DNA of 32,846 nucleotides, from the NCBI GenBank assembly GCA_005883955.1, contig VAXH01000069.1:1-32846 (forward strand), written 5' to 3'. The notes under the pieces are model-generated. The model did no database searches and was not told where the DNA came from. It worked only from the letters and a program-made list of their open reading frames with translations. Position 1 is the stretch's first letter, and the number at the start of each line of letters is the position of its first letter. The stretch is from Actinomycetota bacterium (GTDB taxonomy: Bacteria > Actinomycetota > Thermoleophilia > Gaiellales > Gaiellaceae). Below, piece after piece: positions 1-32,846 of this stretch. Made by a program: the position numbers and the translations under genes.

Positions 1-2
1 CA

Positions 3-1268
3 CGTGCCGAGATCCGCGCGCGCTACCGGGCGAGGATCGGCGTCGCGACCGGCGTCATCGCCCTCCTGCTCGTCTCGCTGCCCTTCGTGCCCGCCGTCGC
101 GGGGGTCGGCGGCGGAACCGTTCGCTACAGCTACCAGCGCTTTACCAAGGAGATCACGGGTCAGTTCCTCGAGACCCCCCGAGGGCACGTTGCCCTCTTC
201 GCCTGGAGCGATCCGCAGCAGTCCTACCCGCACGACGCGCTGAAGGTGGCGGCGCGGAACGTGCGCGGCTTCGTCATCCGCGCCTCCGCGATCGACAGTC
301 CGGCCGCGTACCAGCTCTACGACCTGGATCGAGGCGGCAGCGTGCCGCTTGCCGTTCGCAGGCGAGGGCCGACGCAGATGACACTGGCGCCGCGGCGGGT
401 GCTGCGCCCGGGGCGCTACGAGCTCGTGGCGGCGAAGGAGGGAATGTTCGGCGGGCGCGACTACGACTACCTGCAGGTGGTGAAGCCCGGATCGCCCGTC
501 ACACCGCTCGGCTCGGCCTCGAGCAGGACGGTGCCGACGGTCGCGGATTCGCTGCTTCCGCTCGGAGCGACGTTCGTCGCACTCCTGTTCGCCGGTTTGC
601 TCGCGAGCTCGTTCGTGCGGCGGCCCGCGGGGCAAAAGGCGTTCTGGGCTGCGGGCTTCGCGTGCTTCGCCGTCGCCGCCGCGTGCGAGGCCGCCGCCCA
701 GCGGGCCGGCTGGTCGGACGGGCTGTTCAAGGCGTACTACGCCGCCGGCGGGGTGCTCACGGTGGCGCTCCTCGGCGCCGGTTCGGCCTGGCTGCTGGTG
801 AAGCAGCGGGCTCGCGACCTGATGCTGGGCGCCCTGATCGTGGCGATGGTCGCTGCGGTCGTCGCCGTGGCGATCGCCCCCGTCGACCACGGAGCTCTCG
901 CGGCCGCCTCGGGCGTGCGGCCACCGTCGAACTCGGCTCTCCAAGGGCACGTGTTCCTGTGGGCGATCGGGCTCAACTCCTTCGGGACGCTGTTCCTGAT
1001 CGGCGGTTCACTCCTGGCGATCATCCGTCGCCAGCGCGTGCGGACGAACGTCTGGATCGGCACCGGCGCCCTTGTCGTCGGGCTGGCGACCGGGATGTCA
1101 CGCGCCGGCACGTACTCGTTCGTCTACGCAGGCGAGCTCATCGGGATCAGCCTGATGTTCTTCGGTTTTCGCTTCGCTGCGGGTTCTCCCCCGAAGGCGG
1201 CGCCGGTGCCGGTGCCGCCGTCCTACTTGATGCCGGCAGGCTCTGTGACCCAGTCGCGGGTCACGTAG
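3..1268 (+). CDS. Multi-pass membrane protein, 5' end outside the window
   Basis: The reading frame is open from the window edge, so the start is missing. The first visible residues form a hydrophobic segment (about residues 15-38), consistent with a signal anchor. About 140 residues follow that look extracytoplasmic, containing a copper-oxidase-like or beta-rich stretch without recognisable catalytic motifs. The C-terminal half has about seven hydrophobic segments separated by short Arg/Lys-rich loops, then a Pro-rich tail. An extracellular sensor-like domain followed by a 7TM block resembles 7TM receptor layouts, but I recognise no family. No neighbour explains its role. The TAG stop is followed directly by the HNH remnant in the same frame. 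Membrane location is well supported; function is unknown. Confidence 0.75.
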   Translation, partial: RAEIRARYRARIGVATGVIALLLVSLPFVPAVAGVGGGTVRYSYQRFTKEITGQFLETPRGHVALFAWSDPQQSYPHDALKVAARNVRGFVIRASAIDSPAAYQLYDLDRGGSVPLAVRRRGPTQMTLAPRRVLRPGRYELVAAKEGMFGGRDYDYLQVVKPGSPVTPLGSASSRTVPTVADSLLPLGATFVALLFAGLLASSFVRRPAGQKAFWAAGFACFAVAAACEAAAQRAGWSDGLFKAYYAAGGVLTVALLGAGSAWLLVKQRARDLMLGALIVAMVAAVVAVAIAPVDHGALAAASGVRPPSNSALQGHVFLWAIGLNSFGTLFLIGGSLLAIIRRQRVRTNVWIGTGALVVGLATGMSRAGTYSFVYAGELIGISLMFFGFRFAAGSPPKAAPVPVPPSYLMPAGSVTQSRVT

Positions 1269-1301
1269 AGCCAGAACGCGAGCCCTGCGTACCGCTTGTA
1301 G

Positions 1302-1550
1302 CGGCGGTGGGGCGCCACGGTAAAGATCAAAGAAGGTATCCGGCCTCGCACGGGCGGGCGAGAGCCAATCCCGGAGCGCGTCCGGCGCGAGGTCTGGCGG
1401 CGCGATGGCGGGCGTTGCGTCGATTGCGGATCGCGCGAGCGGCTGGAGTTCGATCACATCATCGCGTTGGCGAACGGAGGCTCTAACACTGCTCGCAACA
1501 TCGAGTTGCGGTGCGAAGCGTGTAACCGGAAGAAGGCCGTGTCTATTTAG
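1302..1550 (+). pseudogene. HNH endonuclease domain remnant lacking a start codon
   Basis: Between two in-frame stops (1299-1301 and 1548-1550) lies an 82-codon open stretch with a clear HNH nuclease domain. It shows VWRRDGGRCVDCGS, then LEFDHIIALANGGSN, then NIELRCEACNRKK. These give the two CxxC zinc pairs, the DH of the first catalytic half and the closing N..C..CN block. HNH proteins of this type usually carry the domain at the C-terminus of a longer protein. Here there is no ATG, GTG or TTG in frame before the domain, and a stop lies 30 codons before the conserved Trp. I therefore read it as a 5'-truncated remnant. Initiation at an unusual codon cannot be excluded. Confidence 0.7.
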
Positions 1551-1675
1551 TGTTTTCGAGAAACGCGAGGGGCGGGTGGCGCGGTTTGCCAGCGTCCAGG
1601 TCGAGGAGGCCTTCGGCGTTGGCGGGTACGTCCCGGCACTCGTCAATCGGACGCGGGCGGCGGTATGCCTTGCGA

Positions 1676-1703
1676 GCCGAATCCCGCCTAGGCGGGATTC
1701 GGC
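1676..1703. repeat. Perfect 28-nt palindrome (13-bp arms, TA centre)
   Basis: The arm GCCGAATCCCGCC at 1676-1688 is exactly repeated in reverse complement at 1691-1703 around the dinucleotide TA. No T-run follows, so it is not a classical intrinsic terminator. It lies between the HNH remnant and the small zinc protein, 43 nt before the latter's ATG. It could be a factor-independent hairpin terminator, a protein-binding site or a mobile-element scar. Confidence 0.75.
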
Positions 1704-1746
1704 GTTAGGAGGCCGGACAATCGCCCCCCATCGGCATACTGGCCGC

Positions 1747-1950
1747 ATGACCGAGGACGTCTTCTACATCTGCGAGACCTGCCGCCAGAAAATCGACCCG
1801 GACGCTCCCGACACAGTGCGCGCCGTCGAGTTGGTCAAGACCGTGACGTCGGGGCCGACCATCGAGTACCTCGAAGGGATGGGCGTGTTTTTCCACGAGC
1901 GCTGCTACCCGACCGGTTCCCCGGACTACCGTCGCCAGCCCGAAGCCTGA
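1747..1950 (+). CDS. Small zinc-motif protein (67 aa), function unknown
   Basis: A short protein starting MTEDVFYICETC, with a CxxC pair near residues 9-12 and a second candidate metal pair HERC near residues 57-60. The spacing fits a single zinc-binding fold. The middle is charged and soluble, and there is no signal peptide. The ATG was chosen because a -10-like hexamer CATACT (1735-1740) lies only 6 nt upstream, consistent with a leaderless transcript. The same frame is open further upstream but that part is not protein-like. Its stop TGA overlaps a CTG that may start the following glycosylase, suggesting translational coupling. I do not recognise the family. Confidence 0.65.
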   Translation: MTEDVFYICETCRQKIDPDAPDTVRAVELVKTVTSGPTIEYLEGMGVFFHERCYPTGSPDYRRQPEA

Positions 1951-2021
1951 CGCCCGCGACGGATTTCCAACTGCCCCTGACCGGGCCAAGCGGCGAGCCA
2001 GTCGATTTCGCCCGGACGATC

Positions 2022-2861
2022 ATGTCCCACGGCGTTGCCGATCTTCCGCCTGCGCGCATCGATGAGGACGCCCGCACGTACATGACCACCGTGGCGCTAC
2101 CGACCACGAAGCCCCGCACGATCCTGATTCACGAGGGGCGACCCGGATTCGCCCGCGTTCAGGTCAAGGGGCGCAAACCAGGCGCGCGAACGATTCGTGA
2201 CCTCAAGCAGTCGGTGCGCCAGATTCTCAACCTCGATGAGGATCTATCCGAGTTCTACGCCTTGGTCGCCAATGACCCCGAGCTTTCGTGGGCCGTAGGC
2301 GGAGCGGGGAGGATGCTGCGAACGCCGACCGTCTATGAGGCCGTGATCAAAACCGTATGCACAACAAACGTCGCGTGGTCAGCGACGGTGCGGATGGTCA
2401 CGGCGCTCGTGGTCAACCTCGGCGAGAAGGCGGCAGGTGGCGGAGCGCGGGCATTCCCAACTTCCGAGGCGATGGCCGCGATGCCCGAGTCGTTCTACCG
2501 CGAGGTTGTACGCGCGGGCTACCGCAGCACCTACCTCCACGCTCTCGCCGTTGGCGCTGCCGAGGGAACGATCAGCCTCGAAGACCTAGGAGCCTCTACC
2601 GACCTCGCCGATGATGAGGTTGCAGCCCGCCTACTCGCGCTCCCCGGAATCGGGCCGTATGGGGCGGCGCACTTGATGATGTTGCTCGGGCGACACTCGC
2701 GGCTGATCCTCGACTCGTGGTCCCGGCCGAAGTACGCGCAGCTGCACGGGCGGAAGGCGGCAGACAAGACCATCGAGCGGCGGTTCCGTCGCTACGGCCC
2801 GTATGCCGGGCTGGCGTTCTGGCTCTACCTCACGCGCGGCTGGGTGGCGGAGCAGCCCTAG
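2022..2861 (+). CDS. HhH-GPD superfamily DNA glycosylase (AlkA/OGG-like)
   Basis: Predicted base-excision repair enzyme that removes damaged bases such as alkylated or oxidised purines. The helix-hairpin-helix is visible as LPGIGPYGAAHLMML, followed about 11 residues later by LDSWSRPKY, whose Asp (about residue 231 from this ATG) matches the catalytic Asp of the superfamily. No Lys precedes it at the OGG1 lyase position, so a monofunctional glycosylase is likely. The coordinates use the first canonical start. The frame stays open upstream and codes a segment (GEPVDFARTI) that aligns with the N-terminus of the second copy at 8717-9133. The true start may therefore be CTG at 1947, overlapping the upstream stop as CTGA. 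The two copies look about half identical in protein. Confidence 0.8.
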   Translation: MSHGVADLPPARIDEDARTYMTTVALPTTKPRTILIHEGRPGFARVQVKGRKPGARTIRDLKQSVRQILNLDEDLSEFYALVANDPELSWAVGGAGRMLRTPTVYEAVIKTVCTTNVAWSATVRMVTALVVNLGEKAAGGGARAFPTSEAMAAMPESFYREVVRAGYRSTYLHALAVGAAEGTISLEDLGASTDLADDEVAARLLALPGIGPYGAAHLMMLLGRHSRLILDSWSRPKYAQLHGRKAADKTIERRFRRYGPYAGLAFWLYLTRGWVAEQP

Positions 2862-2894
2862 ACGGCCGCGGGTGTTGCCCAGGTACAGCTTGTA

Positions 2895-2956
2895 TTCACG
2901 AAATGGGCTGCCACTGTCGCGTTTCGCGGACGTCGCAAATTCCCGCATTTCGCGAC
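2895..2956 (-). repeat. Dispersed repeat, long copy 1 (62 nt, with TGCGGGAA core)
   Basis: Read on the minus strand, this begins with the core GTCGC..TGCGGGAA..GCGAC (2932-2956), continues through CGCGAAACGCGAC and ends GTGGCAGCCCATTTCGTGAA. It matches 4709-4769 on the plus strand at about 90 per cent, with the last 20 nt identical. The two copies are in inverted orientation 1.9 kb apart. It sits just after the glycosylase stop and before the VapC-like fragment. Confidence 0.8.
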
Positions 2957-2957
2957 A

Positions 2958-3147
2958 AGAGCCGCGGCGGAGCTTCGGGAAGCCGCCATCCTCGAGCTCG
3001 CCGCTCCGCTCACCGCGCCGGGGATCAGCTTCGTCGAGCGACTGCGGGAGCACAAGCTGGCGACCCTAGACCACCGCCCCTTCAGCATGGTCAGGCCGCG
3101 CCAGGGCTCTCAACCTTCTCCAGCATGATCGGCAAGTAGAGGCCTAA
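2958..3147 (+). pseudogene. Possible C-terminal remnant of a PIN-domain (VapC-like) toxin, frameshifted
   Basis: One frame reads ...SFVERLREHKLATLDH then RPFSMVRPR, resembling the end of actinobacterial PIN-domain toxins (typically ATLDRRHFxVVRPR), where the Asp is the last active-site acid. After about position 3102 the expected tail continues in another frame as ALNLLQHDRQVEA and stops at 3145-3147, implying one indel. The conserved N-terminal acidic residues and an antitoxin partner are absent. The upstream limit is set by the dispersed repeat ending at 2956. This is a fragment, so the assignment rests on a short motif only. Confidence 0.4.
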
Positions 3148-4559
3148 TTCGTTAGCGGCGTCCATTGGGCGAACACCTGCCAGGCGTCGGTGAAGGCCGC
3201 GCCCGCGACGTCCTCGTCACACCACACGTGCTCGCCCGGCGGTCCGCAGGCGCCCTCCTGCGAGCTGCCGCCCTGCTCGTACGAGTGGTGGAGCGCGCTT
3301 GCCAGGCGCTCGAGGATCGCGCGGGTCTGGTCGGCGAACTCCGTCTTCGTGAGGCCGTTGAGGTTCCGTGGAGCCCATGCGGTGCCGAAGAAGCCCTGCG
3401 GGATCGTCTGTGGGTGGGCGCCGACGTAATGACGGACGGAAAAGATCTCTTCCGAGACGAAGTCGTTCATCTGCAGCTGCGAGATGTCCGTGTTGCCGAA
3501 GGCAGACGGCCATCGCCAAGCGGCGCTCGTGAGCGCCGTGTACGAGCGCTCCAGGAAAGAGCGTGCCGTCGCCACGCTCGACGGACCCGCCTCGGCGAGG
3601 ATCAGCGGATGCTGAAGGTACGCGTTGAAGGACTCGGCGCGTTGCTCTCGCGGCGCGCCGGCGACGCCCCAGTTGAACGAGTTCGGATACACCTCCTGCG
3701 CCCACCAGCGCACGTCGCGGGCCATCTCGCCCCAGAACCCGTCGTCCTGTAGCCAACGCTCCATCGTCAGCTTGTAGGCGGTCGTGTCCACCAGGTTTTG
3801 CCCCAGTCCGATCACGAAGACGATGCCCTTCGCGAGCGGGAGTGTCCCGTCGCCGTCGTGGAGCCCGCGGACGAGGTCACGCATGTTCGCGCGTGCCGCG
3901 CCGGTGTTCCGGCGCACCGCCGACGAGAACTCGTTGACTGCCCAGGTGTCGCCGGAGGCGATGTCGTAGCCTGCGGCGGCCATTCGCCGGCGAGCCTCGA
4001 TTCCGGCGTCCGTCCACGTCCGCGTCGGATCCGCCCGGACCCAGGCCGACCAGCCCGTGACGTTGATCTCGGCCACCGCGTGGAAGCGCGGCCCGAGGGC
4101 GTGGATGCTAGCCGCGCCGAACGCCTGGCGGAACCTCGTCTTGTCGGCCGCCAAGGGGGGAATGGAGATGTAGTAATCCGCACACGGCGACGGATCGGCC
4201 GCAAGCTTCTGACCCAGGCGCACCCAGTCTTGCTCCGTGTAGAAGACGGCTTCGAGGTGGATTCGGCAGTCCGGCGGAAGCCCCGGGTCGACAACCGGCG
4301 AGGCGGAAGCGCTGGAGTTCGCCGTAGCCGTAGCGTCGGTGGCGGCCTCCTCGTCGAGCGACGGCACCGGGTCGGACGACTGAAGGCAGTCGACGGCGGA
4401 AAGCGTTGCGACGTCGGCTGTTCCGCACGGCGGCGGCTCACCGACGTAGGTGGGATCGTCAATGCCCGGTCCAGTGGACGTCGACTCGTCTGCGCTTGTC
4501 GCTCCGGTGAAGACGCTGAGCGAGAGGAGTGTCGCAACCAGCAGAGCAAGCTTGTACAT
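3144..4559 (-). CDS. Secreted protein of unknown function (471 aa)
   Basis: The chosen start gives MYKLALLVATLLSLSVFTGA, a typical signal peptide with cleavage near residue 24. The frame is open 32 codons further upstream, but that part does not resemble a leader. A low-complexity Ser/Ala/Thr/Asp linker of about 80 residues follows, then a globular domain of about 360 residues rich in Trp and aromatic residues. The segments AEINVTGWSAWV and DTWAVNEFSS alternate strand-like and helix-like stretches, and the NE could recall the acid/base Asn-Glu of clan A glycoside hydrolases. That is speculation, and the second catalytic Glu was not located. Cys residues near the C-terminus may form a disulfide. 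The gene is flanked by inverted copies of a 61-62-nt repeat. Confidence 0.65.
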   Translation of the reverse strand: MYKLALLVATLLSLSVFTGATSADESTSTGPGIDDPTYVGEPPPCGTADVATLSAVDCLQSSDPVPSLDEEAATDATATANSSASASPVVDPGLPPDCRIHLEAVFYTEQDWVRLGQKLAADPSPCADYYISIPPLAADKTRFRQAFGAASIHALGPRFHAVAEINVTGWSAWVRADPTRTWTDAGIEARRRMAAAGYDIASGDTWAVNEFSSAVRRNTGAARANMRDLVRGLHDGDGTLPLAKGIVFVIGLGQNLVDTTAYKLTMERWLQDDGFWGEMARDVRWWAQEVYPNSFNWGVAGAPREQRAESFNAYLQHPLILAEAGPSSVATARSFLERSYTALTSAAWRWPSAFGNTDISQLQMNDFVSEEIFSVRHYVGAHPQTIPQGFFGTAWAPRNLNGLTKTEFADQTRAILERLASALHHSYEQGGSSQEGACGPPGEHVWCDEDVAGAAFTDAWQVFAQWTPLTN

Positions 4560-4708
4560 CACAGCGAGCCTCGGACCTTGCATCCCCAAGTACGCCCCGT
4601 CCGAAACGACGAAGTTCCGGGTACGAGGTGTCTGCGATCTCTCCGGAACGAACACTTGTAGCGAGTGCGGGCGGGTCGACCACGCCGCTCATTGCGCCGG
4701 CCGGAGGT

Positions 4709-4769
4709 GTCGCAAACTGCGGGAATTGCGACGGGCGCGAAACGCGACGGTGGCAGCCCATTTCGTGAA
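4709..4769 (+). repeat. Dispersed repeat, long copy 2 (61 nt)
   Basis: Core GTCGCAA-N10-TTGCGAC at 4709-4732 forms a 7-bp dyad around TGCGGGAA. The following 37 nt match copy 1 (2895-2956, opposite strand), including an identical final 20 nt. It is directly followed by the composite motif at 4768-4794. Confidence 0.8.
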
Positions 4770-4794
4770 GACGATTTGAACCCACAGACGAACT
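4768..4794 (+). repeat. Composite repeat motif copy 1 (27 nt)
   Basis: Starts AAGACGATTTGAACC and ends AGACGAACT. It matches 24 of 27 positions of a copy on the minus strand at 8702-8728. In both places a TGCGGGAA core follows downstream in the same orientation (34 nt away here, 77 nt there), and both cores are followed by GCGTGC. Confidence 0.7.
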
Positions 4795-4828
4795 CGCCCC
4801 GAAACGGCTAAGCGCGCGCGCATCGGGC

Positions 4829-4852
4829 GTCGCCCAATGCGGGAAATGCGAC
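4829..4852 (+). repeat. Dispersed repeat core (24 nt), short copy
   Basis: Reads GTCGCCCA then ATGCGGGAAATGCGAC. The flanking arms GTCGC/GCGAC form a 5-bp dyad around the invariant TGCGGGAA, and GCGTGCGG follows. It lies in the gap between the secreted-protein gene and the CHRD gene. Confidence 0.7.
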
Positions 4853-4918
4853 GCGTGCGGCACTCGGGCCGCAACTTGTTCCGGGCGGGGGCTACTGCGA
4901 GCCGTCGATCGTGGGAGC

Positions 4919-5506
4919 CTAGTAACCGGAGCTCGTCGTCGTGCCTCCTGTGGTCGTCCCGCCGGGCGCTCCTGGAGGTCGGAGTCGCCTTGATCTGTGC
5001 GCGGATCTCACCCTGCGGATTGAGCTCGTGTGCACGTTGACGTACGCTGCACCGCCGAGGAGCGCGTGCAGGAGGCGGACGTTGCCCCCCGATCGGGCCG
5101 GTGAAGGAGCCGTGCGAGTTCGGCTTGCAGGGCGCGCAGAGCGGAATCGCGACCGGGCCGGCTGTGCCCGGTGGCCCGAGGTGAACGTGGGCGGCGGACG
5201 CCGGCCCGCTCAGGTGCTCGAAGACCACGTGCCAGGCAAGCGTGCCGCTGGTGCCTTTGGGCGTGATCGTCGCGGTGAAGGAACCGGCGCCCGAGGCGGC
5301 GTCTTTTGCCCTTGGAGCGTCCTGGGCGGTGCGGAGCGTCGCCTTCAGGGCGTAGCTCTGGGTGGTTGTCTTGGCCGCTTTCGTCGTGGTCGCCGCCTTC
5401 GTTGTCGTCACCGCCTTCTTGCCGCCGCCGCAACCGGCCGCGACGATCGCGACCGTGGCGAGAAAGGGGGGCCAGTGCTCACGAATGTCCCCTTGAAGCG
5501 CCTCAC
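4919..5506 (-). pseudogene. CHRD-domain lipoprotein, reading frame broken by about four indels
   Basis: A GTG at 5504-5506 gives MRRFKGTFVSTG. One frame over, the sequence continues as a lipoprotein signal with lipobox IVAAGC, a Thr/Lys/Ala repeat linker and a CHRD (chordin-like) domain with SGAGSFTATITP and ASAAHVHLGPPG. The domain then shifts frame to VRLLHALLGGAAYVNVHT, back to LNPQGEIRAQI, and again to a PGAPGG..TTTGG..SSGY tail ending in TAG. Two shifts fall in six-base homopolymers (5466-5471 and 5085-5090); the others are near 5027 and 4974. CHRD proteins are usually secreted or surface-bound with no known catalysis. The protein is clear in pieces. Whether the breaks are real decay or sequence error cannot be decided here. 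Confidence 0.7.
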
Positions 5507-5684
5507 TTGATCGAGGTCAAAGCTAGCGGCGTCGGCGAGGTGCTCCTCCAACGCGTCACCGGACACGAACAGGGCTCGCCGAGCGCCAGAAGCCCACCCC
5601 GACCGGAGACGGGATGGCCGGATGGGCGCCCGTTCGTTTCTCGGCGTCGTACACTCGGGCCCTCGCTACCGAGGGAGGTCGACG

Positions 5685-7058
5685 ATGGCACAAGTGGCGA
5701 CGATCGAGGGGGAGCGTGTCGAGTCTCTCGCCGCCGGGTTCTCCGGTGTTCTGCTTCGGTCGGGGGACGAGGGATACGAGCAGGTGCGGCGGGTTCACAA
5801 CGCGCTAGTCGACAAGCGGCCCCTGCTGATCGCGCGCTGCCGAGGCGCAGCCGACGTGGTCGGCGCGCTCGCCTTCGCCCGCAGCGGAGGACTCGAGATC
5901 TCGGTGCGAGGCGGCGGGCACAACGTGGGCGGGAAGGCGGTCACGGACGGCGGCGTGATGATCGACCTCTCGCTCATGAAAGGCATCCACGTCGATACCG
6001 CAGCACAAACGGCGCGCGCGCAGGGCGGCGTCACCTGGGGCGAGCTGAACCGCGAGACGGCCCTGCATGGGCTCGCCACGACCGGTGGAGTGGTCTCGAC
6101 GACCGGCATCGCCGGACTGACGCTCGGAGGCGGGCTCGGCTGGCTGAACGGCGTGCACGGGCTCGCCGTCGACAATCTCCTGTCGGTCGAGCTGGTGACT
6201 GCGTCCGGCGACGTTCTGACGGTGACGGCGAAGAGCGACCCCGACCTTTTCTGGGCGCTGCGCGGCGGCGGCGGCAACTTCGGCGTTGCCACCTGGTTCG
6301 AGTACCGCCTGCATCCCCTGCAGGAAGTTCACGGCGGTCTCATAGCTCACCCCTTCGACGCTGCCTCCGGCGTTCTGCGCTTCTTCCGTGACGTTTCGCC
6401 GAAGCTTCCGGACGAGCTGTGGGTGGTCGCGGGCCTGGTGCATGCCCCGGACGGGTCCGGTGCCAAACTGGCCGCACTGGCCGTCTGCCACTGCGGCCCG
6501 TCTGCGCAAGCCGAGCAGGATCTCGGACCTATGCTCGAGTTCGGGTCACCGGTCATGTCGGAGGTAGGTCCGATGCCTTACCCGGTCGTGAACACCTTGT
6601 TCGACGAGGCGTACCCGCCCGGCGTGCTCAACTACTGGAAATCGAGCTTCCTGCACGAGTTGAGAGACGAGGCGATCAACGTGCTGGTCGAGCGATTCGC
6701 TGTTACGCCTTCGCCGATGACCGCGGTGGTGATCGAGTACTTCCATGGAGCCGTCTGCCGCGTAGACGTGTCCGAGACGGCCGTGCCCCACCGGGAGCCG
6801 GGATACAATCTTGGCATCTTCTCCGAGTGGACAGATCCAGCCGCAACGGATGAGAACGTCGCTTGGGCTCGGGAGACCTATGCCGCACTCGAGCCGCACT
6901 TGGCCCCGCTCCGGTACGTGAACTACTTGGACGAGGACGATGTGGGCAATGCGGTGCGGGCTGCCTACGGCCCCAACTACGAGCGATTGCGCCAGCTCAA
7001 GCGGAGATACGACCCGGACAACCTATTCAGGTTGAACACGAACATCGACCCGGCATAG
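5685..7058 (+). CDS. FAD-binding oxidoreductase, BBE (berberine bridge enzyme-like) family
   Basis: A 457-residue flavoprotein of the PCMH/VAO superfamily, likely oxidising an alcohol, sugar or similar metabolite with covalently bound FAD. RGGGHNVGG carries the His (about residue 79) that binds FAD in this family. The Cys used for a second covalent link in bicovalent members is absent from the TTGGVVSTTGIAGLTLGGG region. WALRGGGGNFGV completes the FAD domain. The BBE C-terminal domain is recognisable as YVNYLDED and YDPDNLFRLNTNI. The start was placed at the ATG preceded by GGGAGG 6 nt upstream, rather than at an earlier ATG 63 nt away. Substrate unknown; it appears monocistronic. Confidence 0.88.
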   Translation: MAQVATIEGERVESLAAGFSGVLLRSGDEGYEQVRRVHNALVDKRPLLIARCRGAADVVGALAFARSGGLEISVRGGGHNVGGKAVTDGGVMIDLSLMKGIHVDTAAQTARAQGGVTWGELNRETALHGLATTGGVVSTTGIAGLTLGGGLGWLNGVHGLAVDNLLSVELVTASGDVLTVTAKSDPDLFWALRGGGGNFGVATWFEYRLHPLQEVHGGLIAHPFDAASGVLRFFRDVSPKLPDELWVVAGLVHAPDGSGAKLAALAVCHCGPSAQAEQDLGPMLEFGSPVMSEVGPMPYPVVNTLFDEAYPPGVLNYWKSSFLHELRDEAINVLVERFAVTPSPMTAVVIEYFHGAVCRVDVSETAVPHREPGYNLGIFSEWTDPAATDENVAWARETYAALEPHLAPLRYVNYLDEDDVGNAVRAAYGPNYERLRQLKRRYDPDNLFRLNTNIDPA

Positions 7059-7379
7059 AGGCGCAGGCGTCCGCGCGCGGTACCGATTTACGAGGCCTTC
7101 GAAATTCCCTATGACGGCCTCGAACCGTCAGGGCTGCTCTACGCCTCGTCACCAACTAACGACCTGGCCATCCAACCACGACGCGCGAAACTCGGCCCCC
7201 AAGCGCGATTCCCGGCTCATCCTGCTCGCCACCGAGCCCCGGCGCTCGCTTGTCGCAGAGTGCGGGAAGTCCGACGTTGCCGCCGATGGCTTCCACATAG
7301 TGGTGCTGAACCTTTTCTGGCCTGTTCGAATGCGCTCGGCCTAGATTGAGCCGGCCCATCCGCAAGACTGAGGCCGAAG
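7059..7379. other. Intergenic gap with a repeat copy and a weak dyad
   Basis: No credible gene is visible in this stretch between the convergent oxidoreductase and hydrolase genes. It contains a CGAGGCC/GGCCTCG dyad at 7091-7122 with an 18-nt loop, possibly a weak terminator for the oxidoreductase, and a dispersed repeat core at 7252-7275. A 77-codon open frame runs through it but is composed partly of the repeat. Confidence 0.55.
7252..7275 (+). repeat. Dispersed repeat core, short copy
   Basis: Reads GTCGCAGAG then TGCGGGAAGTCCGAC. It keeps the invariant TGCGGGAA and a GTCG/CGAC outer dyad like the copies at 2932-2956, 4709-4732, 4829-4852 and 8601-8624. It lies in a gap between two convergent genes. 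Confidence 0.65.
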
Positions 7380-8261
7380 TCAGGCGCCATGGTCGTCGAG
7401 GAGGATCTCAGCGACGCGGGTTGGCTGTTCGAGGGCAGCGAAGTGACCGGTCTCGGGAAGCGAGATCGATCGGGCGCCGCGAAGCAAGGACAGGTTGGCT
7501 TCACGCTCGGGGATGCGCGACCAGTCGTGATCGCCGTAGATCAGGGTCACGGGAGTGGTGACGCGGACGTAGAGTGCTCGGGCGGCGATCATGCTGTCCA
7601 CGTTGCGGAAGACTTCGCGCGCCACGCGCGGATAGCCGCGACGGCGGCCGACCCGACGCAGCTCGCCCAGGTAGTGCTTTGGGAGCTTGCTGCCGTCGAA
7701 CAGACCGCCCCGCAGCACGATGCCCAGGACCGGCTTGTTCTCCATCCTCGTGACCACCGGCCCGATTGCCGGGAGGCATGCTCCGCCGACGTAGATCGAG
7801 GCGACGCGGTTGGCTCGCCCGACGCCTTCGGAGTAGTCGTACGGGTTGAAGGCGACGACGCGTCGGACGCGGTCTTCGAGCTCGGTTGAGGCCGTCAGTG
7901 ACATCGTCGCACCCATCGACTCGCCTGCAAGGGTCACATCCTTGAGGCCTAGCGTCTTGACGAACTCGACGGTCGCGCGGCGGAGCGCCGGCTCGGTGTA
8001 GCTCGCGCCCGGCGTGATGTCGGACCAGCCCATGCCGGGCATGTCGATCGCGTAGACGGTGAAGGCGTGGGAGATTTTCGGGATCACGAATTGGAACTGA
8101 TCGAGCTGTGTGCGGACCGTGTGCAGCAAGATCAGCGTCGGGCCGGAGCCCGCCTTCAAGTACCTCAAACGCGTCCCGTCGGCGAGCTTGGCGTACTCAA
8201 TCTCCCCTGACGGAGACCATGTCCTGGTGTAGTCGCTGTTCGGCTCGGATTCCGTTCCCAT
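7380..8261 (-). CDS. Alpha/beta hydrolase
   Basis: A 293-residue soluble alpha/beta-hydrolase fold enzyme. The nucleophile elbow GESMG places the catalytic Ser near residue 115. YGDHDWSRI near the C-terminus supplies the likely acid, and ETGHFAALEQP the catalytic His. The oxyanion-hole region is LLHTVRTQ. The start was chosen at the ATG after GGGAGGAG, 6 nt upstream; the frame stays open about 85 codons further upstream without family resemblance. A Ser nucleophile argues against epoxide hydrolase or haloalkane dehalogenase, which use Asp, and favours an esterase, lactonase or C-C hydrolase. No neighbour indicates its substrate. Confidence 0.85.
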   Translation of the reverse strand: MGTESEPNSDYTRTWSPSGEIEYAKLADGTRLRYLKAGSGPTLILLHTVRTQLDQFQFVIPKISHAFTVYAIDMPGMGWSDITPGASYTEPALRRATVEFVKTLGLKDVTLAGESMGATMSLTASTELEDRVRRVVAFNPYDYSEGVGRANRVASIYVGGACLPAIGPVVTRMENKPVLGIVLRGGLFDGSKLPKHYLGELRRVGRRRGYPRVAREVFRNVDSMIAARALYVRVTTPVTLIYGDHDWSRIPEREANLSLLRGARSISLPETGHFAALEQPTRVAEILLDDHGA

Positions 8262-8716
8262 CGTTATCTCCTCCCGCCGATATGGCGGGGCTTTCACCGG
8301 CCTACTGGGTGCGCCTGGCACACCGCGCGCGGGTCGAGCTGTGCGTTGCCGTCTCATTCTCTTTGCACCGCGAGCGAGCGCCGACAGAAGACGCCGGGGT
8401 TGACCCAGCCACACCGCCTCGACGTCTGCCGCCGCTTCCACTAGTCCCGCTTGCCCGCGGCAGAGTATTTCCCAGGGGTCCGGCGAGGAAGAGGCGTGAG
8501 CAGAGCACTCCGCCACGGCGAGACCTCAGCGCTCCCGTCTTGGCCGTACACGCGCTCCCGGCACAGGGGCTGAGTTTGTTGCTGTCGGGTACCGGCACGC
8601 GTCGCTCTTCCCGCATTCCACGACACGCGCGTCCACATTGTCGGCAGCTTCGATCTCAGCAAAAACGACTTGATCCGCCCAACAGGTAGTCGCCTCCCGG
8701 AAGTTCGTCTCTAGGT
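8262..8716. other. Gap between hydrolase and truncated glycosylase, repeats only
   Basis: About 455 nt without a credible gene. It contains a repeat core on the minus strand (8601-8624) and the composite motif (8702-8728), which overlaps the end of the truncated glycosylase. If the missing 3' half of the glycosylase once lay here it is no longer recognisable: no helix-hairpin-helix motif was found in any frame. Confidence 0.55.
8601..8624 (-). repeat. Dispersed repeat core, minus-strand copy
   Basis: On the minus strand it reads GTCGTGGAATGCGGGAA then GAGCGAC and is followed by GCGTGC. It shares TGCGGGAA and the outer GTCG/CGAC dyad with four other copies in the window. It lies 77 nt beyond the composite motif at 8702-8728, in the same arrangement as at 4768-4852. 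Confidence 0.7.
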
Positions 8717-8728
8717 TCAAATGGTCTT
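8702..8728 (-). repeat. Composite repeat motif copy 2, at the break of the truncated glycosylase
   Basis: On the minus strand it starts AAGACCATTTGAACC and ends AGACGAACT, differing from 4768-4794 at three positions. It begins inside the codons for the last three residues of the truncated glycosylase and supplies the TGA stop. Beyond it no similarity to the intact glycosylase is visible. Confidence 0.7.
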
Positions 8729-9133
8729 GATCACGTCCTCGAAGACGCTCGGAGCACGGAGCATCCTGCCGGCGCCGATCGCCGTCCACGAGAGCTCGGG
8801 ATCGCCGGCCACGAGCTCGTAGAAGTCCGAGAGGTCCTCGTCAAGGGCGAGCACGTGCCGGACGCGGGCGACGAGTCCGTCGGCGGTGCGGGCCGAGGGA
8901 GCGCGGCCGCGGGCGGTGACGCGCGCGTAGCCGCGCCTGCCGGGGCCAATCTCGATCGTGCGCGCCTTGCCGTTCACGGCCAACGTCAGCTCGAGCGTGG
9001 GAACGTCCTCGTCGAGCCGCATCGGGGGCAGCTCGACGAAGCCGTGGGAGAGGAGCGTCCGCTGTAGGTCGACAGGCTCGCCGCCGGCTCCGACGAGCCT
9101 GATCTCGGCGCTCCAGGGCTGTACTTTCGTCAC
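8717..9133 (-). pseudogene. 3'-truncated second copy of the HhH-GPD DNA glycosylase
   Basis: The GTG at 9131-9133 starts a 138-residue protein matching the N-terminal half of the intact glycosylase at 2022-2861: GEPVDLQRTLLSHG, then LDEDLSDFYELVAGDPELSW and GAGRMLRAPSVFEDVIKT. The intact copy continues from the same VIKT motif, whereas here a TGA follows the next Ile. The helix-hairpin-helix and catalytic Asp are therefore absent and the product cannot be an active glycosylase. The reading frame itself is undamaged, so truncation may be recent, or the N-terminal domain may be kept. The start abuts the divergent hydantoinase start with no gap. Confidence 0.75.
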
Positions 9134-10876
9134 GTGGCCATCCTCGGCGTCGACGTCGGCGGCACGTTCACGGATGCGGTGTTGCTCACCGACGAGAACG
9201 AGCTGCGCACGGCCAAGATTCCGACCGCGCGTCGCCAGGAGGAGTCCGTGCTCGCGGCAGCCGCCGCGGTCGGCGCGGCGCAGGTCGAGCGATTCGCTCA
9301 CGGGACGACTGTCGCCACGAACGCGCTCCTCGAACGCAAGGGCGCGCGCACAGCGTTCGTCGGCACCCAGGGCTTCGAGTACCTCCTCCACCTGCGGCGG
9401 CAGAACCGAGCCGAGCTCTACCGGCTCTGCGCGGACCATCCCACGCCGCTCGTGCCGATCGAGCGCTGTTTCGGGGTGCGCGAGCGCATGGGGCCAGAGG
9501 GGGTGATCGAGCCGCTGGAGCTCGGCTCCCTGCCGGACTTCGAGGCCGAGGCGGTTGCGGTCTGCCTGTTGTTCTCGTTTCGTGATCAAGCTCACGAGCA
9601 GGCGGTCGCGACGGAGCTTCGGCGGCGGCTGCCGGAAGCGCGGGTGGTCGTCTCTCATGAAATCTCCCCGGAGTTTCGCGAGTACGAACGCGCGTCGACA
9701 ACCGCGGTCGACGCTTATCTGGGGCCGGTCATCGCCGGGTATCTCGACGCGCTCGGGGAGCGAACTGCCGCCGCAGGGCTGCCGGAGCCGCTCGTGATGC
9801 GTTCGTCGGGCGGCGTAGCGTCGCTCGAGGAGGCCGCCGCGCATCCGGCGGTCGCGCTCCTGTCCGGGCCGGCTGCGGGCTCAGTCGGCGCGGCGCTGCT
9901 CGCTCGCCGAGCCGGGTTCGAGAACGCGATCTCGTTCGACATGGGCGGGACGTCGACCGACGTCTCGCTGATCGTCGGCGGCCGCGCGAGACTCGCCGCG
10001 GAGCGAGAAGTCGGCGGCTATCCGCTCAGGCTTCCGGCTGTCGACCTGCATACGGTGGGGGCCGGGGGCGGCTCGGTCGTCTGGCTCGACCGCGGCGGCG
10101 CGATTCGCGTCGGCCCCGAGAGCGCCGGCGCCGCTCCGGGCCCCGCCTGCTACGGCCTCGGCGGGACGAGGCCGACCGTCACCGATGCGAATCTCCTGCT
10201 CGGCCGGCTGCCGGCTGTCCTCGCGGGGGAGATCGAGCTCGATGCCGATGCCGCCGCCCGGGCGTTCGCCGGCATCGATCCGTCCGCAGCACTCGAGGTC
10301 GTCAATGCCGAGATGCTCCGGGCTCTCCGCGTGGTCTCGGTCGAGCGCGGCCACGATCCGCGCGAGTTCGCGCTAGTGGCGTTCGGAGGCGCGGGCCCGT
10401 TGCACGCCTGCGCCCTCGCCGACGAACTCGAGATCGGGACGGTGCTCGTGCCGGCCGCTGCCGGCGTCCTCTCTGCGCTGGGGCTCGTTGCGAGCGAGGA
10501 GCGGCACGACCGCGTCGTGCCCTACGTGCGCCCGCTCGCGCAGGTGACCGACCTGCCCGCCGAGGGCGAAGCCGATCTCCGCTACACAGGCCAATCCTTC
10601 GAGCTGACCGTGCCGATCCAGGACGGCCTGGCGCAGGCGTTTCACCGCGCGCACGAGGAACGGTACGGCTACGCGGATCGCGAGCGAGAGCTCGAGCTCG
10701 TCGCCGTCCGGACAGCCGAGACGACGCCGGCGCCGGAGTTCGATCTACCGCCGGGCCGGCCGCTCCATGTCGAAGGCCCGGCCACGCTCGAGCTCGAAGG
10801 TGCCACGTGCTTTGTTGCCCCCGGGTGGGTGGGGGATGGCGATGGAGATAGCACGTTGGTGCTGACGAAAGCGTGA
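9134..10876 (+). CDS. hyuA: Hydantoinase/oxoprolinase family protein, subunit A
   Basis: The ATP-dependent N-methylhydantoinase/5-oxoprolinase/acetone carboxylase family hydrolyses or carboxylates cyclic amides and related substrates. Subunit A carries the nucleotide-binding acetate/sugar-kinase-like fold. Visible are the N-terminal phosphate loop GVDVGGTFTDAV, the AHGTTVATNALLERKG motif, the second phosphate motif FDMGGTSTDVSLI and the AFGGAGPLHA region near residue 420. At 580 residues it is shorter than the usual 650-700, mainly in the C-terminal part, although the family ending APGW..LVL is present. Subunit B follows about 70 nt downstream. The GTG start was chosen because the motif begins five residues later. 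Exact substrate cannot be told. Confidence 0.88.
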   Translation: MAILGVDVGGTFTDAVLLTDENELRTAKIPTARRQEESVLAAAAAVGAAQVERFAHGTTVATNALLERKGARTAFVGTQGFEYLLHLRRQNRAELYRLCADHPTPLVPIERCFGVRERMGPEGVIEPLELGSLPDFEAEAVAVCLLFSFRDQAHEQAVATELRRRLPEARVVVSHEISPEFREYERASTTAVDAYLGPVIAGYLDALGERTAAAGLPEPLVMRSSGGVASLEEAAAHPAVALLSGPAAGSVGAALLARRAGFENAISFDMGGTSTDVSLIVGGRARLAAEREVGGYPLRLPAVDLHTVGAGGGSVVWLDRGGAIRVGPESAGAAPGPACYGLGGTRPTVTDANLLLGRLPAVLAGEIELDADAAARAFAGIDPSAALEVVNAEMLRALRVVSVERGHDPREFALVAFGGAGPLHACALADELEIGTVLVPAAAGVLSALGLVASEERHDRVVPYVRPLAQVTDLPAEGEADLRYTGQSFELTVPIQDGLAQAFHRAHEERYGYADRERELELVAVRTAETTPAPEFDLPPGRPLHVEGPATLELEGATCFVAPGWVGDGDGDSTLVLTKA

Positions 10877-10945
10877 CGCGAGGGTGACAAGGCGCTCGCT
10901 TGCTACGCCGACCCGGAGGACGTCCGGGCTTTGCCCGGGGAGAGC

Positions 10946-12433
10946 GTGAAAGTCGAGCTGCAGGTCATCGGCAGCTCGCTGCGCTCGATCGCGGAGGAGA
11001 TGGGCGCGGTGCTGATCCGGTCATCCTTCTCGGCCAACATCAAGGAGCGCCGTGACTGCTCGACGGCGCTCTTCGACGAGCGTGGACGGATGATCGCCCA
11101 GGCCGAGCACATCCCCGTCCACTTGGGCGCGCTCCCCGACGCGGTCGCCGCCGTGCGCGCGCACGGGCCGGCGTCGGAAGAGGTCTTCATCCTGAACGAC
11201 CCGTACACGGGCGGCACACACCTCCCGGACATCACGCTTGTCTCCCGGACGGCGGTCGGCTTCGCGGCGACACGCGCCCACCACGCCGACGTCGGCGCCG
11301 CCGAGCCTGGAAGCCTGCCCGCAGGCTCCAGGCGGCTGGACGAGGAGGGCGTGGTGATCCCCCCGACGCGGCTTGACGAGGCGACGCTCGACGACCTGAC
11401 GGCGCGAATGCGGAACCCAGACGAGCGGCGCGGCGACCTGCGCGCCCAGCTCGCCGCGAACCGGCTCGCCTCCCACCGGGTCGAAGAGCTCTGCGCACGT
11501 CGCGGTCGCGAGCAGGTCGTCGCGGCGATGGACGAGCTCCACGACTACGCCGAGCGCAGCGTGCGGGCCGCAATTGCCGCGCTGCCCGACGGCCGCTACG
11601 AGGCGAGCGACGTTCTCGAGGCGCAGGAAGGAGACCTCGAGCTGCGGACTGCTGTGACGATCGCCGGCGACGGGCTCGAGATCGACTTCGCCGGCACGGC
11701 GGCCCAGCACGACGGGAACCTCAACTGCCCGCTCGCAGTGACGCGATCGGCCTGCTACTTCGTCGTGCGCTGCCTGACGGATCCGGACGCGCCCGCCTCG
11801 GGCGGTGCCTTCGCGCCCATCACTATCAGCGCCCCCGAAGGCTCGCTCGTCAACGCCCGGCCGCCCGCGGCGGTCGCCGCCGGCAACGTCGAGACGTCGA
11901 GCCGGATCGCCGACGTCGTCTTCCTCGCGCTGGGCGAGGCGATCGACGTGCCGGCGCAGGGCCAGGGGACGATGAACAATCTGACGCTCGGCAACGACCG
12001 CTTCACTTACTACGAGACGATCGGCGGCGGCCAGGGCGCGTGCCCGGACGCCGACGGCCCCTCCGCCGTCCACGTCGCGATGTCGAACACGCTCTCGACC
12101 CCGACCGAGGCGCTCGAGCTCGCCTACCCGATCCGGGTCGAGCGCAATGCCCTGCGGCTCGGCTCCGGCGGCGCGGGTCGCCACCGTGGCGGCGACGGCG
12201 TCGTTCGCGAGTTGCGGGTGCTCGAGCCGTGCCGGCTCTCGATCGTGAGCGAACGGCGACGGCACGCACCGCAGGGCCGCAACGGCGGGGACCCCGGTGC
12301 GCCCGGCCGGAACCTGCTCAACGGCGAGGAGCTCGCGCCGAAGATCACCCGCGCTCTAGCACCGGGCGACGTCGTCAGGATCGAGACGCCGGGCGGCGGG
12401 GGCTACGGATCACCCGGCTTGCCGCCGTCGTAA
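10946..12433 (+). CDS. hyuB: Hydantoinase/oxoprolinase family protein, subunit B
   Basis: Partner of the upstream subunit A in an ATP-dependent hydantoinase, oxoprolinase or acetone-carboxylase-like complex. Family signatures are IAEEMGAVLIRSSFSANIKE, RRDCSTALFD, the NDPYTGGTHLPD motif, HHADVGA, and the C-terminal GGGGYG before the stop. About 495 residues is normal for subunit B. GTG at 10946 was chosen because GGGGAG lies 5 nt upstream; a TTG 15 nt earlier is an in-frame alternative. The gene overlaps the end of the convergent GFA-family gene by 31 nt. Substrate is unknown. Confidence 0.88.
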   Translation: MKVELQVIGSSLRSIAEEMGAVLIRSSFSANIKERRDCSTALFDERGRMIAQAEHIPVHLGALPDAVAAVRAHGPASEEVFILNDPYTGGTHLPDITLVSRTAVGFAATRAHHADVGAAEPGSLPAGSRRLDEEGVVIPPTRLDEATLDDLTARMRNPDERRGDLRAQLAANRLASHRVEELCARRGREQVVAAMDELHDYAERSVRAAIAALPDGRYEASDVLEAQEGDLELRTAVTIAGDGLEIDFAGTAAQHDGNLNCPLAVTRSACYFVVRCLTDPDAPASGGAFAPITISAPEGSLVNARPPAAVAAGNVETSSRIADVVFLALGEAIDVPAQGQGTMNNLTLGNDRFTYYETIGGGQGACPDADGPSAVHVAMSNTLSTPTEALELAYPIRVERNALRLGSGGAGRHRGGDGVVRELRVLEPCRLSIVSERRRHAPQGRNGGDPGAPGRNLLNGEELAPKITRALAPGDVVRIETPGGGGYGSPGLPPS

Positions 12434-12825
12434 CGCGGCAGTCCGTCGTCCGGGAGCTCGTCCCAGGGCGCCCGCGAGGCGACATACGTGTGGAACTGGG
12501 GACGGATCTGCGGGTCGTCGTCGAGCGAGCCGAGCCGGATCGAGATCTCGTCGCCTTCTGGCCAGCGGCCGCCGAACAGCGACGAGCCGCAGACGCTGCA
12601 GAAGACCTTGACCGCCGTGCCCTGCTCGGGCGCATAAACACGTAGGAGCTCCTCGCCTGACAGGAGCCGAAATTGCTCGCGCGGAACGCGCGCCGGCGTC
12701 AGGCCGAAAGTCCCTGAGTGCTTACGACAGAGCGAGCAATGGCAGTGATTGGCCCGGCGGAAGGGGAGCTCCACCTCGAAGGTCACGCCTCCGCACAGGC
12801 AGCTGCCGCGCACCGAATCTGCCAC
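12403..12825 (-). CDS. GFA/CENP-V family zinc protein
   Basis: A 140-residue protein with the glutathione-dependent formaldehyde-activating enzyme (GFA) fold. Three Cys groups are visible: GSCLCGG near residue 8, CHCSLC near residue 28 and CSVCGS near residue 75, which bind two structural or catalytic zinc ions in the family. FRLLSGEELLRVY and the ending with short acidic loops fit. Family members are usually annotated from the S-hydroxymethylglutathione synthase prototype, but actinobacteria commonly lack glutathione, so the real activity is uncertain. GTG start. Its 3' end overlaps the hyuB 3' end tail to tail. Confidence 0.85.
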   Translation of the reverse strand: MADSVRGSCLCGGVTFEVELPFRRANHCHCSLCRKHSGTFGLTPARVPREQFRLLSGEELLRVYAPEQGTAVKVFCSVCGSSLFGGRWPEGDEISIRLGSLDDDPQIRPQFHTYVASRAPWDELPDDGLPRYDGGKPGDP

Positions 12826-12851
12826 GCGACCAAGCTACACTTCGCCCCGGG

Positions 12852-13106
12852 ATGTGGGAGCTTCTCTTCATGATGCTGATCCTGAAGATCCCGATCGTCT
12901 ACCTGTGCCTGGTCGTCTACTGGGCCGTGAGGGCCGAGCCGAAGCCGCCCGAGCCGGCGCTCCTGCCGGTCCTGCCGGAGCAGCCTCCGCGCGGGCCGCG
13001 TCCCCTGGTGGCACGGCGACGGCCTCCCCGCCGGCCCTCTCGCGGCGGCCCGCACACGCCGCGCGGCGGGACGAGGCGCACCAGAACGGCACGAGCGATC
13101 TCGTGA
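12852..13106 (+). CDS. Small single-pass membrane protein with basic tail (84 aa)
   Basis: Starts MWELLFMMLILKIPIVYLCL, one strongly hydrophobic segment (about residues 3-26), then a Pro-rich stretch and a strongly Arg-rich tail. The tail probably faces the cytoplasm or binds nucleic acid or phospholipid. A -10-like TACACT at 12836-12841 lies 10 nt before the ATG, suggesting a very short leader. Its stop overlaps the GTG of the next small membrane protein as GTGA, so the two are probably translated together. No family recognised. Confidence 0.6.
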   Translation: MWELLFMMLILKIPIVYLCLVVYWAVRAEPKPPEPALLPVLPEQPPRGPRPLVARRRPPRRPSRGGPHTPRGGTRRTRTARAIS

Positions 13107-13363
13107 GCACACCCGCCCCGACGGCAGACCGCCCTGGCGAAGCGGTCGCCGGCATTCTCGCGACACTTGCGATCGTCGCCAGCCTCGTCGCCCTCGACTA
13201 CCGGCCGGTGCGGATCACACCGTTCGCGATCTTGATCTCGCTGATCGCTGCCGGAATCGGCGGCCGCCACCAGCGACTCGCGGCCGCCGCACTCGCGATC
13301 TCCGGTGCCTGCTTCATCGTCGGCACGTTCTTCGCGATCATCACGAATCACCCGATTTTCTGA
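13103..13363 (+). CDS. Small membrane protein with three hydrophobic segments (86 aa)
   Basis: The GTG start overlaps the preceding stop by four bases (GTGA). The product has three hydrophobic segments of about 18 residues each: AGILATLAIVASLVAL, ITPFAILISLIAAGIGG, and a final one ending near ACFIVGTFFAIIT. Short basic loops separate them. It is too small for a transporter on its own and may be a DUF-type accessory membrane protein. Coding is supported by the overlap with the upstream gene and by codon-position GC typical of the region. Confidence 0.6.
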   Translation: MSTPAPTADRPGEAVAGILATLAIVASLVALDYRPVRITPFAILISLIAAGIGGRHQRLAAAALAISGACFIVGTFFAIITNHPIF

Positions 13364-13524
13364 GAGCACGCGTGTCGTGCCCGACCGTGAAGGTGTCGCC
13401 AACCGGGTTGAATCGACCGCATGGGCGCAGCCCGCACGGCCTCCAGGCGATGTCGCCGAGTCGACGCCTTGAACAGCGCTCCCCGTAGAGGAGCACGCGT
13501 TGCTACAACAAATGAAGGTTTCCC

Positions 13525-16362
13525 ATGCCTGATGTAGACGCTGTCAACTCCGGCTACGCCAGAGTCCTGCTCGAGCAATACCTCGAGAACCCCGAGGCGG
13601 TCCCCTCCGAGTGGCGGGCGCTCTTCGAGAGCGGCGACGGCGACTTGATCCAGTCGCTACCGGGCCTCGCGCGTCTGCTGGAGAACCTGCGCGAGACAAA
13701 CGGCCACGCCGAGCCTGCACCTGTGCCCGCGCCGGCAGCCAAGCCCGCGCCGGTGGCGCCACCCGAGCCCGCGCCTGCCGCTCCCGACGAGGCCCTGCTT
13801 GGCGGTGTCGCCGCCGCGATGTCGCTTGTCAAAGCGCTGCGTACGCACGGCCACCTCGCCGCGCGCCTCGATCCGCTGGGGAGCGAGCCGGTCGGCGATC
13901 CGGCGCTGGAGCCGGAACGGCTGCAGCCGGCGCTGACACCGGAGTTGCAGGCCCGCATCCCCGCGTCGCTGCTGCGCGTCCACACGCCCGGCGAGACGCT
14001 CGCCGAGGTACTGCCGAAACTGCAGGAGACCTACTCCAGCACGAGCGCCTTCGAGATCGAGCACATCTCCGACCACGAGCAGCGGATCTGGTTGCGCGAG
14101 GCGATCGAATCGGGGCGGTACCGCCATGAGCTAACCGCGGACGAGAAGAGGCGGCTGCTCGCCCGGCTGTCCGAAGTCGAAGGCCTCGAGCACTATCTCC
14201 GCCGCGTCTTCCTGGGCCAGAAGCAATTCTCGGTCGAAGGCCTCGACACGATGATCCCGATGCTCGACGAGGCGATCGACCTCGCCGCCGAGGGCGGCGC
14301 GCACGAGGTTGTGATCGGCATGGCGCACCGCGGCCGCCTGAACGTGCTCGCCTACGTGATCGGGCGGCCCTACGAGACGATCCTGCGCGAGTTCGAAGGG
14401 GAGCGGACGATCGAAGCGGTCACCGCCGATCCCGAGGGCGGCACCGGCGACGTCAAGTACCACCTGGGCGCCGAAGGAATCCGCTCGACGCCCGCCGGCG
14501 ACCTGACGGTGACCCTGGCCGCCAACCCGAGCCACCTCGAGGCGGTCGACCCGGTCGTCGAGGGCAGGACGCGCGCGGAGCAGACAGACCGCTCGACGCG
14601 TGAGGGTCGACACGACCCTCGGGTGGCGCTGCCCGTGTTGATCCACGGGGACGCCGCCTTCCCGGCGCAGGGGATCGTCGCCGAGACGCTCAATCTCGCC
14701 GAGCTCGAGGGCTACGCGACGGGCGGCACGCTGCACCTGATCGCGAACAACCAGATCGGCTTCACGACCGAACCAGTCGACAGCCGCTCGACGCGCTACT
14801 CGAGCGACCTCGCAAAAGGATTTGACTTTCCGATCATCCACGTCAATGCCGACGACGCGGAGGCGTGCATCGGCGCGGTGCGTTTGGGAATGGCCTATCG
14901 CCGCCGGTTCCAGAACGACGTCGTCATCGATCTCGTCGGCTACCGCCGACACGGTCACAACGAGCAGGACGAGGCCGCCTACACGCAGCCGCTGATGGCG
15001 GCCCGGATCGCGCAGCAGCCGACCGTGCGCGCCCAGTACGCCGCCACGCTGGTCGAGGAGGGCGTCCTCACAGACGCAGACGCCACGGCGCTCGCGCGCG
15101 AGGTGGAGACGAGGCTGAAGGAGGCCCACCAGAGGTTGAAGGAGTCGTTTGCCCGGGCAGCCGTTGCCGGCGAAGGCCGGATCCCGTACGGCACCGGCGT
15201 CGAGGTCGTAACCGCGGTCGCCGCCGATCGGCTGCGCGAGCTCGATCGGTCTCTCGTCACCGCGCCGGAAGGCTTCACGATCCATCCGAAACTGAAGAAG
15301 CAACTCGACCGCCGCGCGGAGGCCCTCGAGCAGGGCGGGATCGACTGGGGCCAGGCCGAGTCGCTCGCCTTCGCCAGCTTGCTCGTCGAGGGGATCCCGA
15401 TCCGCCTCACCGGCCAGGACACCGAGCGCGGCACCTTCTCGCACCGCCACGACGTCCTCCACGACGTCGAGACCGGCGAGACCTACACGCCGATCCAGCA
15501 TCTCGCGGAGGCCCAGGCTTCGTTCGAGCTTTTCAACTCGCCGCTCTCAGAGGCGGCGGCGATGGGGTTCGAGTACGGCTACTCGGTCGCCGCGCCGGAG
15601 GCGCTCGTGCTCTGGGAGGCGCAGTTCGGGGACTTCGTCAACAACGCTCAGGGGATCGTCGATCAGTTCATCGTCGCCGGGCTGTCGAAATGGGGACAGA
15701 CCTCACGGCTGACGCTGCTGCTGCCGCATGGCTATGAGGGCAACGGCCCGGAACACTCCAGTGCTCGGCTGGAGCGCTTCCTTCAGCTCGCGGCGCAGGA
15801 GAACATCCGGGTGACGAACCCGACGACTGCGGCGCAGTACTTCCATCTCGTCCGCCGCCAGGCGCTCGACCCGGCCGCCCGGCCACTGGTCGTGATGACG
15901 CCGAAGGGCCTGCTGCGGCTGAAGCAGGCGTCGTCGACACTGGCCGATCTGGCCGAGGGCTCCTTCCAGCCGGTGCTGGACGGCGCGGGAGCCGACAAGG
16001 AGCAGGTGCGCCGGCTCGTCCTCTGCTCCGGGAAGATCTACTACGACCTTGCGGGGCACGATCTCCGCGACAGCGCCCGCCATGTCGCGATCGCGCGGAT
16101 CGAGCAGCTCTATCCGTTCCCGGTCGAGCAGAACGCTGCGCTCGTCGCCTCATACCCCAGGTTGGCGGAGGTTGTCTGGGCGCAGGAGGAGCCGCAGAAC
16201 ATGGGCCCGTGGCGCGCGATCCGGCACCGCCTCGAGGAGAACCTGCCCGAGGGCGTCAAGCTCCGCTACGTCGGCCGCCCCTGGCGGGCGAGCCCGAGCG
16301 AGGGCTACCCGACCGCACACCTGCGAGAGCAGGACCGGATCGTCCGCGAAGCGCTCGCCTGA
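13525..16362 (+). CDS. sucA: 2-oxoglutarate dehydrogenase E1 component
   Basis: Thiamine diphosphate-dependent E1 of the 2-oxoglutarate dehydrogenase complex, converting 2-oxoglutarate to a succinyl group on lipoyl-E2 in the TCA cycle. At 945 residues it matches the free-standing bacterial E1 (E. coli about 930), not the fused E2-E1 enzyme of mycobacteria and corynebacteria. The N-terminus VNSGYARVLLEQYLENPEAVP is the E2-binding helix region, followed by a Pro/Ala-rich linker (about residues 60-95). Conserved blocks include GMAHRGRLNVL (about residue 265), HGDAAFPAQGIVAETLN, NNQIGFTT (about 407) and YRRHGHNEQDEA (about 475). The Shine-Dalgarno is weak (GAAGG). No E2 or E3 gene is adjacent. 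Confidence 0.95.
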   Translation: MPDVDAVNSGYARVLLEQYLENPEAVPSEWRALFESGDGDLIQSLPGLARLLENLRETNGHAEPAPVPAPAAKPAPVAPPEPAPAAPDEALLGGVAAAMSLVKALRTHGHLAARLDPLGSEPVGDPALEPERLQPALTPELQARIPASLLRVHTPGETLAEVLPKLQETYSSTSAFEIEHISDHEQRIWLREAIESGRYRHELTADEKRRLLARLSEVEGLEHYLRRVFLGQKQFSVEGLDTMIPMLDEAIDLAAEGGAHEVVIGMAHRGRLNVLAYVIGRPYETILREFEGERTIEAVTADPEGGTGDVKYHLGAEGIRSTPAGDLTVTLAANPSHLEAVDPVVEGRTRAEQTDRSTREGRHDPRVALPVLIHGDAAFPAQGIVAETLNLAELEGYATGGTLHLIANNQIGFTTEPVDSRSTRYSSDLAKGFDFPIIHVNADDAEACIGAVRLGMAYRRRFQNDVVIDLVGYRRHGHNEQDEAAYTQPLMAARIAQQPTVRAQYAATLVEEGVLTDADATALAREVETRLKEAHQRLKESFARAAVAGEGRIPYGTGVEVVTAVAADRLRELDRSLVTAPEGFTIHPKLKKQLDRRAEALEQGGIDWGQAESLAFASLLVEGIPIRLTGQDTERGTFSHRHDVLHDVETGETYTPIQHLAEAQASFELFNSPLSEAAAMGFEYGYSVAAPEALVLWEAQFGDFVNNAQGIVDQFIVAGLSKWGQTSRLTLLLPHGYEGNGPEHSSARLERFLQLAAQENIRVTNPTTAAQYFHLVRRQALDPAARPLVVMTPKGLLRLKQASSTLADLAEGSFQPVLDGAGADKEQVRRLVLCSGKIYYDLAGHDLRDSARHVAIARIEQLYPFPVEQNAALVASYPRLAEVVWAQEEPQNMGPWRAIRHRLEENLPEGVKLRYVGRPWRASPSEGYPTAHLREQDRIVREALA

Positions 16363-16381
16363 ACTTTCGCGCCCGGCATCC

Positions 16382-16741
16382 TCAAGAGACGTCCTTGATG
16401 ATCCGGATCAGCTCGTCGGCGCGGTAGCCATGCCGCCGTGCGAATTCGACGAGCTCTCTCGCGCGCGCGACGACCGCACCGCGTTGCGGACCCGCGGAGA
16501 CGGTGACGCGGCGCCCGCGCCGGAAGTCGAGCAATCCTTCCTGGCGCAGCGTCCGCAGGGCACGTAGCACCGTATTTGTGTTGACGCCGAGGATGGCCGC
16601 GAGGTCGCGCGCTGGCGGTAGGCGCTCGCCTGGCTTGGCCTCTCCATCCGCAATCGCCCGCCGGAGTTCTCCGGCGACCTGCTCATGGAGCTCGACCGCC
16701 TCGGACCGATCAACCTTGACACGGATCATGGTGCTAGTCAT
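16382..16741 (-). CDS. GntR-family transcriptional regulator, YtrA subfamily
   Basis: A 119-residue protein with the winged helix-turn-helix of GntR regulators: LHEQVAGELRRAIADGEAKPGERLPPARDLAAILGVN, then TVLRALRTLRQEGLL and RRGRRVTV. The short C-terminal tail of about 40 residues, without a ligand domain, is typical of YtrA-type members, which often control adjacent ABC transporter or membrane-protein genes. The start at 16741 leaves 14 nt to the divergent propeller gene; MIRV at 16729 is an alternative. An imperfect dyad (GCTACTATGACTAGC) covers the start and could be an autoregulatory operator. Its natural target is the divergent gene. Confidence 0.85.
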   Translation of the reverse strand: MTSTMIRVKVDRSEAVELHEQVAGELRRAIADGEAKPGERLPPARDLAAILGVNTNTVLRALRTLRQEGLLDFRRGRRVTVSAGPQRGAVVARARELVEFARRHGYRADELIRIIKDVS

Positions 16742-16755
16742 AGTAGCTTCATCCA

Positions 16756-18063
16756 ATGTCGGCCACCGCTCCTCCGCGCCGGCCACGCCGGGAGACCCCC
16801 GGGCCTTCCGCGCTGCCGGAGCCCGACTCGGCGCTGATCGAAGAGGCACGTCGCCGCGCTCGCCGGCGCCGGCTCGGCTACGTCGCGATCGTAGCGCTGG
16901 CGGCGCTAGGCGTCGGCCTGTTCCTGGCCCTGCACAATGGGGGAGACGGGCCGGCGCGCCACGGGCGGACGCCTGCCGGAGCCGGTCCGAAGCCCGCGCC
17001 CCAGGCAGGCAGGCAGCAGGACGAGACTGTTTTCGCCGCCACACCGAAGATCGTCGGCGAGGCCGGCCTCGCCGCTCCGGGCGTGGGCTGGGCGATCAAC
17101 GGGCTCGGGCTTTACTGGACTCGGGACGACGGTCTGCATTGGCGCCTGATCACGCCGCCGGACGTCATGGAGATCGGCGACGCGGTCGCGCGGATCGGCG
17201 AGATCGTCTACCTAGCCCCGGGTCACATCTGGCTCGTCGCGAGCGACGTCCGTGGAGCCTCGAGCGTCGGCGGATCGACGCGGCATGTGGCACTGGAGCT
17301 GACGAGCGACGGCGGCAGAACGTGGCAGTCCGTGATCCTGCCCGGCTGCTATGCGTGCGGCGAGACCCACCTGAGCGCACTCGGGCCTCGGCGAGGCTAT
17401 GCGCTGGCCGCCGCCGAGCACGTCTCGCGTCTCTACGCGACGGTTGACGGCGGGACGACCTGGAAGCAGGTCGCCTTCGTTCCGGTCGACGGCCCGCTCG
17501 CATTCTCCAGCGGCCGACGCGGCTGGGCCCTGGGCGCCGACGGCCAGGCCCTGTACGGAACCCACGACGGCGGGCGGGACTGGCAGCGAATCGAGCTCCC
17601 GACGCCTCAGCGATATGTGGGCGAGCGGGCGACTTTCGGTGCGCCACGAACCTTCTCCGGCGGTCTAGTTGTCGTCCCGGTGCGCTTTCGCGACGGACAC
17701 ACGAGGGCTCAGCACGTCGTCGTCTACGTGACGCGGGACGGCGGCGCCACCTGGGCGGCTCGTCTCGCTCCAGGCGCTGCAAACGTCATGGGGGAAACGT
17801 GGGCGTTTCCCAAGGCCTTGTCATTCTCGGCGCCGACCGCGACGGACTGGCTGCTGTTCGCCGGCCCAAGACTCTTCGTCACGCACGACGCCGGCCGCAC
17901 CTGGTCGGTCGTCCAACCACAGCCGGCGCCGAGGAGGACGCTCGATGTGTACGACCTCGACTTCGTGTCGCCGTCGATCGGCTGGGCGATCTTCAGGACG
18001 ACGCTGGTCGAGACGAGGGACGGCGGCAGGAAGTGGCGCCCTCTCGCGTCGGCCCGCCGTTGA
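16756..18063 (+). CDS. Membrane-anchored Asp-box (BNR) beta-propeller protein
   Basis: An Arg-rich N-terminus (RRRARRRR) precedes one transmembrane segment (about residues 40-60), so the rest should face outside. A Pro/Ala linker follows, then a domain with seven Asp-box motifs of the S/T-x-D-x-G-x-T-W type: TRDDGLHWR, TSDGGRTWQ, TVDGGTTWK, THDGGRDWQ, TRDGGATWA, THDAGRTWS and TRDGGRKWR. These mark beta-propeller blades as in sialidase-like and YCF48/photosystem-assembly-like proteins. Sialidase catalytic residues (Arg triad with Tyr/Glu) were not identified, so a binding or sensing role is more likely. Divergent from the GntR regulator, which probably controls it. Confidence 0.8.
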   Translation: MSATAPPRRPRRETPGPSALPEPDSALIEEARRRARRRRLGYVAIVALAALGVGLFLALHNGGDGPARHGRTPAGAGPKPAPQAGRQQDETVFAATPKIVGEAGLAAPGVGWAINGLGLYWTRDDGLHWRLITPPDVMEIGDAVARIGEIVYLAPGHIWLVASDVRGASSVGGSTRHVALELTSDGGRTWQSVILPGCYACGETHLSALGPRRGYALAAAEHVSRLYATVDGGTTWKQVAFVPVDGPLAFSSGRRGWALGADGQALYGTHDGGRDWQRIELPTPQRYVGERATFGAPRTFSGGLVVVPVRFRDGHTRAQHVVVYVTRDGGATWAARLAPGAANVMGETWAFPKALSFSAPTATDWLLFAGPRLFVTHDAGRTWSVVQPQPAPRRTLDVYDLDFVSPSIGWAIFRTTLVETRDGGRKWRPLASARR

Positions 18064-18079
18064 CCTCGGAGGTTCCCGC

Positions 18080-18259
18080 CTAGCGTCGGCGGCGCCGGTA
18101 CTCGACCGCGCGCTTGGCGATTGTCGGGCCGTGCTTTCGCGCCTGCTTCAAGATCGTCTTGCGGTGCTTCGGTGGGATCCGGCGCCAGATGTCCCAGGCG
18201 GTCAGTGCGAGTCCGACCGGGCCGGCCCGGCGTGTCAGTATCCGACCAATGCGTGCCAC
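18080..18259 (-). CDS. Small basic protein (59 aa), function unknown
   Basis: The GTG at 18257-18259 gives a highly basic protein beginning MARIGRILTRRAGPVGLAL, then DIWRRIPPKHRKTILKQARK, and ending in an Arg run. It has a short hydrophobic patch but no clear membrane span. A -10-like TACGAT (minus strand, 18267-18272) lies 7 nt upstream of the start, fitting a leaderless transcript. The frame is open upstream, but that part overlaps the promoter of the divergent gene, so the short form is preferred. It converges on the propeller gene with a 16-nt gap. Family unknown. Confidence 0.5.
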   Translation of the reverse strand: MARIGRILTRRAGPVGLALTAWDIWRRIPPKHRKTILKQARKHGPTIAKRAVEYRRRRR

Positions 18260-18302
18260 GCGCGGGATCGTACAGTCCGCGGCTCGTACCGACGCCACAA
18301 GG

Positions 18303-18330
18303 TTGATTCGTCCTCCGATCGCGCTAGAAT
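18303..18330 (+). promoter_or_regulatory. Sigma70-type promoter for the small acidic protein gene
   Basis: TTGATT (18303-18308) and TAGAAT (18325-18330) are separated by 16 bp. Transcription would start near 18337, giving a leader of about 40 nt that includes the GGAGGAGG ribosome site before the ATG at 18377. It is the best-matching housekeeping promoter I found in the window. Confidence 0.65.
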
Positions 18331-18376
18331 CCGCCGTCGTTCGGGGGAACGGCCCCAAATCGCCCGGAGGAGGACA

Positions 18377-18694
18377 ATGCCCGTAGATACGCCTACGCTT
18401 TTCTCGCAGGTCATTCAGGATCATCTCGCGCTGAAGGAGCGGAACTCGGAGCTCGACCAGGAGCTACCGCTCGACCGCTACAAGAACGAGGATCCGTTCG
18501 ACAACCACCCGCTGTTCAAGACCGAGGAGCAGGCCCGCATCGAGGACACGATGGACGGCACGGAGCCGGCCATCCCGGCGGAGCCGACCATCGCCCTCAA
18601 GTGGCCCGGCGAGGATGATGACGAGGAGCCCGCCGCCGTGGAAGCCCACGACGGCCTCTGGACTCGCTCGCGCGACTTCGACTGGGGCGACTAG
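18377..18694 (+). CDS. Small acidic protein (105 aa), function unknown
   Basis: The ATG is preceded by GGAGGAGG at the usual distance and by a good promoter, so expression is well supported. The product is hydrophilic and acidic, with IQDHLALKERNSELDQELPL suggesting a helix or short coiled coil. A region of Glu/Asp runs (EDDDEE) follows and it ends TRSRDFDWGD. No signal peptide, Cys or membrane span. I do not recognise the family. It is followed by an 11-bp hairpin and then the BON-domain gene. Confidence 0.7.
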   Translation: MPVDTPTLFSQVIQDHLALKERNSELDQELPLDRYKNEDPFDNHPLFKTEEQARIEDTMDGTEPAIPAEPTIALKWPGEDDDEEPAAVEAHDGLWTRSRDFDWGD

Positions 18695-18701
18695 CTTCGG
18701 T

Positions 18702-18727
18702 CGCGGAAAATCTGCCGATTTTCCGCG
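18702..18727 (+). terminator. Stem-loop terminator candidate (11-bp stem, 4-nt loop)
   Basis: CGCGGAAAATC (18702-18712) pairs perfectly with GATTTTCCGCG (18717-18727) around the loop TGCC. It starts 8 nt after the stop of the small acidic protein. No U-run follows the stem, so termination may be inefficient or Rho-assisted; mRNA 3'-end protection is another option. Confidence 0.6.
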
Positions 18728-18777
18728 AATCTGACTTGTACCTTCGCTGTGCTCGGTAGAGAGTTTGGCTTGCCCGC

Positions 18778-18806
18778 GTCCGGGTAGCCCGGACGGGGGC
18801 CCGTCC
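18778..18806 (+). promoter_or_regulatory. Two overlapping, mutually exclusive dyads in the BON gene leader
   Basis: GTCCGGG (18778-18784) pairs with CCCGGAC (18788-18794), and GGACGGG (18791-18797) pairs with CCCGTCC (18800-18806). The arms share 18791-18794, so only one stem can form at a time. The pair ends 7 nt before the AAGGAGG ribosome site (18814-18820). This is the geometry of an attenuator or translational switch, though the loops are tight. Confidence 0.35.
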
Positions 18807-18827
18807 TCGACGCAAGGAGGCTGACTG

Positions 18828-19271
18828 ATGCCGCTATTCGCTCTGGCAGGAGCCATTGGAGCCGCACTCGCGTACTTCTTCGATCCCGACAACGGTCGCC
18901 GGCGCCGCAAGATCGCCGTGGACAAGGCCGGCAAGTACCTCCGCAAGGCCGGGCAGCAGGCGCAGGGCGCCGCGGTCCAGGCTCAGGGGCTGAAGGAGAA
19001 GGCGACGCACCTCTCCGAGCAGGAGAAACCGCAGCCCGACGACGTGACGCTGGCGCGCAAGGTCGAGAGCGAGATCTTCCGCGGCGCCGACGTCCCAAAG
19101 GGGCAGATCAACGTCAACGTCGAGGACGGCGTCGTCTATCTTCGCGGCGAGCTCGAGCAGCCGGACCTGATCGAGGATCTGGAGTCCCAGGCGCGCAAGG
19201 TTCAGGGAGTCCGTGGCGTCGAGAACCTGCTGCACGTTCCCGGCCAGGAAGCGCCGGCGAAGACCGACTAA
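18828..19271 (+). CDS. BON-domain protein with YtxH-like N-terminus
   Basis: The N-terminus MPLFALAGAIGAALAYFFDPDNGRRRR is a short hydrophobic segment plus the FDPxxGRRRR motif common in actinobacterial YtxH-like envelope proteins. An Ala/Gln-rich helical region follows. The last 70 residues form a BON domain: DDVTLARKVESEIFR, then INVNVEDGVVYLRGEL, ESQARKVQGVRGVENLLHV. BON domains are thought to bind phospholipid or act in envelope stress and osmotic protection. The 147-residue length suits a single-BON protein. The ATG follows AAGGAGG by 7 nt. Confidence 0.85.
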   Translation: MPLFALAGAIGAALAYFFDPDNGRRRRKIAVDKAGKYLRKAGQQAQGAAVQAQGLKEKATHLSEQEKPQPDDVTLARKVESEIFRGADVPKGQINVNVEDGVVYLRGELEQPDLIEDLESQARKVQGVRGVENLLHVPGQEAPAKTD

Positions 19272-19391
19272 GGCACCGGCTCGGCGGCGCCGCCTGGAGG
19301 CCGGGCGGGCTTGCCCGCATGGCCGTCTGATCCCCGGGATTCCAGAGCTCCCCCGGCCGAGCCGTCAGGTTCGGGTCGTAGAGTCAGGCTC

Positions 19392-19535
19392 GTGAGCGCC
19401 GACAAGACCGAAGTTGCGGTCGAGCGCTGCCTGCGCTGCGGCGCGGCGATGGAGTGGCGACACCAGACTTGGCAGTGCGCAAAGTGCGCTTTTAAGCTTG
19501 GCTGCTGCGAAGGCGAGGACTGCCACCCGAGCTAG
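19392..19535 (+). CDS. Very small zinc-ribbon protein (47 aa)
   Basis: The GTG starts a 47-residue protein with CLRCG (about residue 14) and CAKC (about residue 30), two CxxC knuckles 12 residues apart as in zinc ribbons. CC and C further on give a Cys-rich end (GCCEGEDCHPS). TAGAGT at 19379-19384 lies 7 nt before the GTG, suggesting leaderless expression. Zinc ribbons of this size bind nucleic acid or protein, but no partner is evident. It is followed at once by the polyamine locus control region. Confidence 0.65.
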   Translation: MSADKTEVAVERCLRCGAAMEWRHQTWQCAKCAFKLGCCEGEDCHPS

Positions 19536-19536
19536 C

Positions 19537-19582
19537 CACAACGCGCACGTCGTTGTGTCCGGCCGCGCGGCATGCTGATAAT
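19537..19582 (+). promoter_or_regulatory. Promoter with overlapping operator-like dyad for the first polyamine operon
   Basis: CACAACG (19537-19543) and CGTTGTG (19551-19557) form a perfect 7-bp dyad with a 7-bp spacer. The right arm overlaps a -35-like TTGTGT (19553-19558). GATAAT (19577-19582), the -10, follows after 18 bp, and the GTG of potA lies 12 nt beyond. A protein bound to the dyad would occlude RNA polymerase. The dyad could instead be the terminator of the zinc-ribbon gene. Confidence 0.5.
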
Positions 19583-19594
19583 CGCCGCTGAGTA

Positions 19595-20677
19595 GTGGCT
19601 ATCCAGGAACACGCTGCCGCTGTCCTGACGGCCGGCGTGGACGCGCCGGACGTTCGGCTCGTCGGCGTCCGCAAAGCCTACGGCGATGTCGTCGCCGTCG
19701 ACGGCGTCGATCTCGAGATCGCGAGTGGCGAGTTCTTCACCCTGCTCGGCCCATCGGGCTCGGGCAAGACGACGACCCTCCGGCTGATCGCCGGTTTCGA
19801 GCGACCCGACGAGGGCCGGATCGAGCTCGCCGGGCGGGACGTCACCGGCCGACCGCCGTACCTGCGGAACGTCAATACGGTCTTCCAGGACTACGCGCTG
19901 TTCCCGCACATGACCGTCGCGGAGAACGTCGGTTACGGCCTCCGCGTGCGCGGCGTCGCGCGCCGCGACCGACGGATGCGGGTTGACGAGATCCTGAAGG
20001 TCGTCCAGCTTCCAGGGCTCGGCGACCGGAAGCCGATCCAGCTCTCCGGCGGCCAGCGGCAGCGGGTCGCGCTCGCGCGGGCGCTCGTCAACCACCCGCA
20101 GGTGCTCCTGCTCGACGAACCCCTTGGTGCCCTCGACCTCAAGCTTCGGCAGGAGATGCAAATCGAGCTGAAGCGGATCCAGCGCGCCGTCCGCGAGGTC
20201 GGGATCACCTTTGTCTACGTCACGCATGACCAGGAGGAGGCGCTGACGATGAGCGACCGACTCGCAGTCTTCAACGACGGCAGGATCGAGCAGATCGGGA
20301 CGCCGGCGGCTGTCTACGAACGACCGGAGAACGCATTCGTCGCCGGCTTCGTCGGTGCGTCGAACGTCATCCGGCGCTCAGGCCGGACGTTCACAGTCAG
20401 GCCGGAGAAGATCCGTATGACCAACGACGGCGGCACGCGCCGCGACGATGAGAACGGCGCCACCGGTCGGATCCGCGATGTCGTCTACGCAGGCATGTTC
20501 ACCCGCTACGTCGTCGACCTCGACGACGGCGGTGAGCTCGTCGTGGTCCGCCAGAACCTCGAGACATCGTCAACCGAGGCCCTCGACGCACGGGGGCGCC
20601 GCGTGCTCCTCGAATGGCGTCCGGAGCACGCGATCGAGACGAAACCCAAACGGGAGGAGAAGCATGAATCGAGCTAA
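19595..20677 (+). CDS. potA: Polyamine ABC transporter ATP-binding protein (copy 1)
   Basis: ATPase of a spermidine/putrescine-type importer. Walker A GPSGSGKTT is near residue 52, the Q-loop VFQDYALFPH near 100, the signature LSGGQRQR near 150, Walker [13 protein letters not shown] near 170, and the switch His in [11 protein letters not shown] near 210. The C-terminal TOBE-type regulatory domain is intact, with FVAGFVGASNVI then FTVRPEKIRM. At 360 residues it is typical for PotA. GTG start 12 nt after the -10. It overlaps the potD start by 14 nt, showing one operon potA-potD-potB-potC-dehydrogenase. Confidence 0.9.
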   Translation: MAIQEHAAAVLTAGVDAPDVRLVGVRKAYGDVVAVDGVDLEIASGEFFTLLGPSGSGKTTTLRLIAGFERPDEGRIELAGRDVTGRPPYLRNVNTVFQDYALFPHMTVAENVGYGLRVRGVARRDRRMRVDEILKVVQLPGLGDRKPIQLSGGQRQRVALARALVNHPQVLLLDEPLGALDLKLRQEMQIELKRIQRAVREVGITFVYVTHDQEEALTMSDRLAVFNDGRIEQIGTPAAVYERPENAFVAGFVGASNVIRRSGRTFTVRPEKIRMTNDGGTRRDDENGATGRIRDVVYAGMFTRYVVDLDDGGELVVVRQNLETSSTEALDARGRRVLLEWRPEHAIETKPKREEKHESS

Positions 20678-21866
20678 GAAGCGCTACCTGGCGTGGGCGG
20701 CCCTCGGGCTGCTGACCGGGGCGCTCGCCCTCACCGCGGCCGGCTGCGGTGGTGGCGGCAGCAGCAGCAAGTCGTCGAACAAGACGTCGACCGCAGTCGG
20801 GCCGTCCTCGATCGGCAAGGGCGAGGGCGCGCTCAACCTGATCGAGTGGCCGTACTACTCGGACCCGAGCTTCGCGAACAAGTTCGAGAAGCAGACCGGG
20901 TGCAAGATCCACCGGAAGGACGCCGGCTCCTCGAATGAGATGGTCGCTCTGATGCGGGCCGGGGGCGGGGGCGGCGGCGGACAGTGGGATCTTGTCTCCG
21001 CCTCCGGTGATGCGAGCCTACGGCTGATCAGGGGCGGTGACGTCAAGCCGGTCAACATCAGCCTGATCCCGAGCTGGAACGACTTCATCCCGATCTTCAA
21101 GTCGCCGGCGCACAACACGGTCGACGGCGTCCACTACGGCGTCTCCGTGCAGTGGGGCCCGAATGTTCTGCTCTACAACAAGACGAAGATCAAGCCGGGC
21201 CCAACGAACTGGGGAGCGCTCTACGACCCGAAGTACAAGGGCCAGATCACGATCCCGAACAACCCGATCCAGATCGCCGACGCGGCGTTCTACCTGGAGC
21301 ACTCTCGGCCGGACCTCGGGATCAAGGATCCGTACGAGCTGAACAAGAAGCAGTTCGACGCGACGATCGCCCTGCTCAAGAAGCAGCGCAAGCTCGTCAA
21401 GCTCTACTGGAACTACGACACCGACGGCCGCGCGGCGTTCGCGAACGGCGACGTGTCGCTCGGCGCGATCTGGCCGGTCGACACTCTGGCGTTGCAGGCG
21501 AAGGGCGTCCCGGTGAAGGAGGTCATCCCGTCGGTCGGCGCGACGGGCTGGGCGGACACCTGGATGCTCGCCAAGCAGGCACCGCATCCGAACTGCGCCT
21601 ACCTCTGGATGAAGTACGTAACGACGCCACAAGTCGAGGCCAAGCAGGCGCTCGTCTTCGGCGAGACGCCGGTCAACCCGAAGGCGTGTCCGTACATGGA
21701 CAAGATCCAGGCTGGCTCCTGTGCCAAGTACCACTTGAACGAGCCGCTCGCCTACTACAACACGATCAAGTTCTGGAAGACGCCGATTCCCGACTGTGGC
21801 AACGGCAAGAACGACTGTATGAACTACAACGCCTGGCAGACGGCTTGGACGCAAGTCACGGGATAA
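20664..21866 (+). CDS. potD: Polyamine-type ABC transporter substrate-binding lipoprotein (copy 1)
   Basis: A 400-residue extracellular solute-binding protein. The Sec signal with lipobox LTAAGC anchors it to the outer face of the membrane, followed by a Gly/Ser/Lys linker. PotD-like segments are LIEWPYYSDPSFANKFEKQTG, WDLVSASGDASLRLI, GVSVQWGPNVLLYN and LGAIWPVDTLALQ. A run of seven Gly (about residues 96-102) precedes QWDLV where relatives usually have only a few. The ATG is preceded by GGGAGGAG and overlaps the potA end. The most likely ligand is putrescine or spermidine, by family and by neighbouring catabolic genes. Confidence 0.85.
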   Translation: MNRAKKRYLAWAALGLLTGALALTAAGCGGGGSSSKSSNKTSTAVGPSSIGKGEGALNLIEWPYYSDPSFANKFEKQTGCKIHRKDAGSSNEMVALMRAGGGGGGGQWDLVSASGDASLRLIRGGDVKPVNISLIPSWNDFIPIFKSPAHNTVDGVHYGVSVQWGPNVLLYNKTKIKPGPTNWGALYDPKYKGQITIPNNPIQIADAAFYLEHSRPDLGIKDPYELNKKQFDATIALLKKQRKLVKLYWNYDTDGRAAFANGDVSLGAIWPVDTLALQAKGVPVKEVIPSVGATGWADTWMLAKQAPHPNCAYLWMKYVTTPQVEAKQALVFGETPVNPKACPYMDKIQAGSCAKYHLNEPLAYYNTIKFWKTPIPDCGNGKNDCMNYNAWQTAWTQVTG

Positions 21867-21869
21867 CCA

Positions 21870-22778
21870 TTGACTGAATTGGTCGAGGGGGGCGCTCCTC
21901 TGCGGAGCGCCCGCCTCCGCCTCTCCGCAGCCCTCTGGCGGCGGCCCTGGCTGAAGCTGTCGCTCCTGCTCGCGGCGCCCGTGCTCGCGTTCGCGGTCGT
22001 CTATCTCGGTGCACTGATCTCGCTTTTCGTTTCGGCCTTCTGGCAGATCGATGCCTTCACCGCGGCCGTGGTCCACAAATGGACGCTCGACAACTTCAAG
22101 ACGCTCTGGAACGACCACACTTACTGGCGGATCACAGGACGGACGATCGGCATCGCGGCGGCGGTCACCGTCACCGACGCAGTGCTCGCCTTCCCGCTCG
22201 CCTACTTCATGGCGCGCTTGGCGACACCGCGGCTTCGTGCCTTGCTTTTCATCGCCGTCCTCCTGCCGCTCTGGTCGAGCTACCTGGTCCGGATCTATGC
22301 GTGGCGGACGATCCTGGCCAAGGACGGCGCACTCAACTGGGTCTTGAACGGCGTCGGCCTGCCGGATGCAGGTCTCGCCTACACCAACAGGGCGATGTGG
22401 ATCGTCTTCTCGTATGTCTGGCTGCCGTTCATGGTGCTGCCGGTCTACGCGGCGTTGGAACGGATTCCCGAAAGCTACCTCGAGGCGTCTCAAGACCTCG
22501 GCGCCAAGGGATCGCGCACGCTCCGGTCGGTGATCCTGCCGCTGGCGTTGCCGGGCATCGTTGCGGGCTCGATCTTCACGTTCTCACTGACGCTCGGCGA
22601 CTTCATCACTCCCGCGTTGGTCGGCGGCGCGGGCTCGAGCTTCATCGGCAACGTCGTCCACGACAAGGTCGGCCAGCCCGACGTGCCCTTCGCCGCGGCA
22701 TTCGCAACGGTGCCGGTGGTGGTGATGGGCATCTACCTGCTAATCGCGCGGCGCCTGGGAGCGTTCGAGGCCGTCTGA
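21870..22778 (+). CDS. potB: Polyamine-type ABC transporter permease (copy 1, PotB-like)
   Basis: A 302-residue inner-membrane permease with about six hydrophobic segments. The cytoplasmic EAA loop is EASQDLGAKGSRTLRSVILP, which docks to the ATPase, and GDFITPALVGG is typical of PotB. The TTG start lies 3 nt after the potD stop. The next permease starts inside its stop codon (TGATG), so both are translationally coupled. Confidence 0.9.
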   Translation: MTELVEGGAPLRSARLRLSAALWRRPWLKLSLLLAAPVLAFAVVYLGALISLFVSAFWQIDAFTAAVVHKWTLDNFKTLWNDHTYWRITGRTIGIAAAVTVTDAVLAFPLAYFMARLATPRLRALLFIAVLLPLWSSYLVRIYAWRTILAKDGALNWVLNGVGLPDAGLAYTNRAMWIVFSYVWLPFMVLPVYAALERIPESYLEASQDLGAKGSRTLRSVILPLALPGIVAGSIFTFSLTLGDFITPALVGGAGSSFIGNVVHDKVGQPDVPFAAAFATVPVVVMGIYLLIARRLGAFEAV

Positions 22779-23623
22779 TGGAGACACGCCGGACACGAAT
22801 CGGCCTCGGCGTCGCGACGGTGGCGGTGATCGCGTTCCTCTGGCTCCCGCTGCTGCTGATCATGACGTACGCCTTCAACAGCTCGACGATCCAGAGTTGG
22901 CCGATCTCCGGCTTCACCTTCCACTGGTTCCACGAGGCCTGGCACGATCCGGAGGCGCGCAGCTCGCTTTGGCTGTCGATCAAGGTCGGCCTGGTGGCGA
23001 CCGCGATCGCGCTCGTGCTGGGGACGGCGGCCGCCGCCGCGATCTACCGCTTTCGCTTCTTCGGCCGCGAGGCCGTCTCGTTCCTGCTGCTCCTTCCGAT
23101 CGCGCTGCCGGGGATCATCACCGGCATGTCTCTGAACTCGGCCTTCAACTTCGCCAGCGTCAGATTTTCGATCTGGACGATCGTCGTCGGGCACGCGACC
23201 TTCTGCGTCGTGATCGTCTACAACAACGTGCTCGCGCGGCTGCGGCGTAGCTCTCCCTCCCTGCTCGAGGCGTCGATGGACCTGGGCGCAGACGGCTGGC
23301 AGACCTTCCGTTTCGTCGTCTGGCCCGTGCTCTCGACCGCGCTTGTCGCCGGCGGGCTGCTCGCGTTCGCGCTCTCGTTCGACGAAGTGATCGTGACCAC
23401 GTTTACCGCCGGAGCACAGACGACGCTGCCGATCTACATCCTCGACCACATCCAGCGCGGCCAGGACCTTCCCGTCGTGAATGCGATCGTGTTCGTCGTC
23501 ATCCTGGTGACAGTGATCCCGGTCACGATCGCGCAGCGCCTGACCGGCGACACCGGAGTGCTGCGGCGCGGCGCGGCCGCCTCGAAGGCCGCAGCAGCGG
23601 CAACAGGCGGCGGTGCGGTGTAG
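22778..23623 (+). CDS. potC: Polyamine-type ABC transporter permease (copy 1, PotC-like)
   Basis: A 281-residue permease with six hydrophobic segments. The EAA loop is EASMDLGADGWQTFRFVVWP and SFDEVIVTTFTAG matches PotC. The ATG overlaps the potB stop by one base. The C-terminal tail is Ala-rich and looks disordered. The partner dehydrogenase gene follows after 29 nt. The gene order transporter plus aldehyde dehydrogenase recalls E. coli ydcSTUV-patD. Confidence 0.9.
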   Translation: METRRTRIGLGVATVAVIAFLWLPLLLIMTYAFNSSTIQSWPISGFTFHWFHEAWHDPEARSSLWLSIKVGLVATAIALVLGTAAAAAIYRFRFFGREAVSFLLLLPIALPGIITGMSLNSAFNFASVRFSIWTIVVGHATFCVVIVYNNVLARLRRSSPSLLEASMDLGADGWQTFRFVVWPVLSTALVAGGLLAFALSFDEVIVTTFTAGAQTTLPIYILDHIQRGQDLPVVNAIVFVVILVTVIPVTIAQRLTGDTGVLRRGAAASKAAAAATGGGAV

Positions 23624-23652
23624 TTTGAACGCGGTTAATCAAGGAGGGATTC

Positions 23653-25095
23653 ATGAGCGTGACGGTCTCGAGCTACAAGAACATCGTCGGCGGGGAGTCG
23701 GTCGACTCGGCCTCCGGCGAGACGATGGAGGTTGTGAACCCGGCGACGGGCGAGGCGATCGCCGAGGTCCCTCGCGGGACGAAGGACGACGCGGACCGGG
23801 CTGTCGAGGCGGCGAAGAAGGCGCTGCCCGAATGGCTCGAGACGACGCCAGGGGAGCGAGCCGAGATCCTGCTCAAGCTCGCCGACCTGCTCGACGAGCA
23901 CGCCGAGGAGCTGGCCGAGCTCGAGTCCCAGAACGTCGGCAAGCCGCTTCCGGCCGCCCGGGACGAGATGCCGGTCTCCTCCGACAACATTCGCTTCTTC
24001 GCCGGTGCCGCGCGGCTGCTCGAGGGCAAGGCCAGCGGCGAGTACATGCGCGGGTACACCTCGATGCTCCGGCGCGAGCCGCTCGGCGTTGTCGGCGGGA
24101 TCACCCCGTGGAACTACCCGCTGATGATGGCGGTCTGGAAGTTCTCGCCCGCGCTCGCCGCGGGCAACACGCAGGTGCTGAAGCCGGCCGAGCAGACTCC
24201 GCTGACGACGCTGCGGTTCTTCCAGCTCGCGCTGGAGGCGGAGATCCTGCCACCCGGAGTCCTGAACGTGATCACCGGCGACGGTGTCCCGGTCGGCGAG
24301 GCGATCGTCAAGCATCCCGACGTCCGCCTGGTCTCGCTGACCGGCGACGTCGAGACCGGCAAGATCATCGCCCGCACCGCGGCTGACACGCTCAAGCGCG
24401 TGCACCTCGAGCTCGGCGGCAAGGCGCCTGTGATCGTCTTCGACGACGCCGACCCGGCCGCAGTGGCCGAGGGGATCAAGGTGGCCGGCTACTGGAACTC
24501 CGGCCAGGACTGCACCGCCGCCTCACGAGTCGTCGCCGGCCCGAAGATCTACGACAAGCTGCTGGAGGAGCTGGTCCCTGCGGTCGAATCGATTTCGGTT
24601 GGCGACCCCGCAGAGAGCGAGGAGCTCGACATGGGGCCGGTGATCTCGAAGGACCAGCAGGAGCGCGTCTTCGGTTTCCTCGAGCGGGCGAAGGGCGCCA
24701 GCGTCTTGACCGGCGGCGAGTCGAACGGCTCCCGTGGATTCTTCGTCAAACCGACCGTGATCACCGGCGTCGGGCAGGAGGACGAGATCGTCCAGCGAGA
24801 GGTCTTCGGTCCGGTCGTCACCGTGCAGCGTTTTGCCGACGACGACCAGGCGATCGCGTGGGCCAACGACGTCGACTACGGGCTTGCCGCCTCCGTGTGG
24901 ACGCGCGACATCGGCCGGGCGCTGAACGCGGTCCGGAAGCTCCAGTTCGGAACGGTCTGGATCAACGACCACATTCCGCTGGTCAGCGAGATGCCGCACG
25001 GCGGCTACAAGCAGTCGGGCTACGGCAAGGACCTGAGCACCTACTCGCTCGAGGACTACACGAACATCAAGCACGTGATGGCCAAGATCGACTAG
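23653..25095 (+). CDS. Aldehyde dehydrogenase, aminobutyraldehyde type
   Basis: A 480-residue NAD(P)-dependent aldehyde dehydrogenase, probably oxidising 4-aminobutyraldehyde (from putrescine) to GABA. The general-base Glu is in ELGGKAP (about residue 253) and the nucleophile Cys in NSGQDCTA (about residue 287). The NAD-binding loop is LTGDVETGK and the oxyanion Asn is in PWNYP. The C-terminal motif [14 protein letters not shown] agrees with gamma-aminobutyraldehyde and betaine aldehyde dehydrogenases. AAGGAGG precedes the ATG. Assignment to aminobutyraldehyde rests on both the sequence and its place between two polyamine transporters; betaine aldehyde or other aminoaldehydes remain possible. 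Confidence 0.85.
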
Positions 25096-25147
25096 CACGC
25101 CACGGATCGGTTTCAGGGCTCGATCTCAACCGCGCGACGGGTCTCGA

Positions 25148-25191
25148 TTGACGCAATGCGAGGTGATCAGCAAGAATTGCCTCGCATTGCG
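25148..25191 (+). promoter_or_regulatory. Promoter with 12-bp operator dyad upstream of the Lrp-type regulator
   Basis: TTGACG (25148-25153) and AAGAAT (25172-25177) can serve as -35/-10 with an 18-bp spacer. A perfect dyad CGCAATGCGAGG (25152-25163)/CCTCGCATTGCG (25180-25191) spans both. A second level of repetition is seen: GCGAGGTGATCA and GCGAACTGATCA occur as imperfect direct repeats 31 bp apart. This fits cooperative binding of an Lrp-family octamer, probably autoregulation. Confidence 0.5.
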
Positions 25192-25705
25192 AACTGATCA
25201 CGATCGCGGCGCCGTCGGGCCGGCACGGGAGCTCGACCGGGTCGACCAGAGCATCATCGAGGCGCTGCAGAAGAACGGGCGCGAGTCGTTCCGCCGCATC
25301 GCAGCGCAAGTCGGGGTCTCCGAGGCGACGGTCCGGGCCCGATATGGCCGGCTCTGCGACGACGACATCCTCCAGGTCACCGGGGTGACGAACCCGCTCG
25401 GGCTCGGCTTCGACGCGATGGCGATGGTCGGGATCCGCACCGCCGGCGCCCCTGAGCCGGTCGCGGACGAGATCTCCAAGTGGGAAGAGGCCGGTTACGT
25501 CGTGGTCACGGCCGGCCAGTACGACATCCTCGTCGAGCTCGTCTGCTCCGACCGGCGGCAGCTGCTCGAGCTCACGAATCGGCTGCGTTCCCTCGACGGT
25601 GTGCTCTCCACCGAGAGCTTTCTCTACCTGGCGCTCTGGAAGCAGCTCTACGACTGGGGCGCGAGGATCGCCGACGGCAGCCCGCTGGAGACGGCCACAC
25701 CCTGA
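25187..25705 (+). CDS. Lrp/AsnC family transcriptional regulator
   Basis: The N-terminal helix-turn-helix is [16 protein letters not shown], then [21 protein letters not shown]. The C-terminal RAM (ACT-like) ligand domain runs from about residue 65, with [27 protein letters not shown] and [16 protein letters not shown] domains bind amino acids or related metabolites, so a polyamine product or GABA-type ligand is plausible here. TTG at 25187 gives the family-normal N-terminal length; TTG 25148 and GTG 25163 are upstream in frame but would place the operator dyad inside the coding region. The stop overlaps the next ATG (TGATG), coupling the regulator to the second transporter. Confidence 0.8.
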
Positions 25706-26466
25706 TGGCGGTCGACGAGCGCGCCCAAGAGGCCGTCGCGCAAGCCGCGAAGCCGAGCGGCACGCCGGACATCCGCCTCGACCGGGTCACCAAGCGGTTC
25801 GACGATGTCCTCGCGGTCGACGACCTCACCCTGGAGATCCCGCGCGGGAGCTTCTTCGCGCTGCTCGGCCCGTCGGGATGTGGCAAGACGACGACGCTCC
25901 GGATGATCGGGGGCTTCGAAGAGCCGTCGGCCGGCGCGATCTACCTCGGCGAGCGCGAGGTCAGCGGGACGCCGCCGTACAAGCGGGACGTCAACACGGT
26001 CTTTCAGAGCTACGCCCTCTTCCCGCATCTGACGATCTTCGAGAACGTTGCGTTCGGCCTGCGGCGACGGGGCACGCGTGGGGGGACCCTGACCGGCAAG
26101 GTCGAGGAGATGCTCGATCTCGTCCAGCTCGCAGGCTACGGCAAGCGCAAGCCCCGCCAGCTCTCGGGGGGCCAGCAACAGCGGGTGGCACTTGCCCGCG
26201 CGCTCGTCAACAGCCCCCGTGTCCTCCTGCTCGACGAGCCACTCGGCGCACTCGACCTGAAGCTCCGCAAGGAGATGCAGCTCTTCATCAAGGGCCTCCA
26301 GCACGACCTCGGCATCACCTTCATCCACGTCACCCATGACCAGGAGGAGGCGATGACGATGGCCGACCGGATCGCGGTCATGAACGGCGGGAAGATCGAG
26401 CAGCTCGGTGCGCCGGATGAGCTCTACGAGCGGCCGCAGACCGCCTTTCCGCGCCGGCTCGCTTGA
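25705..26466 (+). CDS. potA: Polyamine ABC transporter ATP-binding protein (copy 2), truncated by frameshift
   Basis: The ATPase domain is complete: Walker [10 protein letters not shown] (about residue 55), [30 protein letters not shown] and [12 protein letters not shown]. After [11 protein letters not shown] the expected TOBE segment (FVAGFxGxSN in copy 1) is lost and the frame ends five codons later as PRRLA. The remainder of the TOBE domain continues in another frame at 26465-26737. Compared with copy 1, about ten codons are missing at the junction, so this is a small deletion plus frameshift. The 253-residue product could still hydrolyse ATP, but the transporter may depend on the intact copy 1 ATPase. 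Confidence 0.8.
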
Positions 26467-26737
26467 CGGCCGCGCCGGCAATGTCGCAGTCGGCATCCGC
26501 CCTGAGAAGATCCGCCCTGACGAGCAGGACCCGAACGCCCTCCCCGGGGTTGTCAGGGAGCGCGCGTACATCGGTGTCTCGACCCAGTACATCGTCGAGA
26601 CCCGCAACGGCAACATCACCGTTGTCGTCCTCAACGACCGTCCGGGCACGGTCCCGCACAGCCCGGGCGACCACCTCACCCTCGGCTGGGACCCCGAAGC
26701 CACATTCGTCGTCGACCCGATGGAGGAAGCTGCATGA
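26465..26737 (+). pseudogene. Out-of-frame TOBE-domain remainder of potA copy 2
   Basis: This frame reads [17 protein letters not shown], then GVVRERAYIGVSTQYIVETRNG and LTLGWDPEATFVVDPMEEAA before TGA. It is the normal C-terminus of a PotA-type ATPase. Its stop overlaps the ATG of the next gene (ATGA), the expected operon junction, so the sequence downstream of the lesion is well preserved. The disruption at 26445-26465 therefore looks recent or is an assembly error. Confidence 0.75.
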
Positions 26738-27885
26738 CTGATCAGTTGACCCGTCGCGAACTGCTTCAGCGCGCCGCCGCAGGCAGCGCCGTGCTGACGC
26801 TCCCAGGCCTGCTCGCGGCCTGCGGCGGCACGTCCAAGGCAGGCGCGGGCTCCACTACGAGCCACAAGCTGGCGAAAACGCTGCACTTCTCGAACTGGAC
26901 GCTCTACATCGACAAGAAGGGGAACCGCCACCCGTCGCTCGACCAGTTCCAGAAGCAATTCGGCGTCCACGTCGACTACACCGAGGACATCAACGACAAC
27001 GCGTCCTTCTTCTCGAAGATCCAGCCGGCGCTGTCGAGCGGCCAGAGTACGGGCCGTGACCTGATCGTGATGACGGACAACTCGCGCTACCCAAGCCTGC
27101 TGATCAAGAAGGGCTGGGCGGAGAAGCTCGACAAGAGCGCGATCCCGAACATCAAGAACCTGATTCCTCAGCAGCAGCATCCCAATTGGGATCCAAACCG
27201 CGACTACAGCCTGCCGTGGCAATCCGGCATGACCGGGATCGGCTACAACGAGCAGCTGACCGAGCCCGTCCTCTCGATGGGCGAGCTGCTCGGCAACAAG
27301 AAGCTGAAAGGCAAGGTCGGACTGCTGAGCGAGTTCGCGGACACGCTTGCGCTCGTGATGGCGGCGAACGGCGACGACCCGAGCAAGGTCACCGACCAGA
27401 CGTTCAACCGCGCCATCGCGACGATCAAGAAGGCAGTCAATTCCGGCCAGGTCCGGCAGTTCTACGGGAACGACTACAGCGGTGCGCTCGCCAAAGGCGA
27501 CCTTGTCGCGACGATGGCGTGGTCGGGCGACATCGTCCAGCTGCAAGCCGACAACAAGCACCTGAAGTGGAACCTCCCAGACACGGGCGGCGACATCTGG
27601 ACCGACAACATGCTGATCCCGAAGGGCGGCAACGTCTACACGGCGTCCGTCTACATGAACTTCGTCTACGAGCCGAAAATCGCTGCCGAGATCGAGGACT
27701 ACGTCAACTACATCTGCCCGGTGACGGGCGCGAAGCAGGCGCTCGAAAAGATCGACCCGAGCGTCGCGAACAACACCCTGATCTTTCCCACGAAGAAGAT
27801 GCTCGACAACGTCCACATCATCGATGCGACAGCCCTCAACAACGAGAAGTACCAGACGGCCTGGCAGAACCTGATCTCTGCCTGA
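26734..27885 (+). CDS. potD: Polyamine-type ABC transporter substrate-binding lipoprotein (copy 2, Tat-type signal)
   Basis: A 383-residue solute-binding protein. The N-terminus TRRELLQRAAAGS is a twin-arginine motif followed by a hydrophobic stretch and the lipobox LLAAC, so export through Tat as a lipoprotein is likely, unlike copy 1 (Sec). PotD-like regions are LHFSNWTLYID, the SSGQSTGRDLIVMTDN block, YSLPWQSGMTGIGYN and MAWSGDIVQLQ. It shares only fold-level resemblance with copy 1, suggesting a different ligand preference. The start overlaps the upstream stop (ATGA). Two hairpins separate it from the permease genes. Confidence 0.85.
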   Translation: MTDQLTRRELLQRAAAGSAVLTLPGLLAACGGTSKAGAGSTTSHKLAKTLHFSNWTLYIDKKGNRHPSLDQFQKQFGVHVDYTEDINDNASFFSKIQPALSSGQSTGRDLIVMTDNSRYPSLLIKKGWAEKLDKSAIPNIKNLIPQQQHPNWDPNRDYSLPWQSGMTGIGYNEQLTEPVLSMGELLGNKKLKGKVGLLSEFADTLALVMAANGDDPSKVTDQTFNRAIATIKKAVNSGQVRQFYGNDYSGALAKGDLVATMAWSGDIVQLQADNKHLKWNLPDTGGDIWTDNMLIPKGGNVYTASVYMNFVYEPKIAAEIEDYVNYICPVTGAKQALEKIDPSVANNTLIFPTKKMLDNVHIIDATALNNEKYQTAWQNLISA

Positions 27886-27935
27886 TGCGGACGACGTTGC
27901 ATCCGCAGTCTTGGGGCGGCTCTACCCAGGAGCCG
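27886..27935 (+). promoter_or_regulatory. Two hairpins between potD and potB (copy 2), the second covering the ribosome site
   Basis: TGCGGA (27886-27891) pairs with TCCGCA (27902-27907), and CGGCTC (27917-27922) pairs with GAGCCG (27930-27935) around a 7-nt loop. The only Shine-Dalgarno-like AGGAG (27928-27932) before the GTG at 27942 lies in the loop and 3' arm of the second stem. This could lower permease output relative to binding protein. Confidence 0.5.
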
Positions 27936-27941
27936 TAGGCT

Positions 27942-28808
27942 GTGGGCTTCCTCCACCGCCATCGTGGGCTGACGCCCTACCTGCTGCTCGCGCCGGGGAT
28001 GCTCTGGCTGAGCATCTTCTTCCTCGTCCCGCTCGGCTTCCTCGCCTACCAGTCGCTGCAGTCGGGGAGCATCGACTTCGGCTACGCGTTCACCTGGGCT
28101 TGGGGCAACTACTGGGACGCGATCCGCAGCTACCGCGGCCAGTTCGAGCGCTCGATCCTGTACGCGGGAATTGCGACCGTTCTCGCCCTCGTGTTGAGCT
28201 ACCCGGTCGCGTACTGGATCGCGTTCCGCGGCGGCCGCTGGAAGAACCTCCTGCTCCTGTTCATCGTCGCGCCTTTCTTCGTCACCTACCTGATCCGGAC
28301 GCTCGCCTGGGAGACGATCCTCTCGGACAACGGCCTCGTCGTCCGGACACTCGATCACCTCCATCTGCTCGGCGTCCTCGGATCGAACGGGCGCGTGCTG
28401 AGCACAGCGACCGCGGTCGTGGCGGGCATCACCTACAACTTCCTGCCCTTCATGGCGTTGCCGCTGTACGTTTCGCTCGAGCAGATCGACCAGAGCCTGA
28501 TCGAGGCCGCGCAGGACCTCTACGCGAGCAAGTGGAAGGCGTTTCTTCGCGTGACGCTGCCACTTTCGCTTCCCGGCGTAGTCGCCGGGACCCTGCTGAC
28601 CTTCATCCCGGCGGCCGGCGACTTCATCAACGCGCAGCTCCTCGGCTCGCCGAAGAACCACATGATCGGCAACGTGATCGAGTCCAAGTACAAGGAGCTG
28701 CTCGACTACCCGGCCGCGGCCTCGATGTCGTTCGTGCTCATGGCCACGATCCTGGCCGCGGTCCTGATCTACGCGCGCGCGGTCGGAACCGAGAAGCTGA
28801 CCGGATGA
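27942..28808 (+). CDS. potB: Polyamine-type ABC transporter permease (copy 2, PotB-like)
   Basis: A 288-residue permease with six hydrophobic segments. The first is LTPYLLLAPGMLWLSIFFLVP and the EAA loop is EAAQDLYASKWKAFLRVTLP. The motif GDFINAQLLGSP fits PotB/PotH. GTG start after a ribosome site that lies in a hairpin. The next permease overlaps its stop by four bases (ATGA). Confidence 0.9.
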   Translation: MGFLHRHRGLTPYLLLAPGMLWLSIFFLVPLGFLAYQSLQSGSIDFGYAFTWAWGNYWDAIRSYRGQFERSILYAGIATVLALVLSYPVAYWIAFRGGRWKNLLLLFIVAPFFVTYLIRTLAWETILSDNGLVVRTLDHLHLLGVLGSNGRVLSTATAVVAGITYNFLPFMALPLYVSLEQIDQSLIEAAQDLYASKWKAFLRVTLPLSLPGVVAGTLLTFIPAAGDFINAQLLGSPKNHMIGNVIESKYKELLDYPAAASMSFVLMATILAAVLIYARAVGTEKLTG

Positions 28809-29656
28809 CCACCGTCGAGGCCACCCTTCCCGCCCCTCGCTCCCGCCTCGGCCCGCTTGCGCGGGCGTGGGCGTTCGCTCGCCACCACCTGCTGAGCCTC
28901 TACTCGCTCCTCTTCTTCGCATACCTGCTCCTGCCGATCGGCGTCGTGATCGCGTTCTCCTTCAACAACCCAAAGGGCCGCTTCAACTACACGTGGCAGG
29001 GCTTCACTTTCAAGAACTGGAGCCAGTGGAACGGTGTCCCGGGGCTGACGAGCGCGCTCTGGCTGTCGCTCGAGATCGCGCTGGTCGCGAGCCTCGTCGC
29101 AACCGTGCTCGGGACGCTGGTGGCGCTCGCCCTCGTCCGGTATCGCTTCCGGGGCCGAGGGGCGACGAACCTGCTCGTCTTCCTGCCGCTCTCGACGCCC
29201 GAGATCGTGCTCGGCGCCTCGCTGCTCACGCTCTTCCTGCAGGTGAAGTTCGCGCTGGGCTTCATCTCGATCCTGATCGCGCACATCATGTTCTGCATCA
29301 GCTTCGCCGTGGTGACGGTGAAGGCGAGGTTGATCGGTTTCGACCGGCATCTCGAGGAGGCGGCGATGGACCTCGGCGCGAACGAGTGGACGACGTTCCA
29401 GAAGGTAACTCTGCCGCTGATCGCTCCTGCGATCTTGGCGGCGCTCCTCCTCTGCTTCGCGATCTCGATCGACGACTTCGTCGTGACCTACTTCAACGCC
29501 GGCAACAGGGTCACGTTTCCCATCTTCGTCTGGGGCGCGGCGCGCGTCGCCACGCCCCCTCAGATCAACGTGATCGGGACGGCGATCTTCGTTGTCGCGG
29601 TCACGGCGATGCTCGGCAACGTCATCCTCCAGCGCCGCCGGGAGGTGCGTGCGTGA
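28805..29656 (+). CDS. potC: Polyamine-type ABC transporter permease (copy 2, PotC-like)
   Basis: A 283-residue permease with a longer cytoplasmic N-terminus, then six hydrophobic segments. The EAA loop is EAAMDLGANEWTTFQKVTLP and SIDDFVVTYFNAG is the PotC/PotI signature. It overlaps the upstream permease (ATGA) and its stop overlaps the GTG of the aminotransferase (GTGA), so transport and catabolic genes are translationally coupled. Confidence 0.9.
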   Translation: MTTVEATLPAPRSRLGPLARAWAFARHHLLSLYSLLFFAYLLLPIGVVIAFSFNNPKGRFNYTWQGFTFKNWSQWNGVPGLTSALWLSLEIALVASLVATVLGTLVALALVRYRFRGRGATNLLVFLPLSTPEIVLGASLLTLFLQVKFALGFISILIAHIMFCISFAVVTVKARLIGFDRHLEEAAMDLGANEWTTFQKVTLPLIAPAILAALLLCFAISIDDFVVTYFNAGNRVTFPIFVWGAARVATPPQINVIGTAIFVVAVTAMLGNVILQRRREVRA

Positions 29657-31041
29657 CCGAGCTGGCCACCACATTCACAGCGGACGAGCTTCAGCGCGCG
29701 GCGCGCGAGCACCTCTGGCTGCACTTCACGCGCATGGGCGGCTACACGAAGACCGAGGTTCCCGTGATTGTTCGCGGCGAGGGCTGCTACCTGGAGGACG
29801 TCAACGGCAAGCGCTACCTCGACGCGCTCGCCGGCCTGTTTGCCGTCAACATCGGCTACTCGTACGGCGAGGAGGTCGGACAGGCGGCGCTCGAACAGAT
29901 GCGCGAGCTGCCGTTCTACACGAACTGGTCGTACGCGCACCCGCGCGCGATCGAGCTCGCAGCGGAGGTTGCGTCGCTCGCCCCGGGCGATCTGACGCGC
30001 GCCTTCTTCGTCTCCGGCGGCTCGGAGGCTGTCGAATCGGCCTGGAAGCTGGCGCGGCAATACCACACGGCGCGCGGGGAGCGGCGCTGGAAGGCCGTCT
30101 CCCGCAACGTCGCCTACCACGGAACGACGATGGGCGCGCTCTCGATCAACGGGATCCCGGCCCTGAGGACGCCGTTCGAGCCGCTCGTCCCGGAGGTCGC
30201 GCACGTTCGGAACACGAACCGCTACCACCGCCCGGCGGACGAGACGGAAGAAGAGTTCACGGCGTTCTTGCTCGACGACCTCGAGAACGCGCTCGACGCC
30301 GCGGGGCCGGACACGGTGGCGATGGTGATCATGGAGCCGGTGCAGAACGCCGGCGGCTGCTTCACGCCTCCCGCCGGCTACTTCCAGGGCGTGCGCGAGC
30401 TCTGCGACCGGCACGGAATCCTGCTCTGCGCCGACGAGGTGATCACCGGCTTCGGCCGGATCGGCCACTGGTTCGCGTCGGAGAAGTACGACATCCGGCC
30501 GGACATCCTCACCTGCGCCAAGGGCCTCTCCTCGGCCTATGCGTCGATCGGCGCCGTCGTGACGACCGAGCGCGTGATTGAGCCGTTTCTCGCCGGCGAC
30601 TCTATGTTCACGCACGGGATCACGTTCGGCGGGCACCCGGTGATGGCGGCGATCGCGCTCAAGAACATCGAGATCATGAAGCGCGAGGGGATCGTCGACG
30701 GAGTCCGCGAGAGGGAGGCGATGTATCGCTCGAAGCTCGAGCAGCTTTTGAAGCTGCCGATCGCAGGCGATCTGCGCGGGGCCGGGTGCTTCTACGCGCT
30801 CGAGCTGGTCAAGGACAAGGAGACCCGGGAAACGTTCTCGGAGGCCGAAGCGGAGCGGCTGCTGCGCGGGTTCCTCTCGCCGGAGCTGTTCGAGCGCGGG
30901 CTGATCTGCCGCGCCGACGATCGGGGAGACCCGGTGATCCAGATCTCGCCGCCGCTCGTCGCTGGGGAGGCGGAGTTCGACGAGCTCGTGAGCATCCTCG
31001 GCGGCGTGCTCGAGGAAGCCTGGGAGCGGATCGAGCACTGA
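29653..31041 (+). CDS. Class III aminotransferase, putrescine/omega-amino acid type
   Basis: A 462-residue PLP-dependent enzyme of fold type I. The PLP Lys is in LTCAKGLSSAYA (about residue 290). The cofactor-phosphate motif VSGGSEAVESAWK, YHGTTMGAL, the Asp of ADEVITGFGR and the GITFGGHPVMAA block are all present. The length and motifs fit putrescine-pyruvate aminotransferase (SpuC-like) and beta-alanine/omega-amino acid:pyruvate aminotransferases. In this setting it probably converts putrescine or a related diamine to the aminoaldehyde, which the dehydrogenase at 23653 would oxidise. GABA as amino donor is an alternative. GTG start overlaps the permease stop. Confidence 0.85.
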   Translation: MTELATTFTADELQRAAREHLWLHFTRMGGYTKTEVPVIVRGEGCYLEDVNGKRYLDALAGLFAVNIGYSYGEEVGQAALEQMRELPFYTNWSYAHPRAIELAAEVASLAPGDLTRAFFVSGGSEAVESAWKLARQYHTARGERRWKAVSRNVAYHGTTMGALSINGIPALRTPFEPLVPEVAHVRNTNRYHRPADETEEEFTAFLLDDLENALDAAGPDTVAMVIMEPVQNAGGCFTPPAGYFQGVRELCDRHGILLCADEVITGFGRIGHWFASEKYDIRPDILTCAKGLSSAYASIGAVVTTERVIEPFLAGDSMFTHGITFGGHPVMAAIALKNIEIMKREGIVDGVREREAMYRSKLEQLLKLPIAGDLRGAGCFYALELVKDKETRETFSEAEAERLLRGFLSPELFERGLICRADDRGDPVIQISPPLVAGEAEFDELVSILGGVLEEAWERIEH

Positions 31042-32420
31042 GGCCCTGGTGGCTCGAGGAGGCGCCGCAGGTCGAGCCTGAGCCGTCGCTCGAGGGCGAT
31101 CTCGACGTCGACGTCGCAATCGTCGGCGGCGGCTACACCGGGCTCTGGACAGCGCTCGCGGTCCGTGAGCTCGAGCCGTCGGCGCGGGTCGTCGTGCTGG
31201 AGGCGGTCGTCTGCGGCGAGGGGCCGAGCGGACGGAACGGCGGCTTCCTGCACGGGTACTGGGCGTCGCTCGCTCGGGCGCGGCGGGTGTTCGGTGACGG
31301 TGGCGCGCTCGCCGTCGCCGAGGCGGCGTCGGCGATCGTCCCCGGCGTCCGCGAGTTCGTCGAGCGACGTGGCGTGGACGTGTGGCTTCGCGAGGCGCCG
31401 ATGCTGGAGGTGTCTGCCGCGCCGACGCAGGACGAGGCGATCGCTGCGGCTTTGTCCGCCGCGCGCGACCTCGGCGTCGAGGAGGAAGCCGTGCCGGTCG
31501 GCCGGGATGAGTTGGCGCAAAGGTGCTCCTCGCCCAAGTTCCGGCGCGGCGTCCTCTACCGTGAAGGCGCCACTGTTCAGCCGGCCCGGCTCCTGCGCGC
31601 GCTTCGCGCCGCAGCGCTCGGCGACGGCGTCGTGCTGCACGAGGGGACGCCGATGGTTCGCCTGCGCCGTGGTTCCCCCAACGTGGTCGAGACACCGCGG
31701 GGGAGCGTTCGCGCGCGCGAGGTCGTCATTGCAATCAATGCTGCCGCGGCGGGCTGGCGTCCGCTCGCGCGACGCCTGACCGCGTTCGGTTCCTACGTCG
31801 TGCTCACCGAGCCCGTGCCGGAGCTCCTGGAGACGATCAACTGGACCGGCGGCGAGTCGATCGTCGACGGGCGTATGTTCCTGCACTACTTCCGGACGAC
31901 GAACGACGGCCGGGTCGTGATGGGCAGCGGCTCGGGGCCGATCGGCTTCGGCGGTCGGCTCGACGAGCGCTTCACCGCGGACGCTCCATCGATCGAGCGT
32001 GCAGAGGCCGGCCTGCGCTTCCTGCTGCCCGGGCTCGCCGAGGCGGGCGTCGAGCGAGCGTGGGGCGGACCGATCGACGTCTCGGCCGACCACTTCCCGT
32101 TCTTCGGCACCGTTCCGGGGAGCCGTGTCCATTACGGGGCCGGCTATTCGGGCAACGGCGTCGGCCCAAGCTGGCTCGGCGGCAGGATCCTGGCAAGGCT
32201 CGCCCTGGGGATCGAAGACGAGCTGACGGCCCTGCCGCTCGTCGGGCGCAGCGTCCGCCCGCTACCCCCGGAGCCGATCAAGCACCTCGGCGGCGGCCTC
32301 GTCCGCGGGGCAGCGCTGCGGGCCGAGGAAGCCGAGCAGGCCGGCCGTCGCCCCGCGTTGCCGCTGCGGGCGATCGCGGCGCTGCCGCGCGTCGTCGGGC
32401 TGCGGGTGGGCACGCGCTAG
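31038..32420 (+). CDS. FAD-dependent amine oxidoreductase, PuuB-like (DAO family)
   Basis: A flavoprotein of about 460 residues. The Rossmann FAD motif is VDVAIVGGGYTGLWTA and the acidic end of the second strand is VVVLEA. GPSGRNGGFLHGYW matches gamma-glutamylputrescine oxidase and related DAO enzymes, and the C-terminal FAD motif is VHYGAGYSGNGVGPS. The N-terminus RPWWLEEAP is family-typical, but the only codon available as start is CTG at 31038, overlapping the aminotransferase stop as CTGA; no canonical start exists nearby. It probably oxidises a polyamine, or a modified polyamine, to an aldehyde. No gamma-glutamylputrescine synthetase gene is in the window, so substrate is open. Confidence 0.85.
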   Translation: MRPWWLEEAPQVEPEPSLEGDLDVDVAIVGGGYTGLWTALAVRELEPSARVVVLEAVVCGEGPSGRNGGFLHGYWASLARARRVFGDGGALAVAEAASAIVPGVREFVERRGVDVWLREAPMLEVSAAPTQDEAIAAALSAARDLGVEEEAVPVGRDELAQRCSSPKFRRGVLYREGATVQPARLLRALRAAALGDGVVLHEGTPMVRLRRGSPNVVETPRGSVRAREVVIAINAAAAGWRPLARRLTAFGSYVVLTEPVPELLETINWTGGESIVDGRMFLHYFRTTNDGRVVMGSGSGPIGFGGRLDERFTADAPSIERAEAGLRFLLPGLAEAGVERAWGGPIDVSADHFPFFGTVPGSRVHYGAGYSGNGVGPSWLGGRILARLALGIEDELTALPLVGRSVRPLPPEPIKHLGGGLVRGAALRAEEAEQAGRRPALPLRAIAALPRVVGLRVGTR

Positions 32421-32429
32421 CGGCCCCAA

Positions 32430-32462
32430 GAGGCGTGTCCCGGTGCCAGGCATCAGGCCACG
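32430..32462 (+). repeat. 33-nt direct repeat, copy 1
   Basis: Starts GAGGCGTGTCCCGGTGCC and ends AGGCATCAGG then CCACG. It differs from copy 2 (32535-32567) at a single base, which breaks one pair of the outer stem seen in copy 2. It lies 9 nt after the stop of the FAD oxidoreductase. Confidence 0.8.
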
Positions 32463-32475
32463 ACTGGAACGGTCA

Positions 32476-32501
32476 GCTCGCCGCCGCCTGCAGCGGTGAG
32501 C
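32476..32501. terminator. Hairpin between convergent genes
   Basis: GCTC-G-CCGC (32476-32484) pairs with GCGG-T-GAGC (32493-32501), a 9-position stem with one G.T wobble and an 8-nt loop. It lies between the convergent FAD oxidoreductase and solute-binding protein genes and could terminate both. No U-run. Confidence 0.4.
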
Positions 32502-32534
32502 GGGCTCGTGACTCTATGCGTTCCCTGGCCGCGC

Positions 32535-32569
32535 GAGGCGTGTCCCGGTGCCAGGCATCAGGACACGCC
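32535..32569 (+). repeat. 33-nt direct repeat, copy 2, with 9-bp dyad
   Basis: The same unit as 32430-32462. Here GGCGTGTCC (32537-32545) pairs with GGACACGCC (32561-32569), and an inner dyad TGCC-A-GGCA lies at 32549-32557. The nested symmetry suggests a hairpin or protein-binding repeat at the end of transcription units. Confidence 0.75.
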
Positions 32570-32590
32570 CCGAACGGACACTGCGCGACG

Positions 32591-32846
32591 CTAGATCTTC
32601 CCGCGCGCCCTCCACTTGGCGAAGATCGGCTTGAACTCATGCTGTGCCGCCGACGCGGCCTCGGTGGCGGTCATCTTGCCCTGCGCCACCTGGGCGAACA
32701 TCTGCGGGATCAGCCACGTATTGAAGATCTCGTCGATCGCTGCGTTGGAGAAGCCGGGGTAGCCGATGTTGACCGTGTATTTGCGTGCGATCAGGTCGAG
32801 CGGCTTGTACTTCCCCTTCGGAGGATGGGGGTCGGCAGCGAGCTGG
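32591..32846 (-). CDS. C-terminus of an ABC transporter solute-binding protein (sugar-type), 5' end outside
   Basis: On the minus strand the frame is open from the window edge to a TAG at 32591-32593. The last residues read FNTWLIPQMFAQVAQGKM, then TATEAASAAQHEFKPIFAKW and ARGKI. The pattern 'polar helix, G-K-M-T/S-x-E-x-A, closing helix' is the usual end of family 1 (carbohydrate) solute-binding proteins. It faces the polyamine locus tail to tail and belongs to a separate transcription unit. About 84 residues are visible, so ligand type is only a guess. Confidence 0.7.
   Translation of the reverse strand, partial: QLAADPHPPKGKYKPLDLIARKYTVNIGYPGFSNAAIDEIFNTWLIPQMFAQVAQGKMTATEAASAAQHEFKPIFAKWRARGKI

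Follow-up and report, generated by a model that had tools for sequence, protein, structure and literature searches.

A probable acquired island within a DNA glycosylase gene of a Gaiellaceae bacterium, and a 24-bp core sequence that may act as an exchange point

Results

The window analyzed here is the whole 32,846-nucleotide stretch of contig VAXH01000069.1, from a draft Gaiellaceae assembly (G000; 126 contigs, 86% completeness). Next to hyuA it holds two parts of one DNA glycosylase gene, separated by about 7.4 kb that contain a second, intact glycosylase and several further genes. The genes and boundaries at this locus are as follows.

1241 to 1309, minus strand: last 23 codons of the resident glycosylase (residues 255-277), severed from its 5' part
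1308 to 8701, no strand assigned: probable island of ~7.4 kb in place of 409 bp of the resident glycosylase, edges located to within ~14 nt
2022 to 2861, plus strand: intact glycosylase ORF in the island (TIGR00588 (ogg), E 5.2e-12)
3144 to 4655, minus strand: cargo, large protein of unknown family (ORF list)
4689 to 5411, minus strand: cargo, CHRD-domain ORF (PF07452, E 1e-10, residues 23-94 of 240)
5622 to 7058, plus strand: cargo, FAD-linked oxidase of the berberine-bridge type (PF01565, PF08031)
7107 to 7129, minus strand: possible degraded piece of a tRNA-Thr(GGT) 3' half (91% over 23 nt, E 0.014)
7380 to 8516, minus strand: cargo, alpha/beta hydrolase (PF00561)
8717 to 9136, minus strand: 5' part of the resident glycosylase at its ancestral site beside hyuA (homology, synteny, tree)

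Alignment to G001, a genome of the same genus, places both flanks of this segment side by side. Window positions 3-1307 align to 8717-7413 of G001 contig C8 (82%) and positions 8702-13361 to 7003-2382 of the same contig (83%), so that the flanks are neighbors in G001, 409 bp apart. The gene order there is hyuB, hyuA, glycosylase and then the gene that matches window 87-1268. The glycosylase adjoins hyuA in other genera as well (for example G006 and G015) and lies near it in G010 and G005, with gaps of 0.5-1.1 kb; G002 has the same synteny, with 417 bp between the flanks plus an extra insert between hyuA and the glycosylase. Within the intervening segment the sole resemblance to this locus is the carried glycosylase, and GC content is 0.62-0.70 in the island windows vs. 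0.675-0.737 outside. We regard 1308-8701 as a probable genomic island of acquired DNA, which took the place of 409 bp in the middle of the resident glycosylase beside hyuAB and which carries an intact, diverged copy of that gene.

The original prediction took a 27-nt motif at 8702-8728 as the exact truncation point of the glycosylase, and the comparison bears this out, since homology to intact relatives stops inside the motif: at 8702 for G001, G005 and G024, and at 8714-8715 for G002, G010, G015 and G031. In the more distant G008, homology halts earlier, at 8734. The accompanying claim that the catalytic half of the gene is gone needs correction; it is the middle that is missing, amounting by the alignment ends to 409 bp of the G001 gene and 417 bp of the G002 gene, and the last 23 codons persist 7.4 kb away at 1241-1309 (74% identity, E 2.3e-5), in DNA continuous with the G001 and G002 gene ends. 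Both remnants belong to one gene, lie on the same strand and flank the island. In the tree the resident remnant groups with G001 and G002 (support 100/100), which identifies the second glycosylase as the resident gene and the first as the newcomer. A second glycosylase copy without its middle, retaining residues 1-84 and 227-277, was seen in G015 (C354, 4056-4452; L190).

Both window glycosylases are provisionally placed by resemblance among the HhH DNA glycosylases (OGG/AlkA class); the TIGR00588 match of the carried copy, at 45.5 bits, falls far short of the curated cut-off of 397.85, and Pfam at E 0.01 returned no family for them. The nearest relative of the carried copy here is found in G008 (74%), a genome of a different genus, g6, and the two group together with support of 100/99. 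The tree has 18 rows and 15 inner branches, of which 3 have good support and 11 are left open, and its bootstrap had not settled. The carried glycosylase may stand in for the broken one.

The hydrolase shares 88% DNA identity over 541 bp with the end of G001 contig C35, and the FAD oxidase has DNA relatives in many family genomes; with such relatives inside the family, the island looks, on sequence comparison, like a mosaic drawn from the family's own gene pool. The product of 3144-4655 has no family match in profile searches at E 0.01 and E 1. The 3' part of the CHRD ORF extends through two of the core sequences described below (A and C) and may not be original.

No tRNA was found in the window by ARAGORN, and Rfam searches of 1900-9200 at E values up to 1 gave no match. 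The tRNA-Thr piece at 7107-7129 lies away from the island boundaries. Elsewhere in the genus, G001 contig C35 (L257) carries three tRNA-Thr(GGT) 3' halves about 3 kb apart (762-806, 4212-4258 and 7125-7189), two of them followed by GCAAC direct repeats, with five more partial copies elsewhere in that genome; the three halves look like an array of integrated units. The best tRNA-Thr(GGT) match of the present genome occupies positions 1-69 of contig C61 (L266), at the contig end, as expected if a repeat array follows the tRNA-Thr. In G027 (L241, 3998-4076), only 16 nt separate a core from sequence that shares 92% identity with the 3' part of a G001 tRNA-Val gene. The extra insert of G002 (C10, 800-2573; L184) measures ~1.6 kb, lies between hyuA and an intact glycosylase and is flanked by diverged copies of ~140 bp; its edge begins CAGAGACGAACT, resembling the right half of the window motif. 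The neighborhood of the glycosylase gene may be an insertion hot spot. Near the contig end, at 32422-32580, the window also holds two 54-nt direct repeats, 85% identical, which form inverted repeats as well.

The repeated elements of the island comprise two copies of the 27-nt motif and five copies of a 24-bp core, named A to E.

2932 to 2956, minus strand: core B, with one extra base (sequence comparison)
4708 to 4772, plus strand: A/B block, consisting of core A and 40 nt downstream, repeated at 2892-2957 (minus strand)
4709 to 4732, plus strand: core A (core pattern)
4768 to 4794, plus strand: 27-nt motif, island-internal, between cores A and C (pairwise match, family search)
4829 to 4852, plus strand: core C (core pattern)
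7252 to 7275, plus strand: core E, one mismatch (core pattern)
8601 to 8624, minus strand: core D, one mismatch (core pattern)
8702 to 8728, minus strand: 27-nt motif at the right edge of the island (pairwise match, G001/G002 alignment, family search, glycosylase comparison)

The two 27-mers match at 24 of 27 positions when 4768-4794 (plus) is compared with the reverse complement of 8702-8728, and each, read in its own orientation, is followed by a TGCGGGAA core and then GCGACGCGTGC, as had been predicted. The TGCGGGAA sequences lie within 4829-4852 (plus) and 8601-8624 (minus), GCGTGC follows the core at both copies, and the spacer between 27-mer and 24-nt core measures 34 nt in the first copy and 77 nt in the second. 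In window coordinates the two copies are inverted, not direct. Across the window, eight diagonals reach at least 24/27 (three direct pairs, three inverted pairs and two hairpins), the others tracing by inspection to paralogous genes, to the A/B repeat, to a tandem repeat and to hairpins; among 50 dinucleotide shuffles, three held any pair at this level (one direct, two inverted), and there were seven hairpins in addition. A chance origin of the 27-mer match taken alone is thus only moderately unlikely, at about 3 in 50 windows, and becomes less likely given the two related cores beside the motifs. A search of 103 family genomes for further copies with up to three mismatches returned just these two places.

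Between cores A and C, an A/B-type block runs to 4772 and a C/D-type block starts at 4768 with AAGACsATTTGAACC; at 8728 that same block end abuts the glycosylase gene. The 27-mer thus terminates one island block on its outer side. The original prediction was to be refuted by relatives that show the motif as ordinary coding sequence, and this is the case by half: G001 reads AAGACGATCTGCAC-GACGAACT at the motif position, so that both ends of the motif resemble normal codons and its middle does not. At the break, AAGACGATCTGCACGACGAACT is the sequence of the intact gene in G001, G005 and G024. Seven glycosylase genes were compared with the internal copy, and in five of them the break codons gave the best local match, with shuffled-motif p values of 0.000 (G001), 0.001 (G024), 0.002 (G005), 0.006 (G010) and 0.044 (G002); there was no such match in G008 (p 0.935) or in the glycosylase that the island carries (p 0.948). 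The edge copy, taken whole, resembles the glycosylase genes less clearly (p 0.036 to 0.909), with no strong match and with the break as the matching place in three of seven. Neither motif nor core was seen at the left junction.

Based on this resemblance of the internal copy to the KTICTTN codons of the gene, we infer that a short stretch of identity shared by the island and its target gene was probably where the right junction arose. The leading alternative, which we give somewhat less than an even chance, is microhomology-mediated illegitimate recombination in which a chance similarity (AAGACnATyTG) served to join the island, the opposite end lost 409 bp and the motif had no special role. 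The short and imperfect identity, the deletion in the target and the asymmetric edges all agree with such an event; however, this block end recurs within the island next to other sequence (4768-4772) and so looks like a recurring unit end. Site-specific integration, with the 27-mer as an att site of an element that recognizes the KTICTTN codons and the copies being attL/attR-like and attP-like before later inversion and deletion, appears unlikely. The internal copy does fit the target codons at the break in five of seven genes, the G002 insert in the same gene neighborhood begins CAGAGACGAACT, like the right half of the edge motif, and tRNA-Thr 3' halves are repeated in the same genus as in att arrays; on the other hand, att sites on either side of an insert would be direct and the two copies are inverted, the central part of the motif is unlike the gene, the left junction is without the motif, and the ORFs scanned include no integrase.

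An assembly chimera, in which the assembler joined a 7.4-kb segment to the gene, is very improbable: the genome is fragmented into 126 contigs and the segment has repeats, but one and the same gene contains the two junctions, its parts lie on the expected strand, and the flanks keep the order seen in relatives. The simple form of the original proposal, that a repeat element inserted or recombined at the gene end and the downstream half was lost, is the least credible and is refuted by the far gene end 7.4 kb away and by the several genes within the island, even though the motif sits at the break and supplies the stop codon. What survives of that proposal is that recombination at a repeat-bearing edge destroyed the gene; the insertion of a single repeat as the cause does not survive, the island holding the internal 27-mer, five cores and an intact glycosylase.

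All five cores found in the window lie inside the island and belong to a 24-bp near-palindrome, GTCGCnnnnTGnnGGAAnnGCGAC. The pattern built from the window copies has four matches in this genome, all four in the island on this contig; core B, with its extra base, escapes it. The two copies of the A/B block are 89% identical and begin one base ahead of the core. Neither junction has a core: D lies 77 nt inside the right edge, and the core nearest to the left edge is 1.6 kb from it.

With a relaxed pattern, 18 of the 103 family genomes yield 83 exact matches in total, against one for a reversed control. Of these, 25 fall in G008 and 19 in G068, often several to a contig, ~0.3-10 kb apart, in both orientations. 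Nearly all of 89 cores have GTCGC and GCGAC arms around a 14-nt centre, the set having been picked by a pattern that contains these arms, with at most one mismatch. Positions 12-13 vary more between genomes than within; within genomes these central bases, and likewise base 8, are more uniform than the outer variable bases 6, 7, 9, 18 and 19. One variant, GTCGCyTCGTGsCGGAAGAGCGAC (L216, L218, L225, L297), has both flanks common to G064, G012 and G061 and shares one flank with G006; at ~5 of the 83 matches, it may be ordinary conserved sequence rather than a repeat. A scan of genome contigs with the TGCGGGAA core pattern found at least 118 stretches, of which the 80 listed have one match each in scattered phyla; most of these are taken as chance. 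One stretch matching this pattern, L032, is identical to G023 over 8,000 bases. A narrower core pattern had no match in viral contigs.

Among the 89 cores (at most one mismatch, chosen loci), 29 pairs share flanking sequence, 8 upstream only, 20 downstream only and one on both sides, at a threshold never reached in ~3,000 null comparisons. With 76 exact cores from a wider set of family loci the counts are 8, 20 and 4, so that 28 of 32 pairs are one-sided; the TCGTGsCGG variant (G064, G012, G061, G006) supplies three of the four two-sided and three of the 20 downstream pairs. A single G068 repeat accounts for most of the 20 downstream-only pairs, which therefore lack independence; judged by eye, roughly a dozen cases are separate. 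Shifting the anchor by 200-300 nt leaves 0-1 one-sided and 2-4 two-sided pairs; shifts of 100-150 nt leave 2 to 14 that are one-sided and 2 to 7 that are two-sided, because shared blocks end or begin within those flanks. Of 32 alignments through the pairs, 7 have an end exactly at a core boundary, 11 have one no more than 2 nt away, 21 no more than 7 nt and 30 no more than 25 nt. Clear examples of the pattern are a unit of ~860 bp in G001/G002 and the G008 pairs L313/L318 and L313/L314, and in G112 a repeated stretch also stops at the last base of the core. One G112 copy appears by eye to contain a long palindrome.

These comparisons suggest that the core behaves like an exchange point and may be a recombination site for swapping gene units. 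A single repeat with the core in its middle was considered and rejected, as flank sharing is one-sided; some pairs share one flank through all 200 nt examined, with the other flank unshared. We also weighed a reading in which the 24-bp core is REP-like, a MITE or a terminator hairpin beside which repeats and mobile units insert, with no role in exchange. The core is an imperfect palindrome, mostly intergenic where viewed and of mixed orientation, one abundant one-sided repeat occurs in G068, and transposases of the IS481, IS630, IS3 and IS110 types are present in the core-bearing loci. Yet in several genera the shared flank is in some pairs the upstream one and in others the downstream one, with the change at the core itself; within a genome, central bases 12-13 (and also base 8) vary less than the outer variable positions; and the pattern of a dispersed MITE or REP element, a whole repeat that moves with both flanks unrelated, was not seen. 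The core has the inverted half-sites and short centre of a site-specific recombination site. A hairpin or REP-like origin is doubtful in our estimation. In G008 (C55, 12066-13436; L314), an IS110-family transposase lies ~0.65 kb from a core. No integron integrase or recombinase appeared among the families listed (25 of 122 and 25 of 329) for 105 ORFs from G008 and G068 loci, or among those for ten ORFs scanned singly.

Discussion

We propose, tentatively, that this actinobacterial family has an undescribed gene-shuffling system distinct from integrons, with GTCGCnnnnTGnnGGAAnnGCGAC as its recombination site, and that the system would swap gene units in both orientations between islands. One such island would have broken the DNA-repair gene of this genome and brought in a foreign copy whose codons no longer match the break-site motif. 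In the portions of the literature available to us no description of a 24-bp core site was found, which is weak evidence of novelty.

Several known systems offer points of comparison. Integron attC sites and their cassettes are similar in that short near-palindromic sites lie between accessory gene units whose partners change at the site, and comparative evidence for such exchange is present here, with 28 of 29 or 28 of 32 pairs one-sided. The attC boxes R'' and R' read RYYYAAC and GTTRRRY; the cores lack these boxes and instead have GTCGC/GCGAC arms within 24 nt only. They also occur in both orientations on one contig, unlike the uniformly oriented attC sites: the cores on G008 C5 run -,-,+,-,+, and five of six in G023 (L232) are plus. 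Small recombination sites such as hix/gix, dif/pdif and the shufflon sfx consist of inverted half-sites around a short centre, ~24-30 bp in all, with several copies in both orientations. The core shares this layout and length class, but it differs in sequence, and its units are whole genes spread over several contigs.

Tycheposons are tRNA-targeted integrative islands. Likenesses to such islands are the repeated tRNA-Thr 3' halves in the same genus and the possible remnant in the island; in contrast, the present island sits in a protein gene, and its tRNA piece spans just 23 nt. Islands inserted in protein genes include SGI1 at trmE and its relatives at dusA (PMC8409611). The present island resembles SGI1-type islands in having a conserved protein gene as its place of insertion. 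It differs in the loss of the central part of that gene and in bringing along a complete, diverged homolog, which lies kilobases away from the right junction.

Should the core prove to be a genuine exchange site, this group of uncultured actinobacteria would have a cassette-like system outside integrons, recognizable by a 24-bp pattern, and this would help to explain the reshuffling of accessory genes in these organisms. In the glycosylase case, the island breaks a gene while supplying its homolog, a loss that would be hidden from surveys of gene content.
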